From Gammaproteobacteria bacterium Gsub (GTDB taxonomy: Bacteria; Pseudomonadota; Gammaproteobacteria; PS1; Pseudothioglobaceae): DNA of 64,000 nt. Positions within the stretch are counted from its first letter, which is position 1; every line of letters begins with the position of its first letter. Location: NCBI GenBank assembly GCA_002007405.1, contig JYIN01000011.1:1-64000 (forward strand), given 5' to 3'. The notes beneath the pieces are model-generated. The model was given only the letters and a program-made list of their open reading frames with translations, searched no databases and was not told where the DNA came from. Positions 1-64,000 of the stretch are shown one piece after another. The position numbers and the translations under genes are program-made.

Positions 1-102
1 GGTAGGGGGAGAGGTGCTGCCTCCATCTGAATCTGAGCCGTTACAAGCAGCGAGTGTTAAAACGATAAAACTGGTTAAAAATAATTTGCTTAGTTTAAAC
101 AT
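1..102 (-). CDS. Partial lipoprotein (N-terminal 34 codons, runs off window)
   Basis: Reading leftward from an ATG at 102, an open frame runs to the window edge. It begins with a basic n-region, a hydrophobic core and a clear lipobox (LTLAAC) with the lipidated Cys at residue 20, followed by a Gly/Ser/Asp/Pro-rich linker. This is a typical signal for an outer-membrane or periplasmic lipoprotein. An AGGAAA ribosome-binding sequence lies just upstream of the ATG. It is divergent from the RND exporter, so the two may share an 82-bp promoter region. The mature domain lies outside the window and no function can be given. Confidence 0.8.
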   Translation of the reverse strand, partial: MFKLSKLFLTSFIVLTLAACNGSDSDGGSTSPPT

Positions 103-184
103 GGTTTTTCCTATTTTAAATTTTAATGACAAATTACAACTGTTTTTGGATTATACTGCTAAAAAAAATAATAAGGAGTAAATT

Positions 185-3085
185 ATGAACGATTTTGCAA
201 AAAAATACGCTGAATTTGCAGTTAATAGACGCAAAATACTGTTATTGATTATGGGTGTGGTTACGCTGATATCCGCTTTTTTTATTAAAGATTTAGATAT
301 TCGTAACGACCCTGATACCCTATTACCAGAATCTAACCGTTATGTAGCAACCAATGCTTATGGAGAGCAAAAATTTGGTTTTGGTAATATCATGGTGATG
401 GGGTTTGTTTTAAAAGATTGTGTTGGGGGTGATAATCCCTATCAAGACGCTGACGAAATCGTGCGTTATAACCCAAAAACTGGCTTGCGGATTCATGAAT
501 CTGCCCCTGCAAAAATGACCAGAGCAGTTTGTGAAAAAGCAGGCGGTTCATGGGAGGATGATGTTGATGTTTATCAACCATGGTTCGTAAATATGGTGCA
601 AAAGGCACACAATGACATGGTCGCACTTAAACATTCTCGGGGTAATAATTTTATGGATATTGCAGCTCAAAAGATTAAATATATGGGCACTTCAGCAGAA
701 GGCGGGCTGAAGTTTGAAAGGCTTGTTCCAGTTGCTGGTATTAGCACCATAGACAAACGATTAGCCACTACCCAACTGGTACACCTTAAAAAAGGCATTG
801 AAACCAACCCTGTATTAGCCCCAATGTTGATGTTAAAACAAACTGCGGAGGGAGAGCGTTGTGAATTTGCTAAAAAAGGTTGGTTTGATGACAGCGTATG
901 TCGGGCAAAAGGATTTTTTATTGTTGGAGATTATGCCGACACAGTTAAAACCGATTATCTGCCTTGGGTGTCTTCGGTGCTGGATTTAGTAAGTGATATT
1001 AAACTTAAATATGGTGACAGAGTAGAGGTTAGGATTGCTGGTGAGCCGTATTTTCTAGCTTTTATGTTGTATGATTTGGTGCAAAAATGGTGGTTGTTTT
1101 TAGTTTCGTTTTTGATTGTAGTGGCAGCCCTTTGGTATCTTAATAAAGGGTGGCGAGGTTCGGTATTTCCCTTGATTGGGGTAGTTTCAACCATTATTAT
1201 TACTTTGGGCTTGATGGGTTTTACCCAATACAAACTAACCACAATGATGGTACTAACGCCTATGCTTTTACTCGCCATTGGCACTGGACATGCAGTGCAA
1301 GTTGTGAGGCGTTATCTAAATGAATTACACACCCAAGATTGCACCCCTTTGGCGGCTGCTGAGCAAGCAATCGCCCATACTATTGTGCCTGCAACATTGG
1401 CAATTGTAACCGATATGGTGGGCTTTTTTACTTTGTCATTTGTGGATATTTCATTTTACAAAGCCTATGCTTATTTTGGCATGTTTGGGATGCTGACAAT
1501 TTTGATAACCACCACTACTATTGCCCCGATTTTAATGGCAGTTTTTTCACCCAAACAATTAGAAAAAAATAATGCCATGTGCGAATCTTCAAATTTTGAG
1601 AAATCAATGGCAAACACGCTAACCACCGCCATTACCGGAAAGATGAAAATTATCCCAATTGGAATGATTATCGCCTTGGTTGCTTGGAGTGCGATAGAAA
1701 CCAAAATTTATACGCCCACCGACAAAAGCCCAATGCCGGGCTTAGAAGTAGGAATTAACTATTCACGAGCGGCATTTAAATACGATTCAGATGCCAATGT
1801 TGATTTACGCCGTTTGGGAGAGGTGATGCCTGGAGTCATCTCGGTAAATATCCCCATCAAAGGCAAGCCTGAGCATTTTCCAATGTTACCCCCTTGTAGC
1901 TACGATGGCTCAGCACCCAAAAATACAAAATGTTGGGATGAAGACGAAGACGCACCACAAGGGGCGTTTAATAACGCTGAAGTAATGGCAGCAATTGAAA
2001 AAACTGAAGATTGGATGCGTGCACATCCAAATATTGGATTCACAGGTTCGTATATTCAATTTTTGAAAATAGTTAATATGTTGATGATGACCCCACCCGG
2101 GCAAGAGCCAGATTTAAAATACTTTCATGTGCCAAATGCGGCTTTTATTGCCAAAAATATGGATGTTTATGGAGATCCGCAAGACAAAACTTGGGTGCCT
2201 GATGCAAATGAAATTGTTACTGGTTTTAATGGCTTATTGGAGGCAAACACTTCGCAGGGAGATTTAGAATCTTTTGTTGCCAAAGATTGGAATGAGGGAG
2301 TGATTATGGGTTTTGTCAATACCATGGACCCAGTTAAAACACATCAAACAGTGGCAGACATTCAAAAATTTTTTGCAGATAATAAAAATCAGCTGGGTTT
2401 TAACTTGGTTAATTGGGGTTATAAATCAGGTGATATTGTAAAAATGCCCGAAAGTGGAAAAACCGTGCAAATTGAAGACAGCGGCACTGATAGCGTCTCA
2501 GTAGGTGGTTTTCTAGGAGCCACTGAGGCAACGCATGATGTGGCAGAATCGGAATACATTAAATCACCACTTATAACCGCATTGGCAATTTTTGCGATTG
2601 CAGCACTGATTTTTGGCTCACCCTTGATTGCGGGTATTTTAACAGCTACTTTATTGATAACGCTATTTGGGCAATACGGGCTGGGGGCTTATTATACTCG
2701 GGTTGAGAATTGGTCTGGCAATCTACATTTTGCCACTTTGGTATCGCTATCTATTGCGATGGGGCTGGGCGTTGATTATGGTGTTTATATGATTTCTCGG
2801 CTTAGAGAAGAAATGTATGCGGCTGGCGGAAAGTGGGTTGATTCATTAAAAAATACCTTAGAGACAACGGGGGCAGCGGTGTTTGCATCAATTTTAGTGT
2901 TGTTGGCAAGTTTTATTCCACTGTTAATGACACAGTTGGCCAATACTTGGGCGCTTGGCGTGTTTATCTCTCAAGCACTGATTATTGACATGGTGATTGC
3001 TTTGACGATTATTCCGATATTGATTTATGTTTTTAAACCTAAATATGTTTTTTTTAAAAAAAGGCTTGAAGAAAGCAAAACATAA
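185..3085 (+). CDS. RND-superfamily (MMPL-type) exporter, 966 aa
   Basis: Large inner-membrane transporter with the duplicated RND layout. TM1 is at about residues 17-34, followed by a roughly 260-residue periplasmic domain, a bundle of helices from about 300 to 510, a second periplasmic domain of about 280 residues, and a final bundle from about 795. The second half carries the conserved segment GLGVDYGVYMISRLREE typical of MMPL/RND proteins. The first periplasmic domain has several Cys that could form disulfides. Such exporters move lipids or other hydrophobic molecules using the proton motive force; the substrate here is unknown. An AAGGAG site lies 6 nt before the ATG and a TATACT -10-like hexamer at 152-157. 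No membrane-fusion or outer-membrane partner is adjacent, only the divergent lipoprotein. Confidence 0.85.
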   Translation: MNDFAKKYAEFAVNRRKILLLIMGVVTLISAFFIKDLDIRNDPDTLLPESNRYVATNAYGEQKFGFGNIMVMGFVLKDCVGGDNPYQDADEIVRYNPKTGLRIHESAPAKMTRAVCEKAGGSWEDDVDVYQPWFVNMVQKAHNDMVALKHSRGNNFMDIAAQKIKYMGTSAEGGLKFERLVPVAGISTIDKRLATTQLVHLKKGIETNPVLAPMLMLKQTAEGERCEFAKKGWFDDSVCRAKGFFIVGDYADTVKTDYLPWVSSVLDLVSDIKLKYGDRVEVRIAGEPYFLAFMLYDLVQKWWLFLVSFLIVVAALWYLNKGWRGSVFPLIGVVSTIIITLGLMGFTQYKLTTMMVLTPMLLLAIGTGHAVQVVRRYLNELHTQDCTPLAAAEQAIAHTIVPATLAIVTDMVGFFTLSFVDISFYKAYAYFGMFGMLTILITTTTIAPILMAVFSPKQLEKNNAMCESSNFEKSMANTLTTAITGKMKIIPIGMIIALVAWSAIETKIYTPTDKSPMPGLEVGINYSRAAFKYDSDANVDLRRLGEVMPGVISVNIPIKGKPEHFPMLPPCSYDGSAPKNTKCWDEDEDAPQGAFNNAEVMAAIEKTEDWMRAHPNIGFTGSYIQFLKIVNMLMMTPPGQEPDLKYFHVPNAAFIAKNMDVYGDPQDKTWVPDANEIVTGFNGLLEANTSQGDLESFVAKDWNEGVIMGFVNTMDPVKTHQTVADIQKFFADNKNQLGFNLVNWGYKSGDIVKMPESGKTVQIEDSGTDSVSVGGFLGATEATHDVAESEYIKSPLITALAIFAIAALIFGSPLIAGILTATLLITLFGQYGLGAYYTRVENWSGNLHFATLVSLSIAMGLGVDYGVYMISRLREEMYAAGGKWVDSLKNTLETTGAAVFASILVLLASFIPLLMTQLANTWALGVFISQALIIDMVIALTIIPILIYVFKPKYVFFKKRLEESKT

Positions 3086-3220
3086 CACAAATGCTAAAAC
3101 AAAGAACAGAAAAACAAATAACAAAACAGGTGAGGATTGTTGCCAGTATGGCATCCCAAATCCACTTTAACCCGTAATATAAGGCGTTTGGGCGAGGCGT
3201 AGCCGTTTTTTCCCGTGCCT

Positions 3221-3256
3221 TCATATGGTAAAAACTTATCTGTCATATGGTAAAAA
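3221..3256 (+). repeat. Two 14-bp direct repeats in the 280-bp gap before glyQ
   Basis: TCATATGGTAAAAA occurs at 3221-3234 and again at 3243-3256, a 22-bp period (about two helical turns), and each copy contains the palindrome CATATG. The same gap holds a small perfect hairpin (TGCCA-GTA-TGGCA, 3141-3153) and a weak GGC-GTA-GCC stem followed by six T (3196-3211) that could end the RND transcript. The spacing would suit a dimeric regulator upstream of glyQ, but no known operator was recognised. Confidence 0.45.
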
Positions 3257-3365
3257 AAATCAGCAATCCTTGTTTTTTTATGGGAGTGCCTAACAAGAAA
3301 AAAATGTTAAATGCTTTGGCAAAAAATAAAAGGTAAAATTTATTTATTTTTGCTAATTCCAGATT

Positions 3366-4265
3366 ATGTCAATTACAGATTTAGATACTCAGGTTTCTTT
3401 TCAAAATTTAATCTTAAAATTGCAATTATTCTGGGCATCAAAAGCCTGCACGCTACTGCAATCTTTTGATATGGAGATGGGAGCTGGAACTTTCCATCCA
3501 GCAACTTTTTTGCGTGCCATAGGTCCTGAGCCATGGAAATGCGCTTATGTACAACCTTCAAGGCGCCCTACCGATGGACGCTTTGGAGAAAATCCAAACC
3601 GCTTGGGGCATTATTATCAGTTTCAGGTATTGCTTAAACCCTCACCACAGGAGATTCAAGATCTATACTTGGAATCCTTAGCCGAAATTGGCATTGATTT
3701 GGCTAAACATGATCTGCGCTTTGTAGAAGATAATTGGGAGTCACCCACACTCGGTGCTTGGGGGTTGGGCTGGGAAGTTTGGTTAGATGGTATGGAAGTA
3801 AGTCAATTTACCTATTTTCAACAAGTTGGTGGTCTTGTTTGCAAGCCCGTTTCTGGAGAATTAACCTATGGTTTAGAGCGTTTAGCGATGTATCTGCAGG
3901 GTGTTGATTCAGTGTTTGACCTAACTTGGGTCAAAGGCGTGAGTTATCAAGATGTGTTTCATCAAAACGAGGTTGAGCAATCTAAATATAATTTTGAAAT
4001 TGCTGATATAGAAGTGCTATTCAGGCAATTTGATGAGGCCGAGGATATGAATAAAAAACTTATTGCCTGTGCCCTGCCCTATCCTGCGTATGAACAGGTT
4101 ATGAAGGCTTCACATTTATTCAATTTGTTGGATGCGCGCCGTGCCATCAGTGTTACTGACCGTGCACGCTTTATTCACCGGGTGCATACTATGAGCCAAA
4201 AAGTAGCCCAAACTTATTATGATTCGCGGGCGGCTTTGGGCTTTCCTATGTTAAAAACTCAGTGA
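3366..4265 (+). CDS. glyQ: Glycyl-tRNA synthetase alpha subunit
   Basis: 299-residue class II synthetase alpha chain, close to the usual length of about 300 residues. It carries the family's very conserved N-terminal block around residues 40-100 ([15 protein letters not shown], then the Arg-rich [12 protein letters not shown] segment), which forms the glycine- and ATP-binding catalytic core. It needs the beta subunit (GlyS) for tRNA recognition, in an alpha2-beta2 complex. In most gammaproteobacteria glyS follows directly; here the next gene is yqaA and glyS lies 22 kb away on the other strand. The stop codon overlaps the GTG start of the next gene, so the two are co-transcribed. Confidence 0.97.
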
Positions 4266-4849
4266 AGATTTTTTCTAAATTTTATCAAACTGTGCTCACT
4301 TGGGCTGGCTACAGATATGCTAGCGTTTATTTGGGTTTTTTAAGTTTTATTGAGAGTTTTATTCTGCCCTATCCACCGCCTGATATTTTATTAGCGCCGA
4401 TGACATTAAAAAACCCACAAAAAGCCTACCAATTTGCTTTTGTATGCACTTTATTTTCAGTTCTGGGGGGTGTTGTTGGTTATTTAATTGGTGCTTTTTT
4501 TATTGACTTAATCATGCCACTGATAGAAAAAATGCACTATCTTGACGAGTTGGATACGGTCAAAGATTATTTTACCCAATACGGGGTGTTGATTATTATT
4601 ATCGCTGGCTTCTCGCCCGTGCCTTATAAGATCTTCACCATCGGTGCAGGAGTTGTTTCAATGGTATTTTTACCGTTTGTTGTGTTTTCATTTCTATCAC
4701 GAGGGGCACGGTTTTTTTTGGTAACATTTTTGGTTAAAAAATTTGGTCAAGAATGTGATACTTGGCTTAAAAAATACATTGACCGACTCGGTTATGCCTT
4801 GATTTTGATTATTTTTATAGGGGTTTGGTATGCAAATATCTCAAATTAA
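4262..4849 (+). CDS. yqaA: YqaA/DedA-like (VTT domain) inner-membrane protein
   Basis: 195-residue polytopic protein. The N-terminal [20 protein letters not shown] and the central [15 protein letters not shown] are the re-entrant-loop motifs of the VTT (formerly SNARE-associated) family to which YqaA and DedA belong. DedA-family members are linked to phospholipid recycling and proton-motive-force maintenance; the YqaA branch has no settled substrate. A GTG start at 4262 overlaps the glyQ stop, and the 3' end overlaps the next gene by 20 bp, so translation is probably coupled. YqaA commonly neighbours nlpD-type genes in this class, as it does here. Confidence 0.88.
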
Positions 4850-5369
4850 ATTATTGGTGCTAATGGCTGTTTTATCACTTAACGGTTGCTCTTCGTCTGC
4901 TCCTGATAAAGCAAAAATTATTGTTATTGAAAAATCACTTAATTTGGACAAAACCAAACAAGACTCACCACCAGACAATGCCAAGTCTGAAAAAAACATC
5001 GCGCCGAGTGCGAAAAAGAAAGAAATTTTGAAAGATTACGCACCCATTCCAGTTATGGGTAAAATCATTCAAACTTTTTCCAAACAAAATCCGCAAATCG
5101 TCTTTGAGACCGAGCAAGCTCAGCCAGTACGCGCAATTCTTGATGGCATTGTGATTTATGATGAAAATCCAAAAAACCATGACAAAACGATTGTCATCAA
5201 ACATCCGCTGGGTTTTTATAGTTTTTATACCCCAAACCAAAATCTAAAAATAAAAAATGGCATGCGGGTAAAAAAAGGACAGATTATCGCCTCAACTCAA
5301 GCCTCAAATTTTTACTTTAAAATAAAAAAATTTTCCACCCCAATCAATCCAATTAAATATTTGAAATAA
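4830..5369 (+). CDS. NlpD-like lipoprotein with degenerate LytM/M23 domain
   Basis: 179 residues. A signal peptide ends in a lipobox (LSLNGC), followed by a charged, low-complexity linker and then a C-terminal LytM-like fold from about residue 75 (IPVMGKIIQTFS; AILDGIVIYDEN; VIKHPLGFYSFY; KKGQIIAST). The zinc-binding HxxxD and HxH residues of active M23 peptidases are not visible, so it is probably an amidase activator like NlpD/EnvC rather than an enzyme. Neither rpoS nor a LysM domain accompanies it. It overlaps yqaA by 20 bp. Confidence 0.75.
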   Translation: MQISQIKLLVLMAVLSLNGCSSSAPDKAKIIVIEKSLNLDKTKQDSPPDNAKSEKNIAPSAKKKEILKDYAPIPVMGKIIQTFSKQNPQIVFETEQAQPVRAILDGIVIYDENPKNHDKTIVIKHPLGFYSFYTPNQNLKIKNGMRVKKGQIIASTQASNFYFKIKKFSTPINPIKYLK

Positions 5370-5386
5370 TTGTTAAAATAAAATCT

Positions 5387-6421
5387 ATGAATGAATTTTT
5401 GCAGAATGCAGCCCCTTACCAAATAATAACTGCTCTTTTTATTATTGCCTTGATTACACACTTGGCATTGAGTTTGGTGCTTAAAAAAATTTCCCATCAC
5501 GCCCATAAAACTAAAAATCAATGGGATGATTATTTGATAAATGCAATAACCCCACCACTCAAAATGCTCGTTTGGTTTGGATGGATTTACTTTTCTATTA
5601 TTATATTCAGAGGGCAAGTTGAGATACTCAATAAAATTGTTAAACATACTGACATTATCCTTATCTTTATTATTACTTGGGGAGTTCTTAGAATTATCTC
5701 TGGGGTTGAGGCTTATTTATTAAAAAATAACCTCAATGTTGATAATGACTCTGTGCGCTTGATTACGCGACTTTTCAAAATTCTTATTATTATTGCCATT
5801 GCACTTGGTATTGCTCAATATTTAGGATTTTCGATCTCCAGTTTGCTGACTTTTGGTGGGGTTGGTGGCATTGTTATCGGCTTTGCTGCCAAAGACATGT
5901 TGGCTAATATTTTTGGTGGGTTGATGATTCAAATGGACAAACCTTTTTCAACTGGAGACTGGATTCGTTCAACTGAATTTGAAGGTGTGGTAGAGAAAAT
6001 TGGCTGGCGAATTACCCGGATTCGCACCTTTAATAAAAACCCAGTCTATATTCCTAATTCTATCTTTGCATCACTTCCAATTGAAACCCCTTCACGCATG
6101 AGTAATCGCCGCATTAAAGAGATTATCGGCGTTCGTTATGACGATATTGAACAACTGCCTGATATTATTAACGCAATAGAGGATTTATTAAAATCCCACC
6201 AAGATATTGACCATTCTCAACCACTTAGAGTCTATTTTAATCACTTCAATGCCTCATCCCTTGATTTTATTATCCATGCCTTCACCAAAACCACCAGCAA
6301 AGGAGAATATCAGAAAATAAAGGCTGAAATTTTGCTTGATATTGCAAAAATTATCGCCCAGTACAAAGCACAAATCGCCTACCCCACCCAAACGCTACAC
6401 ATTGCCTCAGACAACAATTAA
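5387..6421 (+). CDS. Small-conductance mechanosensitive channel, MscS family
   Basis: 344 residues. Four hydrophobic N-terminal segments precede the pore-lining helix, whose Gly/Ala-rich signature GGVGGIVIGFAAKDMLANIF lies around residues 157-177. The MscS beta domain follows (DKPFSTGDWI, EGVVEKIGWRITRIRT, PNSIFAS) and then the alpha/beta C-terminal domain. These channels release solutes during hypo-osmotic shock. It is longer than E. coli MscS (286 residues) at the N-terminus, resembling YnaI/YbdG-like medium-length forms. It starts 17 bp after the NlpD-like gene. Confidence 0.92.
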   Translation: MNEFLQNAAPYQIITALFIIALITHLALSLVLKKISHHAHKTKNQWDDYLINAITPPLKMLVWFGWIYFSIIIFRGQVEILNKIVKHTDIILIFIITWGVLRIISGVEAYLLKNNLNVDNDSVRLITRLFKILIIIAIALGIAQYLGFSISSLLTFGGVGGIVIGFAAKDMLANIFGGLMIQMDKPFSTGDWIRSTEFEGVVEKIGWRITRIRTFNKNPVYIPNSIFASLPIETPSRMSNRRIKEIIGVRYDDIEQLPDIINAIEDLLKSHQDIDHSQPLRVYFNHFNASSLDFIIHAFTKTTSKGEYQKIKAEILLDIAKIIAQYKAQIAYPTQTLHIASDNN

Positions 6422-6452
6422 AAAACTTCCGCCTTGCATCCAGTAAAAAAAT

Positions 6453-7769
6453 ATGAATAAACTATACATTCGTACTTTCGGCTGTCAAATGAATGAATAC
6501 GACTCCAATAAAATGACTGACATCCTCAAACACTCGCATGGCTTAGAGGTTACCAGCGATCCATTTGAGGCGGATGTTTTACTACTCAATACCTGTTCTA
6601 TTCGTGAAAAAGCCCAAGAAAAACTCTTTCACCAGCTAGGTCGTTGGCGCAAGCTCAAAGACCAAAACCCTAAGTTAGTGATTGGCGTTGGTGGCTGCGT
6701 AGCATCGCAAGAGGGGGCGCTCATTCTCAAACGCGCGCCCTATGTGGATATGATTTTTGGACCTCAAACCTTGCATCGATTACCCAATATGCTAAATGAT
6801 GCACTCGGCAGCAAACAAGTCAGTATTGATGTGTCTTTTCCAGAAATTGAAAAGTTTGATTTTCTGCCCCAACCAAAAACCAGTAGCGCATGCGCTTTTG
6901 TTTCTATTATGGAGGGTTGTAGCAAATATTGCTCGTTTTGTGTGGTGCCTTATACCCGCGGCGAAGAAGTCTCGCGTCCGTTTAATGATGTGCTTCAAGA
7001 GGTGAATATTTTGGCAAATCAAGGTGTGCGTGAGGTTAATTTACTGGGGCAAAATGTCAATGCCTATCAAGGTTTAATGGACGATGGGCAAAATGCAGAT
7101 ATAGCTTTATTGATAAACATTGTGGCACAAATTGAGGGCATTGAGCGGATTCGCTATACCACTTCACACCCAGTGGAATTTAACGACCGCCTAATTCAGA
7201 CCTATGCCGAAGTGCCAGAGCTGGTCTCACACCTACACCTGCCGATTCAAAGTGGTGCTGATAAAATTTTAACACTTATGAAACGCGGTCATAGTACTTT
7301 AGAATACAAATCAAAAATTGATAAATTACGCCAAATTCGCCCTGATATTTCCATCTCGTCTGATTTTATCATTGGTTTCCCAGGTGAGGATGAAGCTGAT
7401 TTTAACAACACCATAAAACTCATTGATGAAATTGGTTTTGATAAATCTTTTAGTTTTATTTACTCACCGCGCCCTGGCACACCTGCTGCTACCTATCCCG
7501 ATGATGAATCAATGACAGTAAAAAAACAACGCCTGTCCCAGCTACAAAAAATCATCAATAAAAACACCGAGTCAATCTCTAAATCAATGATTGGCAGTGT
7601 GCAAAAAATCCTAGTTGAGAATATCGGCAAAAAAAACCACACTCTATTCGGCCGCACCGAAAATATGCGTAACACCCATTTTCAAGGTGACAGTTCTCTA
7701 ATCGGGCAAATTGTCAAAGTAAAAATCACCGATGCCCGCAACAATTCCCTAATAGGCACCATAATTTAA
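6453..7769 (+). CDS. miaB: tRNA A37 methylthiotransferase MiaB
   Basis: 438 residues with all parts of the family. The N-terminal UPF0004 domain carries three cluster-ligand Cys ([28 protein letters not shown]). The radical-SAM CxxxCxxC (GCSKYCSFC) is near residues 155-162, and a C-terminal TRAM domain binds tRNA. It converts i6A37 to ms2i6A37 with two [4Fe-4S] clusters and SAM, which links it functionally to metK in this window. In E. coli miaB precedes phoH-ybeY-ybeX; here phoH lies 2 kb away with apaG and copper genes in between. Confidence 0.97.
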
Positions 7770-7810
7770 ACAGTGCCTTATTTTTTAGAAGCAATTAACT
7801 CAACGAAGCT

Positions 7811-7838
7811 CTTACACTTATGGGTTAATAAGTATAAT
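7811..7838 (+). promoter_or_regulatory. Candidate sigma70 promoter for apaG
   Basis: CTTACA at 7811-7816, a 16-nt spacer and a perfect TATAAT at 7833-7838, placing the transcript start about 65-70 nt upstream of the apaG ATG. It lies in the 142-bp gap after miaB. Confidence 0.45.
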
Positions 7839-7911
7839 GCTGACAGACGCCCCAACAGCATCCTAAAACACTGACCATTGATTGATAAATTTATCTAATT
7901 AAGCAAAGATT

Positions 7912-8289
7912 ATGAACAACAAAAATAAAATTAGCGTCATCGTGCAAACAAAATACTTAGAGCAAGAATCTAACCCACAAAAACAAAGATTTGTGTTTGC
8001 CTACCATATCACCATTAAAAACTTAGGTGATAATACTTGCCAGCTCATCGATCGACACTGGCATATTACCAGCGAGGACAATACAACCGAAGAAGTCATT
8101 GGACAAGGCGTAGTGGGGCAACAGCCTTTTATTGCACCCAATGAACAATACGAATATACATCGGGGGCAATATTAACCACACCAACGGGCAGTATGTATG
8201 GCGCTTATGGTATGCTAAATGATGACCATGAGCGTTTTGAGGTTAGCATTCCTGAGTTTGGTCTATTTGGACCTAGAACCTTACACTAA
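7912..8289 (+). CDS. apaG: ApaG domain protein
   Basis: 125 residues, the normal ApaG length, with an immunoglobulin-like beta fold. The family signatures are present: FAYHITIKNLG, the RHWHITSEDN strand, GQGVVGQQPFIAPNEQYEYTS, and the C-terminal GSMYGAYGM and IPEFGLF blocks. The biochemical role is unsettled; Salmonella CorD/ApaG was linked to Co2+/Mg2+ efflux. The gene is normally co-transcribed with apaH, and the sequence just downstream looks like an apaH relic. Confidence 0.93.
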   Translation: MNNKNKISVIVQTKYLEQESNPQKQRFVFAYHITIKNLGDNTCQLIDRHWHITSEDNTTEEVIGQGVVGQQPFIAPNEQYEYTSGAILTTPTGSMYGAYGMLNDDHERFEVSIPEFGLFGPRTLH

Positions 8290-8304
8290 CCCACTCTAAT
8301 ACAC

Positions 8305-8562
8305 TATGCGATTGGTGATATTCAAGATAATTTACCTGCACCTAGACAATTATTTAAAAAAGTAGATTAAAACTACCGCATTAACGCTTTAAGTTTGGAA
8401 GGTAAAAAACTTATCCATTTTAATAACAATCACTTAATCACCCGGTTTAGAAAAAGTATTATTCAGATAAATAAATCTAATTTTTATCGGTTATTATTAC
8501 CAATACATATTACAAATAAGTCATCGGTTGGTGTTATTATGCTGGAATTATCCCTCGTCTAA
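8305..8562 (+). pseudogene. apaH: Decayed apaH (diadenosine tetraphosphatase) relic
   Basis: Fifteen bases after the apaG stop an open stretch encodes YAIGDIQ followed by about 14 more residues (8305-8367), then TAA at 8368. YAIGDIQG is the extreme N-terminus of symmetrical Ap4A hydrolase ApaH, where the Asp is a metal ligand, and apaG-apaH is the canonical order. The usual initiating ATG is replaced by a CTA-ATA-CAC context, and the following Gly-Cys/Asp-Glu region is altered. The same frame stays open for another 64 codons (8371-8562) but shows none of the later metallophosphatase motifs (GNHD and others). I call this a deletion-ridden relic; the N-terminal match and its position are the evidence, and the 3' limit is uncertain. 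Confidence 0.6.
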
Positions 8563-8580
8563 TACCACGCAGTGGCGAGG
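8553..8580. terminator. Hairpin between convergent apaG relic and SCO1 gene
   Basis: CCTCG at 8553-8557 pairs with CGAGG at 8576-8580, enclosing a second stem CCAC-GCA-GTGG (8565-8575), with a one-sided 7-nt bulge. It sits 3 bp beyond the SCO1 stop in a convergent gap. There is no T-run on either side, so a function in termination or mRNA-end protection is only a guess. Confidence 0.35.
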
Positions 8581-8583
8581 ATA

Positions 8584-9249
8584 CTAGGCTTGGGTTAAGA
8601 GTTTGATATCATCAGCCATTTTCTCTACTCGGTGTGGTGCTGGGAAGCCAGCAAAAATTTGGCCGTCAGGACTGAGTAAGTAAATCCACGCTGTGTGGTT
8701 GATTAGGTAGGTGTTTATACCTGCAGGGATTTTGTCTGTTTTGGTTAGAATCTTTTGCTTTCCTTCTACTTCTATTACCCGTTCATAGTAAGCGCCGAAT
8801 GGCTTGATAAAATTATCAATTTGCGCTTGTTTTCCAGTTACGCCGATAAAATCTTTATTAAAAAAAGTAACATAGGATTTAAGCACTTCTGCGCTGTCAC
8901 GCTGAGTATCAAAAGTAACAAAAACCACTTCGGGCGATGGCAAGCCGCGTTGCTTGAGGATTTTTTTTAATTGATTCATATCCATCAACCCTGTTGGACA
9001 AACATCAGGACAATGGGTATAGCCAAAAAATAATAAAGTCCATTGATTTTTAAGTCGGGCATTATCAAAAATATCCCCATTATGGTCTAAAAGCGAAAAA
9101 TTAACCAACGCTTTATCAGGATTAACCAGTAGGGTTGAAGTTTTGAGTGCTCGTTTGAGTTTTTTGTAATCGGTATTATCACTGCTAAATACAATGATGA
9201 CCAGTGCAAAAATGGCAATTAGGACAATGGCTAATATGGATTTTTTCAT
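8584..9249 (-). CDS. SCO1/SenC-type copper chaperone
   Basis: 221 residues. An uncleaved N-terminal membrane anchor (about residues 5-22) precedes a thioredoxin-fold domain with the copper-binding CxxxC (C80, C84 in GYTHCPDVCPTG) and the distal ligand His185 (INHTAW). SCO proteins load copper into the CuA site of cytochrome c oxidase or act as thiol reductases for it. Its ATG overlaps the stop of the PCu(A)C gene by one base, so the two form an operon delivering copper to the terminal oxidase. Confidence 0.94.
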   Translation of the reverse strand: MKKSILAIVLIAIFALVIIVFSSDNTDYKKLKRALKTSTLLVNPDKALVNFSLLDHNGDIFDNARLKNQWTLLFFGYTHCPDVCPTGLMDMNQLKKILKQRGLPSPEVVFVTFDTQRDSAEVLKSYVTFFNKDFIGVTGKQAQIDNFIKPFGAYYERVIEVEGKQKILTKTDKIPAGINTYLINHTAWIYLLSPDGQIFAGFPAPHRVEKMADDIKLLTQA

Positions 9250-9731
9250 CAGTGGGAATGAGGCTGGTTTTTTGCCTTAACTTCAGCGTCTATTTTATAC
9301 GATAAGCCATTATCAAATACCAAATTAATCACAACTTTTGAGCCGATATTAGGCACAGATTTTGGTTTAATCAACATGATATGGAACGCACCTGGCTTTA
9401 GTGTTGTTGTGCTGTTTGGCTTGATTGCTATAGAATCTTGTTTAATCATTTTCATCACACCATTGACTTGTTTTGAAAGGTGTAATTCCCCGCGCTGATA
9501 ACCCTTGGCTGATGCTGATAATAATCTGACAGTATTTGGGGTGTGGTTTTGGATTTGCATAAACAAACCTAACACTGATGCAGTGGGGGGTGCAGAACGA
9601 ACCCAGGGGTTTATAATTTTAATATCTGAGGGAGTTGCCTGATTTTTATATTCTGCAAATGCAGGTAAAGCATAAATAAAGGCTAAAAATAAAGGTAGAA
9701 AATAAATGCCTCCTACGCCATTAATCCTCAT
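9249..9731 (-). CDS. PCu(A)C periplasmic copper chaperone
   Basis: 160 residues with a signal peptide (hydrophobic core about 8-25, cleavage near AFA-E) and the complete Cu(I) motif: H84-X10-M95-X21-H117-X-M119. A short His tail (PHSH) closes the protein. PCu(A)C passes copper to SCO or directly to the CuA site of cytochrome oxidase. It is first in the two-gene operon with the SCO1-type gene and divergent from phoH across 66 bp. Confidence 0.94.
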   Translation of the reverse strand: MRINGVGGIYFLPLFLAFIYALPAFAEYKNQATPSDIKIINPWVRSAPPTASVLGLFMQIQNHTPNTVRLLSASAKGYQRGELHLSKQVNGVMKMIKQDSIAIKPNSTTTLKPGAFHIMLIKPKSVPNIGSKVVINLVFDNGLSYKIDAEVKAKNQPHSH

Positions 9732-9797
9732 TTTAAAGACCAGTAAAAAAATCTCTGATTATAGCCTTAAAGTGCTAACAAAGGTAAAATAAGCATT

Positions 9798-10715
9798 ATG
9801 AAAATAACCTTAGCAATCCAAAATTCAGAACAATTGAATAATATTTGTGGCTCTTTAGACCAACACATTGAGTTAATTGCACATAACTTAGGTGTTGAGA
9901 TTAACAACAAGGGGGCTGATTTTTCCATCACTGGTAATAACGCTGAACAAGCCGCAAAAGTGTTAGACGATTTATTGTTATTATCTAATAAACAAACTCT
10001 AAGCACGCACGCCGTAGAAATGTGTATTAAAACACACACCCACAATGACTTACCGAGTCAAGCTATCAGTATAAAAACCAGGGGCAAAGTCATTCAAGTG
10101 CACAGTGCTAACCAGCAATATTATGTCAAATCCATAGCCAAAAAAGACGCCACCTTTGGCATTGGTCCTGCTGGAACTGGTAAAACTTACCTCGCAGTTG
10201 CCAAAGCCGTTGAAGCATTAGATCGTAGCGATGTACGGCGTATTGTGCTGGTGCGCCCCGCAGTAGAGGCGGGTGAAAAACTGGGGTTTTTACCGGGCGA
10301 TTTAAGCGAAAAAGTTGACCCCTACCTGCGCCCTATTTATGATGCACTATATGAGATACTGGGTTTTGATAAAGTAGGTAAATTATTAGACAAAAACATT
10401 ATTGAGGTCGCGCCTCTAGCCTTTATGCGTGGTAGAACACTAAATGAGTCTTTTATTATTTTAGATGAGGCGCAAAATACCACCATTCCACAAATGAAAA
10501 TGTTTTTAACGCGTATGGGATTTGGCTCAAAGATGGTCATTACCGGCGATATTACCCAAATTGACTTAACAAACCCTAATCAATCGGGGCTCATTCATGC
10601 CACAAATGTGCTTGCAAATGAGGCAAAAATCTCATTTTGCTATTTTCAGCCCAAAGATGCAATCCGACACAAATTGGTGCAACGCATTGTCTTAGCATAT
10701 GAAGCCTTCAGGTAA
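9798..10715 (+). CDS. phoH: PhoH-family ATPase (YbeZ-like)
   Basis: 305 residues. An N-terminal KH-like region (about 1-95) is followed by the PhoH P-loop domain with Walker A GPAGTGKT near 123-130, the VRPAVEAGEKLGFLPGD block and Walker B FIILDEAQNTT near 218. YbeZ-type proteins associate with the RNase YbeY and ribosome maturation. In many gammaproteobacteria ybeY follows immediately; here the phoH 3' end instead overlaps mnmA by 17 bp, and ybeY is not in the window. Confidence 0.95.
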   Translation: MKITLAIQNSEQLNNICGSLDQHIELIAHNLGVEINNKGADFSITGNNAEQAAKVLDDLLLLSNKQTLSTHAVEMCIKTHTHNDLPSQAISIKTRGKVIQVHSANQQYYVKSIAKKDATFGIGPAGTGKTYLAVAKAVEALDRSDVRRIVLVRPAVEAGEKLGFLPGDLSEKVDPYLRPIYDALYEILGFDKVGKLLDKNIIEVAPLAFMRGRTLNESFIILDEAQNTTIPQMKMFLTRMGFGSKMVITGDITQIDLTNPNQSGLIHATNVLANEAKISFCYFQPKDAIRHKLVQRIVLAYEAFR

Positions 10716-11787
10716 GAAAATTATTGTCGCTCTCTCAGGCGGTGTTGATTCTTCGGTTGCCGCCTTACGGTTGTTACAACAAGGCTATAAGGTTGAGGCT
10801 TTATTTATGAAGAATTGGGAAGAGGATGACAATAGCGAGCATTGTAGCGCCGAACAAGACCTGTGTGACGGACAAAAAGTGGCTGATAAACTTGGCATTA
10901 AACTCCACAAGGTTAATTTTTCTGCCGATTATTGGAATGATGTATTTACTCATTTTCTACAAGAACACAAAAAAGGTAGAACCCCTAACCCCGATGTATT
11001 GTGTAATCAAAAAATCAAATTTAAAGTATTTTTAGAACATGCCCTATCTCTGGGTGCTGATAAAATTGCCACTGGACACTACGCTAGAATCAGTAATTGT
11101 AATGGTACTTACCAATTAAAAATGGGAGTAGATAAAAATAAAGATCAAAGTTACTTTTTGTATTTATTAAACCAGTATCAACTTTCAAAAAGCCTGTTTC
11201 CATTAGGTGAAATTAGTAAAACCCAGGTGCGTGAAATTGCCACAAAATACGATCTAGTTACCGCAGAAAAAAAAGACTCAACTGGTATTTGTTTTATCGG
11301 CAAACGCAACTTTTCCCAGTTTTTAAAAACTTATCTACCTAAACAAAAAGGGGATATTGTTGATGAACACGGTAATTTTATCAAATATCACCAAGGCTTG
11401 GCTTTTTATACCATTGGACAACGAAAAGGCTTAGAGATTGGTGGCGGATTTGGATCCTCAGATGAGCCTTGGTTTGTGGCAGAAAAACGCCTTGAGACTA
11501 ATGAATTATTAGTTGTACAAGGAAATAATCCTGCTTTGTATCATCAAGCTTTAGATGCCTCTCAAGTGCATTGGATTGGAAAAATACCAACCCTACCACT
11601 GGTATGTAGTGCTAAAATACGCTATCGTCAACCAGGGCAAATTTGTAGCATTGTACAAGGTGATAATAAGCGATTAAATCTTATTTTTAAACAGCCTCAA
11701 CGCGCCATAACGCCAGGGCAGTCTGTGGTTTTTTATACACAAGATACCTGTCTTGGTGGTGCGATTATTGAAACCGTCCATGAATAA
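10699..11787 (+). CDS. mnmA: tRNA-specific 2-thiouridylase MnmA
   Basis: 362 residues. The N-terminal PP-loop (ALSGGVDSSVAA) activates U34 with ATP, and the two catalytic cysteines are in place: C102 (DVLCNQKIKF) and C198 (TGICFIGKR). C-terminal beta domains bind tRNA Glu/Gln/Lys. It thiolates the wobble uridine with sulfur relayed from IscS. The ATG lies inside the phoH 3' end and the hflD start lies inside mnmA, so phoH-mnmA-hflD is one translationally coupled unit. Confidence 0.97.
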   Translation: MKPSGKKIIVALSGGVDSSVAALRLLQQGYKVEALFMKNWEEDDNSEHCSAEQDLCDGQKVADKLGIKLHKVNFSADYWNDVFTHFLQEHKKGRTPNPDVLCNQKIKFKVFLEHALSLGADKIATGHYARISNCNGTYQLKMGVDKNKDQSYFLYLLNQYQLSKSLFPLGEISKTQVREIATKYDLVTAEKKDSTGICFIGKRNFSQFLKTYLPKQKGDIVDEHGNFIKYHQGLAFYTIGQRKGLEIGGGFGSSDEPWFVAEKRLETNELLVVQGNNPALYHQALDASQVHWIGKIPTLPLVCSAKIRYRQPGQICSIVQGDNKRLNLIFKQPQRAITPGQSVVFYTQDTCLGGAIIETVHE

Positions 11788-12385
11788 ACTAAAGCAACAA
11801 ACCTTAGCCTTAGCCTCGCTACTGCAAACCGTAACCTTGGTTGATCAGCTAGCATCTACTGGCACTTGTGATGACAAAAGTAACAAAGCCAGCCTTAAAA
11901 GCATCCTTACCAATAGCACCAATGTTGGGGAAATATTTGGCTCTATCAATGAACTTTCAATAGGCTTAGGTGCAATTAAAACTGCCTTTGGAAAAAAAAC
12001 TACATCCATGCAAAATATTATTTTTTATGCTATCTCACTTATCAATCTTGAGAAAAAACTAAGAAAAAACCCAAATTTATTAAAAAAAATATCGGCTGAG
12101 ATTGATGTCATCAAAAAGCAAAAATTTTTTACAATTGAGCATTCCAATTCTTTAGCGCGTTTGGCTGAGCTTTACAAATCAACCTTAGGCAAGATCAATC
12201 CAAAAATTATCATCAATGGCAAACAAATTTACCTATCCAATCAGCGGACTGCTGATCATATTAGGGCGCTATTGTTGGCCGGTATTCGTGCTGCTTCGCT
12301 GTGGAAATCCCAAGGTGGTAAGACTTGGCAGTTACTACTCAAAAAGAAAAAAATACTTAAACTGGTTGATTCTATGGATTTTTAA
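11780..12385 (+). CDS. hflD: HflD-family protein
   Basis: About 201 residues. The ATG at 11780 is preferred over an upstream in-frame GTG (11753) because the product then begins MNKLKQQTLALASLLQ, the usual HflD start, and overlaps the mnmA stop by 8 bp. It is all-helical with the conserved C-terminal stretch ADHIRALLLAGIRAASLW. In E. coli HflD (YcfC) is a peripheral membrane protein that sequesters lambda CII and is encoded between mnmA and purB; its housekeeping role is unclear. purB does not follow here. Confidence 0.9.
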   Translation: MNKLKQQTLALASLLQTVTLVDQLASTGTCDDKSNKASLKSILTNSTNVGEIFGSINELSIGLGAIKTAFGKKTTSMQNIIFYAISLINLEKKLRKNPNLLKKISAEIDVIKKQKFFTIEHSNSLARLAELYKSTLGKINPKIIINGKQIYLSNQRTADHIRALLLAGIRAASLWKSQGGKTWQLLLKKKKILKLVDSMDF

Positions 12386-12408
12386 TTCTGTGCTTTTTAT
12401 ATTTGAGG

Positions 12409-12414
12409 TATAAT
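12409..12414 (+). promoter_or_regulatory. -10 element of rpsT promoter
   Basis: A perfect TATAAT lies 33 bp before the rpsT ATG, in a 62-bp gap after hflD. No convincing -35 hexamer is seen at the expected spacing. Confidence 0.45.
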
Positions 12415-12447
12415 TTCCGATTTCTCAATCTTTTAAACTTTTAAACT

Positions 12448-12708
12448 ATGGCTAATTCACAAAGCTCTAAAAAACGCGCAAGACAAGCAATTAAACGCAA
12501 CAAACACAATTCTCAAATCCGTGCAAAAGTTCGGACTTTTATTAAAAAAATAACTTATGCACTTGAGGCTGGCAACAAAGAGCACGCCCAAAGTGGTTTC
12601 ACCGCCATGCAAAAAACCATTGACCAAGCAGTCAATAAAGGCTTAATCCACAAAAACCAAGCAGCGAGAAAAAAATCACGCCTTAACACCCAAATTAAAG
12701 CATTGTAA
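12448..12708 (+). CDS. rpsT: 30S ribosomal protein S20
   Basis: 86 residues, Lys/Arg/Ala-rich and helical, starting MANSQSSKKRARQAIKRN, the usual S20 N-terminus; the length matches E. coli S20 (87 residues). It binds 16S rRNA early in small-subunit assembly. It appears to be monocistronic, with its own -10 element upstream and a strong terminator downstream. Confidence 0.98.
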   Translation: MANSQSSKKRARQAIKRNKHNSQIRAKVRTFIKKITYALEAGNKEHAQSGFTAMQKTIDQAVNKGLIHKNQAARKKSRLNTQIKAL

Positions 12709-12732
12709 ATCCTGCTGTGTATTGCTTATAAT

Positions 12733-12757
12733 AAAAACCCTCAGTTGAGGGTTTTTT
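12733..12757 (+). terminator. Intrinsic terminator of rpsT
   Basis: Stem AAAACCCTC / GAGGGTTTT with a four-base AGTT loop, running into six T. The hairpin ends 4 bp before the ATG of the Smr gene, and its 3' arm supplies the only purine-rich (GAGGG) stretch that could act as that gene's ribosome-binding site. Confidence 0.9.
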
Positions 12758-12761
12758 AAAC

Positions 12762-13247
12762 ATGAAAATCAACAAAGAAGATAGCCAATTATTCAGATCT
12801 GCGGTTGATGATAACGCACCTTTTGACAAAGACGCTCAGCCATCTAACCACACTCAAAAATGGGGAATTTTTGAATCTTATGATAACACAACCATAGCCA
12901 ATAATTTGCTAAGTGGTGATGTAGTCGCCTATAAAAAAAATGGGACTCCGCCTAGAATGATTAAAAGAATGAAACAAGGAAAAATCCCCCATCCTCCAGT
13001 TTTAGATTTGCATGGTCAAACAGCATCTGAGGCTTGCAAAACCTTAGCCAAATTTATCTATCAACACCAAAATCGGCAATTTATCCATGTGATTCACGGC
13101 AAAGGGCATCACAATGAAAACAAAACCAGTGTTTTAAAAACGCAAGTGGTTCATTTTTTAAAACAGCATCCACAAATATTGGCATTTAACTCTTGCCCCG
13201 CCAGAGATGGTGGCACTGGCGCTTTGTTTGTATTTTTAAAACACTGA
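12762..13247 (+). CDS. Smr-domain protein (SmrA/B-like)
   Basis: 161 residues. An unstructured, charged N-terminal half precedes a C-terminal Smr domain from about residue 75, with the LDLHGQTASEA motif, the HVIHGKGHHN loop and the GGTGALFVFL end strand. Bacterial SmrA/SmrB proteins are RNA endonucleases; SmrB cuts mRNA at collided ribosomes. The HGKGHH loop is consistent with the active-site HGxG. The ATG sits directly after the rpsT terminator, so expression may depend on read-through or a promoter inside rpsT. The true xseA start lies 14 bp past the stop. Confidence 0.9.
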   Translation: MKINKEDSQLFRSAVDDNAPFDKDAQPSNHTQKWGIFESYDNTTIANNLLSGDVVAYKKNGTPPRMIKRMKQGKIPHPPVLDLHGQTASEACKTLAKFIYQHQNRQFIHVIHGKGHHNENKTSVLKTQVVHFLKQHPQILAFNSCPARDGGTGALFVFLKH

Positions 13248-13261
13248 GGCACTTAATTCTA

Positions 13262-14671
13262 ATGTCGGAAAATATATTTAATAGTGAAGAAATTTACACC
13301 GTATCCGATTTCTTATCCTTGTGCAATACCAGCATTGAAAATAACATTCCTACTTGTTGGCTACAAGGCGAGATTTCTAATTTTTCTCGCCCTGCTTCTG
13401 GACATTGGTACTTTTCTCTCAAAGACAATCAAGGGCAAATTCGCTGTGCTCTATTTAGACTTAATCAACGCAATATCAAATTTAGCCCCGAAAATGGCGT
13501 GTCAGTATTGCTTCGTGCTGCCCCCAGTCTATATCAAGCGCGAGGTGATTTTCAACTGATTATCCAACATATTGAGCCAGTAGGGATTGGTAATTTACAG
13601 CTTGCTTTTGAACAACTTAAAACCCAACTCAAAAATGAAGGTCTGTTTGCTGCCACACATAAAAAACCCTTACCTACTATAGTTAATACCATTGGCATTA
13701 TTTCTTCTTCTAATGGTGCAGTGATTCAAGATATTATCAAAGTGCTCCGTAGCCGCTATCCGTTTGCAACAGTTTTGCTATTTGATTGTGTAGTACAAGG
13801 CGAAGAGGCAGCAGAAAAATTAGCTGCTGCCGTTCTTGCTGCAGATAAATCAAATCGCTGTGAGGTGTTAATCATAGCCCGTGGTGGTGGCTCAACTGAA
13901 GACTTATGGGCGTTTAATAAAGAATCCCTAGCTCGGGCAATTTTTGCTGCTAAAACCCCAATTATCAGTGCCATTGGGCATGAAACAGACACCACCATTG
14001 CTGATTTTGTAGCTGATGTGCGTGCCCCCACCCCTAGTGCTGCAGCAGTGGTCGCCACTCCTGATAGGTTAGAATTACTAGCAAAAACCAATAAACTGTA
14101 TGCCGATTTATATCAATTTAGCCAACAAAATCTGAGCAACTATCAATCCCAACTGAGACAATTTAGCCTCAATATGCCTAATTTAGGTAAGCAGTTCAAT
14201 ACCTTCGCACAAAGGGTAGATATTCTAAGCACGCACCTAAATTATCAAATAAGGACTAAAATTAGCCTAAACCGTGGCGAGCTCACCACAATATTTGAGC
14301 AACTCAAACAACACTCACCCAGCGCCCACATTAGTCACAAACAACAACTCAATAAACTGGCAAAAATACAACTCAAACAACACTTTAAACACTTGATAGA
14401 ACAACATAAAAATCACTTGCATATTTTGTATAAACAACTCCAAAGCGCCAACAATAACGCCATAGAGTGGCAAAAAAATATACTGGCAAACCATGCGCTC
14501 GGGCTTGAACACCTCTCACCACTTGGCACCCTTTCGCGTGGCTACACAATGACCATGCTTAATAATCAATTAATAGATTCAATCACCAAGGTTAAAATAG
14601 GCGATTCACTCACCACGATATTCAATGATGGAAAAATTCATACCCGGGTTAGGAAAATTGAGAAAAAATAG
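13262..14671 (+). CDS. xseA: Exodeoxyribonuclease VII large subunit
   Basis: 469 residues from the ATG at 13262; a longer frame from 13193 would overlap the Smr gene and lacks family similarity before MSENIFNSEEIYTVSDF. The N-terminal OB fold (WLQGEISNFSRPASGHWYF), the central catalytic domain (ARGGGSTEDLWAFN and ISAIGHETD) and a long C-terminal coiled coil are all present. With XseB it degrades single-stranded DNA into short oligonucleotides. xseB is not adjacent. The 3' end overlaps the M23 peptidase gene by 47 bp. Confidence 0.96.
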   Translation: MSENIFNSEEIYTVSDFLSLCNTSIENNIPTCWLQGEISNFSRPASGHWYFSLKDNQGQIRCALFRLNQRNIKFSPENGVSVLLRAAPSLYQARGDFQLIIQHIEPVGIGNLQLAFEQLKTQLKNEGLFAATHKKPLPTIVNTIGIISSSNGAVIQDIIKVLRSRYPFATVLLFDCVVQGEEAAEKLAAAVLAADKSNRCEVLIIARGGGSTEDLWAFNKESLARAIFAAKTPIISAIGHETDTTIADFVADVRAPTPSAAAVVATPDRLELLAKTNKLYADLYQFSQQNLSNYQSQLRQFSLNMPNLGKQFNTFAQRVDILSTHLNYQIRTKISLNRGELTTIFEQLKQHSPSAHISHKQQLNKLAKIQLKQHFKHLIEQHKNHLHILYKQLQSANNNAIEWQKNILANHALGLEHLSPLGTLSRGYTMTMLNNQLIDSITKVKIGDSLTTIFNDGKIHTRVRKIEKK

Positions 14672-15491
14672 CCTCCACTTTAGCCTCCTACTTTTATTAA
14701 ATAGTATTGTATTGGCAAGCATACCGGTAACAAATAATCCGATTTTAGGTGGTATTGCGGTAGTTGATTTTACAACTCAACACCCGAACCCAAAGGCGTT
14801 TTATAATAAAATTCCGCTCTATGTCCAGCCCATAAAAGACCAGCACTGGCAAGTTTTGATAGGTATCCCACTGCAGGAAAAACCGGGGAAAAAAACCCTA
14901 ATCGTAGAGGATTTTAGCACTCAGAGATTTTACTTTGAGGTGATAGACTACAACTACGACGAACAACACATTACTCTAAAAAACGATAAAAAAAAATACC
15001 TTAACCCAAATTTACAACACCTAGATCGCATCAATAAAGAACGCCTTATTTTGTCTGAGGCTAGAAAAACATTTTCCAAACCCGCCTTATCAAAAGGACA
15101 CTTTATCCGCCCTGTAAAAGGAATTACCACTAGCCCTTTTGGATTACGGCGCTTTTATAATGGACAAGCACGGCGCGCACATACCGGGCTTGATTATGCT
15201 GGGGATATGAACACCCCGATTCTCTCGGCAGCGGATGGCAAGGTTTTATTAACGGGTCATTTTTTCTTTAATGGCAAAACCGTATTTATTGACCACGGAC
15301 AGGGGCTAATCAGTGTCTATATTCATATGAATAAAATAGCTGTTAAACAAAACCAAATGATTAAACAAGGTGAGATAATCGGCACCGTTGGGCAAACTGG
15401 GCGTACCACTGGAGCGCATTTACATTGGGGGGTTTATCTTAATCAGGTGAGCGTTAATCCTAACCTATTATTAAAAAAAAATGAAATCTAA
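14625..15491 (+). CDS. M23-family peptidoglycan endopeptidase
   Basis: 288 residues. An N-terminal hydrophobic segment (about 17-35) serves as signal or anchor, an M23 N-terminal domain spans about 40-150, and the LytM domain has intact zinc ligands: H and D in RAHTGLDYAGD and the HLHWG pair near the C-terminus. Unlike the NlpD-like protein at 4.8 kb, this one should be catalytically active and cut cell-wall cross-links. Tandem ATGs at 14625 and 14628 inside xseA are the possible starts. It overlaps the RDD gene by 11 bp. Confidence 0.92.
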   Translation: MMEKFIPGLGKLRKNSLHFSLLLLLNSIVLASIPVTNNPILGGIAVVDFTTQHPNPKAFYNKIPLYVQPIKDQHWQVLIGIPLQEKPGKKTLIVEDFSTQRFYFEVIDYNYDEQHITLKNDKKKYLNPNLQHLDRINKERLILSEARKTFSKPALSKGHFIRPVKGITTSPFGLRRFYNGQARRAHTGLDYAGDMNTPILSAADGKVLLTGHFFFNGKTVFIDHGQGLISVYIHMNKIAVKQNQMIKQGEIIGTVGQTGRTTGAHLHWGVYLNQVSVNPNLLLKKNEI

Positions 15492-15885
15492 TGTCTCTTT
15501 ATTGCGAAGATTGGGCGCGGTTGTGTATGATATTTTCTTGGCTTTTTCTTTGGCATTTTTTATTGTTGCCGTAGTGCTTATTATCTTTTTTGAAAAACAA
15601 TCACAAAACAACCTGTTTATTTTTGCCTCAACCCTTATCAGTACTTATTTTTATTTTACTTGGTCGTGGGTCAAGGGCGGACAAACTTTAGGCATGCGAG
15701 CTTGGGGAGTGCGAATAGTCCAAAATTCTGGGAAGAATGTTACTCATAAACAGGCTCTTATACGCTTTATATTGGCTATTTTTTCATTTACAATCGGGGG
15801 GTTTGGTTTTATTTACCAATTATTCAATGCAGATAACTTAACTTGGCACGACAGATTGTCTCATACTTTACTGGTGAAAAAATGA
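15481..15885 (+). CDS. RDD-family membrane protein
   Basis: 134 residues. Three hydrophobic segments (about 17-40, 45-62, 92-112) carry the family's RR-LGA-VYD start (LLRRLGAVVYDIFLAF), the WxxGGQTxGMRAWGVRI block after TM2 and the closing WHDRLSHT. RDD proteins are small inner-membrane proteins; some work as Na+/Li+-H+ antiporters but most are uncharacterised. It shares an ATGA overlap with ftsB downstream. Confidence 0.9.
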   Translation: MKSNVSLLRRLGAVVYDIFLAFSLAFFIVAVVLIIFFEKQSQNNLFIFASTLISTYFYFTWSWVKGGQTLGMRAWGVRIVQNSGKNVTHKQALIRFILAIFSFTIGGFGFIYQLFNADNLTWHDRLSHTLLVKK

Positions 15886-16211
15886 GAGCACAAAACTCAC
15901 GCAAAAAACCACTAAGATTATTGATTGTATTCCAAAAATATTGGCTTATTACAGTGCTTTTAGTTGTTCTAATAACCTTGATAAGACAAAATTTTATTAT
16001 CAATAAATTTCCATTTTCTCTAAATAATAAACGACAAATTATCAAACAAAATATTAGCCTTAATGCTGATTTATCAAAAAAAAATGAGGCTAAAAAAACA
16101 CAGCTTAGCATACAAACTGATGCCAATATGGAGGCTTTAGAATCCAATGCGCGTTACCGCTTTGGGCTGATTAAAAAAAACGAGACTTATTATCAAATCA
16201 ATAACCCTTAA
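15882..16211 (+). CDS. ftsB: FtsB-like cell-division protein
   Basis: About 109 residues from the ATG at 15882, chosen because it forms an ATGA overlap with the RDD gene. It has a short basic cytoplasmic tail, one TM (about 17-35), a coiled-coil of polar heptads (NADLSKKNEAKKTQL) and a C-terminal SNARYRFGLIKKNETYYQI, which matches the FtsB/FtsL-family closing motif (AR..LGxIKxxExxY). FtsB, FtsL and FtsQ form the septal sub-complex that activates FtsWI. Sequence identity to well-studied FtsB is low, but its position immediately before ispD is the canonical gammaproteobacterial arrangement. Confidence 0.85.
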   Translation: MRAQNSRKKPLRLLIVFQKYWLITVLLVVLITLIRQNFIINKFPFSLNNKRQIIKQNISLNADLSKKNEAKKTQLSIQTDANMEALESNARYRFGLIKKNETYYQINNP

Positions 16212-16229
16212 AAAAAAACCAAGACAGTA

Positions 16230-16925
16230 ATGATTGATAAATATTTTTTAATTTTACCTGCCAGTGGTATCGGGGCGCGGATGAGAGGCAATATTCCCAA
16301 ACAATATTTAAAATTAGACAATGGGCTGAGTGTGCTCGACCAAACCTTAAAAACTCTGCTTAGTATCAAACAAATTGAAGGTTTTGTGATTGCAATCAAA
16401 AAACAAGACCGTGAGTTTAGAAAATCAAAATTTAACAATCACGACAAACATTTAGCAACTGCCATAGGTGGCAAAGAGCGAATCCATTCAGTCATTTCCG
16501 CATTGGCAACACTCAAACCCTTTATTAAAGACAATGACTGGGTGTTGGTGCATGACGCAGTGCGCCCTTGTGTGCATGCTGAAGAAGTGCAAAACCTAAT
16601 CACCCAGCTCAAATGCCACCCTATTGGTGGATTATTAGCAAGCCCAGTGGTTGATACTATTAAGCGTGCTACAAAAGAAAAAAATGTGCAAACCACCTTA
16701 GACAGAACCCACCTCTGGCACGCACAAACACCGCAAATGTATCGCTTTGGTATTTTATCCAAAGCACTCGAAAATGCCATCCAAAATCATCTTAACATTA
16801 CTGATGAATCCAGTGCTATTGAACATCTAGGGCTTAAATCCGCATTGATTGCCACTGGAAAACATAACTTTAAAATTACCACAGAACAAGATTTGGTATT
16901 GGCTAATTTTTATCTAAACCAATAA
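16230..16925 (+). CDS. ispD: 2-C-methyl-D-erythritol 4-phosphate cytidylyltransferase
   Basis: 231 residues. The N-terminal CTP-binding loop (LPASGIGARMRGNIPKQYL), the catalytic VHDAVRPCV, the TPQMYR and TDESSAIEHLG motifs are all present. It forms CDP-ME in the MEP isoprenoid pathway, feeding the prenyl chain made by IspB in this window. ispF, which often follows or fuses with ispD, is absent here; the next gene is typA on the other strand. Confidence 0.97.
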   Translation: MIDKYFLILPASGIGARMRGNIPKQYLKLDNGLSVLDQTLKTLLSIKQIEGFVIAIKKQDREFRKSKFNNHDKHLATAIGGKERIHSVISALATLKPFIKDNDWVLVHDAVRPCVHAEEVQNLITQLKCHPIGGLLASPVVDTIKRATKEKNVQTTLDRTHLWHAQTPQMYRFGILSKALENAIQNHLNITDESSAIEHLGLKSALIATGKHNFKITTEQDLVLANFYLNQ

Positions 16926-16938
16926 AAAAACTGGAATT

Positions 16939-18753
16939 TTACTTAGTGTTGCGGGCGCGTTTGCGTTGATTTTCGGTTAATAGGCGCTTGCGAATGCGGA
17001 TATGGCTGGGGGTAACTTCCATCAGTTCATCATCATCAATAAATTCCAATGCCTGCTCTAAATCTAATTTAATCGCTGGGGGCAATACCACTGCATCATC
17101 AGATCCAGAAGCACGAATATTAGTAAGTTGCTTGCTCTTCATCACATTAACTACCAAGTCTCGATCTCGGGTGTGGATGCCCACCACCATACCCTCATAA
17201 ATAGCAGTATTGTGTTCAATAAAAAATTTGCCACTTTTTCGCAAATTAAAAATCGCATAAGCCACTGCCTGCCCCTGATTCATTGAAATTAACGAACCAT
17301 TGGAACGCCGCCCAATATTGCCTGATTTTTGTGGTTTATACCCATCAAAACTAGAGCTCATCAACCCAGTGCCAGCAGTTATGGTTAAAAATTGCCCTCT
17401 AAAACCAATCAAACCACGGGCTGGGATATTACAATCAAGTTTTACCCGCCCATTGCCATCTGGGGTTATATTGGTGATTTCTGCCTTTCGTTCGCCGAGC
17501 CTTTCCATAACACTGCCCTGATGCTGCACACGAACATCCACGCTCAAATTCTCAAACGGCTCACAAACAGCGCCTCTAATTTCTTTAAGAATCACTTGCG
17601 GACGCCCCACTGCCAATTCAAAACCCTCTCTACGCATGGTCTCAATCAAAATTGACAAGTGCAACTCACCGCGCCCAGAAACCAGAAATTCAGACACATC
17701 TTGGGTATTTTCAACCCGCAGAGCAACATTATAAATCAACTCTTTATCAAGCCGATCACGGATATTCCTTGAGGTAATAAACTGACCATCTTGCCCCGCA
17801 AAAGGCGAATCATTCACCCGAAAAATCATTGATATTGTTGGTTCGTCAACTCTTAACGGTGGCAAAGGCTCAATGGCTTCAGCCTCACATAGCGTGTCTG
17901 AGATTTTAATATTTTCAATTCCAGTTACACAAACAATATGCCCAGCCTCAGCGGCGTTAATGTCAATTTTTTCCAAACCCAAAAAACCTTGCAAATTTGT
18001 GATTTTAACCTTGCGCTGAGCACCTCTAGAATCTACCAATACAACTTGTGTGTTTTTTTTAATTGTGCCTCTGGTAATACGCCCAATGCCTATCGTGCCC
18101 ACAAATGAAGAATAATCAAGTGCTGTAATTTGCATTTGTAAGGGGGCATTCGCATCTGCCTTTGGCGCGTTGACTTTATCCACAATGGTTGCAAACATCG
18201 GGTTCATATCACCAGAGCGCACATTATCTGTAAGCGCGGCATAACCATTAATACTAGAAGCATAAACAATGGGGAAATCCAACTGCTCATCACTTGCACC
18301 AAGCTGGTCAAACAATTCAAATATTTGGTCAATGACCCAGTCTGGACGAGCAGCATGTTTGTCAATTTTATTGATGACCACAATAGGATTTAGCCCCTGT
18401 TCAAAAGCTTTTTTAGTAACAAAACGGGTTTGCGGCATGGGTCCTTCTTGAGCATCAACCAATAATAAAACACTATCCACCATTGACAAAACCCGTTCAA
18501 CCTCACCGCCAAAGTCAGCATGCCCAGGAGTATCTATAATATTGATGTGATAATTGCCCCATTTAATCGCAGTATTTTTACTAGAAATGGTAATCCCGCG
18601 TTCTTTCTCTAAATCATTCGAATCCATCATTCTATCGGTTAATTCAAAACGCGTGTCAAAAGTTTGTGATTGTTCAAGCAACCTATCAACTAAAGTGGTT
18701 TTGCCATGGTCAACATGTGCAATAATGGCAATGTTTCTAAGTTGGGTGCTCAT
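16939..18753 (-). CDS. typA: Translational GTPase TypA/BipA
   Basis: 604 residues, the usual length. The G domain has G1 AHVDHGKT, G3 [14 protein letters not shown] and G4 NKID, followed by beta-barrel, EF-G III/V-like domains and the TypA-specific C-terminal domain with the conserved [16 protein letters not shown] segment. BipA binds 70S ribosomes and helps 50S assembly at low temperature and under stress. It is single and convergent with ispD (13-bp gap). Confidence 0.98.
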
Positions 18754-18917
18754 ACAAAATCAAGCCGATAAAAGGCGTTATTATCCTTTAATATCAGCAC
18801 TCGCTAATACTATTTTAGAAAAACCAAGCATGTTAAAATAACACCTATCTTTTATTTGCTGATGATTGACAAAATGGCAGATAACAGCAGCACTTTAAGA
18901 TTAAATTGCACTAAATA

Positions 18918-19535
18918 ATGGCAAAAAAAAGCAGCTCAGCGCGTTGGATGAAGGCACATTTGGATGATGAATATGTAAAAAAAGCGCGCCAAGAGGGCTA
19001 TCGCTCACGCGCAGTTTATAAACTCATAGAGATGGTTGAAAAAGAAGGTTTTATTAAACAAGGGGCGAGAGTTTTAGATTTAGGTGCTGCCCCTGGCAGC
19101 TGGAGCCAAATAGCGCGACGATTGGTGGGTAAAAGCGGACAGGTTATTGGCAACGATATATTGCCTATTGAACCGATTGCTGGGGTTGATTTTTTACACG
19201 GCGACTTTACCAAGAGCACAGTTTATGAACAATTATTAAACCTTATGGCAGGTAATAAAATGAATGTAGTGCTTTGCGATATGGCGCCGAATATGAGTGG
19301 GCAAACCTGTGTTGATATGGCAAAGTCTATCTACTTATGTGAATTGGCCCTTGATATGGCAAAAAAAACACTCGCCCCAAAGGGGTATTTTTTTATCAAA
19401 GTCTTCCACGGCGATGGTTTTGATGGGTTTATTAAAGCTTGCCGCAGTACTTTTGTTAAGGTCAAAATTTGCAAGCCTAAAGCCTCACGCACGCATTCTA
19501 AAGAAGTTTATTTATTGGCCAATAGGCTAAAATAG
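18918..19535 (+). CDS. rlmE: 23S rRNA U2552 2'-O-methyltransferase RlmE
   Basis: 205 residues, RrmJ/FtsJ fold. The SAM site [12 protein letters not shown] and the catalytic K-D-K set are visible ([32 protein letters not shown]). It methylates U2552 in the 23S A-loop during late 50S maturation. In E. coli it precedes ftsH; here the next gene is ispB 4 bp downstream, apparently co-transcribed. Confidence 0.97.
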
Positions 19536-19539
19536 CGCC

Positions 19540-20511
19540 ATGCAAAATTTTGATGATATTCGCGCCCTATTAAAATCAGACTTAGAAAAAACTGACGAAG
19601 TATTAATTAGCCGCCTGAGCTCTAATGTTGCCTTGATTAACCGAATGAGTGACTACATTATTAATGCTGGTGGAAAACGCCTACGCCCCCTATTGTTGCT
19701 GCTTTGTGCACGAGCAACCCACTACCAAGGTAATTATCATCATGTCATGGCAGTTGTTATTGAACTCATTCATACAGCCACCTTGCTTCACGACGACATT
19801 GTTGATAAATCTTCAATGCGTCGCGGTCAAGATACAGCACATGAAATTTGGGGTAATGCTGCTAGTGTTTTAGTGGGGGATTTTCTCTATTCACGCGCCT
19901 TTGAGATGATGATTGAGCCAAATTCAATGACAATCATGCAAATATTATCTAAAACCACCAATAATATTGCTGAGGGGGAAGTATTGCAACTGCTAAATTG
20001 CCAAAACTCAGATTTAACCGAAGCACAATATTATCAGGTGATTGAGCAAAAAACCGCTTGTCTTTTTCAAGCAGCGGCACAAATCGGTAGCATTTTGTCG
20101 GCTACGGATAAAACTCAAGAATTGGCCTTTAAAAATTATGGACTGCATCTAGGCAATGCTTTTCAAATTATTGATGATGCGCTTGATTATAATGCTGATA
20201 CCAAAATTATAGGCAAAGAGGTTGGCAATGACTTGGCAGAAGGAAAGACCACACTACCGATGATTTATGCACTTGCCAACACAACCGGAGACGACAAGCA
20301 ATTATTAAAAAAAGCCATCAATAATGCAGATCGCTCCAAAATTACCCAAGTGATTAAAATCCTATCTTCGGTAAATGCCTTTGATTACGCGAGAAAAAAA
20401 GCCCAAAAATCTGCTGAACTTGCCAAACAATCGCTCGCCTCTATTCAAAACTCAGAGTATAAAGACGCCCTGATTCTATTGTGCGACCTTTCTCTACAAC
20501 GCACCTCATAA
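19540..20511 (+). CDS. ispB: Polyprenyl (octaprenyl) diphosphate synthase
   Basis: 323 residues, trans-prenyltransferase fold. The first aspartate-rich motif is LLHDDIVDKSSMRRG and the second IIDDALDYNAD; GGKRLRPLLLLL binds IPP. It builds the isoprenoid side chain of ubiquinone, connecting to ubiC at 49.3 kb. Chain length (C40 or other) cannot be read from the sequence with certainty. A 3-bp gap separates it from dinG. Confidence 0.93.
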   Translation: MQNFDDIRALLKSDLEKTDEVLISRLSSNVALINRMSDYIINAGGKRLRPLLLLLCARATHYQGNYHHVMAVVIELIHTATLLHDDIVDKSSMRRGQDTAHEIWGNAASVLVGDFLYSRAFEMMIEPNSMTIMQILSKTTNNIAEGEVLQLLNCQNSDLTEAQYYQVIEQKTACLFQAAAQIGSILSATDKTQELAFKNYGLHLGNAFQIIDDALDYNADTKIIGKEVGNDLAEGKTTLPMIYALANTTGDDKQLLKKAINNADRSKITQVIKILSSVNAFDYARKKAQKSAELAKQSLASIQNSEYKDALILLCDLSLQRTS

Positions 20512-20514
20512 AAT

Positions 20515-22572
20515 ATGCTCACGCCCGATCTAAAAACCCAAATTCAGCAATCATTTAATGCTGCCAAAAATACCATGCCTGGTTTTAAAATTCGCAAGAC
20601 ACAAAACAAAATGATTGCCGAAATTTCCAAAACTCTGGCAAGAGAATACCCCAACAGCAAACCAATCTTATGTGTAGAAGCACCCACTGGCACTGGCAAA
20701 ACCATGGCATATCTACTCAGTGCCATTCCCATCGCTAAAGCTAGTCAACATAAATTAGTAGTCTCCAGTGCCAATGTTGCCCTACAAGAACAGCTGCTTA
20801 ATAAAGACATGCCTGAGATACAAAAATATTGCATGATTGATTTTGAATATGTTTTAGTCAAGGGGCGTTCGCGTTATCTTTGCGTGCGTAACTTAATCAA
20901 TCTACTTGAGGACAATACTAAAAAAAACCCATTGTTTGAGACTCTTTCATTGTGGGATTCCCCGCCTGGTGAATATCAAATCAAACAATTAAATAAACTT
21001 TTAGAGGATTATTCTGATAAAAAATGGAGTGGTGAAATCGACGACCTAACTCAACCACCAGATGGCACTTTGTGGAAAAAAATTGCTTGCAATCGTTTTA
21101 CTTGCAGTGCAAAAAATTGTGATTTTTACAACGATTGTGCCTTTTTTAAAGCACGCAGACAAATTACCAAAGCTGATGTGATTATCGCCAATCACGATTT
21201 AATTTTGGCAGATTTAAACACTGGTAATACCGTGCTACCCACTACGGAAAACTGCGTTTATATTTTTGACGAAGCACACCATCTCAACCAAAAAGCCTTA
21301 TCACATTTTTCACTCAATACTAGCACTGAATCTATTAAAACCAGTGTCCGCCAAGTCCAAAATATCGGAGAAAAAACAAGCAAAATTATGCACAGTAGCA
21401 GCCCTAAAAATAACATCAAACAAATTGATAATTATTTGGCTGAGTTAATTTTATTATTTAAAAATCTTGATTTTAATGAGGCTGTGTATCTTTTTCCTAT
21501 AGGCGTGGTGGATGTTTCTATTCAATCTATTTGCCAAAATCTCTACACTACAATGAAGGTTATTAATACCGAGTTTGAAAAACACAAAGAAACTTGGCAA
21601 AATTACCTTAAAATCACCTCAATTCAAAAAACTACCAAAGACCTGCTTGATAATGCCATCGGCGAGTGCGAACAACATTTGTCCGCCATTTTATCATTGT
21701 TTTCGTCTTTTTTACAGATAGACGAATCTGGGCAAACACCACACTCTCGCTGGATTGAAGAAACCTCCCTACCCAATAAAAAAACCAACTATATCCTCAA
21801 CAGTGCACAGATTGATATAGGCGCCAATTTAAACCATCTAATCTGGTCAAAAGTCGCAGGCGCAGTGCTGACCTCAGCCACACTTTCATCATTAGGAAGT
21901 TTTGAGCGTCTAAACCAACAACTAGGTCTAACAAAGGCAGAAAACCAATATCTACGCTTGCCTTCACCCTTTGCATTTGAGCAAGTTGATTTTATTATTG
22001 CTAATTTTAAAAATAACCCAACACAAATCTATGAACATACCCAAGAAGTTGCTGTGCAACTATTAAAACGCATTGATAAAAACGCAGGTTCATTGGCATT
22101 ATTCGCCTCTAATAAACAAATGCAGATGGTGGCAGATTTAATTGAAAAAAAACTCAAGTGTACTTTATTTGTGCAAGGTGAATTTTCCAAAAAAAGTATC
22201 ATTAAAAAACACCTTAGCCTACGCAAACAAAACAAAGGCAGCGTGATTTTTGGATTAGATAGTTTTGCCGAAGGGGTTGATTTAAAAGGTAACAATCTAA
22301 CCCATGTAATCATTATAAAATTACGCTTTAGCGTGCCAACCTCACCGATTGAAAAAACCACAAACGACTATCTAAAATCTCAAAACCGTAACCCATTTAT
22401 GGAGGTATCCCTAGCGGATGCCTCGCTTAGACTTATTCAAGCCTGTGGCAGACTGATTCGTAGTGAAACTGACAGCGGTAAAATCACTATTTTTGATAAT
22501 CGCTTAGTATCAAAATTCTACGGCAAGCAACTCATAGATGCCCTGCCTGGATATAACATTGTGATTGAATAA
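20515..22572 (+). CDS. dinG: DinG-family ATP-dependent DNA helicase
   Basis: 685 residues, XPD-like SF2 helicase. Walker A EAPTGTGKT is near residue 60, the DEAH box (IFDEAHHL) near 250, and four Cys for the [4Fe-4S] cluster are visible: one in the YLCVRN segment and three in CNRFTCSAKNCDFYNDC (which contains a fourth). C-terminal motifs include FGLDSFAEGVDLKG and ACGRLIRSETD. DinG unwinds R-loops, forks and G-quadruplexes with 5'-3' polarity. It closes the rlmE-ispB-dinG run. Confidence 0.92.
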   Translation: MLTPDLKTQIQQSFNAAKNTMPGFKIRKTQNKMIAEISKTLAREYPNSKPILCVEAPTGTGKTMAYLLSAIPIAKASQHKLVVSSANVALQEQLLNKDMPEIQKYCMIDFEYVLVKGRSRYLCVRNLINLLEDNTKKNPLFETLSLWDSPPGEYQIKQLNKLLEDYSDKKWSGEIDDLTQPPDGTLWKKIACNRFTCSAKNCDFYNDCAFFKARRQITKADVIIANHDLILADLNTGNTVLPTTENCVYIFDEAHHLNQKALSHFSLNTSTESIKTSVRQVQNIGEKTSKIMHSSSPKNNIKQIDNYLAELILLFKNLDFNEAVYLFPIGVVDVSIQSICQNLYTTMKVINTEFEKHKETWQNYLKITSIQKTTKDLLDNAIGECEQHLSAILSLFSSFLQIDESGQTPHSRWIEETSLPNKKTNYILNSAQIDIGANLNHLIWSKVAGAVLTSATLSSLGSFERLNQQLGLTKAENQYLRLPSPFAFEQVDFIIANFKNNPTQIYEHTQEVAVQLLKRIDKNAGSLALFASNKQMQMVADLIEKKLKCTLFVQGEFSKKSIIKKHLSLRKQNKGSVIFGLDSFAEGVDLKGNNLTHVIIIKLRFSVPTSPIEKTTNDYLKSQNRNPFMEVSLADASLRLIQACGRLIRSETDSGKITIFDNRLVSKFYGKQLIDALPGYNIVIE

Positions 22573-22643
22573 CAAAACTCTTATTTTGCAACGAGTCTTT
22601 AACATAAAATAAATCAATCTTAAATTGACAACTTTTTAATACA

Positions 22644-23792
22644 TTGGATAAATCAGATTTAACGCAGCGCAGTAATGCAAGTCAAAGAGTAACAATTATC
22701 GGGACTGTGGTTGATTTTTTATTGGCAATTTTTAAAATCATTGTTGGTATTTTGGGCAATTCTGGTGCTTTGATTGCAGATGGCATTCATTCGTTTTCGG
22801 ATTTATTATCCGACGGCATGATTTTGTACGCCAATAAACACTCAGCAGAAGTGGCTGATGCTGAACACCCTTATGGTCATGAACGGTTTCAAACCGTTGC
22901 AACACTTGGCTTATCTGTTATTCTAGCGATTATTGGCTTAGGAGTTGTTGTTGACGCATTAGAAAGATTGGCCAACCCTGTTTTGCTAAAGTATAGTGGA
23001 TTTTTATTGGGGGTCTCTGCTTTGTCAATTTTTTCTAAAGAGATATTGTATTGGATAACTTTGAAGGTAGCAAAAACTTATAAATCTGATTTACTCAAAG
23101 CCAATGCTTGGCATCATCGCTCGGATGCATTGTCTTCTGTTGTGGTATTTATTGGTATTTTTGGTAGTTTGAATGGATATTTGTATTTAGATAGTGTAGC
23201 GGCAATTGTGGTTGGATTAATGGTGGTTTCCATTGCTTGGAAACTAGGAGTCAATGCCACCAAAGAACTGGTAGATACTTCAATTGATGCTGGACAAATC
23301 ATGCACCTGCGCAATAGCATTAGCAAAATCAGTGGGGTGAATAATCTGCATTCGCTACGCACAAGAAAAATTGGGCAACTCATTTTTTGTGATGTGCATG
23401 TGCAAGTAAACCCCTTTTTAAGTGTGAGCGAAGGGCATATGATTAGTGTTAGTGTTGAACGCGTGGCAATGGCATGTTTGGAAGATTTACACGATGTTGT
23501 TGTGCATATAGATGTGGAAGATGATGAAACCCTATCACCTTATGAAAACTTGCCAGAGCGCTCAATAGCACTGAATATTTTAAATAAAGCTTTGGTTGAT
23601 AATCGCTGTAAAGACGAAGTTGAGCGGATTCAACTGCATTATTTAAAAGGCAAAATTCATGTGGATTTTTTTCTGCCACTGCGTTGCTTATCTGCAGATA
23701 ACGATTATGATGCTATTTTTAATAAGCTCACCAAAGTGGTCTCTAAATTGCCTGATTTTGGTAATGTGCGGCTTTATTTTGGTAAAAGTTAA
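22644..23792 (+). CDS. Cation diffusion facilitator (CDF) metal transporter
   Basis: 382 residues from a TTG codon at 22644; no ATG gives a complete first helix. Six TM helices hold the transport-site motifs HSFSDLLSD (TM2) and HHRSDALSS (TM5), followed by the cytoplasmic regulatory domain (VHVQVNPFLSVSEGH, VVHIDVEDDE). It is about 80 residues longer than FieF: an additional C-terminal ferredoxin-like segment (from about residue 300) follows. The family exports Zn2+, Fe2+, Mn2+ or related ions by proton antiport; the ion here is undetermined. It is convergent with ruvC. Confidence 0.9.
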   Translation: MDKSDLTQRSNASQRVTIIGTVVDFLLAIFKIIVGILGNSGALIADGIHSFSDLLSDGMILYANKHSAEVADAEHPYGHERFQTVATLGLSVILAIIGLGVVVDALERLANPVLLKYSGFLLGVSALSIFSKEILYWITLKVAKTYKSDLLKANAWHHRSDALSSVVVFIGIFGSLNGYLYLDSVAAIVVGLMVVSIAWKLGVNATKELVDTSIDAGQIMHLRNSISKISGVNNLHSLRTRKIGQLIFCDVHVQVNPFLSVSEGHMISVSVERVAMACLEDLHDVVVHIDVEDDETLSPYENLPERSIALNILNKALVDNRCKDEVERIQLHYLKGKIHVDFFLPLRCLSADNDYDAIFNKLTKVVSKLPDFGNVRLYFGKS

Positions 23793-23828
23793 TGTTTGGA
23801 AGCAAGGCTTTGCACGGGTAAAAAATAT

Positions 23829-24299
23829 TTATAAACAATGGTAAGCATGGCAAATTGCCCCTGCTAAAGCATCTGCAGCATCTGCTTGAGGGGCGGTATT
23901 TAACTGTAGCGATTTTTGCACCATATAAGACACTTGCTCTTTAGCGGCATGCCCCCTACCCAATACCGCTTTTTTAATTTGATTGGGGCTGTATTCCACC
24001 ACACTAATAGCATTAACGCCTGTAGCAACAATAATTGCCCCTCTAGCATGTCCGAGTTTGATGGCAGCATCTGGATTAGGGCGGTCGGGACGCATAAAGG
24101 CGCGTTCAATTACCACAACTTCAGGCTGGTATTTTTTAATAATTTCATCAATTTCAATAAAAATGGTAGTAATACGCACGGTTAATTCACCTGTAGTGCG
24201 GATACAACCACTGGCAATATAATTAAATTTTAGTTTATTGGCATCAATCAAACCAAAGCCCGTTACTCTTGATCCGGGATCTATACCTAATATTTTCAT
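23829..24299 (-). CDS. ruvC: Holliday junction resolvase RuvC
   Basis: 156 residues. The acidic active site is spread through GIDPGSRVTG (Asp7), VVIERAF (Glu) and ADAADALAGAICH (two Asp). RuvC cuts Holliday junctions pushed by RuvAB. A few extra residues (MRPDRPNPDAA) enlarge the loop after the catalytic Glu. The gene stands alone: ruvA is not in the window and ruvB lies 7 kb away, unlike the usual ruvCAB cluster. Confidence 0.96.
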   Translation of the reverse strand: MKILGIDPGSRVTGFGLIDANKLKFNYIASGCIRTTGELTVRITTIFIEIDEIIKKYQPEVVVIERAFMRPDRPNPDAAIKLGHARGAIIVATGVNAISVVEYSPNQIKKAVLGRGHAAKEQVSYMVQKSLQLNTAPQADAADALAGAICHAYHCL

Positions 24300-24382
24300 G
24301 TAAAAATTTTATCATGAGACTTTTGCATAATTAGATGATTAACAAAATGGGATATTTTGCCGAATTGGTGATTTTTTTATAC

Positions 24383-24402
24383 ATATCATTATTTTATGAT
24401 AT
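24383..24402. promoter_or_regulatory. Perfect inverted repeat upstream of thioredoxin gene
   Basis: ATATCAT (24383-24389) and ATGATAT (24396-24402) flank six A/T bases in the ruvC-thioredoxin divergent gap. The right arm overlaps a TATGAT -10-like hexamer (24395-24400), so a repressor bound here could block the thioredoxin promoter. No regulator family could be assigned. Confidence 0.4.
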
Positions 24403-24429
24403 ACTTTTGTATTTTTTCAGGATAATGCT

Positions 24430-24795
24430 ATGCCAGTAATAGAACTCAGAAAAGATAATTTTGATGCAACTATTAAAGATAATGCGATTGTTATTTTGGA
24501 TTTTTGGGCACCTTGGTGTGGTCCCTGTAAGCAATTTGCCCCTACTTATGATGAAATTTCTAATAAATTTAAAAATGTGGTGTTTGCGAAAATCAACACT
24601 GAAGAAGAGCAAGAATTGGCAGGAAAATTCCAGATTCGCTCGATTCCCACTTTAATGATTTTTAGAGAACAAATTGCCATTTTTTCAAAGCCTGGCGCTA
24701 TGGCAAGGGCTGATTTAGAGAGAGTGATTAATAAAGCACAAGACCTTGATATGGAAATAGTGCATAAAGAAATTGCCAAACAACAAAACGGATAA
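24430..24795 (+). CDS. Thioredoxin-family protein
   Basis: 121 residues. The redox motif WCGPC (C30, C33) lies in DFWAPWCGPCKQF and the cis-Pro in RSIPTLMIF. There is no signal peptide, so it is cytoplasmic. The sequence after the cis-Pro departs from classical TrxA (FREQIAIFSKPGAMARADLE replaces the usual F+NGE...VGA), and a polar tail extends past the last helix. It is therefore a thioredoxin paralogue rather than a certain TrxA. An AGGA ribosome site lies 7 nt before the ATG. Confidence 0.9.
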   Translation: MPVIELRKDNFDATIKDNAIVILDFWAPWCGPCKQFAPTYDEISNKFKNVVFAKINTEEEQELAGKFQIRSIPTLMIFREQIAIFSKPGAMARADLERVINKAQDLDMEIVHKEIAKQQNG

Positions 24796-24823
24796 AACAC
24801 TTTTGTGACCTTTGCATAGTTAC

Positions 24824-24841
24824 ACAAGGAGGTCTCCTTGT
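24824..24841. terminator. Perfect 18-bp palindrome between convergent genes
   Basis: ACAAGGAG-GT-CTCCTTGT sits between the thioredoxin gene and the convergent ArsC-like gene. It would fold as a stable hairpin in either transcript, although no T-run follows. A bidirectional transcript end is the simplest reading. Confidence 0.45.
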
Positions 24842-24862
24842 ATTAAAACTCAGAGTCTGGGC

Positions 24863-25213
24863 TTACTTGGTTGATTTTTTTAAAAATAAATTCCGGTAAG
24901 TTTTTTCATTAAATCCGACTTCAATGTTATTATTAGTTACCAGCACTGGGCGCTTGATAAGGGTTGGGTTTTTTAATGTTAATGCTGGTGTGATACTTTG
25001 CCTTTGGACAAAAGATAAATTTTGATAGGCGGTTGAGCGTTTGTTAATCAATTTATCCCAGCCCAATACATCTACGAAATTCTGCAAAGTTTTCTCGTTA
25101 ATTGGGTGCTCTCGTAAATCCACAAACTCAAAATTGATGCCTTGCGATGTTAAAAATTTTTGGGCTTTTTTAACACTGTCACAGTTTTTAATGCCATACA
25201 TTATCATTGTCAA
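24863..25213 (-). CDS. ArsC/Spx-like (YffB) thioredoxin-fold protein
   Basis: 116 residues. MYGIKNCDSVKKAQ carries a single N-terminal Cys, with the VDLRE and the KRPVLV motif typical of the ArsC/Spx/YffB family. True arsenate reductases need further Arg residues that are not clearly present; the YffB branch has no proven arsenate activity. The start overlaps the end of the next upstream gene by 4 bp, making it the last gene of the minus-strand dtd group. Confidence 0.85.
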   Translation of the reverse strand: MTMIMYGIKNCDSVKKAQKFLTSQGINFEFVDLREHPINEKTLQNFVDVLGWDKLINKRSTAYQNLSFVQRQSITPALTLKNPTLIKRPVLVTNNNIEVGFNEKTYRNLFLKKSTK

Positions 25214-25623
25214 TACCTCTTAAAAGGGGGTTTGTGTGCTCTAGCGCGTAGCCAATTTAAGGTTTTAAAAGTGGGGTCGTGGTGAATAAATTTGAGTTCT
25301 AATTTGTGTTTACCGGGAAACTCTAATAAAAACAAACCTAGCAAAATAGAAACTACTCCCTGACCGGGGGTAACCAGCATAATAAAGCCTGCAATTAGTA
25401 AAATCAAGCCTATCAAACTTTTAATTGTCATCATCACCAAATGTATGGGGGTATTAATTTTTAACTTGCGTTTTTCTAAATTAACAAAATAATCCTCATC
25501 AATAAGCCCTAATAAATAAGGCGTAAGTGCAAGTGTTAAGATAAAAACAACCGTTGAAACAATACCTATCCAAACAAAATAATCTTGATAATTTGCCAAC
25601 CATGGGTTAAGAGAATCTAACAT
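25210..25623 (-). CDS. Small membrane protein, possible PGPGW family
   Basis: 137 residues with hydrophobic segments at about 16-38 and a hairpin of two at about 65-100 around the turn MLVTPGQGVV. That PG-x-G turn resembles the putative PGPGW transmembrane family, whose function is unknown. The C-terminal tail is basic (WLRARAHKPPFKRY) and probably cytoplasmic. It overlaps dtd by 7 bp and the ArsC-like gene by 4 bp. Confidence 0.65.
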   Translation of the reverse strand: MLDSLNPWLANYQDYFVWIGIVSTVVFILTLALTPYLLGLIDEDYFVNLEKRKLKINTPIHLVMMTIKSLIGLILLIAGFIMLVTPGQGVVSILLGLFLLEFPGKHKLELKFIHHDPTFKTLNWLRARAHKPPFKRY

Positions 25624-26054
25624 GATAACAAAAAGGTTACAGGACCATCATTAATAAGTGAGACTTGCATATTTGCACCAAATATACCAGTTTTAAAATT
25701 GTTATGCTGTTTTTGTATTTTTTGAGCAAAATAATAATATAGTTGCTCGGCTTCAACAGGCGGCTTAGCAGTGGAAAACCCCGCTCTAGTGCCAGATTGA
25801 GTATCTGCTGCCAAAGTGAATTGGGAAATAAGCAAAATATCACCATCAATGTCTTTAACTGACAGATTCATTTTGTTATTTTCATCTGCAAATACACGAT
25901 AAGATAATATACGCTTGAGTATTTTATCAACATGGGCAGTAGTATCAGCCTTTTCAATGCCAACAAAAACCAATAAACCTCGGTTGATTTTGGTTGTCAT
26001 TTTGCCATCAATTTCAACTTTAGCGCTGCTAACACGCTGGATCAATGCCTTCAC
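25617..26054 (-). CDS. dtd: D-aminoacyl-tRNA deacylase
   Basis: 145 residues, full length. The two cross-subunit motifs of the dimer active site are present: SQFTLAADTQSGTRAGFS (SQFT/L) and the C-terminal NDGPVTFLL (GPVT variant of the Gly-cisPro motif). It hydrolyses D-amino acids and also mischarged glycine from tRNA, fitting its 4-bp overlap with glyS just upstream. Confidence 0.97.
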   Translation of the reverse strand: MKALIQRVSSAKVEIDGKMTTKINRGLLVFVGIEKADTTAHVDKILKRILSYRVFADENNKMNLSVKDIDGDILLISQFTLAADTQSGTRAGFSTAKPPVEAEQLYYYFAQKIQKQHNNFKTGIFGANMQVSLINDGPVTFLLSC

Positions 26055-28099
26055 TTGGATAAGTAAGCAATATCGGCTACGGATAAAAATAATTCTCTTA
26101 CCCAGCTAATCAGGCTCAGTCTTTGAGCCCTAATCTCCAAATTATCATCATTAACCATCACATTATCAAAAAATTTATCAATTACAATTTTAAGTCCTAA
26201 ACATTGTTCAATAACAATTTTATAATCATTTTTATTTTTATCCAGTATAGAAAACGCTCGAGCTGTTGCTTCAAATAAGTTTTTGTCAAATTTTGTAGCA
26301 TATTTTGTATTTTCAACACGGCTAAATTTTGCATCTTTTAAAATATTTTTAATCCGTTTATTCGCCTCAATTAAAGCAATTGAATTGTCATCTTGCATAA
26401 AAATACTTAACGCTTCAATGCGTAAATGCCAGTTATACACAGAATCACACGCATCGTTTTTAAGATTTCTTGTTGAGGCCAATACCGCTTTGACAATATT
26501 TTTATCAATGCCTTTTTCTTGATAATAAGTATATAAACGATCTAAAATAAAATCATCAATGCCAGCAGTAACAATTTTGTTAGATTGATACAATCGAGCA
26601 GACTCATAAATCAAGTGGGATAAATTTATCTCAAGTTTTGCCTCAATTATCATACGCAATAAACCGAGTGCAGAGCGTTTTAAGGCGTATGGATCTTTTG
26701 ATCCTGTGGGTTTGTGTCCAGCACCATAAATGCCAACAATATTATCCATCTTATCAGCAATTGCCACCGCCAAAGCCACCTTTGTGCTGGGCAAATCATC
26801 ACCAGCAAATCTAGGACGATAATGCTCACTAATTGCATTAACTACGGCTGAAGACTCGCCATCATTTTTGGCATAATAGCCACCCATCACTCCTTGCAGT
26901 TCGGCAAATTCACCAACCATATCAGTTACTAAATCTGTTTTGGCTAATAAACCCGCTCTACCGCTATGATTAATATCTGCACCAATGATATTGGCAACAC
27001 TGGCGGATAATTTGGCAATGCGCTGTGCTTTATCACCCATTGAACCAAGTGAATGCATAAACAAAACCTGGTCTAATTTGGGCAAACGCAATTGCAAAGA
27101 AGTTGCCCTATCTTGCTCCCAAAAAAATTGTGCATCAGCCAGACGCGCTCTAATCACACGCTCATTACCTTCAACAATCATTGACAAATCATTGCTATCA
27201 ATATTGGCAACGGCAATAAAAGTCGGGAGTAATTTACCCGAATCATCGACTATATGAAAATATTTCTGGTGGGATTGCATCGCTGAAATAAGCACCTCTT
27301 CAGGAATAGATAGAAACTGTGTGTCAAAAACACCTGAGAATGCGTGTGGGCACTCAACCAAAGCACAAACTTCAGCTAATAACGCCTCGTCAATCACCGC
27401 ATTTGCTTGACACTTGGCAGCAACACCCATAACTTGGTTATAGATGATGGCTTTACGCGCCTTAAAACTCACTTCTATTCGTGCTTTTTTAAATAAGGTT
27501 TTTTGATAATCTTTAGCGTCTTTAATGTTGAATTCCCGCTCACCTGTAAAACGCAATCCTTGCGTGGTGTTGCTGCTTTTAATGCCCATCACTGAAGCAT
27601 TGACCACCTGAGTGCCGAGCATCATAATCAACCAATGAACTGGGCGCACAAAGCTAGAATCTAAATCAGACCAACGCATTGTACGGGTGATGGGAATTTT
27701 TTTAATTGCTGTATTGACAATATTGGGGAGCAATTTAGTAGTTTTTACACCCTTTTTCTGAGTGTTAAAAAAATAATAATCGGTTTTACCCAATGCTTTT
27801 TGCGTCAAATCGGCTTTAGTAACGCCATATGATTTGGCAAACCCTTCTACTGCTTGAATTGGCGCATTAACAGCGGGACCTTTATGCTGAATAGTTTGGT
27901 CCGCTTGCTGGAGCTGCAAACCATACACCAATACCGACAAACGCCTTGGCGTGGCAAAAGATTCAACTTTGCCATGTTGTAAATTAAAATCATCCAACTG
28001 AGTGACTAAGTTATTTGTTAGTGCGATGGATAATTGCTCTAACAATTTGGGGGGCATCTCCTCAGTGCCGATCTCTAATAAAAAATCATTGGTATTCAT
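26051..28099 (-). CDS. glyS: Glycyl-tRNA synthetase beta subunit
   Basis: 682 residues, close to the 689 of E. coli. It begins NDFLLEIGTEEMPPK and contains the family blocks FATPRRLSVLV, KGPAVNAP, CPHAFSGVFD, ADKMDNIVGIYGAGHKPTGSKDPYALKR and a C-terminal anticodon-binding domain. It pairs with GlyQ, which here is encoded 22 kb away on the opposite strand. It is tightly packed with dtd downstream and abuts minC upstream (no gap). Confidence 0.97.
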   Translation of the reverse strand: MNTNDFLLEIGTEEMPPKLLEQLSIALTNNLVTQLDDFNLQHGKVESFATPRRLSVLVYGLQLQQADQTIQHKGPAVNAPIQAVEGFAKSYGVTKADLTQKALGKTDYYFFNTQKKGVKTTKLLPNIVNTAIKKIPITRTMRWSDLDSSFVRPVHWLIMMLGTQVVNASVMGIKSSNTTQGLRFTGEREFNIKDAKDYQKTLFKKARIEVSFKARKAIIYNQVMGVAAKCQANAVIDEALLAEVCALVECPHAFSGVFDTQFLSIPEEVLISAMQSHQKYFHIVDDSGKLLPTFIAVANIDSNDLSMIVEGNERVIRARLADAQFFWEQDRATSLQLRLPKLDQVLFMHSLGSMGDKAQRIAKLSASVANIIGADINHSGRAGLLAKTDLVTDMVGEFAELQGVMGGYYAKNDGESSAVVNAISEHYRPRFAGDDLPSTKVALAVAIADKMDNIVGIYGAGHKPTGSKDPYALKRSALGLLRMIIEAKLEINLSHLIYESARLYQSNKIVTAGIDDFILDRLYTYYQEKGIDKNIVKAVLASTRNLKNDACDSVYNWHLRIEALSIFMQDDNSIALIEANKRIKNILKDAKFSRVENTKYATKFDKNLFEATARAFSILDKNKNDYKIVIEQCLGLKIVIDKFFDNVMVNDDNLEIRAQRLSLISWVRELFLSVADIAYLSK

Positions 28100-28792
28100 T
28101 TAAACAACTCTAAATCTTAATCTTCCCTTAGTTAAATCAATCATCACTTGGCGGTTACAAAGATGGGTTGGAGGGGGGTTAAATTGCCTATAAACACCAG
28201 CAATAGAGACTAATTGTGGGTTAAACGATCGGATAAAAATAGTGGCAGTTTTATCACCAGAAATGCCAGCAAATACTTTGCCACAAACTTCTTTATACGC
28301 AGCAATACTGCCATTTGCTAAAATTTCGGCATCTGCCCTAACTTTGTCTAACAACACCAAATCACCATTCTTTGCCAGCACTTGCATTGATGAGCGGACT
28401 TGGTTGTTTATAATTTTGGGTGGTAGCGGGGCTTTGTTTTCTATAGGTGGAATCGGCTCTTGCTGGAGTTCTTTGTTTTTACTTACACTTGGTAACTCAC
28501 TAAATATTGCTAAACCCGAAAACTTAGCAAAATCAATTATCTCTTGTTTATTAGTGCGCACGCCAACTACATAGATGTTATTTCTCCCCAATATTTCAAC
28601 TAACACTGCCAACTCATTCGCCTGAAAATGTTTGTTGACAATTTCTAAAATAACTGGCGCCTGATTAAATACTTTGTCATCTGCTAAATCGGCAATTTTA
28701 ATAGCTATGTCATCAACATTATTGCTCAATATTTTGAGTGTATAAAGCGCCTCAGTTTGAATTTTAACTTCAATGATAGGGGTTTTCTTCAT
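28100..28792 (-). CDS. minC: Septum site-determining protein MinC
   Basis: About 230 residues from the ATG at 28792, which gives the usual MinC start (MKKTPIIEVK); a longer frame would overlap the upstream gene. The N-terminal FtsZ-inhibiting domain is followed by a Pro-rich linker (PIPPIENKAPLPPK) and the C-terminal beta-helix (NGDLVLLDKVRADAEILANG, AGISGDKTATIFIRSF) that binds MinD. MinCD blocks Z-rings away from mid-cell. minD and minE, normally next to it, are not in the window. Confidence 0.92.
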   Translation of the reverse strand: MKKTPIIEVKIQTEALYTLKILSNNVDDIAIKIADLADDKVFNQAPVILEIVNKHFQANELAVLVEILGRNNIYVVGVRTNKQEIIDFAKFSGLAIFSELPSVSKNKELQQEPIPPIENKAPLPPKIINNQVRSSMQVLAKNGDLVLLDKVRADAEILANGSIAAYKEVCGKVFAGISGDKTATIFIRSFNPQLVSIAGVYRQFNPPPTHLCNRQVMIDLTKGRLRFRVV

Positions 28793-28797
28793 CTGTT

Positions 28798-29196
28798 TTA
28801 AGTTTGCCAACTTTGAGTACAATCCAAAAAATACCAAACCCGACGCATGCCTGTTTCCCCGCTTAACATAAGATTCAACGGGGTTTTATATTTGAATTTT
28901 TTAACTGGTCGCCGAAGCCAAATGCCGCAATATTCTTGATGGGTTGGGTAAGTTGTGGCTAAGGATTCAAAAATACCCAGAATCATCTCACTTTGATTGA
29001 TTAAATGCTGGTCAAAGTCAAATGTTTTATCGCCCCTTCGATACAAATACAAATGCCTTGCTTTAAAAGATTTTGGCAAACCCAGTAAATCTGCTTGTTC
29101 TTGGTCTGTCAACTTCCATGTTTCCATAATTTGGGTCAATTGATGTGTTAGTTGGATTTTTTGTTGGGTGTTAATTGTGTCAATGTTTATCATCAA
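28798..29196 (-). CDS. Xre/MbcA/ParS-type antitoxin-like protein, no toxin adjacent
   Basis: 132 residues. The N-terminal half (LTQIMETWKLTDQEQADLLG) reads as a helix-turn-helix of the Xre-like antitoxin type. The C-terminal half (LGIFESLATTYP, GIWLRRPVKKFKYKTPLNLM, LSGETGMRRVWYFLD) matches the DUF2384 toxin-binding domain layout of ParS/MbcA proteins. The family usually pairs with a RES-domain NAD-consuming toxin, which would follow it. Here the gene sits between tolA and minC, 5 bp from minC, with no RES gene nearby. It could be a solitary regulator. The assignment rests on motifs recalled from the family, not on a search. Confidence 0.7.
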   Translation of the reverse strand: MMINIDTINTQQKIQLTHQLTQIMETWKLTDQEQADLLGLPKSFKARHLYLYRRGDKTFDFDQHLINQSEMILGIFESLATTYPTHQEYCGIWLRRPVKKFKYKTPLNLMLSGETGMRRVWYFLDCTQSWQT

Positions 29197-29202
29197 TTGT
29201 TT

Positions 29203-30135
29203 TTAATTCACCCTAAAATAAAACAAAATTTCACGATCAAATACACTTTTATCTGGGGCAGGTGGCAACGGTGATGCTTTATATACAGCACGCTCAATAG
29301 AATCCTTGAAAGATTTTGCCCTGACGCCACTGCCAATATTGCATGATTGTAAATTGACACTGGCGACCGTACCATCAAGCGCTTGCAAAATATAAACATC
29401 ACAACCCCAATCGTCTTGTGCACCTTGGTAACGCCATTTTTCTTTTACTCTGGTAGCAATTTGGTTAATGTAGTTATGTTTAAGTTCATTTAATAGATCT
29501 TCTTGAACAACTGCTCTTTCGTGGTCTTGTTCTTCTTGTATGGCTTGGGTTAATGTGCGTTCCTGTTGTTCTTTTTTAAATTTTTTAGCTTCAATGCTTC
29601 TATTTTTTTCAATTTCTTGTTTTTTCTTTTCCGCTTCTTTGGTTTTTTTCTCAGCTATTTTTCTCTGCTCTTCTGCTACTTTTTTTTGTTTTTCAGCTTC
29701 TTTGGTTTTTTTCTCAGCTATTTTTCTCTGCTCTTCTGCTACTTTTTTTTGTTTTTCAGCTTCTTTGGTTTTTTTCTCAGCCAAAATTTTGGCTTTTTCT
29801 TCTTTTTTAGTTTTTTCTTTAAGGCGGTTAATCTCTCTTTGTTTTTTATAACGCTTATCTTCTAACTCTCGCAAACGCTTTTCTTTAAGTCGCATTTCTA
29901 AAGCTTTTTTCTTTTTTATATCTGCTAAGCGTTGCTTTTCTTTGTTGATTTCTGCTAAGTCAATGGTAATGGCTTTAGGCACACTAAATTCGGGTTTTTT
30001 AAGTTCTTGTTGCTTTATTTCCCAGGATTGAAATCCTGTAAAAAATAAACCAACGAGCAAAATAAGATGCAATAATACTGCCACCCAAAAGGCGATGGGG
30101 TGGTTTTTAGCAAGTTCTGGGAGTTTGATAGGCAT
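29203..30135 (-). CDS. tolA: TolA, envelope-spanning protein of the Tol system
   Basis: About 310 residues from the ATG at 30135; the longer frame from 30183 would overlap tolR. One N-terminal TM (about 18-36) contacts TolQR. A long Lys/Glu/Ala helical domain (about 55-190) contains a perfect 21-residue repeat unit. The C-terminal TonB/TolA domain (about 205-310) has the usual two Cys (DWGCDVYILQ and LQSCNIGSG). It transmits proton-motive energy to Pal at the division site. Order here is tolQ-tolR-tolA; tolB and pal do not follow, replaced by the antitoxin-like gene and minC. Confidence 0.94.
   Translation of the reverse strand: MPIKLPELAKNHPIAFWVAVLLHLILLVGLFFTGFQSWEIKQQELKKPEFSVPKAITIDLAEINKEKQRLADIKKKKALEMRLKEKRLRELEDKRYKKQREINRLKEKTKKEEKAKILAEKKTKEAEKQKKVAEEQRKIAEKKTKEAEKQKKVAEEQRKIAEKKTKEAEKKKQEIEKNRSIEAKKFKKEQQERTLTQAIQEEQDHERAVVQEDLLNELKHNYINQIATRVKEKWRYQGAQDDWGCDVYILQALDGTVASVNLQSCNIGSGVRAKSFKDSIERAVYKASPLPPAPDKSVFDREILFYFRVN
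29633..29781 (-). repeat. 63-bp perfect tandem repeat inside tolA
   Basis: Two identical 63-bp units (29633-29695 and 29696-29758) plus a partial third (to 29781) encode KTKEAEKQKKVAEEQRKIAEK twice within the helical stalk of TolA (unit is 21 residues, shifted by the reading start). Perfect identity at DNA level suggests recent duplication or ongoing slippage. Confidence 0.93.
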
Positions 30136-30139
30136 TTTA

Positions 30140-30592
30140 TTAAATATCTGGGGACTCGGTAATAATGCCCACCTTATCAACACTTGCTTGATTTTGCAAA
30201 TAATCCATCAGTGCAATCACTGTGCCATAATCCACTGTTTTATCACCTCTGACAAAAATCTTCATTTGTGGAAAAGTCTCTAATCTAGCAATCACCCGCC
30301 CACCAATGATATGTAGTGGTAGGCGCTCACCTGTATTGGTCTCAGCGCTCTCATCTTCAATTGAATTGATAAAATAATCCCCTTTTGCATCAATGGTGAT
30401 AATGGTAGGTTGTTGCTGACTAAACTCAACCATTTTAGACTTAGCGTTGGGTAAATCAACTTCAATACCTTGCTCAATAATTGGTGTAGTCATCATAAAA
30501 ATTACCAGTAATACTAACATGACATCAATATATGGGACGATATTGATTTGCGCATCAATCGGCAGTTTGTGGCGTTTTGGCAATACAATCAT
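30140..30592 (-). CDS. tolR: TolR
   Basis: 150 residues. A short cytoplasmic tail, one TM with the proton-path Asp (NIVPYIDVMLVLLVIFMM) and a periplasmic domain (GIEVDLPNAKS). ExbD/TolR fold. It works with TolQ as the proton-driven stator for TolA. It lies 5 bp after tolQ and 4 bp before tolA. Confidence 0.95.
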   Translation of the reverse strand: MIVLPKRHKLPIDAQINIVPYIDVMLVLLVIFMMTTPIIEQGIEVDLPNAKSKMVEFSQQQPTIITIDAKGDYFINSIEDESAETNTGERLPLHIIGGRVIARLETFPQMKIFVRGDKTVDYGTVIALMDYLQNQASVDKVGIITESPDI

Positions 30593-30597
30593 GGTTT

Positions 30598-31260
30598 TTA
30601 TCTTTGGAAAATAACAAATAATTGCTCAATAAAGGCTGAATATTTGTTAGCAATGTCATTGACTCTATTGCTTAGGCGATTATAAAAAATCGTGGCTGGG
30701 ATGGCAGCAAATAAGCCAAAAGCTGTTGCAATCAATGCCTCAGCAATGCCAGGGGCAACAATGGCAATGGTGGCCTGTTTAACAGAAGCAAGACCAATAA
30801 ATGAGTGCATAATTCCCCAAACTGTGCCAAACAAGCCAATATAAGGGCTGGATGAGGCAATCATTGCTAATACACTCAGGCTGCTGTCTAATTGATCAAT
30901 TTCACTATTTGCAGTTGTATTCATAGCTCGGTAGGCACGCTCGGAATTGAGCAGATTATCTTCATCATCATTTGTTTTGGGATGAGAAAATTCTTCATAA
31001 CCTATAGCAAAAATACGCTGCATTCGGGTACGATTAATGTTGATATTAGGGATATTTTTATAACTTTTTTTAATGTTAAGGTCAATATCAAATTGATTAT
31101 TAAAAACTTTAATATCTTTTTTAGCATTAATGAGCATTTGTCTTTTTGATAAGATTAAAGTCCAAGAATAAATACTCATCAATACCAAAATAAGCATAAC
31201 CACTTGCACAACTATGCCCGCATTTAAAATTAAACTAAAAATTGATAAACTATTATCCAT
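30598..31260 (-). CDS. tolQ: TolQ
   Basis: 220 residues, MotA/TolQ/ExbB family. TM1 is at about 12-35; the pair TM2-TM3 spans about 128-200 with SSSPYIGLFGTVWGIMHSF and APGIAEALIATAFGLFAAIPA, the conserved channel signatures. It is the first gene of tolQRA. A TTGGAG ribosome site precedes the ATG. ybgC, often placed before tolQ, is missing between ruvB and tolQ. Confidence 0.95.
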   Translation of the reverse strand: MDNSLSIFSLILNAGIVVQVVMLILVLMSIYSWTLILSKRQMLINAKKDIKVFNNQFDIDLNIKKSYKNIPNININRTRMQRIFAIGYEEFSHPKTNDDEDNLLNSERAYRAMNTTANSEIDQLDSSLSVLAMIASSSPYIGLFGTVWGIMHSFIGLASVKQATIAIVAPGIAEALIATAFGLFAAIPATIFYNRLSNRVNDIANKYSAFIEQLFVIFQR

Positions 31261-31320
31261 TTATTTTCTCCAAGATGATTGGTTCAAGTTTGAAACTGTT
31301 TTGCACACAATAAACCGTAA

Positions 31321-31326
31321 TTATAA
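31321..31326 (-). promoter_or_regulatory. -10 element upstream of tolQ
   Basis: Read on the minus strand this is a perfect TATAAT, about 60 bp before the tolQ ATG in the 117-bp ruvB-tolQ gap. No good -35 is visible. It suggests that tolQRA is not simply the tail of the ruvB transcript. Confidence 0.4.
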
Positions 31327-31377
31327 GCGGTTAGTATGATACCTTATTTAAGACTTTTGCTTGGGCATAAATAAGCC

Positions 31378-32406
31378 TTATTCGGTAAATAAATCTTTGC
31401 TGTTTGCAGGTTTGCTCAAGCCCAAATGGGCATAAGCCAAATCTGTTGCACTCCGCCCACGCGGCGTGCGCATGATAAAACCTTGCTGGATTAAATAAGG
31501 CTCTACCATGTCTTCTAAAGTAGCGCATTCTTCACCAATAGCAGTTGAGAGGGTGCCTAAACCAACTGGACCACCCGAGAATTTATTCATCATAATAGAT
31601 AAATAATCTCTATCCAACTGCTCCAAACCCAGATTATCAACTTTGAGTTCAAGCAATGCCTCATGGGCAATTTTTTGATGCACCTTACCATCGGATCTAA
31701 TATCGGCAAAATCACGCACCCGGCGTAATAGGCGGTTGGCAATTCTAGGCGTACCACGCGAGCGTTTGGCGATTTCTAACGCTCCGCTTGAATGCACATC
31801 AACCCCCAAAATATGGGCAGAACGGGTAACGATTTTCTCTAAATCATCTACCTCATAAAATTGCAAACGCGCAACAATGCCAAACCTATCTCGCAGGGGC
31901 GAGGTTAGCATACCCGCACGGGTAGTCGCACCAATGAGTGTAAATGGCGGCAAATCAAGCTGTAATGAATGTGCAGCCACACCCTCTCCAACCATAATAT
32001 CCAGCTTAAAATCTTCTAAGGCTGGGTATAAAATTTCTTCAACCACAGGGTTGAGACGGTGAATTTCGTCAATAAACAAAATATCATAAGGATCAAGTTT
32101 GGTGAGAATGGCTGCCAAATCCCCAGAACGCTCCAACACTGGTCCTGAGGTTTGCTTAAAACCTACCCCCATTTGATGGGCAATTACATTTGCCAAAGTG
32201 GTTTTTCCCAAACCCGGAGGACCATAAATTAAACAATGGTCTAAAGCATCGCCACGCTTTTTCGCCGCCTCAATAAACAACGACAGCTGTGATTTAACAT
32301 CATTTTGCCCAATGTATTCTGCTAAAGAATTCGGACGCACTGAAATCATAACAATATCTTCATTGCCTTGCTTGTCCCCACCAACTAAAGAATCTTCTTC
32401 TATCAT
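31378..32406 (-). CDS. ruvB: Holliday junction helicase RuvB
   Basis: 342 residues, AAA+ motor. N-terminal [11 protein letters not shown], Walker [13 protein letters not shown], Walker [11 protein letters not shown], sensor/Arg-finger region ([18 protein letters not shown]) and the winged-helix C-terminal domain ([13 protein letters not shown]) are all present. It drives branch migration with RuvA. Neither ruvA nor ruvC is adjacent. Confidence 0.97.
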
Positions 32407-32469
32407 GTTTATTTTTTTATGAATAAAACTAAAATATTGATTTAAAATGCCATAATCTAAAGTTTCAAT

Positions 32470-32976
32470 CTATTTTAGTGTAGCAATGGCAATGTCTTTA
32501 AAAAATAGTTTGATTTTAATGTCTTTAATGGTGTGAATTAGGCGGATGGTTTTAGGTAGATGATTGCTATAGCGAGAGAGCACTTTTAGATTCCAATCAG
32601 AATTATCAAAATGTTGGTTAAAAGCAATTTTACCTAAATCTTGAATAGGAAAATGCCAACCCGCCTTTTTTTTCATCCATTGTTTAAAATTGGTTCTGAG
32701 TAATTTTTCATCAACCAACAAACCTTGGTTATTAGATTTGATAATGACTTGCCCTAAACCAAGCAAGGTAGTCAAAATCAGTTGATAATCGTTTTTTTTA
32801 AAATCAACTTCAAAACTTGCATTTTCAGATTTGCCATTAAAAATCACGCCAATCTTACCTTGTGCCTGCCATACTTTGGGTACAGATTGGGGCGGTTTAA
32901 TCAATGTTGTTTTATTCTCAAATAAAGCACAACCTTGTAAAAACCCCAGTAGTAATAATATTGCTATTCGCCTCAT
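32470..32976 (-). CDS. lolB: Outer-membrane lipoprotein LolB
   Basis: 168 residues, short for LolB. The signal ends in the lipobox LGFLQGC (Cys16). The mature part shows the family's WQAQGKIGVIFNGKSENASF and QGLLVDEKLLR beta strands and a WHFPIQDLGK block. LolB receives lipoproteins from LolA and inserts them in the outer membrane, so it would act on the several lipoproteins encoded here. Its divergence from hemA across 61 bp is typical of gammaproteobacteria. Confidence 0.9.
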   Translation of the reverse strand: MRRIAILLLLGFLQGCALFENKTTLIKPPQSVPKVWQAQGKIGVIFNGKSENASFEVDFKKNDYQLILTTLLGLGQVIIKSNNQGLLVDEKLLRTNFKQWMKKKAGWHFPIQDLGKIAFNQHFDNSDWNLKVLSRYSNHLPKTIRLIHTIKDIKIKLFFKDIAIATLK

Positions 32977-33002
32977 AAGATGTTTATTTTAGACCCTTAG
33001 GG

Positions 33003-33008
33003 TATAAT
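33003..33008 (+). promoter_or_regulatory. -10 element of hemA promoter
   Basis: Perfect TATAAT 29 bp before the hemA ATG in the 61-bp lolB-hemA divergent gap; no clear -35 at 16-18 bp. Confidence 0.4.
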
Positions 33009-33037
33009 TAAGCGCTAATTTTTGTTTTTATCCAAGT

Positions 33038-34297
33038 ATGCTACGATTTGCAATTTTAAGTGTTAATCATCAGCTGGCACCTGTTGAGGTGCGAGAAAAA
33101 GTCTCATTTGCCCCCCAAACTCTAAGCCATGCGTTAGAGCATCTTAACAATACTGCTGGGATTGTAGCTTGTGCCATTCTCTCTACTTGTAATCGTGCTG
33201 AAATTTATGCAGTGATTGATGTTGATAATGGAAAAACAATTCTCAGTGATTACCTCAGCAATATCCATAATATTAAGCCTACGGAACTTGCACCTTATTT
33301 GCTCTATTTTGAAAATGATGCTGCCATTAGTCATATTTGCTATGTTGCAACTGGGCTGGATTCATTAGTTTTGGGTGAGCCACAAATTTTGGGGCAACTT
33401 AAAGATTGTTATCATATTGCTAAAAAAGCACACACCCTTAATAAATTATTAGAAAAAATATTTCAACATACATTTTCTACTGCTAAAAAAGTTAGAACCG
33501 ATACCCAAATTGGTACCTCACCTGTTTCTGTGGCGTATTGTGCAGTCAAACTCAGCGAGAAAATTTTCACTGATTTAACCCAGCAAACGATAATGCTAAT
33601 TGGTGCTGGTGAGATGATTGAATTATGTGCCCAGCATCTGAGTCAAAAAGGCGTTACTAATATGATTTTTGCCAACAGAACGGTTGAAAATGCAAAAAAA
33701 ATTTCCAAACCCTATAACGCTAAGGCTGTGAGTCTAAGACAACTTTCAACCTATATCTCAACAGCAGATATTATTATTTCTTCAACCGCAGCATTGGTAC
33801 CGATTATCGGTAAAGGGCTGATTGAAACCGCACTCAAACACCGAAAATACAAGCCGATTTTTATGCTTGATATTGCCATCCCCAGAGATATTGAGGTAGA
33901 AGTCGCCCAATTAGATGATGTGTTTTTATACACGATTGATGACTTGCAACAAGTGGTGAACAACAACATTGATAACAGACAAAAAGAAAAAACATTGGCA
34001 GAAGAAATTATTACTGCCCAAAACAAAAAATTTAACACTTGGCTGGCAACACTGCCGAATGAAGAAATTGTGCAATCTTATCGGCAAAATGCCGACCAAA
34101 TCAAAACCACGGCACTTGCCTACGCACTAAAGAAATTAGAAAACGGGGGGGATGGTGCTACCATCATCAAACAATTAGCCGACCAACTGACTAACAAACT
34201 ACTGCACATGCCGTTTAAAAATATCAAACAAGCAACACAAGTGCAACTTGAACAATGCAAGGCCTGTATTCCGAATAATACCAGCAAAAAATCATGA
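33038..34297 (+). CDS. hemA: Glutamyl-tRNA reductase
   Basis: 419 residues. The catalytic Cys is C51 in [11 protein letters not shown]; the second signature ([15 protein letters not shown]), the NADPH-binding [10 protein letters not shown] and a C-terminal dimerisation helix are present. It makes glutamate-1-semialdehyde, the first committed step of C5 heme synthesis, relevant to the cytochrome c maturation genes ccmAB downstream. The stop overlaps the prfA start (ATGA). Confidence 0.97.
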
Positions 34298-35385
34298 ATG
34301 CCTCTATTCTATCTAAACTTGAACAAATATCCATGCGCCTTGAAGAAGTCAATGCCGAATTGTCTGACCCCACTGTTGCCAAAAATCAAAATAAATTTCG
34401 TCAATTATCTGTTGAACATTCGCAACTAACCCCTATTTACACACAATTTTCTCAGTATTTATCCACCCAAGCTGATATTGAGGCTGCTGAGAGCATGTTG
34501 AGTGAGAACGACGAAGAAATCCGTATCATGGCTAAGGCGGAGATAACTGCAAACAAAGAAAAATTAGCACAATTAGAATTAAAACTTAAAAAAGCCTTAT
34601 TACCAAAAGACCCAAATGATTCGCGTAATATTATTATTGAAATTAGGGCTGGGACTGGTGGCAATGAGGCTAGTATTTTTTCAGGCGATTTATTTAAAAT
34701 GTATTCCCGTTACGCTACAATACAAAAATGGAAAATTGAGGTGATGAGCGCAAACCCTGGCGAGCATGGTGGTTTTAAGGAAATCATTGCTCGTGTTAAT
34801 GGTACAAATGTCTATTCAAAGCTCAAATTTGAATCTGGCGTTCACCGTGTGCAACGCGTCCCAGAAACCGAATCTCAGGGACGCCTGCACACCTCGGCTT
34901 GCACTGTGGCAATTATGCCTGAGGTGGAAAATATTGAAGAAGTAGATGTCAGCATGGGGGATATTCGGGTTGACACTTTCAGGGCAAGTGGTGCGGGCGG
35001 GCAGCATGTTAATAAAACCGACTCAGCCGTACGCCTAACACATATACCAACTGGCACTGTAGTTGAATGCCAAGAAGGACGCTCACAACATAAAAACAAA
35101 ACACAAGCATTGTCGGTATTGGTTACAAAAATTTTAGACACAAAACGACAAAAACAACAAAAACAACAAGCCTCAACACGCAAGGCGTTGGTTGGTAGTG
35201 GCGACCGCTCACAAAGAATCCGTACCTATAACTACCCTCAAGGACGCATCACCGACCATCGTATTAATCTCACACTATATAAGCTAACTGAAATTATGGA
35301 AGGCGATTTAGCAAGCATTATTGAACCGTTGATTATTGAACAGCAAAGCAAACAATTAAGCGAACTCAATGATGCTTTAGATTAA
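34294..35385 (+). CDS. prfA: Peptide chain release factor 1
   Basis: 363 residues. The N-terminal coiled domain is followed by the GGQ motif ([13 protein letters not shown], near residue 235), whose Gln is normally methylated by PrmC. The stop-codon reading region is upstream of it. RF1 reads UAA and UAG. hemA-prfA-prmC is the common order, but prmC/hemK does not follow; znuB converges and overlaps by 20 bp. Confidence 0.97.
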
Positions 35386-36160
35386 AGTTAAAAAATTGAG
35401 AAAAAACAAACAAAATACCTAGTGTAATCACAATCGCAGGACCTGTGGCTAAATCATATAAAACAGAACTGCTCAGCCCAACAATCACGGCTAATAATGC
35501 AGCAAAAATTGATTGAAATACCATCTGAGTTGGGGTACGGGCAAATGCTTTGGCAATAGCAGGTGGAATAATCAACAATGAAGTAATCAACAACACACCA
35601 ACAATTTGCACAGAAACAGACACCGCAAATGCAATCATAAACATAAATAATAATGGGTAGAATATATGCTTGAGTCCTTCTGCTTTCGCCAATTCTTCAT
35701 CTAAAGCCAATAACAATAAACGCTGCCAAAAAAACAATAATAAAGTTGCAATAATAATCAGCATACTATACACCCAGACAATGTCATAATTGGTAATAGA
35801 TAAAATATCACCAAACAACAATGAAAAATAATCCCTATTAACACCGCCTATTATTGCCAATACTACAATCCCTAACGAAAGTGCAATATGGGAAAAAATC
35901 CCCAATATTGCATCATTAGAAAGAAATTTTTGTTGCTGTAAAACCACAATCAACACAGAAAAAACCACGCCCACTAATATCAAGCCAAAATGAATGCCAA
36001 GCCCACTGACAATCCCTAAAGCAACACCCAATAATGCACTATGAGAGATAGATTCTGAAAAATAACTCATGCGTTTCCAGATGACAAAACAACCCAGTGA
36101 TCCAGCAATAATTGAGATACCAACAGATGCCAATACTGCCCTAAAAATAAAATCTTCCAT
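35366..36160 (-). CDS. znuB: Zinc/metal ABC transporter permease, ZnuB-like
   Basis: 264 residues, about eight TM helices, ABC-3 family. The cytoplasmic EAA-like loop ([28 protein letters not shown]) matches ZnuB. It would form the membrane pore for a ZnuA-ZnuC importer of Zn2+ (or Mn2+). Neither znuA nor znuC is adjacent; the gene directly follows fur with no gap, implying co-transcription with its likely regulator. Confidence 0.88.
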
Positions 36161-36568
36161 TTATTGGCAATCTGAGCAAAGACCATATAAATATAGACAA
36201 TGGTCCGTTAATTGATAGCCGCGTTGCTTGGCAATATCGTGTTGATGTTGTTCAATAACCTCATCTGAAAATTCATCAATTTTGCCACATTTAATGCAAA
36301 CCAAATGGTCGTGATGCTCGGCATTAGACAACTCAAATACCGATTGCCCATTATCAAAATTAAGTTTATTAACCATGCCCGATTCTTCAAACTGCGTCAA
36401 AACCCGATAAATCGTTGCTACACCAACCTCTTCACCCTGCATGATTAAAGCCCGATAAATATCATCAGCACTCATGTGATGATTTTCATTGGTTTCCAAA
36501 ATTTGCAAAATTTTGAGTCTTGGCAGGGTTACTTTAAGTCCTGCGGTTTTTAAATCTTGAGCGTCCAT
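36161..36568 (-). CDS. fur: Fur-family metal regulator
   Basis: 135 residues, highly Fur-like: LKTAGLKVTLPRLKILQIL, GVATIYRVLTQFEESG as recognition helix, HHDHLVCIKCGKIDEFSD with metal-ligand His and a CxxC, and a second C-terminal CxxC (CSDC). These features fit Fur rather than Zur, although the co-transcribed gene is a zinc-type permease. A half Fur-box overlaps the region just before its ATG. It is divergent from bamE, as in Pseudomonas. Confidence 0.92.
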   Translation of the reverse strand: MDAQDLKTAGLKVTLPRLKILQILETNENHHMSADDIYRALIMQGEEVGVATIYRVLTQFEESGMVNKLNFDNGQSVFELSNAEHHDHLVCIKCGKIDEFSDEVIEQHQHDIAKQRGYQLTDHCLYLYGLCSDCQ

Positions 36569-36577
36569 ATCATTATC
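36569..36577 (-). promoter_or_regulatory. Partial Fur-box before fur start
   Basis: Minus-strand GATAATGAT abuts the fur ATG; it equals the first nine bases of the 19-bp Fur consensus (GATAATGATAATCATTATC), while the second half is lost in the coding start. It could allow weak autoregulation, but chance similarity in AT-rich DNA is possible. Confidence 0.3.
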
Positions 36578-36622
36578 CTTTAGGTAAAATTGATAAAACT
36601 TTTATTTATTTTAAATCAACCC

Positions 36623-37030
36623 ATGAACAAATTAACCTTAATTATATTTTCACTGCCTTTTTTATCAGCCTGTTCGCCTTCTATACCAGATTTTCCGAAG
36701 CTATCCATACCCACTCTATATAAAGCAGATACTCATCAAGGCTCCGTATTAAACCGATTCCAAGTCAATCAATTAAAATTGGGTATGTCAAAAACACAAG
36801 TGCGCGATTTAATCGGCTCGCCAAGTGTGATTGATCCTTTTCACAATAACCAGTGGGATTACATCAATCATTCTACTCTGCATAAAAAAGCCGATATTCG
36901 CTATCGCCTAACTTTGAAATTTAAAGGTGATATATTGGTTGATATTGATACCAGTGGTATTGCCTCATTGCCACTCTTGAGTGATAATAAAAAAACATTA
37001 GAGGATGAGGGTAAAAAAACTACCCAATAA
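36623..37030 (+). CDS. bamE: Outer-membrane assembly lipoprotein BamE
   Basis: About 135 residues from the ATG at 36623, chosen because it opens a signal peptide ending in the lipobox FLSAC. The SmpA/OmlA fold is shown by LKLGMSKTQVRDLIGSPS and the NNQWDYINH strand. BamE stabilises the BamABCD beta-barrel assembly complex. The C-terminal 30 residues are charged and probably disordered. It is divergent from fur and converges on sppA (3-bp gap). Confidence 0.92.
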   Translation: MNKLTLIIFSLPFLSACSPSIPDFPKLSIPTLYKADTHQGSVLNRFQVNQLKLGMSKTQVRDLIGSPSVIDPFHNNQWDYINHSTLHKKADIRYRLTLKFKGDILVDIDTSGIASLPLLSDNKKTLEDEGKKTTQ

Positions 37031-37033
37031 ATT

Positions 37034-37981
37034 TTATCGTAAGGGGGCGACTACATTTTGCAATGTCAATCTATCAGCAATCATCCCTGCAATACTTTTA
37101 GCGCTACTTTCAGCAAGTTTTTCTAATAGGGTTTTTTCTTTCTCATATAAAATTCTTGAATCAACACCAACGAGAGTTTTGGCAATATAACTGGCATCAG
37201 CAATGCCATCTACCAACCCCAGTTTATTGGCGTCTTTCCCAAGCCAAACCAGACCCGTAAATAAATCTTTGTGTTTTGACAATCTCTTGCCTCTACCTTG
37301 TTTAACAGCATTGATAAAATTTTGGTGTGATTTATCCAAAATATGAGTTTGAATATGGGCTACAGCAGTTGCATCCTCTGGTGAGAATGAATCTAAAAAT
37401 CCTTTGTGTTTTCCTGCGGTATAAAGCCTTCTTTGAATGCCGAGTTTTGCAATCGCATCAACCGCACCAAAGCCTGATATCACAACGCCAATACTACCAA
37501 CAATGGAAGATTCGTCTGCATATATTTCATCAGCAGCTGAGGCAACATAATAACAGCCTGAGGCGCAAATATCTTCAATCACCACATAGATTTTTTTATT
37601 AAACTGTTTTTTAAACATGGTAATCGCTTTATAAATTCTGCTAGATTGCACAGGCGACCCCCCAGGCGAGTTGATTCTTAAAATAACCGCTTTAGAGTTT
37701 TTTGCCTCAAATGCGCTATGTAATAATTCAATCGCATCATCTGCATCAATTGAACCTGCATTTTGAATAGTGCCGTCTAGCACCACTTCGGCAACAAAAG
37801 GAGATTCTTTTTTGAGTGTTGTCTCTAATACACCACTTTCATCAATACCAATATAAAAAATAAAAGACAAATAACCAATAAATAGCAAAGTTATCAAAAG
37901 CCGTAAGCGACGCCTAGATTTATTCTGACGAACAAATTCTAAAGCAATATCAGCTAATTGTTCATCTGCAGTGCGTTTCAT
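37034..37981 (-). CDS. sppA: SppA-type signal peptide peptidase (S49, short form)
   Basis: 315 residues, the single-domain form. One N-terminal TM (about 24-42) precedes the S49 domain. The nucleophile Ser lies in DICASGCYYVASAADEIYAD, and the general-base Lys in TAGKHKGFLDSFSPE. LRINSPGGSP is the oxyanion-side motif. It degrades cleaved signal peptides in the inner membrane. It lies 15 bp from the divergent ccmA start. Confidence 0.93.
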   Translation of the reverse strand: MKRTADEQLADIALEFVRQNKSRRRLRLLITLLFIGYLSFIFYIGIDESGVLETTLKKESPFVAEVVLDGTIQNAGSIDADDAIELLHSAFEAKNSKAVILRINSPGGSPVQSSRIYKAITMFKKQFNKKIYVVIEDICASGCYYVASAADEIYADESSIVGSIGVVISGFGAVDAIAKLGIQRRLYTAGKHKGFLDSFSPEDATAVAHIQTHILDKSHQNFINAVKQGRGKRLSKHKDLFTGLVWLGKDANKLGLVDGIADASYIAKTLVGVDSRILYEKEKTLLEKLAESSAKSIAGMIADRLTLQNVVAPLR

Positions 37982-37996
37982 ATATAATGCCTCATC

Positions 37997-38593
37997 ATGT
38001 TAAAAGTAGAAAATTTGAGTTGTCAAAAAGGTTACAATTTGTTGTTTGAAAATCTTTTTTTTAAAGTCAACTCAGGTGATATTTTACGCATCACAGGGAT
38101 AAATGGTAGTGGTAAAACTTCAATTTTGAAAATCTTAGCGGGTCTAAGCGCACAAGAACAAGGCACGGTTACTTTAAATGATAATCAAGTTAAGTCCGAT
38201 GCGTATCAAAAACAGGTTTTTTATCTAGGGCATCTGTCTGCACTCAGCAATGAGCTCACCAGTGTTGAAAATCTCAAATTTTTAACAGTATTAAATCATC
38301 CAGTTAATTTACAGTCATTAACTGGAGCATTAAATAAAATTGGCTTAAAGGGCTATGAAAATGAGGTTTGTGGCAAACTTTCAGCAGGTCAAAAACGCCG
38401 AGTTATTTTGGCAGCACTGTTTATTTCTACAGCAAAAATTTGGCTACTTGATGAGCCTTTTACCGCACTTGATTCTATAGGCATCACGATTGTAGAAAAT
38501 CACATTATTCAGCACTGTAAAAAAGGTGGGATATGTATATTTACAACCCATCAAGATTCAGTATTACCTAGCCAAAAAACTCTTGCCTTATGA
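37997..38593 (+). CDS. ccmA: Heme exporter ATP-binding protein CcmA
   Basis: 198 residues, small ABC ATPase. Walker A is GINGSGKTS, the ABC signature LSAGQKRR and Walker B IWLLDEPFTALD. With CcmB it forms the ABC unit of cytochrome c maturation system I, releasing holo-CcmE. A perfect TATAAT at 37983-37988 lies only 8 bp before the ATG, which would give a nearly leaderless transcript. ccmB follows after 20 bp; ccmC-H are outside the window. Confidence 0.94.
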   Translation: MLKVENLSCQKGYNLLFENLFFKVNSGDILRITGINGSGKTSILKILAGLSAQEQGTVTLNDNQVKSDAYQKQVFYLGHLSALSNELTSVENLKFLTVLNHPVNLQSLTGALNKIGLKGYENEVCGKLSAGQKRRVILAALFISTAKIWLLDEPFTALDSIGITIVENHIIQHCKKGGICIFTTHQDSVLPSQKTLAL

Positions 38594-38613
38594 GTAAAAT
38601 CTTCACATAAATT

Positions 38614-39279
38614 ATGAATATTTATACCCAAACCTTAAAACGCGACTTACGCATAGCTATCCGAAACCGTACAAGTATTCTCAACCCGTTATCGTTTTTT
38701 GTGATTTCAGTGTCCCTATTTCCTCTTGCCATTAGCCCAGAGGCCAGCATCCTATCACAAATTGCCGCTGGTATTATTTGGGTTATTAGTATGTTGGCAG
38801 TTTTGCTGTCTTTGAATGTTCTATTCCATCATGATTTTGAAAATGGGGTGTTAGAACAAATGGTGATTTCTCATCATTCCTTACCATTATTAATTTTGGC
38901 AAAAGTTAGTGCGCATTGGATTTTAACTGGCATCCCAATCATTATATTGTCGCCTTTATTAGGCTTGTTTTTATTTTTAGATAGCGAGGGGATTCAAATT
39001 TTAATATTAACTTTGCTACTATCAACACCAAGTCTGAGTCTAATTGGGGCAATTGGTGCATCACTGATTGTTGGTATTAAAAATTCTGGGATGTTATTAT
39101 CGCTACTGATATTACCTCTATATATCCCGATTTTGATTTTTGCCTCAAGTGCGGTTTCTCAAGCGCAATTTGGCTTAGAAATCAGCGCACAACTATATTT
39201 TCTGGCAACCATCTTAGTGGTTAGTTTAATGACAACACCCTTTATCAGTAGCTTGGCGTTAAAAATTAGTTTAGAATAA
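38614..39279 (+). CDS. ccmB: Heme exporter permease CcmB
   Basis: 221 residues with six TM segments and the family blocks FVISVSLFPLAISPE, GIIWVISMLAVLLSL and FENGVLEQMV. It pairs with CcmA in cytochrome c biogenesis. ccmC, the usual next gene, is absent here; the metK promoter and riboswitch begin immediately after. Confidence 0.94.
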   Translation: MNIYTQTLKRDLRIAIRNRTSILNPLSFFVISVSLFPLAISPEASILSQIAAGIIWVISMLAVLLSLNVLFHHDFENGVLEQMVISHHSLPLLILAKVSAHWILTGIPIIILSPLLGLFLFLDSEGIQILILTLLLSTPSLSLIGAIGASLIVGIKNSGMLLSLLILPLYIPILIFASSAVSQAQFGLEISAQLYFLATILVVSLMTTPFISSLALKISLE

Positions 39280-39298
39280 TTCTTCTTTATGTTATAAT
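39270..39298 (+). promoter_or_regulatory. Candidate promoter of the metK transcript
   Basis: TTTAGA at 39270-39275, a 17-nt spacer and perfect TATAAT at 39293-39298. The predicted start near 39305 falls just ahead of the riboswitch P1 stem, which supports both predictions. Confidence 0.55.
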
Positions 39299-39307
39299 TT
39301 TTTCCAT

Positions 39308-39369
39308 AACGCTGATTTGCCCGATTGCTAGCGTGGTTGTTTAGGTAGCCAAAATAAGCTAAAGTAGGA
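39308..39369 (+). ncRNA. SAM-II/SAM-V-type riboswitch in the metK leader
   Basis: The leader contains ACGCTGATTT (39309-39318), a loop with CCGATTGC, the closing AGCGT (39330-39334, pairing with ACGCT as P1) and, after an insertion, GCTAAAGTAGG (39358-39368). From memory, the SAM-II aptamer has the same series: GCGCUGAUUU, CCGUAUUGC, GCGC and AGCUAAAAAGG, with the last strand folding back as a pseudoknot on the P1 loop. The GATTT and GCTAAA segments are the SAM-contacting parts. A second possible 3' strand, GTAGCCAAAATAAG, starts at 39344. Its location before SAM synthetase and before an intrinsic terminator fits feedback control by SAM. Confidence 0.72.
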
Positions 39370-39379
39370 TTTCTTCTAG

Positions 39380-39402
39380 AAAACCCGCTTTATGGGTTTT
39401 TT
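39380..39402 (+). terminator. Riboswitch-linked intrinsic terminator before metK
   Basis: Stem AAAACCC / GGGTTTT with loop GCTTTAT, running into further T and ending 19 bp before the metK ATG. Because it lies between promoter/aptamer and the gene, it must be conditional: SAM binding upstream would favour it. Confidence 0.8.
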
Positions 39403-39421
39403 AATTTTTAGAGGAATTCAA

Positions 39422-40543
39422 ATGATTTTTACCTCCGAATCTGTCTCTGCTGGTCATCCTGATAAAGTCTGCGATCAAATCTCGGATGCTATTTTAGATG
39501 CCGCCCTATCCCAAGATAAAAATTCACGCGTTGCGGTTGAAACTTTAGTAAAAAACAATGCGGTAATCTTAGCAGGCGAAATAACCACAGGTGCCAAAAT
39601 TGATTATCAAAAAATCGTCCGTAACACCATAAGCGACATAGGCTACAACAAAGAAGAATACGGCTTCAACTCCGCAACATCTACAATCATTAATTTATTA
39701 GGTGAGCAATCCCAAGATATTGCCAGAGGTGTGGATGGATTTGCAAACCATGAACAAGGTGCTGGCGACCAAGGGCTAATGTTTGGCTATGCGTGTAACG
39801 AAACTACTGAGTTAATGCCTGCACCGATTATGTTGGCACATAAATTAGTTAAACAACAAGCAAAACTGATGAAAAATGGCGCATTAAACTGGTTGCGTCC
39901 AGATGCAAAAAGCCAAGTGTCTTGTATTTATGAGGGGCATAATATTATCGCTATTGACGGTGTTGTGTTATCAACCCAACATGACGAGAGTGTCCAGAAA
40001 AAAGACTTATTTGAGGCAGTTATGGAAGAAATCATCAAGCCCATATTGCCGAAAAAATGGCTAAATAATAACACCAAATACTACATTAACCCAACAGGTA
40101 ATTTTGTCATTGGTGGCCCTGTGGGTGATGCAGGACTCACTGGGCGTAAAATTATTGTTGATACTTACGGTGGCATGGCCCGCCACGGTGGAGGGGCTTT
40201 TTCTGGCAAAGACCCATCAAAAGTAGATAGAAGTGGCGCTTATGCCACTCGTTATGTGGCTAAAAATATTGTTGCAAAAGGCTTTGCAGATAAGTGTGAA
40301 ATTCAAATCTCGTATGCCATTGGGGTGGCGCAGCCAACCTCAATTAACATTGAGACTTTTGGCACGGAAAAAGTAGCCATTAGTAAAATCGAGGGTTTTG
40401 TCAAAGATAGGTTTGATTTGCGCCCGAAAGGCTTAATCGCAATGCTTAATTTAAAACGCCCAATTTACCAACAAACTGCCAGTTATGGACATTTTGGTCG
40501 CACTGAAGATACAATTAGTTGGGAAAAAACCGATAAAGTTTAA
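39422..40543 (+). CDS. metK: S-adenosylmethionine synthetase
   Basis: 373 residues from the ATG at 39422, preceded by GAGGAA; the frame's earlier ATG (39392) lies inside the terminator and adds no family sequence. Motifs [25 protein letters not shown] and [16 protein letters not shown] bind ATP, Mg2+ and methionine. The product, SAM, feeds MiaB, RlmE and CmoA encoded in this window. It converges on rpmA. Confidence 0.98.
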
Positions 40544-40561
40544 AATTTCTCTTAAAACAAT

Positions 40562-40819
40562 TTATATGGTTTCAATCGAGACCGTTTGATGCATAAATTT
40601 GCCCTTTTTGGCAAAAACCACCTTACCAGCTACAGTTGCAAATAATGTATCATCCTTGCCTCTACAAACATTGGTGCCGGGATGGAATTTGGTACCGCGT
40701 TGGCGAACCAAAATACTACCCGCCAATACTGGTTGACCTCCAAATTTTTTAACGCCAAGGCGTTTTGAAACCGAATCTCTGCCGTTGCTTGTGCTTCCGC
40801 CTGCTTTTTTGTGTGCCAT
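40562..40819 (-). CDS. rpmA: 50S ribosomal protein L27
   Basis: 85 residues, starting [16 protein letters not shown], the usual N-terminus that reaches the peptidyl-transferase centre; [10 protein letters not shown] and [10 protein letters not shown] are also conserved. It is the second gene of the rplU-rpmA operon, 10 bp after rplU. The GTPase gene obgE/cgtA, usually next, is absent. Confidence 0.98.
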
Positions 40820-40829
40820 AATCTACCTC

Positions 40830-41141
40830 TTATGTTTTGATTTTATCAATTTCAATTTCAGTAAAAGATTGTCTGTGGCCTTGCTGTTTCATTGAATGTT
40901 TGCGACGATGAAACTTCAAGATATGGATTTTTTTTCCTTTGCCTTGCGCAAGCACCTTTGCCTCAACGGTTGCCTTTGCAACTAAGGGCGTTCCGATTTG
41001 CACTTTAGCGCCATCAGCCACCATCAACACTTCATCAAAAATTACTTTTTTACCAGTCTCAGCTTCTAATTTTTCAACCCTCAAAATAACGCCCTGCTCA
41101 ACTCTGTATTGTTTTCCGCCCGTTTTAATGACTGCATACAT
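40830..41141 (-). CDS. rplU: 50S ribosomal protein L21
   Basis: 103 residues from the ATG at 41141, identical in length to E. coli L21 and giving the standard [17 protein letters not shown] start; a longer frame to 41192 is not supported. [21 protein letters not shown] is the conserved C-terminal rRNA-binding block. It is divergent from ppiB. Confidence 0.98.
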
Positions 41142-41177
41142 AAGAAAAACCCCAACTTTGTTACTAAAAAAGATGCG

Positions 41178-41225
41178 ATTATACGCTAACAACTGACTTT
41201 ATAAAAGAGAGTTTTTAAGTATAAT
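41178..41225. promoter_or_regulatory. Back-to-back -10 elements for rplU and ppiB
   Basis: The minus strand reads TATAAT at 41183-41178 (rplU direction) and the plus strand TATAAT at 41220-41225 (ppiB direction), 36 bp apart in the 119-bp divergent gap. Neither has a strong -35 match. Confidence 0.45.
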
Positions 41226-41260
41226 TTGGGGTTTTTATTTAAAATGGACAAAGACAAAAA

Positions 41261-41746
41261 ATGATTATTTTTGAAACTAATATGGGCACCATTCACATCG
41301 AAATTAATACAAAAAAAGCACCAATTAGCACACAAAATTTTACTGAGTATGTCAATGCTGGCTTCTATGACGGCACAATTTTTCATCGTGTGATTAAAAA
41401 CTTTATGATTCAGGGCGGAGGTTTTACCAAAAACATGAAACAAAAAGCCACCAAAGCTGAGATTAAAAACGAAGCCAATAACGGTCTAAAAAATACTAAA
41501 TATACTTTGGCAATGGCAAGAACCAGTGCGCCACATTCTGCCAGCTCACAATTTTTCATCAATACTGCTGATAATGCGTTTTTAGATTTTCCCGCCCAAG
41601 ATGGCTGGGGTTATTGTGTATTTGGTGAGGTTACTAAAGGTAGTGATGTAGTTGATAAGATCAATTTGGTTGCCACAGGTAATAAAGCTGGACATAGCGA
41701 TGTGCCAGATGATTGTATTATCATTAATAGAGCCTATATGCAATAA
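41261..41746 (+). CDS. ppiB: Peptidyl-prolyl cis-trans isomerase B (cyclophilin)
   Basis: 161 residues, no signal peptide, so cytoplasmic. FHRVIKNFMIQGG and the HSASSQFFINT, FLDF and GWGYCVFGEV blocks define the cyclophilin active site; the catalytic Arg is in FHRV. It overlaps lpxH by one base (TAATG), the usual gammaproteobacterial pairing. Confidence 0.97.
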   Translation: MIIFETNMGTIHIEINTKKAPISTQNFTEYVNAGFYDGTIFHRVIKNFMIQGGGFTKNMKQKATKAEIKNEANNGLKNTKYTLAMARTSAPHSASSQFFINTADNAFLDFPAQDGWGYCVFGEVTKGSDVVDKINLVATGNKAGHSDVPDDCIIINRAYMQ

Positions 41747-42453
41747 TGCCCACTTCACTTATTATCGCAGACTTACACCTTATTGCTGACGAGGTTGAAC
41801 GAAGTAATTTATTTATCAAATTCTGCGTAGAAAAAGCGGCAAAAGCAGATGAATTATTTATTCTCGGTGATTTATTTAATACTTGGTTGGGAGATGATTT
41901 ATCACTAAGTTACTACCCTCAGATTATCGTAGCATTAAAAAAACTCACACAAACCACTAAAGTTTGGGTTATGGTTGGTAATCGAGATTTTTTGTTAGGC
42001 TCTGATTTTGAACAAAAATCGGGTTGTCGGTTGATTTCTGAGCCTTATTTGTTGAAAAAAAACAAGCAACAATATTTGTTAATGCACGGTGATGGATTAT
42101 GCACTGATGACACCAAATATCAGCAACTAAAAAAAATATTACGCCATCCTATCACCCAATTTATTTTCCTGAGCTTGTCTAAAAAATTACGCCTAAAATT
42201 AAGTGGTCAATTACGCAAAAAAAGTATTCAAGCTCAATATTATAAATCGCGTGAAATTATGGATGTTAATCAAACCACAGTTGATGAATTGATGCAAAAA
42301 TACCCCAAAACAAACCTCATTCACGGGCATACGCACCGACAAAACACCCATATTTGCAAAAGTTACAAGCGTTATGTGTTGGGTGATTGGTCAAATAAAA
42401 AAGGTTCGGCAATTGAAATCAATAGCGCCCTAAACTGGCTTGAAATTAACTAA
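41746..42453 (+). CDS. lpxH: UDP-2,3-diacylglucosamine diphosphatase LpxH
   Basis: 235 residues, calcineurin-like fold. Metal ligands are in ADLHL, LGDLFNTWLGDD, GNRDFLLG, LMHGDGLC and HGHTHRQNTH. It makes lipid X in lipid A synthesis, showing that the organism builds lipopolysaccharide. The last 24 bp overlap the convergent RNase gene. Confidence 0.96.
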   Translation: MPTSLIIADLHLIADEVERSNLFIKFCVEKAAKADELFILGDLFNTWLGDDLSLSYYPQIIVALKKLTQTTKVWVMVGNRDFLLGSDFEQKSGCRLISEPYLLKKNKQQYLLMHGDGLCTDDTKYQQLKKILRHPITQFIFLSLSKKLRLKLSGQLRKKSIQAQYYKSREIMDVNQTTVDELMQKYPKTNLIHGHTHRQNTHICKSYKRYVLGDWSNKKGSAIEINSALNWLEIN

Positions 42454-44241
42454 ACGCCTGACCAAATCAACATCACTTACCTTTAGCAATATTTTTTCAT
42501 CCAATGCAGGCAAAGTTTTGAATTTTATTTGTGTCATCATGGCAATCTCTGGAATTATAAAAAGCGCCTTATCGCCTTTTGTATCAACCACCACACCATC
42601 GCCTTGCCATTTTGGATTTTGGATTAAATACAAACATTTGTAATGGTCATTGCTGGCACGCACAGTTTTGCTAACGCTGGGCATAGTTGTATTGATAATA
42701 CCAATAATTGCTTTGATTTTTTCCTCGTCAAGTGTGTTTTTACCTGAGATAAAGTTGGAAAGTTGTTGATGTGCTAATAAATCTATGTATCTTCTGAGCG
42801 GGCTGGTTATTCGGAGATAAGCATCAAGCCCTAGCCCATAATGCGGCAAGGGTTGGGTAGAAAATACAGAGCGTTTGAAACATTTGCTGGCTTTGAATGA
42901 TTCTGATAGGGTCAGGGTGTTTTTATTGTCTAAAGTTTGTTGTGAAAATACTCCTTTATCTTGGGTGGTATAGGGCATTACAATACGGTTTTCAATTGCA
43001 AATTTTGCAATTGCATGACCTGTCATCACCATTATTTCTGCCACCAATTCTCTGCCTGGGGTCGTGTGTTGGGATAAGATCGTTACCCGATTAGCCCTAA
43101 ATTTAATATCAACATTAGGTAAATTTAAGTTAATTGCACCATTGGCATCACGATATTTTTTATGCGCTTGGGCAATGGTTTGTAATTGTAATAACTGTGG
43201 GTTTGATGTTAATAATTTATCTGCATCATCATAACTGATATTATTTACTTTAATTACGCTACGCAGAACTTCAATATCTTGGATTCCCCCTCCTTCGCCT
43301 TCAATGACAAAACCCACTGATAAAGCAGGTGATGTTTTTTCCAAACCTAGGGCACACACTGAAGTTACCGCAGTTGGCAACATGTGTAGAGTTTTCTCGG
43401 GTAGATACAGGTTAGAAGCGCGTTTTTGTGCATAAAGATCTAATTCTGATCCATGAGATGCCACACAAGATACATCAGCGATATGCACCCACACCTTATC
43501 ACCATCAATACTGATGGCATCATCTGCATCTTTAGAATTAGCATTATCAATGGCAAAACTAAACAGATGAGTCAAATCAACACGCTCAACCTTAGGCACA
43601 CTCACTGGCAAATACTCTTCATTATTAATGCCGTAACGCACAGGATAGGGGTTAAACGAAGGGGTAAAGTATTGTAATTTTAATAACAATCCATGTGCAG
43701 TCTCTGGGGTATTTTCAATGCCTAAGTGGGTTAAAATTTTAGCGTGTTTGGATTGATTAAGTGCCACTTTTTCAATGGTTTGAATACAAGGAAGGTCTTT
43801 TTCATGGTAGCGATTATTATTAATATTTTGCATACAATGAGCTAAATTTTTCGCCTCTAATGCTTGTGCCTCGCGTCGCATTTGAATGCTTTTAACCTGT
43901 TCAGGAGAACGGATAAAAACGCGTTCTTTTTGCCAATAAAAATACAAACCATCTTCAACCAATAAACAGGCACACCAAGCATTTTGAGGGCTATATTCGT
44001 CAAACAGCCACTCGGTAATTTCCTGTAGAGTCAAAGTTTCTTCTTGGAATTCAGCCAATATACTCATATCACCCTGCGCACAATCATCCTGCACTTGAAC
44101 AAAATCGGGGTGGATGAGGCGAAAATCTTTTTCTCGAACCGAACGCATTGTGGCATCGGCAAATTCTAAATTAAATTTGCGTCTATTTTGACCAACAATA
44201 CGGGCCGGCTTACCTTTATAGGTAACTAGGGCATTAATCAA
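42430..44241 (-). CDS. RNase II-family exoribonuclease (RNB domain)
   Basis: 603 residues. The RNB catalytic domain begins about residue 225 with FAIDNANSKDADDAISID (the metal-binding Asp cluster) and continues through RASNLYLPEKTLHMLP and the LRITSPLRRYIDLLAHQQL block. It lacks the long C-terminal S1/basic tail of RNase R and has a distinct N-terminal part, so it is nearer to RNase II-like forms of this class. It degrades single-stranded RNA 3'-5'. It lies 7 bp downstream of gcvH. Confidence 0.9.
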   Translation of the reverse strand: MINALVTYKGKPARIVGQNRRKFNLEFADATMRSVREKDFRLIHPDFVQVQDDCAQGDMSILAEFQEETLTLQEITEWLFDEYSPQNAWCACLLVEDGLYFYWQKERVFIRSPEQVKSIQMRREAQALEAKNLAHCMQNINNNRYHEKDLPCIQTIEKVALNQSKHAKILTHLGIENTPETAHGLLLKLQYFTPSFNPYPVRYGINNEEYLPVSVPKVERVDLTHLFSFAIDNANSKDADDAISIDGDKVWVHIADVSCVASHGSELDLYAQKRASNLYLPEKTLHMLPTAVTSVCALGLEKTSPALSVGFVIEGEGGGIQDIEVLRSVIKVNNISYDDADKLLTSNPQLLQLQTIAQAHKKYRDANGAINLNLPNVDIKFRANRVTILSQHTTPGRELVAEIMVMTGHAIAKFAIENRIVMPYTTQDKGVFSQQTLDNKNTLTLSESFKASKCFKRSVFSTQPLPHYGLGLDAYLRITSPLRRYIDLLAHQQLSNFISGKNTLDEEKIKAIIGIINTTMPSVSKTVRASNDHYKCLYLIQNPKWQGDGVVVDTKGDKALFIIPEIAMMTQIKFKTLPALDEKILLKVSDVDLVRRLVNFKPV

Positions 44242-44248
44242 TTTTGGC

Positions 44249-44623
44249 TTAATCTAATAGGTTTGAATAAGTGGTAGCATCCATTAAACTCTCAATTTCA
44301 TCAGATCTAAACCGCACCAACCAGCCTTCATCATAGCAACTGGTATTGGCTAGTTCTGGAGTATCTTCTAGTGCTTCATTCACCGCTAATACCTCAAGAT
44401 CTACTGGGGCAAACACGCCACTGGCAGCTTTGACTGATTCTACCACACAGAATTCATCTGTTTTTGAAACCATATCGCCTTCGTTGGGTAGCTCAATATA
44501 GACCATATCCCCCAGTAAAGACTGTGCATGGTCAGAAATGCCTAAAGTATATGTCCCATCTCCATTGTTTAGAATCCATTCATGGGTTTTCGTGTATTGT
44601 CTATCTTGCCTTATTTCACTCAT
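44249..44623 (-). CDS. gcvH: Glycine cleavage system H protein
   Basis: 124 residues. The lipoylated lysine is K65 in [11 protein letters not shown], within the flattened beta-barrel; [16 protein letters not shown] and SPY-like CYDEGWLVR ends are conserved. It shuttles the aminomethyl group between P, T and L proteins. It follows gcvT with a 27-bp gap; gcvP is not in the window. Confidence 0.97.
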
Positions 44624-44650
44624 TATTAATCTCCAAATTTAATCATTATC

Positions 44651-45718
44651 TCAAACTAAAATCTCGCCATTACGAACGAATGGAGGTTTGACTATTTTAG
44701 CCGATACCCAATTATTGCGTATCTTGATTTTGACCAAACCGTGTGCATCTTTTGGCACTTTTGCCAAGGCAATGGCTTGGTCCATAGTGGGTGAAAAAGT
44801 TCCAGAAGTTACCTCCCCTTCGCCCATATTTGTTTCAATTTTTTGATGATTACGAATCACCCCTTTGCCCTGCAGAATAACACCAACTATAGTTTTTGTT
44901 GGTGTTTGATTTTCTAATGCGCCCCTGCCAATAAAATCACGCTGGGGATTAGAAAAATCTACACTCCAACCAAGTGCCGCCTCAAGTGGCGAAGTTTTTT
45001 CATCCATCTCAGCACCATACAAACTCATTCCCGCTTCTATACGCAAGGTATCTCGTGCGCCCAAACCACATGGTTTAACACCTGCCTCCAGCAATCTTTT
45101 CCAAGTAAATTCAGCGGATTTTTTAGGCAGTATAATCTCAAATCCATCTTCGCCAGTATAACCAGTGCGAGCAATAAATAAACCACCGAGATTTGTCGCA
45201 TTAAAGGGCTTTAATCCACCACAGATCTCTTCAACACCGGGAATTGCTATAAACACTTTTTCCCGAGCACTGCGACCTTGAACTGCAATTATCGCCAAAT
45301 CAGTCATTGGGCTAATACTAAGATTAAAATCATTGGCTTGTGCATTAATCCAAGCAAGATCTTTATCTCTTGTGCTGGCGTTTGTTACCATGCGATAATT
45401 TTCCCCATCCTGGTGATACACAATCAAATCATCTATCACGCCACCTGTCTCATTGAGCATACAACTATAGAGCGCCCTACCACGGGTTTTTAATTTATCA
45501 ACATCATTTGCAAGCAAATTTTGCAAAAATATTTTGCTATCCACACCTTTAAAATCAACCACGCTCATATGGGAAACATCAAACATCCCTGCTTGGGTTC
45601 GGACTTGATGGTGCTCGCTGATTTGTGAGCCATAATTGAGTGGCATCTCCCAACCACTAAAATCAACCATTTTGCCGCCAGCATCAATATGTACTTGATA
45701 TAAAGGTGTGTGTTTCAT
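44651..45718 (-). CDS. gcvT: Glycine cleavage T protein (aminomethyltransferase)
   Basis: 355 residues. FSGWEMPLNYG, MFDVSHMSVVDFKG, GGVIDDLIVY, the RTGYTGEDGFEI block and GLGARDTLRIEAGMSLYG form the folate-binding core with the catalytic Asp. It releases ammonia and 5,10-methylene-THF from the aminomethyl-H protein. Its ATG overlaps the yciB stop by 4 bp. Confidence 0.97.
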   Translation of the reverse strand: MKHTPLYQVHIDAGGKMVDFSGWEMPLNYGSQISEHHQVRTQAGMFDVSHMSVVDFKGVDSKIFLQNLLANDVDKLKTRGRALYSCMLNETGGVIDDLIVYHQDGENYRMVTNASTRDKDLAWINAQANDFNLSISPMTDLAIIAVQGRSAREKVFIAIPGVEEICGGLKPFNATNLGGLFIARTGYTGEDGFEIILPKKSAEFTWKRLLEAGVKPCGLGARDTLRIEAGMSLYGAEMDEKTSPLEAALGWSVDFSNPQRDFIGRGALENQTPTKTIVGVILQGKGVIRNHQKIETNMGEGEVTSGTFSPTMDQAIALAKVPKDAHGLVKIKIRNNWVSAKIVKPPFVRNGEILV

Positions 45719-46362
45719 GCTTTTTCTCTAGTATATTTTGAGATAAAAATCACAGTGATTATCACCAATATAAAAGTCAGCCCCATAGTACCAAAAAGTT
45801 TGAAATTGACCCAAGATTCTTCAGTTTTTTGGGCGACAAGGCAAAGTTTTTCTACCGTTGTTGTTTGGCAGTCTAATTTTATCAAATCAATTTTTTCATC
45901 TAACGCAGTAGCTATAAATAACGCCTCTCTCGCCGCAACCGCTAATTTAACATAATAACTATTAACCAGTGCAATCCCAACAAACCCCAAACCCCAAAAC
46001 CAAGTCAGTCGTTGCCAAACTTGCGCTGGTAATTGAAGTTCCTTGCCCATCACATGTTGCAACAATGTTTTTTTACCAATCCAAATACTTGCAATCAGCA
46101 CAAGTGCAAACACTACATATAATACGCTGACTTTCCACATAATAAAGGCAGGATCTTTAAGTGCCAAAGTGACTCCACCAAAAACCACCAATAACACAAA
46201 AGTAATGATGTGAGTTTTTTCAAATTTGCCATTTTGTAGCCGCGAAATTGTCATTTGCACCGCAGTTGCAGCAATCATGGCATAAATTGCCGCATATAAA
46301 CCTACGGTTTTATAAACAATAAAAAATAATGCAATCGGAAAAAAATCAAGTAAAAATTTCAT
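45715..46362 (-). CDS. yciB: YciB (IspZ) inner-membrane septation protein
   Basis: About 215 residues from the ATG at 46362, which gives MKFLLDFFPIALFF, the standard start. It has five to six TMs, PAQVWQRLTWFWGLGFVG and WVNFKLFGTMGLTF near the C-terminus. It is about 35 residues longer than E. coli YciB (179) because of an insertion between the last two helices (roughly AAREALFIATALDEKIDLIK onward, with two Cys). YciB is linked to cell-envelope integrity and septation. Confidence 0.92.
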   Translation of the reverse strand: MKFLLDFFPIALFFIVYKTVGLYAAIYAMIAATAVQMTISRLQNGKFEKTHIITFVLLVVFGGVTLALKDPAFIMWKVSVLYVVFALVLIASIWIGKKTLLQHVMGKELQLPAQVWQRLTWFWGLGFVGIALVNSYYVKLAVAAREALFIATALDEKIDLIKLDCQTTTVEKLCLVAQKTEESWVNFKLFGTMGLTFILVIITVIFISKYTREKA

Positions 46363-46574
46363 AAACAACCCTTTGAACAATAAATCTTGCCGTTTTGGAT
46401 AATGGCCTCATTTTCAGGAATATGGGTCGCACAAACGCTACAAGATAATATTTTGTTAGTGGATGGTTTTTGGCTTGATTGGCTTGATTGGCTTGATGGT
46501 CTTCTCAATTTCTTAAGCATGCTAAAACCTAACCAAACAAGCAATGCAATAATAATTATCTTAACAATGCCCAT
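46359..46574 (-). CDS. PP0621-like small membrane zinc-ribbon protein
   Basis: 71 residues. An N-terminal TM (about 3-20) and a Ser/Gln linker precede a C-terminal Cys motif (CSVCATHIPENEA ... YCSKGC), four Cys that could bind zinc. The layout matches the PP0621 family of unknown function. The linker is encoded by a 9-bp unit repeated three times (46472-46498). The stop overlaps the yciB start by 4 bp. Confidence 0.78.
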   Translation of the reverse strand: MGIVKIIIIALLVWLGFSMLKKLRRPSSQSSQSSQKPSTNKILSCSVCATHIPENEAIIQNGKIYCSKGCL

Positions 46575-46620
46575 ACAATTTTTGCCTCAAAAAGTTTAGA
46601 ATTTTACCCATACTCAAGGG

Positions 46621-46626
46621 TATAAT
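46621..46626 (+). promoter_or_regulatory. -10 element of the tRNA-Leu promoter
   Basis: Perfect TATAAT 42 bp before the tRNA, preceded by an AAGGG run. No strong -35 is visible and no GC-rich discriminator is obvious. Confidence 0.45.
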
Positions 46627-46668
46627 GCCTGATTTTTATGTGCCTATTAAAAGTCATACCAACACAAC

Positions 46669-46753
46669 GCCCGGGTGGTGAAATAGGTAGACACACAGGA
46701 CTTAAAATCCTGCGGGAGTTAATCCCGTGCCGGTTCGATTCCGGCCTCGGGCA
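46669..46753 (+). tRNA. tRNA-Leu, anticodon UAA
   Basis: 85 nt without CCA. Acceptor GCCCGGG pairs with CTCGGGC (one G-U); the anticodon stem CAGGA/TCCTG encloses CTTAAAA, giving UAA for UUA/UUG codons. A class II long variable arm (GCGGGAGTTAATCCCGT) and T-arm GGTTCGATTCC are present, and the discriminator is A as expected for Leu. The 3' CCA is not encoded (CTA follows). MiaB would modify A37 next to the A36 of this anticodon. Confidence 0.97.
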
Positions 46754-46804
46754 CTATTTTTATGTTTATAATTTAGATGGTCGATAACACAGAATTTTTT
46801 AACT

Positions 46805-47212
46805 ATGCAAAAACATATTATCTCAACCGACAAAGCACCTAAAGCGATTGGCACTTATTCACAAGGGGTGTGCATTAGTGGCGGATCAACGGTTTATCTA
46901 TCAGGTCAAATACCCTTAGTAACAGAAACGATGGAAATGATTGAAGGCGGTATCAGCGAGCAGATTAATCAGGTGTTTAAAAACCTATCTTATATTTGTG
47001 CGACTGTCAATGGCAGCTTAAATGATATTGTAAAACTCAATGTGTATTTAACTGATTTGAATAATTTTTCGCTTGTTAATGAAATTATGTCCACTTATTT
47101 TGACAAACCATTTCCTGCGCGTGCAGCTGTTGGTATTTGTGAGTTACCCAAAGGTGCTTTGGTAGAAATAGACGCTATTATGGTCATTGAAGAAGAGCGC
47201 TATAGCTATTAA
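46805..47212 (+). CDS. ridA: RidA-family enamine/imine deaminase
   Basis: 135 residues. The active-site signature ARAAVGICELPKGALVEIDAI contains the catalytic Arg, and YLSGQIPLV is conserved. RidA hydrolyses reactive 2-aminoacrylate and related enamines from amino-acid metabolism. It is 2 bp from recG and likely co-transcribed. Confidence 0.95.
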   Translation: MQKHIISTDKAPKAIGTYSQGVCISGGSTVYLSGQIPLVTETMEMIEGGISEQINQVFKNLSYICATVNGSLNDIVKLNVYLTDLNNFSLVNEIMSTYFDKPFPARAAVGICELPKGALVEIDAIMVIEEERYSY

Positions 47213-47214
47213 AA

Positions 47215-49278
47215 ATGCGAGACCTTGCTGACCCAATTATTTCTCTAAATGGGTTGGGGTCAAAAACACAAGACAAACTAAATGCCATTGGCATTTATAG
47301 ATTGGAACACTTGTTGTTTCACCTGCCATATCGTTACCAAAATAAAACTAAATTAACAAAATTAGATAATGCGCAAATTGGTGAAGAAATATTGGTGCAA
47401 CTTACGATTGAACGCATTGAAGAAATTCCCAGTCGGCAGAGACAATTATTGTGCTATTTAACAGATGAGTACAGTCAAAAATTAATCTTGCGATTTTTTC
47501 ATTTTAATCAATACCAAAAACAACAATTCATCCGCGGCGACACAATTCAATGCTTTAGTGAGGTAAAGATTGGGCGACAAGGTTTAGAAATGCACCATCC
47601 AGAATATCGCCTAATTTCTAAGAGTCAGTCGAGTTTATTGGAAAAAACCCTCACCCCTGTTTATCCACTAACTGCAAATATTCGCCAAGCACAATTAAAA
47701 AAATGGATTGGGGAAGCTTTGGAGACTTTGCAACAATCGCCACTGCCCGATAATTTTAAGGCTATATCCAAATCCATGCCCACTCTCAAGCAAGCATTGG
47801 CAACACTACACCATCCACAAAAATATGAAGACATTGAGAAAATTGCCCAGTTTAAACACATTGCACAAAAAAGGTTGATTATTGAAGAATTATGTGCTCA
47901 TCAACTGAGCTTGCTCAAATTTAAAAACCGACGCAAAAATAAGGTTGCGAATATTTTTGCGATAAAAAATACTTTATCTAAACAGCTATTAAAGTATTTA
48001 GAATTCCAATTAACCAACGCCCAACAGCGCAGTATCGATGAAATTAATGCCGATCTTAACTCTAATCACCCGATGCTTAGATTATTACAAGGTGATGTTG
48101 GCGCTGGGAAAACTATTGTCGCCGTTTTTGCCTGCTTACAAGCCATTGAAAACGGCTTTCAAGTAGCCGTTATGGCACCTACTGAAATATTGGCTGAACA
48201 ACATTTATATGGATTTTCAAATTATCTTGTGCCACTTAACATTGAGGTGGCTTTTTTGGTTAGCTCACAAAATGCGAGCGAGCGTGCTCGGCAACTAGGC
48301 AAAATTGCATCCGCCAAAGCCCAAGTAGTCGTTGGCACACACGCCTTGTTTCAAAAAACAGTTAATTTTAATAAACTCGGCTTAGTGGTGATTGATGAAC
48401 AACACAAATTCGGTGTGCACCAGCGACTCTCACTCATGCAAAAAGCCCACAATACGCCGCACCAATTAGTGATGACTGCCACCCCTATCCCTCGTTCACT
48501 GACTATGAGTGCTTATGCCGACCTTGACTCGTCAATTATTGATGAATTACCGCCCGGTAGAGTACCGATTAAAACCATTGCACTTAATAATTTTAGAAAA
48601 GATGAAGTGGTTGAAAAAATTAAAAAAATTTGCGCAGCCGGCAATCAAGTATATTGGGTTTGTACGCTGATTGAAGAATCGGAAGTTTTGCGCGCTGAAT
48701 CAGCCACTAATACCTTTCATTATTTACAGGAAAATTTGCCTAATTTATCAATTGTTTTAATTCATGGAAAAATGCACAAAACTGAAAAATCTAAAATTAT
48801 GTTACAATTCTCACGCGGCGAAATTAATGTATTAGTCGCCACTACGGTAATTGAGGTCGGTGTTAATGTGCCTAATGCCTCACTCATGGTGATTGAAAAC
48901 TCTGAAAGACTGGGTTTGGCACAGCTACACCAATTGCGCGGTCGTGTGGGGCGCGGCAAAGATGCCAGCATCTGTATCCTCATGTACCAGCCACCGATCG
49001 GCAACAATGCTGCCCAGCGTTTAGATATTCTTAGAAAAAGCAATGATGGCTTTGAAATTGCCAATAAAGATTTAGAATTACGCGGTCCAGGTGAAATTCT
49101 GGGCACACAGCAAACTGGGGTTGCAAACATGAAAATTGCCAACATTGTGCGTGACGGCTATCTACTTGAGAGGGTAAATTTTTATTCGCAACAGCTCTTG
49201 CAACTAGATCAAAACCAACAACAAGCGTTGATTGAGCGCTGGATTAGTGATGATAAAACCGAATATGTCAATGCTTGA
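47215..49278 (+). CDS. recG: ATP-dependent DNA helicase RecG
   Basis: 687 residues, close to E. coli (693). An N-terminal wedge/OB domain is followed by the SF2 motor with Walker A QGDVGAGKT, motif II DEQHKFGVHQR, motif III VMTATPIPRSL and the motif VI region QLRGRVGRG. RecG regresses stalled forks and unwinds R-loops and D-loops. Confidence 0.97.
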   Translation: MRDLADPIISLNGLGSKTQDKLNAIGIYRLEHLLFHLPYRYQNKTKLTKLDNAQIGEEILVQLTIERIEEIPSRQRQLLCYLTDEYSQKLILRFFHFNQYQKQQFIRGDTIQCFSEVKIGRQGLEMHHPEYRLISKSQSSLLEKTLTPVYPLTANIRQAQLKKWIGEALETLQQSPLPDNFKAISKSMPTLKQALATLHHPQKYEDIEKIAQFKHIAQKRLIIEELCAHQLSLLKFKNRRKNKVANIFAIKNTLSKQLLKYLEFQLTNAQQRSIDEINADLNSNHPMLRLLQGDVGAGKTIVAVFACLQAIENGFQVAVMAPTEILAEQHLYGFSNYLVPLNIEVAFLVSSQNASERARQLGKIASAKAQVVVGTHALFQKTVNFNKLGLVVIDEQHKFGVHQRLSLMQKAHNTPHQLVMTATPIPRSLTMSAYADLDSSIIDELPPGRVPIKTIALNNFRKDEVVEKIKKICAAGNQVYWVCTLIEESEVLRAESATNTFHYLQENLPNLSIVLIHGKMHKTEKSKIMLQFSRGEINVLVATTVIEVGVNVPNASLMVIENSERLGLAQLHQLRGRVGRGKDASICILMYQPPIGNNAAQRLDILRKSNDGFEIANKDLELRGPGEILGTQQTGVANMKIANIVRDGYLLERVNFYSQQLLQLDQNQQQALIERWISDDKTEYVNA

Positions 49279-49299
49279 GGGAAAAATATCTTTATTATT

Positions 49300-49773
49300 A
49301 TGATTAACACCCAAGATTTAATTTGGACAAGTTTGGCTGATGCGACCAGCCCGCCTGAGGCAATACTAACATGGCTTGTTGATGAGCAATCCCTAACTGG
49401 AAAATTAAAACAAAAATTTGCTGATTTTTCTGTTAATGTAATATCGCAAACAAAAACAAATGCACATGCGAATGAAAATTGTATTTTGGATTTTGAAGGT
49501 GCGTGCATCGTTCGTGAAGTTGAATTGTTTGGTGGCGGGGAAGTGATAGTATTTGCACGCTCTATTATCCCCATAACCGAAGACACTAAAAATTTACTCA
49601 AAATTGGATCTAAACCATTGGGTGAAATTTTATTCAATCACCCTAAAATTAAACGCGGACAGTTACAAATTACCCATACTGGCAATATTTGGGGCAGAAG
49701 ATCAACCTTTACCATCGGCACAACCAAACTGCTGATAAGTGAATTTTTTTTAGAAAACCTCTATGCGCGATAA
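49300..49773 (+). CDS. ubiC: Chorismate pyruvate-lyase UbiC
   Basis: 157 residues. VREVELFGGGEVIVFARSIIP contributes chorismate contacts; the IWGRRSTFTIG block near the C-terminus is conserved. It makes 4-hydroxybenzoate, the ubiquinone head-group precursor, complementing the side-chain enzyme IspB. ubiA does not follow; cmoA overlaps its end by 11 bp. Confidence 0.93.
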   Translation: MINTQDLIWTSLADATSPPEAILTWLVDEQSLTGKLKQKFADFSVNVISQTKTNAHANENCILDFEGACIVREVELFGGGEVIVFARSIIPITEDTKNLLKIGSKPLGEILFNHPKIKRGQLQITHTGNIWGRRSTFTIGTTKLLISEFFLENLYAR

Positions 49774-50476
49774 AATTTTCACCCAAAAAAATGACTTGGT
49801 GAATTTTACCTTTGATGCACAAGTAGCAGCTGTGTTTGACGACATGGTCAAACGCTCAGTCCCGGGCTACCAAACTTTGATTGAAATGATGGGTTTGTTG
49901 GTTAAAACCTACGGACAAAATAATACAAATTATTATGATCTTGGAACCTCAACTGGGGCTGTTTCTCTAGCATTAGGGCTTAACAACACACATAAAAATA
50001 ATAAAATTATTGCCCTTGATAATTCACCTGATATGGTGCGAAAATGCCAAGCAAATCTTAAAGGGAAAATAACAAACTTTGAGGTTATATGTTGCGATAT
50101 ACAAGATATATACTTTGATAATGCATCTATTGTGGTTTTAAATTTAAGCTTGCAATTTATCTCTCCAAAAGTTAGACAAGCCTTAATTGATAAAATTTAT
50201 CAAGGATTAAATGCACGCGGCGCACTCATAAGTTCTGAAAAAATCCACTTTGATAATACCCAAAAACAAGCTGAGATGGCTAATTTACACTTAGATTTTA
50301 AGCGTGCAAATGGTTACAGTGAATTGGAGATTGCCAGCAAACGCCAATCTTTAGAAAATATTTTAATTACAGACACCTCCAAAACCCACCTCAAACGCTT
50401 CAAAAAGGCTGGATTTAGCCAAAGTTTTTGCTATTTTCAATGCCTAAATTTTGCCTCTTTCTTGGCAGTTAAATAA
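49763..50476 (+). CDS. cmoA: Carboxy-SAM synthase CmoA
   Basis: 237 residues, class I methyltransferase fold. FTFDAQVAAVFDDMVKRSVPGY is the conserved N-terminus, YDLGTSTGAVSLAL the SAM loop and LNLSLQFI the following strand. It converts SAM plus prephenate to carboxy-SAM for the cmo5U34 wobble modification. The partner cmoB, usually adjacent, is absent; a relic region of 588 bp follows. Confidence 0.93.
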   Translation: MRDKIFTQKNDLVNFTFDAQVAAVFDDMVKRSVPGYQTLIEMMGLLVKTYGQNNTNYYDLGTSTGAVSLALGLNNTHKNNKIIALDNSPDMVRKCQANLKGKITNFEVICCDIQDIYFDNASIVVLNLSLQFISPKVRQALIDKIYQGLNARGALISSEKIHFDNTQKQAEMANLHLDFKRANGYSELEIASKRQSLENILITDTSKTHLKRFKKAGFSQSFCYFQCLNFASFLAVK

Positions 50477-50731
50477 AAAAATGCACAAGCTCAAACACAT
50501 TGCATTTTCTTCAATAGAAAAAGACCTAAATAATCCTTAAACCAGATACTTGCTTTTTCCCATTTTAAGAAAAAAATCTATGGATATAAAACCAAAGCAT
50601 TAGTTAAAATGTTAAATCTCTGGTTAAAATAGCAGATTTGGGCTGGATAATACAAATAAATCAACCAATGAATCGCAGATTGCAAAACGGGTGAATTGAT
50701 TACAATCTTTATGATTTAGAAGAACCCAGAA

Positions 50732-50913
50732 GAGTTTAATGATAAAATGAACGATTATTTATTTTGGCATAACCCTACCTAAAAGAGTGTATTATTCACT
50801 TGGGAAAATGCCGCCGATTGAATATATTAAAGTGAATGAGAAAGAATATACAAGGAAAAGTGTAATGTATTATTATCAAAGAACCACTAGCGAAACTAGA
50901 AAATTTCTTAATT
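50732..50913 (+). pseudogene. C-terminal relic of a DDE (integrase-core) transposase
   Basis: Inside the 588-bp gap 50477-51064, one frame reads EFNDKMNDYLFWHNPT up to a stop at 50780, and the next frame continues KRVYYSLGKMPPIEYI and KSVMYYYQRT to TAA near 50911. Together they reproduce the C-terminal signature of integrase-core transposases (FNxKLxDYLxWYNTxRPHxSLGxxSPIEYI), broken by a +1 shift and a stop. The bases before it (for example IDYNLYDLEE just upstream) may be further remains. No terminal repeats were found. The family (IS481/IS3-like) is a guess from the signature. Confidence 0.65.
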
Positions 50914-51064
50914 AAACAATTAAAACAAAAAGACTTATTTTTGTTATCTGTTTGGATAAATTAAAAAATGAAAATTATCTTTCCTTGGGATTAAAAATAT
51001 GCCGATTTTATTCGTCCAATTGATTTAAAAAAATGGGGCTTACGCTTTTTAACAAATAATTGTC
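50914..51064. other. Remainder of the gene-poor 50477-51064 gap
   Basis: The stretch before 50732 and that after the transposase relic hold no gene. Short open runs such as PLAKLENFLIKQLKQKD (from about 50884, in a different frame from the relic) and FIRPIDLKKWGLRFL (near 51010) look protein-like but are separated by stops and frame changes and could not be assigned. No promoter for trpG/pabA with good hexamers was seen. Confidence 0.4.
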
Positions 51065-51646
51065 ATGCTTTTAATGATTGACAATTACGATTCATTTACT
51101 TATAACTTGGTACAGTATTTTGGTGAGTTGGGGCAGACGGTTGAGGTCTATCGTAACGATAAAATTACGCTGTCAGAGATTGAGGAACTAAACCCCGAAT
51201 TTTTAGTCATATCCCCAGGACCTTGCACACCGAATGAAGCAGGTATTTCAATTCAAGCCATTCAACATTTTGCTGGAAAAATTCCAATGTTAGGGGTTTG
51301 TTTGGGCTTTCAAGCTATGGCACAGGCTTTTGGTGGCAAGATTGTTGGGGCAAAAAAAATCATGCATGGTAAAATCTCAGCCATTCATCACACGGGCAAG
51401 GGTGTATTTACACAATTAAAAAATCCTCTCAATGCCACACGCTATCATTCACTGGTTGCACAACAATCAAGCCTGCCAGATTGTTTTGAGGTAGTGGCTT
51501 GGACTGAGGATAAACTGGGTAAGATTGATGAAATTATGGGTATTCGGCACAAAAAAATGGCAATTGAAGGAGTGCAATTTCATCCCGAATCTATTTTGAC
51601 TGAAGCAGGTCATAAAATGCTGGATAATTTTCTTCTTAAAAAATAA
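51065..51646 (+). CDS. trpG: Glutamine amidotransferase component, anthranilate/aminodeoxychorismate synthase
   Basis: 193 residues, class I glutaminase. The catalytic Cys is in [11 protein letters not shown], and the His/Glu pair in VQFHPESIL; the conserved N-terminus is [15 protein letters not shown]. It supplies ammonia to TrpE or PabB, and in many gammaproteobacteria a single protein serves both. No trpE, trpD or pabB lies nearby, so the pathway cannot be decided from context. Confidence 0.9.
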
Positions 51647-51660
51647 AACTAAAAACAATT

Positions 51661-52080
51661 ATGGAAATACTTGAATTTTTACTTAACGATAATCAAATAT
51701 TTATCACCCTTACTTTGGTAGTTTTAGTGGCGTTGCTAATTGGCACTATCATTGCTGATAAACTAAAAAAATATCAAGAAGTTGACCCCAACGGCGCTAT
51801 TACACTCATGGATGAAAAGGATTTAACCATTTTAGATGTGCGTGAAGTCAAAGAAAGAAAATCAGGATTTATCCCAAACGATACTCATATTCCACTTGCC
51901 CAAGTTAAAAATAAGCTAACGGCATTAGATAATAATAATAAAATCTTAGTTTATTGTCGTAGTGGCTCTCGTTCAACACATATCGCAAGACTCTTAACAC
52001 GCAACAATTTTGAACAAGTATATAGTTTAAAAGGCGGCATACTGGCATGGAAAAAAGCCAATTTACCAATCAAGAAATAA
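51661..52080 (+). CDS. Membrane-anchored rhodanese (YibN-like)
   Basis: 139 residues. An N-terminal TM (about 15-33) precedes a rhodanese domain with the active-site loop VYCRSGSRSTHIARLL (Cys persulfide site) and the SLKGGILAWKKANLP end. The order rhodanese-grxC-gpsA equals the E. coli yibN-grxC-secB-gpsA cluster, identifying it as YibN-like. A role in sulfur transfer is likely but unproven. Confidence 0.92.
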   Translation: MEILEFLLNDNQIFITLTLVVLVALLIGTIIADKLKKYQEVDPNGAITLMDEKDLTILDVREVKERKSGFIPNDTHIPLAQVKNKLTALDNNNKILVYCRSGSRSTHIARLLTRNNFEQVYSLKGGILAWKKANLPIKK

Positions 52081-52095
52081 GACAGATAAAAAAAC

Positions 52096-52347
52096 ATGAA
52101 ACAAAACATTATTTATTGCTCAGATACTTGTCCATTTTGTCAAATGGCCTATCAACTACTTGAAAAACACAATATTGCTTTTAAAAAACACTTAGTCAAA
52201 AATCAAACCGACTGGGACAGGCTTATGGAAAAAACAGGGCAGACAACCGTGCCACAAATATTTATTAACGGCGTCCATATCGGTGGTTTTGATGATTTAT
52301 CTGCCGCGGAACAATCAGGTAAATTAGATGATATTTTAAATGGCTGA
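52096..52347 (+). CDS. grxC: Glutaredoxin 3
   Basis: 83 residues, thioredoxin fold with the dithiol site CPFC (C12-C15), the TVPQIFINGVHIGGFDD block for glutathione binding and the cis-Pro. It reduces disulfides with glutathione. Its end overlaps gpsA by 8 bp; secB, usually between them, is missing. Confidence 0.96.
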   Translation: MKQNIIYCSDTCPFCQMAYQLLEKHNIAFKKHLVKNQTDWDRLMEKTGQTTVPQIFINGVHIGGFDDLSAAEQSGKLDDILNG

Positions 52348-53314
52348 TCTCACAATTATCGGTGCAGGGGCTTGGGGAAGTGCATTGTCTATTGCATTGT
52401 CAAATAATTTTAGGCGTATTTATTTGCATACCCATACTCAAAAAGAATGTACAACTTTAATGCCAAAACACCCTACTTTATCAATTCCTTACCCCGATAA
52501 TGTTGAACTAACCTTTGATTTATCAGACCTTCAAAAAACCAATAATATTTTAATTGCAGTGCCCAGTTATGGTTTTTTTACGACCATAAATTCTATTGCA
52601 CCTGTGCTGACTCAACAACATTTTGTTGCTTGGGCAACCAAAGGTTTTGACACACAGCGAAAGTGTTTTCTACACGAAAGTTTCAAATCTGTCTTAAAAA
52701 ACCACCAAAGTTGTGTTGTTTCTGGACCTAGTTTTGCATTTGAAGTAGCCGAAAAAAAACCCACCGCATTAACCGTTGCTTCAACGGATAAGAGAACTCG
52801 AGATTATTGGGCAAAAGCACTCACTACCCACACTTTAAGAGCTTACACCAACGCTGATATTATCGGCGTTGAAGTGGGCGGTTCGGTAAAAAATATTTTA
52901 GCAATAGCCGCTGGTATCGCAACAGGATTAGGCTACGGTGCCAGTACACAAGCAGCACTGATTACTCGAGGCTTGGCAGAGATGATTCGATTTGGGGTAA
53001 GTCTAGGGGCAAATAGGCAAACATTTAATGGGCTCTCGGGCCTAGGCGATTTAGTGCTGACTTGCTCAGATGACTTATCACGAAACCGCCGTTTTGGCAA
53101 GCTGCTAGCTGCCAACCAAAGTGTGGAGCAATCTCTAGATAGCGTGGGAGCAACAGTTGAGGGTTTGAATACCTTAGAATTGGTAATCTCAATTGCTAAA
53201 AATAGGCAAGTAGAAATGCCAATTTGTATGCAAGTATATCAAGTTATACAAGGAAAAACCAGCCCAACTGAGGCAGTTAATTATTTGATGTCACGCGCAC
53301 AAATTGATGAATAA
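52340..53314 (+). CDS. gpsA: Glycerol-3-phosphate dehydrogenase [NAD(P)+]
   Basis: 324 residues. N-terminal nucleotide loop TIIGAGAWGSALSIALS, GPSFAFEVAEKKPT, catalytic Lys in GGSVKNILAIAAG and the GLSGLGDLVLTCSDDLSRNR signature. It makes sn-glycerol-3-phosphate for phospholipid synthesis. Confidence 0.97.
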   Translation: MADLTIIGAGAWGSALSIALSNNFRRIYLHTHTQKECTTLMPKHPTLSIPYPDNVELTFDLSDLQKTNNILIAVPSYGFFTTINSIAPVLTQQHFVAWATKGFDTQRKCFLHESFKSVLKNHQSCVVSGPSFAFEVAEKKPTALTVASTDKRTRDYWAKALTTHTLRAYTNADIIGVEVGGSVKNILAIAAGIATGLGYGASTQAALITRGLAEMIRFGVSLGANRQTFNGLSGLGDLVLTCSDDLSRNRRFGKLLAANQSVEQSLDSVGATVEGLNTLELVISIAKNRQVEMPICMQVYQVIQGKTSPTEAVNYLMSRAQIDE

Positions 53315-53453
53315 AATGGGAATCTTATCAAAACAAAAATATATGATAGTCGTTTTTATCGTAAATAAATTAAGACAATTTTTCAAGTATTTAATACAAA
53401 TTAATTTAGAAAAATGTTTACAATAAGAATTATTTTAACGCTTTTCAAATATT

Positions 53454-54155
53454 TTGAAATTTAAAAAAACTTTATTGGTTTTGGCATTATCCAGCCCACT
53501 TTATGCAAATGAATTTTTGGCTTTAGAGGCTTGGGTCAATTCCTTAAAAACACCAAATTTTGCAAAAATCAAAGATGTGAATCATAGAAAAACAATGTTT
53601 TTTAATTATTTGCTACCTATCATTAAAGAGCAAAACAAAAAAAACAAAATTATCCGTAAGCTAATAATAAAAAATCATCTTAACCAAGCACAACTTGATA
53701 AATTGGCAAAAAAATACCGTTTGTCCAACCCAACCAAAGCTCAACTTTTAAATGCAGTGGATATTATCCCTGCCTCTTTGGTATTAGCCCAAGCCGCTAT
53801 TGAATCTAACTGGGGGCGGTCAAGGTTTTCCCAAAATTGGCATAATTATTTTGGTATCTGGTGTTTTAAATCGGGTTGTGGGATTGTGCCCAGAAATCGC
53901 AACAAAAATGCCAAACACGAGGTCATGCAATTTGCATCTGCCTATAAAGCAGTCGAATATTATCTACTTAATCTTAATCGTAATCACGCCTATGAGATGC
54001 TACGAAAAATACGCGCTCATAAACGCAATAACCAGACCAAACTAACGGGTTTGGGTCTTGCTGAGGGTTTGGAAAACTATTCAGGTATCGGTTATGAATA
54101 TATTGAATTAGTGCAAGACATTATTAAACAAAACAATTTAGCTAGGTTTGATTAA
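53454..54155 (+). CDS. Bax-like glucosaminidase-domain protein
   Basis: 233 residues from a TTG codon at 53454; no in-frame ATG covers the signal peptide (KKTLLVLALSSPLYA). The C-terminal glucosaminidase domain starts near residue 100 with the catalytic Glu in AQAAIESNWGRSRFS and continues GIWCFKSGCGIVPR and ENYSGIGYEYIELV. It resembles E. coli Bax. It probably cleaves peptidoglycan glycan strands in the periplasm. Two Cys in WCFKSGC could form a disulfide. Confidence 0.88.
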   Translation: MKFKKTLLVLALSSPLYANEFLALEAWVNSLKTPNFAKIKDVNHRKTMFFNYLLPIIKEQNKKNKIIRKLIIKNHLNQAQLDKLAKKYRLSNPTKAQLLNAVDIIPASLVLAQAAIESNWGRSRFSQNWHNYFGIWCFKSGCGIVPRNRNKNAKHEVMQFASAYKAVEYYLLNLNRNHAYEMLRKIRAHKRNNQTKLTGLGLAEGLENYSGIGYEYIELVQDIIKQNNLARFD

Positions 54156-54574
54156 CAATGGGGTGAGTTTTTTGAAAAAACTGTTTGTCTACCTTCACCA
54201 CCAAAACGAGTGGCAAAGAAACCAATAATCAGCCCAATCAACGCCCCCTCTAAAACAAACCAAAATGGTGAGGTGATAATACCATTTTCACCAAATATTG
54301 ATGTCATCATAGTCTGCATATCCTTATAGATAAATAAAACCAATACAAAATTCATCCAAGCCCCTAATATACAGGCACGAAACCACCACGGAAGAGGTAG
54401 TTTAAGGACAGGATGGTAGGTAAAGACACCAAATACCCCGACCACTGCCCCAACCGTTATATACCAAAATAAAATTCCAAAACGCAATAAGTAGCCTGCT
54501 TCGGGCAAAAAATAGGGCAAACAAATAAAACCAATCAACCCAAATGCAAAACCAATAATTTTACCAATTGCCAC
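54152..54574 (-). CDS. Uncharacterised membrane protein, 4 TM
   Basis: 140 residues from a GTG at 54574. Four hydrophobic segments (about 5-25, 30-52, 64-84, 102-122). Conserved-looking short motifs include FTYHPVLKLPLPWWFR between TM2 and TM3 and FFATRFGGEGRQTVF at the C-terminus. I do not recognise the family. It is convergent with the Bax-like gene (4-bp overlap) and follows hsp20 on the same strand after a hairpin. Confidence 0.72.
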   Translation of the reverse strand: MAIGKIIGFAFGLIGFICLPYFLPEAGYLLRFGILFWYITVGAVVGVFGVFTYHPVLKLPLPWWFRACILGAWMNFVLVLFIYKDMQTMMTSIFGENGIITSPFWFVLEGALIGLIIGFFATRFGGEGRQTVFSKNSPHC

Positions 54575-54590
54575 ACGGGTTACTAATGAA

Positions 54591-54624
54591 GGGTTTGCAA
54601 ATATATAATTTTTTATATTAACCC
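54591..54624 (-). terminator. AT-rich hairpin after hsp20
   Basis: GGGTT ... AACCC arms enclose an inner AATATA/TATATT stem with one bulge, 5 bp beyond the hsp20 stop and before the GTG of the membrane gene. It may end or attenuate the hsp20 transcript; there is no clean T-run. Confidence 0.35.
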
Positions 54625-54629
54625 ATCCC

Positions 54630-55067
54630 TTATTTAACTTTTACTTCAATGTTTTTTGGTCTTGTTTTCTCTGATTTAGGAATATTTAAATTAAGAATGC
54701 CGTTTTTATATTCTGCCTTCACGCTTTCAGTCTTCACAGATTGGGGCAAGGTGAAACTCCTGATAAAAGAACCATAAGTGCATTCCATACGGTGCTGCTT
54801 TTTATCTTTAACTTGCGTCTTTTTTTCACCTTTAATTGTCAAAATACCATTTTCAATATTGACATTAACATCTTCTTTTTTAACTCCTGGTAATTCTGCC
54901 TTCACCACAAAGGCATCTTTTGTTTCATCAATATCAACAACAGGCATCCAATCACCAACCTCAAACATTTTATCATCACTTGTTGCAAGTGATTTTCTTG
55001 ATGATCTGGCATATTTATCAAACAACTCTTCCATTTCAATAAACGGGCTCCAAACAGATAAACTCAT
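54630..55067 (-). CDS. Small heat-shock protein, Hsp20/alpha-crystallin family
   Basis: 145 residues. The alpha-crystallin domain (about 45-135) has DIDETKDAFVVKAELPGVKK, NGILTIKGEKK and the AEYKNGILNLNIPK (A-x-x-x-NGVL-like) signature; a short tail with IEV could act as the C-terminal anchor. It holds unfolded proteins as an ATP-independent oligomer. A strong GGAGG ribosome site and its own promoter with an AT-rich 70-nt leader suggest high, stress-controlled expression. Confidence 0.95.
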   Translation of the reverse strand: MSLSVWSPFIEMEELFDKYARSSRKSLATSDDKMFEVGDWMPVVDIDETKDAFVVKAELPGVKKEDVNVNIENGILTIKGEKKTQVKDKKQHRMECTYGSFIRSFTLPQSVKTESVKAEYKNGILNLNIPKSEKTRPKNIEVKVK

Positions 55068-55142
55068 AATACCCTCCTCAACTATTGTTAATTTTAAAAA
55101 TTAGATTTTATAATCAAACATAAAATATAAAACCCAGTTTTT

Positions 55143-55172
55143 ATTGTACTTGAATCCATACTCTAAAGTCAA
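55143..55172 (-). promoter_or_regulatory. Candidate promoter of hsp20
   Basis: Minus strand TTGACT (55172-55167), an 18-nt spacer and TACAAT (55148-55143), giving a 5' leader of about 70 nt before the ATG. This is the best full two-hexamer match in the window. No sigma32 consensus (CTTGAAA/CCCCAT) was seen. Confidence 0.6.
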
Positions 55173-55319
55173 CTCCCCCTTGTTATTCGCTTAGCATTGG
55201 ATAAGGCATTAAGATTGACCACTCAGCCCACCTATCACTTTGTTTTGCAAAATAAAACGATACTTTACACGCCCACCAGCACAAAAAGTGTCGCAAACGC
55301 TATATTGGGGGAAAATTAA
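55167..55319 (+). other. Unassigned 50-codon open stretch in the hsp20-smpB gap
   Basis: The 386-bp gap 55068-55453 contains hsp20 control sequence and this open frame, which begins after TAA at 55164 and ends at TAA 55317. It has no ATG; TTG at 55197 could start a 40-residue peptide containing TYHFVLQNKTILYTPTSTKS. It may be the end of a lost gene or chance. The rest of the gap (55320-55453) shows nothing recognisable. Confidence 0.3.
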
Positions 55320-55453
55320 ATGAAAACCATAATAGTTTATTAGGGCAGTTTATACCCAAGTCTATGAGGTTTGCAATAGAATGCAGTTGAATTTGCTAAA
55401 TTTAAAGACAGTTAAAAATATAGCGTTTAAACAACCATTATGATTAACAATAT

Positions 55454-55942
55454 CTATTGATTACTTGTTTTTAGTACTCTTTGTTTGTTTCTTTGCCAAT
55501 CTTTAGTTTTAATATCCTGTCGTCTATCACGCGCCTTTTTCCCTTTAGCAACTCCAATTTCCAACTTAGCCTTGCCTTTTATCCAATATAATTTAAGCGG
55601 CACAATGGTCGCCCCTTTTTGATTGATTTTTTCCTTTAATCGATTGATTTCAAAACGATTTAACAGTAACTTTCTACTTCGTGTTGGGTCGGCATTGACA
55701 TGAGTTGAGGCACTTTTAAGGGCTGAAATATGTGCTCCAAACAAAAACAATTCATTATTTTTTAATATAACATAACTTTTAGCAATTTGCATCTTGCCGC
55801 CACGCAGACTTTTTACTTCCCAACCTTGTAAACTCAGTCCAGCTTCTAAAGTTTGTTCTATAAAATAATCATATCGTGCTTTTTTATTCAGCGTAATCGT
55901 ATTTGTAAGTGTTTTTGCTTTTTTACTTTTTTTAGCCATCAT
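55454..55942 (-). CDS. smpB: SsrA-binding protein SmpB
   Basis: 162 residues. ARYDYFIEQTLEAGLSLQGWEVKSLR is the conserved beginning of the OB fold, LFGAHISAL follows, and the basic tail GKKARDRRQDIKTKDWQR enters the mRNA channel. It brings tmRNA to stalled ribosomes. Start could be either of two tandem ATGs (55942 or 55939). It is divergent from ratA with 7 bp between the starts. Confidence 0.97.
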   Translation of the reverse strand: MMAKKSKKAKTLTNTITLNKKARYDYFIEQTLEAGLSLQGWEVKSLRGGKMQIAKSYVILKNNELFLFGAHISALKSASTHVNADPTRSRKLLLNRFEINRLKEKINQKGATIVPLKLYWIKGKAKLEIGVAKGKKARDRRQDIKTKDWQRNKQRVLKTSNQ

Positions 55943-55949
55943 TAAAACT

Positions 55950-56381
55950 ATGCATCATATTGATAAAAATGCCATCGTACCCTACTCTTGTCAACAAATG
56001 TATCAACTGGTTAACCAAATTGATGCTTATCCGCAATTTCTCAACTGGTGCTCAGACTCTTCTATTTTAAAGCAAACTAATACTCAAATCATCGCCTCAA
56101 TAAAGATTAACAAAGGAGTATTTAATCAAAGTTTTACAACAGTTAATACCCTAACCCTGAATGAACGCATTATTATGCAACTTCAAAACGGCCCTTTTAA
56201 TCATTTGCATGGTGTGTGGTTATTCACTCATCTAAACGATAATGCTTGCAAAGTGGCGCTAACATTAGAATTTAACTTCACCACCAAAATTGTTGATAAA
56301 GCAATTTCACCGATTTTTACCACAATTGCCAACACTCAGTTAGACGCTTTTATCGCCCGTGCAAAAAAAATCTATGGATAA
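55950..56381 (+). CDS. ratA: RatA / coenzyme Q-binding START-domain protein
   Basis: 143 residues, START/polyketide-cyclase fold: VPYSCQQMYQLVNQIDAYPQFLNWC, GPFNHLHGVWLFT and the C-terminal ARAKKIYG. Homologues include Coq10 (ubiquinone carrier) and E. coli RatA, reported to hinder ribosome subunit joining. Divergence from smpB is the standard order. RnfH, often next, is absent. Confidence 0.93.
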   Translation: MHHIDKNAIVPYSCQQMYQLVNQIDAYPQFLNWCSDSSILKQTNTQIIASIKINKGVFNQSFTTVNTLTLNERIIMQLQNGPFNHLHGVWLFTHLNDNACKVALTLEFNFTTKIVDKAISPIFTTIANTQLDAFIARAKKIYG

Positions 56382-56410
56382 TCCTAGAGCAGTTCACTAA
56401 GAAATTGATC

Positions 56411-57199
56411 ATGAATGTTTTTAAATTGGCATATCAGGCTTTGATGAGTCCCTGTGTTGAAGAAAAAATTACCTTTACTCATCAACTTTATGATTTGTCC
56501 ATCAATCATCGGCTTAATTACCAGTTACAATACCCAATTCACTCAATCAGCGATCCCGGACGCCCAGATAGACCAAACTTGGTGCGTTTTCAGTCTGTTC
56601 CCAAACGCGATAAATCTAATATTGGCATGATTAAAACTATTCATGCTATTTGTCATATTGAATTTAACGCTATTAATTTAGCGCTTGACGGGATTTATAG
56701 ATTTCAAAAAATGGCAGATAAATTTTATCAAAACTGGATTCAAGTCGCCTTTGAAGAGACCCAACATTTTGGCTTGATAAATAAATATTTAAATGAACTG
56801 GGGTATCAATACGGAGATTTTGATGCACATAATGGGCTTTGGCGTATGGCACATGAAACCGATTATGATGTGCTCGCCAGAATGGCATTGGTGCCTAGAG
56901 TATTAGAAGCCAGAGGTTTAGATGTTACCCCCAGTATTCAAAAAAAATTTTTAAACTCTGATTTTCAGCCTATGGCTGATATTTTAACGGTAATTTTTAA
57001 CGATGAAATTAAACATGTAAAAATCGGTAATTATTGGTTTCACACTCTATGTTTGGAAAAAAAATTAGACCCACTTAGCACTTTTGACCAATTTGTTAAA
57101 AAACATATTGGCAAGCAATTGCATGGTCCTTTTAATATAGAGGCGAGAAGATTAGCTGATTTTTCTAAAACTGAACTTGATTATTTACAAAGACACTAA
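56411..57199 (+). CDS. DUF455 ferritin-like protein
   Basis: About 262 residues from the ATG at 56411 (a TTG lies 6 bp upstream). A four-helix ferritin-like core shows the di-iron pattern: HIEFNAINLALD (Glu, with His), FEETQHFGLI (Glu-Glu-x-x-His) and NDEIKHVKIGN (Asp-Glu-x-x-His). The MALVPRVLEARGLD block is characteristic of DUF455. It resembles MiaE-type di-iron oxygenases, but no substrate is established. Confidence 0.88.
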   Translation: MNVFKLAYQALMSPCVEEKITFTHQLYDLSINHRLNYQLQYPIHSISDPGRPDRPNLVRFQSVPKRDKSNIGMIKTIHAICHIEFNAINLALDGIYRFQKMADKFYQNWIQVAFEETQHFGLINKYLNELGYQYGDFDAHNGLWRMAHETDYDVLARMALVPRVLEARGLDVTPSIQKKFLNSDFQPMADILTVIFNDEIKHVKIGNYWFHTLCLEKKLDPLSTFDQFVKKHIGKQLHGPFNIEARRLADFSKTELDYLQRH

Positions 57200-57240
57200 G
57201 AGCTTTGTATTATGATGAATAATCATCAAAAAAATATTTG

Positions 57241-58128
57241 TTACCGCTTAATTTGAGTTAGCCAAACACCAATTTTATTTGTCAATCGTTGCCCTGAATC
57301 GCCCTCTTGATAATAATGATCTGCATCTTTGACCAACATTTGAGCGCTATTTTTGTTGAGTCTTGGCCGTCTCAATTGTGCCAGACGCAATACCCCAGGG
57401 AAATCATTTTCAGCAAAAATATCCAATATTGGCACGCGCATTTTTTCTAACGGATAAGGCTTAACTAGCTTTTGTTTGTAATCTGTTGCCCCCATACCAA
57501 TACCAACAAACGCCCTAATATCAGTGTCGCCAAATCTATCAATATAACTCATTGACATGTGGGCGCCACAGCCATGTGCAATTAAAATAATATTTTTGAC
57601 CCCCCGTTGTTGATAAAAATCAATCGCCGCCTTAATACGCGCATGTGCATAGGGGAAAATTGGCACATAATCATAGTATCTTGCGGTTTTATCCAATATC
57701 GGCATTTGCACTGAGAGTGTGTCCCAGCCTTTTTCTGCCAACCCAACTCGAATCGGCTTAATGGCATTAAACCAGTTCGCATGATGCCCACGATTATGTA
57801 AAATAATAGCCCCACCTTTGGATTTTTCAGCTTCAGACTGCATAAAAATAGAAAAAACTTCTCTGCCGTTTTTGAGTGTTAAATATTCAACATCACCTTC
57901 TAAAACTGAATCTTCAATCTCACTAATCACTCGATCTTCGCGTCCATAATTAGGTGCTACGCCATGGATAAATTGATTAAAATTTTTTCTAAGCTGATTA
58001 GGGTTAAAATCACCAAAGATCGGCATTTCTGGCAATGGTGGCACTTGTGCTTTTGGCACAAAAGCGAGACTCATTTGTGAAAATGATAATAACAATAATA
58101 GTAAGTATTTATCTAACATAACTTTCAC
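57241..58128 (-). CDS. DUF3530-like alpha/beta-hydrolase, exported
   Basis: 295 residues with a signal peptide (hydrophobic 8-22). The hydrolase core shows GAIILHNRGHHANW, a nucleophile elbow IAHGCGAHMS and an acid/His region (DIFAENDFPG; KDADHYYQEGD). The elbow has Cys where serine hydrolases carry Ser. Members are mostly uncharacterised. It overlaps the Sel1 gene by 20 bp; both are exported, so they may act together in the periplasm. Confidence 0.82.
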   Translation of the reverse strand: MKVMLDKYLLLLLLSFSQMSLAFVPKAQVPPLPEMPIFGDFNPNQLRKNFNQFIHGVAPNYGREDRVISEIEDSVLEGDVEYLTLKNGREVFSIFMQSEAEKSKGGAIILHNRGHHANWFNAIKPIRVGLAEKGWDTLSVQMPILDKTARYYDYVPIFPYAHARIKAAIDFYQQRGVKNIILIAHGCGAHMSMSYIDRFGDTDIRAFVGIGMGATDYKQKLVKPYPLEKMRVPILDIFAENDFPGVLRLAQLRRPRLNKNSAQMLVKDADHYYQEGDSGQRLTNKIGVWLTQIKR

Positions 58129-58639
58129 TTAACTTTTCCAATGCGTTTTCGGCATTGGGATGATTATTATTTTTGGCTCGTGTTAGCCAATAATGCGCCT
58201 GTTTTATAGCGTTTTTTTCTAAAAATAGTGAGGCCAAATTAAATTGTGCATATTCATCATTTTGTTTTGCCGAAAATAGCCACCAATCCTGGGCTTGTTG
58301 CAACCTGCCCTTCTGGTAGTAAAGCATTGCCAATTCACTTTGTGCATAGGACAAACCCTGTTTTGCAGCCTTTTCAAACCAATAAAAAGCCTTATTTTTG
58401 TCTTTTTCTACTCCCAATCCATGTAGATAACTCAGCCCAATATTATTTTGGGCTACAACATGCCCAAAATTCGCCGCTTTTAACATATAATAAAATGCCT
58501 TATTGTTTTGTCCTTGTTGGGAATAATCATAACCAATTTGATACCAATTATCAGCTCGATCCTCAGCAATCAAAGATAGGCTTAAAATCAAAAAAAAGAG
58601 TGCGATTAACACCCTTTTATTAAAACCAATGAACAACAA
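58109..58639 (-). CDS. Exported Sel1-repeat protein
   Basis: 176 residues. A signal peptide (hydrophobic 9-24) is followed by about four Sel1/TPR-like repeats, for example AANFGHVVAQNNIGLSYLHG and AAKQGLSYAQSELAMLYYQ. Such repeats mediate protein contacts. It lies 1 bp after the secreted rhodanese stop and overlaps the hydrolase gene. Confidence 0.9.
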   Translation of the reverse strand: MLFIGFNKRVLIALFFLILSLSLIAEDRADNWYQIGYDYSQQGQNNKAFYYMLKAANFGHVVAQNNIGLSYLHGLGVEKDKNKAFYWFEKAAKQGLSYAQSELAMLYYQKGRLQQAQDWWLFSAKQNDEYAQFNLASLFLEKNAIKQAHYWLTRAKNNNHPNAENALEKLSESYVR

Positions 58640-58640
58640 C

Positions 58641-59282
58641 TTATTTGCTAACTGTGGTTAAACCAAACATATGCCAAGCATTCATACCACCACGGTAGTA
58701 TTTCAACTTGCTATCGGGATAACCCAATTTAAGCAAGGCTCTGATGCCAGCGGGAGATTGCCCACACCACGGACCATTACAAAACATATAAAGAGTTTTG
58801 GCTTTGCTATAATCAAGAAAACCATCGGCTTCTACCACATTGAAATTTTTCACCAAAATATCAATCACTGCAGTTGGATCTTTAGCCACAGCTTTGCTAT
58901 TAATAGTGTTAAACGGGATATTAACAGAGTGTGGAATTGTGCCACCTTTTGCAGCACTCGTCCATACTGGGGTGCGGTTATCCATCAACAACTTGGTTTT
59001 ATCGCCATTTGCCACAGCTTTTGCCGCATTAATCATATCCAACTCAGTGATGGTTTCAACCTGAGCAGGCGCAAATGGATGCGTGGGCTGAATACAAAAC
59101 GGTGGACAAGGACGCGAAGTCTTTGCAAACGCTGGGTGGATGGTGGCTTTGGTGTCTTGATTGCGTGAAATACCTGCAATTTCCATAGACCCTTTAGTGA
59201 TACCAACCGGCTTAGCATTGACCGTTGTTGACGCTAACAATGCTACTGACGCAGCACTTACTACTAATGTTTGAAGTTTCAT
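58641..59282 (-). CDS. Secreted rhodanese-like sulfurtransferase
   Basis: About 213 residues from the ATG at 59282, which has a good AGGAG ribosome site and opens a signal peptide (KLQTLVVSAASVALLASTTV, cleavage near VNA-K). The rhodanese domain (about 80-213) has the active-site loop FCNGPWCGQSPAG with two Cys and ends in YYRGGMNAWHMFGL. An N-terminal Cys-rich segment (RPCPPFCIQP) may bind metal or form a disulfide. Periplasmic rhodaneses handle thiosulfate or polysulfide sulfur, in keeping with a sulfur-oxidising life, but no sox genes are in the window. Confidence 0.87.
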   Translation of the reverse strand: MKLQTLVVSAASVALLASTTVNAKPVGITKGSMEIAGISRNQDTKATIHPAFAKTSRPCPPFCIQPTHPFAPAQVETITELDMINAAKAVANGDKTKLLMDNRTPVWTSAAKGGTIPHSVNIPFNTINSKAVAKDPTAVIDILVKNFNVVEADGFLDYSKAKTLYMFCNGPWCGQSPAGIRALLKLGYPDSKLKYYRGGMNAWHMFGLTTVSK

Positions 59283-59381
59283 ACTTCTTCTCCTCTTATT
59301 ATAAAAAAATAACCCATTACTGAGTTTTATTAATAACATCGCTTGTTAGCAATATTAAAAATTCTTTGTTGTTAAAATCTC

Positions 59382-59618
59382 TCAATCACAGCTCGGTTCT
59401 TCTTCAAGGTTGTGCTGTGCATAATAATCTGCCACACAAATCTCACGCTTGTTATCATCTAAATCCTCACAAAGATCTTTAGCGCCATCACGCACTGCTT
59501 GTATTTGTTTCTCAGTAGGGTTTTCACCTAAAACTGCAACCCCATCCTTTGCATCAGCAAAGACATTAAAACTCAAACCAAAGGTCAATAAAAGCCCGAA
59601 TAATAGTGATTTTTTCAT
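59382..59618 (-). CDS. Small exported protein with three Cys, unknown function
   Basis: 78 residues. A clear signal peptide (KKSLLFGLLLTFGLSFNVFA-D) is followed by an acidic mature part of about 57 residues with three Cys (LCEDLDD, REICVADYY, EEPSCD). It is not a recognised family. It lies 99 bp upstream of the secreted rhodanese gene on the same strand, so a shared periplasmic role is possible. Confidence 0.7.
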   Translation of the reverse strand: MKKSLLFGLLLTFGLSFNVFADAKDGVAVLGENPTEKQIQAVRDGAKDLCEDLDDNKREICVADYYAQHNLEEEPSCD

Positions 59619-59715
59619 TAAAATACTCGTTTAGTTATATTTACTAAGGAACCACTTTACATTATGAATATTAAAATTACAAGTTTTTTTTTATGTATTT
59701 GTATATCATAATATA

Positions 59716-60162
59716 CTAATTTAATAATTCATCCATCGCTTGATTTGCCAATTTATCTGCTATTTCATTTCCTATATTGCCACTATGCCCCTTAATCCAA
59801 TGCCAATTAACATTATGTTTTTTATTCAATACCTCAAGACGCTTCCACAACTTAACATTTTTTACTGGCTTATTATTGGCTGTTTTCCAAGCTTTTGCCT
59901 TCCACGCTACTATCCATTGATTGATCCCATTCATTACATATTTAGAGTCGGTAAATAAATCAATCTTAATCTCATTTGACTTAATTGCCTCTAAGGCTTT
60001 AATCGCCGCCAAAAGTTCCATTTGATTATTAGTGGTGTTTTTCTCGGCACCTTTGAGTTTTTTGTCGCGTTTGCCATAATGTAGCCATACGCCCCAACCA
60101 CCAATGCCGGGGTTACCCCGACAACCACCATCGGTATATGCAATTATTTTATCCATCAACAT
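59716..60162 (-). CDS. rnhA: Ribonuclease HI
   Basis: 148 residues. The catalytic carboxylates are in [17 protein letters not shown] (Asp), [13 protein letters not shown] (Glu), [11 protein letters not shown] (Asp) and [17 protein letters not shown] (His and Asp). It removes RNA from RNA-DNA hybrids, complementing RecG and DinG here. Two ATGs (60162, 60156) overlap the end of the asparagine-synthetase-like gene. Confidence 0.96.
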
Positions 60163-61924
60163 TTACCTGTAGCCAATATTCTAACAATGCCAAGTGCCAA
60201 AGCCTTGAACCGTTTAATGCAGTCATATAATTTTTAGGCTGGTTAATCACTTTTTGTACAAATGTTTGATTAAATATACCACGATTAACACAAGCATTAG
60301 AAGTGAGTATAGCGGACATAAATTCTAAAAATTCACCACGGACATATTTTAATGCTGGCATGGGAAAATATCCCTTTCTCCGATTGATAATACTATTGGG
60401 CAACAAACCTTTAGCAATTTGTTTGAGCGGGTATTTACCCTGATTAGCCATTTTTAAACTCGGTGGCATACTCAGTGCATGTTCAACCAAGTGATAATCC
60501 ATAAACGCCGTGCGCACCTCTAAGGCCCATGCCATTGCCATATTATCAACGCGTTTAATAGGGTCATCAACCACCAAACGAGTAATATCAGTGCGAAAAA
60601 CCTTATCCATAAATTCATCGGTACCAGTTTTGGAAAATTCTTTTTTAAGCCAAGTTTTGGTATGATTGCTACTGTGGTGATTTTTATTAACTGTTTGTAA
60701 ATATTCTGCATACGGTCTATCAATATAATGCTTAGTAAAGCGCTCAACTGCATCACCCTTTTCAGCATACATTCGTGGATACCAAAAATACCCCGCAAAA
60801 GCCTCATCTGCACCTTGACCTGAGAGCACAACTTTACCGTGTTTGCAAACTTTCTCAGAAAGTAGATAAAACGCTACCGCATCTTGTGCCACCATCGGCT
60901 CTGCCATATTGGCTACCGCCTCACCCAAGCGCAGCAAAACTTGAGCATTATCCACCATATACTTTTGATGTTGAGTGTTAAATTGCTTAGCTACTTGATC
61001 AGAATATTCAAATTCAGAGCCTTTTTCATCATCAATATCTTCAAAACCGATAGAAAAAGTGCGAATATTTTCATGCCCAGATTCATGCAACAAACCTACT
61101 AACAAAGATGAATCTAACCCGCCTGAAAGCAAAACTCCAACCGGCACATCGCTAGCATTCATCCTCTTATCTACTGCCTGAATCAATAATTCATGAGCAC
61201 GATCAATATAAGCCTCATCACTAAGTCCTATTCTTTGCGCTTTTGGTTGCCAATAAGTTTTTTCCACTATTTTGCCTTTTGAATCAACCGTTATCGTGGT
61301 CGCGGGTTTAATTTTTTTTACCCCATTTAAAATAGTATTCGGTGCTGGCACTACACCGTGCAACGACAGCTGCTGTTGCAACGCTAGTGGATTGATACTG
61401 GTATCTATTTCAGAACCTAAATCTGCCAATAACGCTTGAGTGTTAGATGCAAAACTAAATGCAGCACTTGTCAAACTAAAATACAAGGGTTTGATGCCCA
61501 TTCTGTCTCTGGCGACAAACAGTTGCTGCCTGTTTTTATCCCAAATACAAAACCCAAACATGCCATCTAAATGTTGCACACAGTCCTCACCCCAGCGGTG
61601 ATAAGCCTTTAAAATCGTTTCTGTATCTGAGTGTGAAAAAAAACGGTAGCCATAATTTTTTAATTGTTGGCGTAATGTTTTGTAATTGTAGATTGTACCG
61701 TTAAAAACCAGTACTAAGTTTAAGTCTTCATCATTCATTGGCTGGTGAGCGTGGGCAGACAGGTCAATAATACTCAAACGCTGATGTCCAAAACCAATTT
61801 TTCCCTCTATCCACTGTCCATTATCATCAGGACCGCGACGAGCAATGGTCTGCATCATTTTGTCTAAATCCTCTACATTCACTGCCCGATTATCAAACCG
61901 CAACTGCCCACAAAGTCCACACAT
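60149..61924 (-). CDS. AsnB-family amidotransferase, likely N-acetylglutaminylglutamine amide type
   Basis: 591 residues. Cys2 is the glutaminase nucleophile ([10 protein letters not shown]), followed by [21 protein letters not shown] and FNGTIYNY; the synthetase half has the PPi-loop LLSGGLDSS. It is longer than E. coli AsnB (554). Blocks such as [50 protein letters not shown] and [13 protein letters not shown] match, by memory, the NAGGN-synthesising amidotransferases rather than plain AsnB. NAGGN is an osmoprotectant dipeptide. The usual partner (N-acetylglutaminylglutamine synthetase) is not adjacent. Plain asparagine synthetase remains possible. Confidence 0.8.
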
Positions 61925-61947
61925 AAATAAAAGTCACAAAGGTAAAA

Positions 61948-61953
61948 TATAAT
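61948..61953 (+). promoter_or_regulatory. -10 element of leuC promoter
   Basis: Perfect TATAAT, 23 bp before the leuC ATG in the 52-bp divergent gap; no clear -35, and the short leader leaves no room for a leader-peptide attenuator. Confidence 0.45.
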
Positions 61954-61976
61954 GTATTTTAGCAAACATTAAATAA

Positions 61977-63368
61977 ATGCCACAAACACTTTACGATAAA
62001 CTCTTCAATGCTCATTTAGTGCGTAAAGAGGGCAACATTGCACTGATCTATATTGACCGGCAACTGATTCATGAGGTAACTTCTCCACAGGCTTTTGAAG
62101 GCTTAAAATTGGCGGGTCGTAAGCCTTGGCGCTTGGCTGCTAATCTTGCAGTACCAGAACACAATGTGCCCACTACGCAACGCTCATCTGGTGTTAGCGG
62201 AATTAAAGACCCAACCTCAAAACTTCAAATTGCAACCTTAGATAAAAACTGCGAAGAATTTGGCATTAAAGAAATTACCATGAATGATATTCGCCAAGGT
62301 ATTGTCCATGTGATGGGACCTGAACAAGGGGCAACTTTGCCGGGCATGAGCATTGTTTGTGGTGATTCCCACACCTCAACCCATGGTGCACTCGGGGCAT
62401 TGGCTTTTGGTATTGGCACCTCTGAGGTAGAGCATGTATTGGCAACTGGTTGCTTGTGGCAATCCAAATCCAAAAATATGAAAATTGAAGTGAATGGTAA
62501 GTTAAATTCTCATATCAGTGCAAAAGATTTAGCACTCTACATTATTGGTCAAATTGGCACTGCTGGTGGTGCTGGGTTTGCTATTGAATTCACTGGTAAC
62601 ACAATTGAAAATTTATCTATTGAAGGTAGAATGACTCTATGTAATATGGCAATTGAAGCTGGCGCACGAGTGGGTATCATCGCGGTTGATAATAAAACTA
62701 TTGATTATGTCAGGGGGCGCCCACTTTCCCCAACTGGAAAAAGCTGGGACCAGGCATGCCAATATTGGCAAACACTATACTCAGACGATAAAGCACACTT
62801 TGATAAAGTGATTAGTTTTAATGCCAAAGACATCAAACGCCAAGTTACTTGGGGAACTTCGCCGGATATGGTGGTGGCAATTGATGCGTTTGTACCCAGC
62901 CCTAGCAATTCTAAAAACAGTGTACAAAAAGCCAACTGGCAAAATGCCCTTAATTACATCCATTTAAATGCTAATACAAAAATTACCCAAATCAAAATTG
63001 ATAAAATTTTTATTGGCTCCTGTACTAACGCCCGAATTGAAGATTTGCGCATTGCAGCCAATGTTCTCAAAGACAAATCGATTGCCAGCAATATTAAACT
63101 AGCCTTGGTTGTGCCCGGCTCTGGGTTGGTTAAAAAACAAGCAGAGGACGAAGGGTTGGATAAAATTTTTATCAACGCGGGGCTTGAATGGCGTGAAGCA
63201 GGTTGTTCAATGTGTTTGGCAATGAATGCTGATAAACTCAGCGTTGGTGAGCGCTGTGCCTCCACTTCTAATCGCAACTTTGAAGGTCGCCAAGGGCAGG
63301 GCTCATTTACCCATCTTGTCAGCCCTTACACCGCCGCAAAAAGTGCAATTTGCGGCAAATTTTGTTAA
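61977..63368 (+). CDS. leuC: 3-isopropylmalate dehydratase large subunit
   Basis: 463 residues, aconitase family. Three Fe-S cluster Cys are visible ([13 protein letters not shown] region, [12 protein letters not shown] and CSMCLAMN), and [11 protein letters not shown]-type N-terminal and [13 protein letters not shown] substrate motifs are present. With LeuD it isomerises isopropylmalate in leucine synthesis. leuA is not upstream. leuD begins 16 bp after its stop. Confidence 0.97.
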
Positions 63369-63384
63369 AATTCAAGACATAATT

Positions 63385-63999
63385 ATGGATAAATTTACCA
63401 CCCTAACTTCTATTGCTGCGCCCTTAGACCGAGCTAATGTAGATACCGATGCAATTATTCCCAAGCAATTTTTAAAATCCATCAAACGCTCTGGTTTTGG
63501 AGAAAATTTGTTTGATGAATGGCGCTATTTAGATCATGGCGAGATTGGCATGGATAATTCTAAGCGTCCGCTAAATAAAGATTTTGTACTCAATAAAACA
63601 GAATATAGAGATGCAACAATCCTACTCACACGGGATAATTTTGGCTGTGGATCAAGCCGAGAACATGCCCCTTGGGCACTTAAAGATTACGGATTTAAGG
63701 CAATTATCGCCCCGAGTTTTGCTGATATTTTTTATAATAATTGTTTCAAAAATGGGATTTTGCCAATTACCCAAGACAAACCCATAATAGATAAATTATT
63801 TGCAACAAAAGCCAAAATTAGCATCAACTTGGATGCCCAAACCATTAGTTTCAATAACAAAATTTACACTTTTGAGGTTGATTCCCAGCACAAAAACCGC
63901 CTCCTAAATGGCTTAGATGATATTGATTTAACACTCCAGTATTCCGCTGATATTAAGGCGTTTGAAGCCGATTACTTTAAAAAATATAGCTGGCTATGA
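63385..63999 (+). CDS. leuD: 3-isopropylmalate dehydratase small subunit
   Basis: 204 residues from the ATG at 63385; the longer frame from 63226 overlaps leuC and has no family sequence. [37 protein letters not shown] and [20 protein letters not shown] are the swivel-domain signatures. The TGA at 63997 overlaps an ATG at 63996, a plausible start for leuB beyond the window. Confidence 0.97.
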
Positions 64000-64000
64000 T

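Follow-up and report, generated by a model that had tools for sequence, protein, structure and literature searches.

A toxin-free relative of the MbcA/ParS/Xre antitoxins between tolA and minC in Thioglobaceae, and a small protein with which it may act

Why does a protein with the fold of an antitoxin stand, without a toxin, among genes of the cell envelope and of cell division? The window, by which we mean the whole stretch of DNA analysed (64,000 nucleotides), comes from Gammaproteobacteria bacterium Gsub, whose genome of 1.37 Mb lies in 14 contigs. The gene in question, here called X, and its surroundings have the following features.

28798..29193, minus strand: X, a protein of the Xre/MbcA/ParS fold without a toxin, 131 aa (open reading frame, Pfam and profile-profile matches, relatives)
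29032..29166, minus strand: helix-turn-helix (HTH) region of X, about residues 10-54 (alignment and profile-profile comparison; Pfam HTH below cut-off)
28966..28968, minus strand: codon of E76 of X, aligned with K in 17 of 17 RES-adjacent antitoxins
28825..28920, minus strand: PF09722-like C-terminal domain of X (Pfam profile search)
28807..28821, minus strand: codons C125-T-Q127-S-W129 of X, the end motif of the orphan branch, replacing x-x-R-G of RES-adjacent antitoxins
29203..30138, minus strand: tolA, the upstream neighbour of X, ending at 29203
28100..28792, minus strand: minC, the downstream neighbour of X, starting with the ATG at 28792 after a 5-bp gap from the X stop

The listed open reading frame of X begins with a TTG at 29196, one codon upstream of the ATG at 29193. 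The ATG is the likelier start, because many relatives have a TAATG in which the stop codon of tolA overlaps the start codon of X. There is almost no intergenic space upstream of X, and the tolB gene of this genome is located elsewhere (G000:C4:55517-56752).

By Pfam, the C-terminal domain of X is a borderline case: PF09722 scored 25.4 bits in the genome search and 24.1 bits with the 132-aa protein alone, the cut-off being 24.5. The HTH match (PF20432, E 0.011) lies below its cut-off. When the profile of X was aligned by hhalign with that of RES-adjacent antitoxins, the match reached 99.9% (E 2e-33) and spanned both the HTH and the C-terminal domain. A profile of X and its far relatives matched MbcA (6fkg) in the PDB with an E-value of 0.003, and Xre (6gw6, E 0.056) and NatR (8qnl, E 0.18) more weakly. 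Compared profile to profile, the PF09722 domain is clear, and the same alignment indicates an N-terminal Xre-like HTH, in which K44, R46, L48 and Y51 are invariant across the order. An AlphaFold2 model of X, made with 8 sequences, was poor (pLDDT 46). PADLOC and PHROGs searches gave nothing convincing for X or for c0, a small protein described below, and the viral contigs searched for relatives of X yielded 0.

No RES toxin gene adjoins X, and a genome-wide profile search found no RES domain (PF08808) in this genome. X also falls short of the NCBIfam family for RES/Xre antitoxins (NF049845; 20.6 bits, cut-off 90). The preliminary description had presented X as a toxin-less HTH and DUF2384-like protein of the Xre/MbcA/ParS type, placed between tolA and minC, 5 bp from minC, in an operon of envelope and division genes, and all of this stands; the block is tol-min-glyS. 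The open reading frame is a genuine gene and no chance occurrence: in the order as a whole (Thioglobaceae/SUP05), X was found in 48 of 83 genomes including its own, the other copies being at most 74% identical to it. X is represented in 8 of the 11 genera and in 36 of the 49 assemblies of good quality, and is mostly single-copy and chromosomal; its named relatives belong to uncultured SUP05 and Candidatus Vesicomyosocius records, which places the organism in the SUP05/Thioglobaceae group. One match (G049) is frame-split, as are the adjoining glyS and ruvB, and one genome that is 98% complete (G001) has neither X nor c0. RES was found in 2 of the 83 genomes, so in almost every genome with X the protein cannot be serving a RES toxin.

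Relatives outside the order were drawn from a class-wide sample of 369 genomes, 115 of which matched the order's X profile; 60 class loci were taken with their flanks, besides the loci from searches. Relatives scoring above 60 bits comprised 75 distinct sequences (the fragmentary rows L083 and L089 are excluded from this orphan set), none of them directly beside a RES gene; of the 21 below 59 bits, 17 were RES-adjacent. Of the 111 X-like genomes, 80 were examined for RES, and 31 of these encode it somewhere. Thioglobaceae formed one group in a phylogenetic tree (support 100), which separated orphans from RES-adjacent antitoxins with a support of 90; the tree was made by a quick method from few columns, the orphan split is not starred, and of the four 'weak' rows that lack RES, two group with the orphans and two with the RES-adjacent antitoxins.

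The orphans also differ at the positions that hold the toxin. In NatR, R70 and R119 are described as conserved toxin-interface residues (PMC11535050), and by residue counting along the 8qnl chain they fall on positions 76 and 127 of X. Position 76 is K in all 17 RES-adjacent rows, against D, E, Q or H in orphans (E76 in X), with K or R in 0 of 75 orphans among the letters listed. At position 127, every one of the 17 RES-adjacent rows has R, versus 1 of 75 orphans (Q127 in X). The orphan replacements are E/D for K/R at 76 and Q/Y/F for R at 127, and orphans end in Cys-x3-Trp: 72 of the 75 rows have Cys125 and 73 have Trp129. Toxin-contact residues of the NatR type appear not to be conserved in X, which lacks several of the tested features that define the antitoxin family, yet has the same fold. 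Plasmid records gave 227 matches for a RES-type antitoxin, 2 for a far orphan, and 0 each for X and c0; both plasmid matches of the far orphan score better with the RES-type query, and the far orphan had 0 matches in phages. The far relatives of X are located at loci other than tol-min. Judged from these sequence comparisons, the relatives of X appear to be a separate, toxin-free branch of the antitoxin fold that extends across the class.

Two further observations were made at the far loci. In G261 (L148), the genes antitoxin, RES, c0 and X follow each other on the same strand, so that c0 and an orphan X come directly after a RES-Xre pair. Another gene that recurs in the vicinity of far orphans, c2, is HTH-like and was found at 5 of 41 loci (L126, L128, L131, L134, L139); in L131 and L134 it is part of a longer protein that resembles, by eye, a ferredoxin/FNR-type reductase.

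The gene that keeps company with X is c0, which encodes a protein of about 95 aa (about 98 aa in distant genomes). Its copy in the genome of the window lies as follows.

G000:C4:39922-40197 (L189:5423-5698): c0, about 92 aa, on contig 4, outside the window and unlinked to X

Pfam matched 0 of 12 c0 members, NCBIfam gave 0 for three c0 proteins, and the PDB gave one match at chance level. An ScpA-like name for c0 was dropped, as no Pfam match supports it. In the genome of the window, c0 follows nagZ (named by eye from sequence). The uvrD gene at L189:3243-5403, also identified by eye, consists there of two frames that overlap, whereas in relatives it is a single open frame of about 725 aa; this split is a frameshift or an assembly error.

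Within the order c0 occurs in 49 of 83 genomes: 45 have both genes, 3 have X alone, 4 have c0 alone and 31 have neither. Among the 369 genomes of the class sample, counting as orphan X any match above the best RES-adjacent score (107 bits), the corresponding numbers are 85, 9, 17 and 258, giving a Fisher odds ratio of 143, a value that is not corrected for common descent and assumes that both searches drew the same 369 genomes. Genomes with both genes occur in 44 families, whereas 2 families have X but never c0 and 6 have c0 but never X. Several genomes with c0 alone (G183, G197, G312, G398, G409, G265) have X-like matches below the threshold, so X and c0 may in fact disagree less often than these counts suggest.

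Could it be that X and c0, though both conserved, have nothing to do with each other and are distributed alike through common descent and joint loss? We consider this unlikely, even though the association was computed without a correction for phylogeny and the two genes are unlinked in those genomes of the order in which their places were compared. The pair could be lost jointly in streamlined lineages, as in genus g4, where none of the 29 genomes has either gene. The presence of both genes in genomes of so many families argues against mere shared descent, as does their arrangement: in 19 genomes, which belong to 9 families, X and c0 adjoin each other on one strand, no more than 200 bp apart, and c0 is the upstream gene in 17 of these. 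Of 41 loci in distant genomes, 8 have c0 immediately before X, and a ninth has it further off. Across 20 further genomes the contexts of c0 were diverse, with no fixed neighbour.

A different explanation starts from the locus itself and holds that X regulates or couples its tol-min-glyS operon, through autoregulation or through control of the envelope or of division. The synteny in related genomes, which the preliminary description had proposed to check, speaks for it: minC is present in 46 of the 83 genomes, and X and minC are adjacent on the same contig in 42 of the 42 genomes that have both, by coordinates compared by hand and counting G036, where minC is a relic. The overlap of the X start with the tolA stop in many relatives points the same way, as does the joint absence of X and minC from 27 of the 29 genomes of g4, a genus in which no genome has X. 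The two genes do part elsewhere. X occurs without minC in G033, G034, G037, G042, G044 and G082 (in G082 near a contig end), and minC without X in G014, G028, G041 and G047.

The first four of these genomes are the smallest symbionts of the set, clam symbionts of 1.0 Mb each. The frame of X is open in all four, whereas minC is reduced to scraps in all four. In two of them (G034 and G037; L072 and L073), none of tolQ, tolR and tolA is intact and stops interrupt the frame of tolB, and the Tol system has apparently been lost there. The median dN/dS (NG86) of X in the four genomes is 0.19, compared with 0.18 for glyS, 0.11 for hemA and 0.31 for ruvB, and seven other genomes of this genus give 0.12 for X. 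X is under purifying selection in these reduced genomes and is not a decaying remnant. Likewise, nagZ is a relic in all four while c0 is intact, with dN/dS values (0.195, and 0.096 in eight others) close to those of X. Only in G041 has a genome of genus g5 clearly lost X: a short frame-shifted relic of X, read from sequence, runs into a broken minC (L077:5850-5960) in a symbiont genome that is complete and has kept c0. This shows that X has been dispensable at least once.

Control of division meets a further obstacle. No ftsZ (TIGR00065) was found in any of the 83 genomes of the order, whereas 13 of 14 control genomes were positive. Division without FtsZ has been reported for Candidatus Thioglobus autotrophicus (PMC6509183) and for Ruthia and Vesicomyosocius (PMC4164004), in line with this result, which makes a role of X via an FtsZ-MinC axis unlikely. 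The 46 genomes with minC, in which no ftsZ was found, contain a MinC that lacks its usual target. Given also that the far relatives of X lie at other loci, regulation confined to the neighbouring operon seems doubtful to us, and the targets of X are probably not solely tol, min or division genes. The proposal that X was co-opted as a regulator therefore survives in part: a role other than that of antitoxin gains support, while control of the adjacent division and envelope genes is weakened because X outlives minC in four of four and tolQRA and tolB in two of four of the smallest genomes.

X might instead form a toxin-antitoxin-like pair with a toxin of another kind, possibly c0. It has an antitoxin fold, a small gene adjoins it in 19 genomes, and many solo antitoxins are known according to the relevant passages of Makarova et al. 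2009 (PMC2701414). Such pairing is nevertheless quite improbable, since X is mostly single-copy and chromosomal, most genomes have one c0 match, neither X nor c0 matched plasmids and the far orphan did not match phages, both genes are retained in streamlined symbionts, and the 17 genomes with c0 alone would contain a free toxin. Least credible by far is that a RES-Xre pair decayed and left X as its last part, kept by chance, as the preliminary description had also suggested: its homology to antitoxins and the lack of RES in its own genome would fit, but recent decay is refuted by its constraint (dN/dS 0.12-0.19, with intact frames among the pseudogenes of 1.0-Mb genomes), and both its retention in 48 of 83 genomes and the class-wide toxin-free branch with replaced toxin-contact residues run counter to it. 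The toxin may have been lost long ago, prior to the origin of the branch, which would be compatible with the reading that we prefer.

That reading, to which we give an even chance, is that X is a working, vertically inherited regulator of the DNA-binding type that belongs to a toxin-free branch and most likely acts with c0. X is probably a working regulator and not a leftover, because it has no toxin, its toxin-holding residues are gone, its toxin-free family is widespread and c0 is its usual company. The two proteins likely constitute a regulatory module. In the mechanism that we infer, the HTH of an X dimer would bind operator DNA, in keeping with the basic residues kept around positions 44-53. 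The face that holds the toxin in antitoxins would be remodelled in X (E76, Q127, C125, W129) to hold c0, and c0 would set the stability of the X dimer or its affinity for DNA, in the way that the toxin acts on P. putida Xre, which by itself is reported to bind DNA unstably without RES (PMC12204516). C48 of c0 is kept in 12 of 12 members, and one may speculate that it and the kept C125 of X might form a contact or a redox switch.

We would go further only tentatively, at somewhat less than even chances: X and c0 may together make up a regulatory complex not described before, in which the toxin-binding face holds a small constitutive partner, and which is needed even in 1-Mb symbionts that have no ftsZ, have lost minC and have partly lost Tol. 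Candidates for such a complex of X-type protein and c0 occur in about a quarter of the sampled gammaproteobacterial genomes. Proteins of the X fold carry database names such as 'MbcA/ParS/Xre antitoxin family'. If the proposal is true, a class-wide set of proteins annotated in this way are not antitoxins and come with a partner absent from every library searched, and X would exemplify how a toxin-antitoxin fold can become a core component of the cell. As X and c0 survive in some of the family's smallest symbiont genomes after their neighbours died, the pair would then be needed for something basic.

How does X compare with known systems? FtsZ-less division in SUP05 (PMC6509183) concerns the same group of organisms, but the main text of that paper has 0 occurrences of minC and nothing observed here ties X to this mode of division. 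It was proposed long ago that homologues of antitoxins which stand alone may act as regulators of other operons (PMC2701414). Our reading of X shares this idea, and the passages on solo antitoxins there name neither the X branch nor a conserved partner gene. Titles and the starts of abstracts, a scope that most subscription journals fall outside, gave no description of the separate orphan branch, its Cys-x3-Trp end, its retention after the loss of min and tol, or c0 as a partner. The closest relatives by fold are the RES-Xre antitoxins (PF09722/COG5642: MbcA, P. putida Xre, NatR), which share with X the full-length HTH and DUF2384 fold. Unlike them, X has no RES partner, has replaced toxin-contact residues and a C-x3-W end, and is chromosomal rather than plasmid-borne, at a fixed housekeeping locus.
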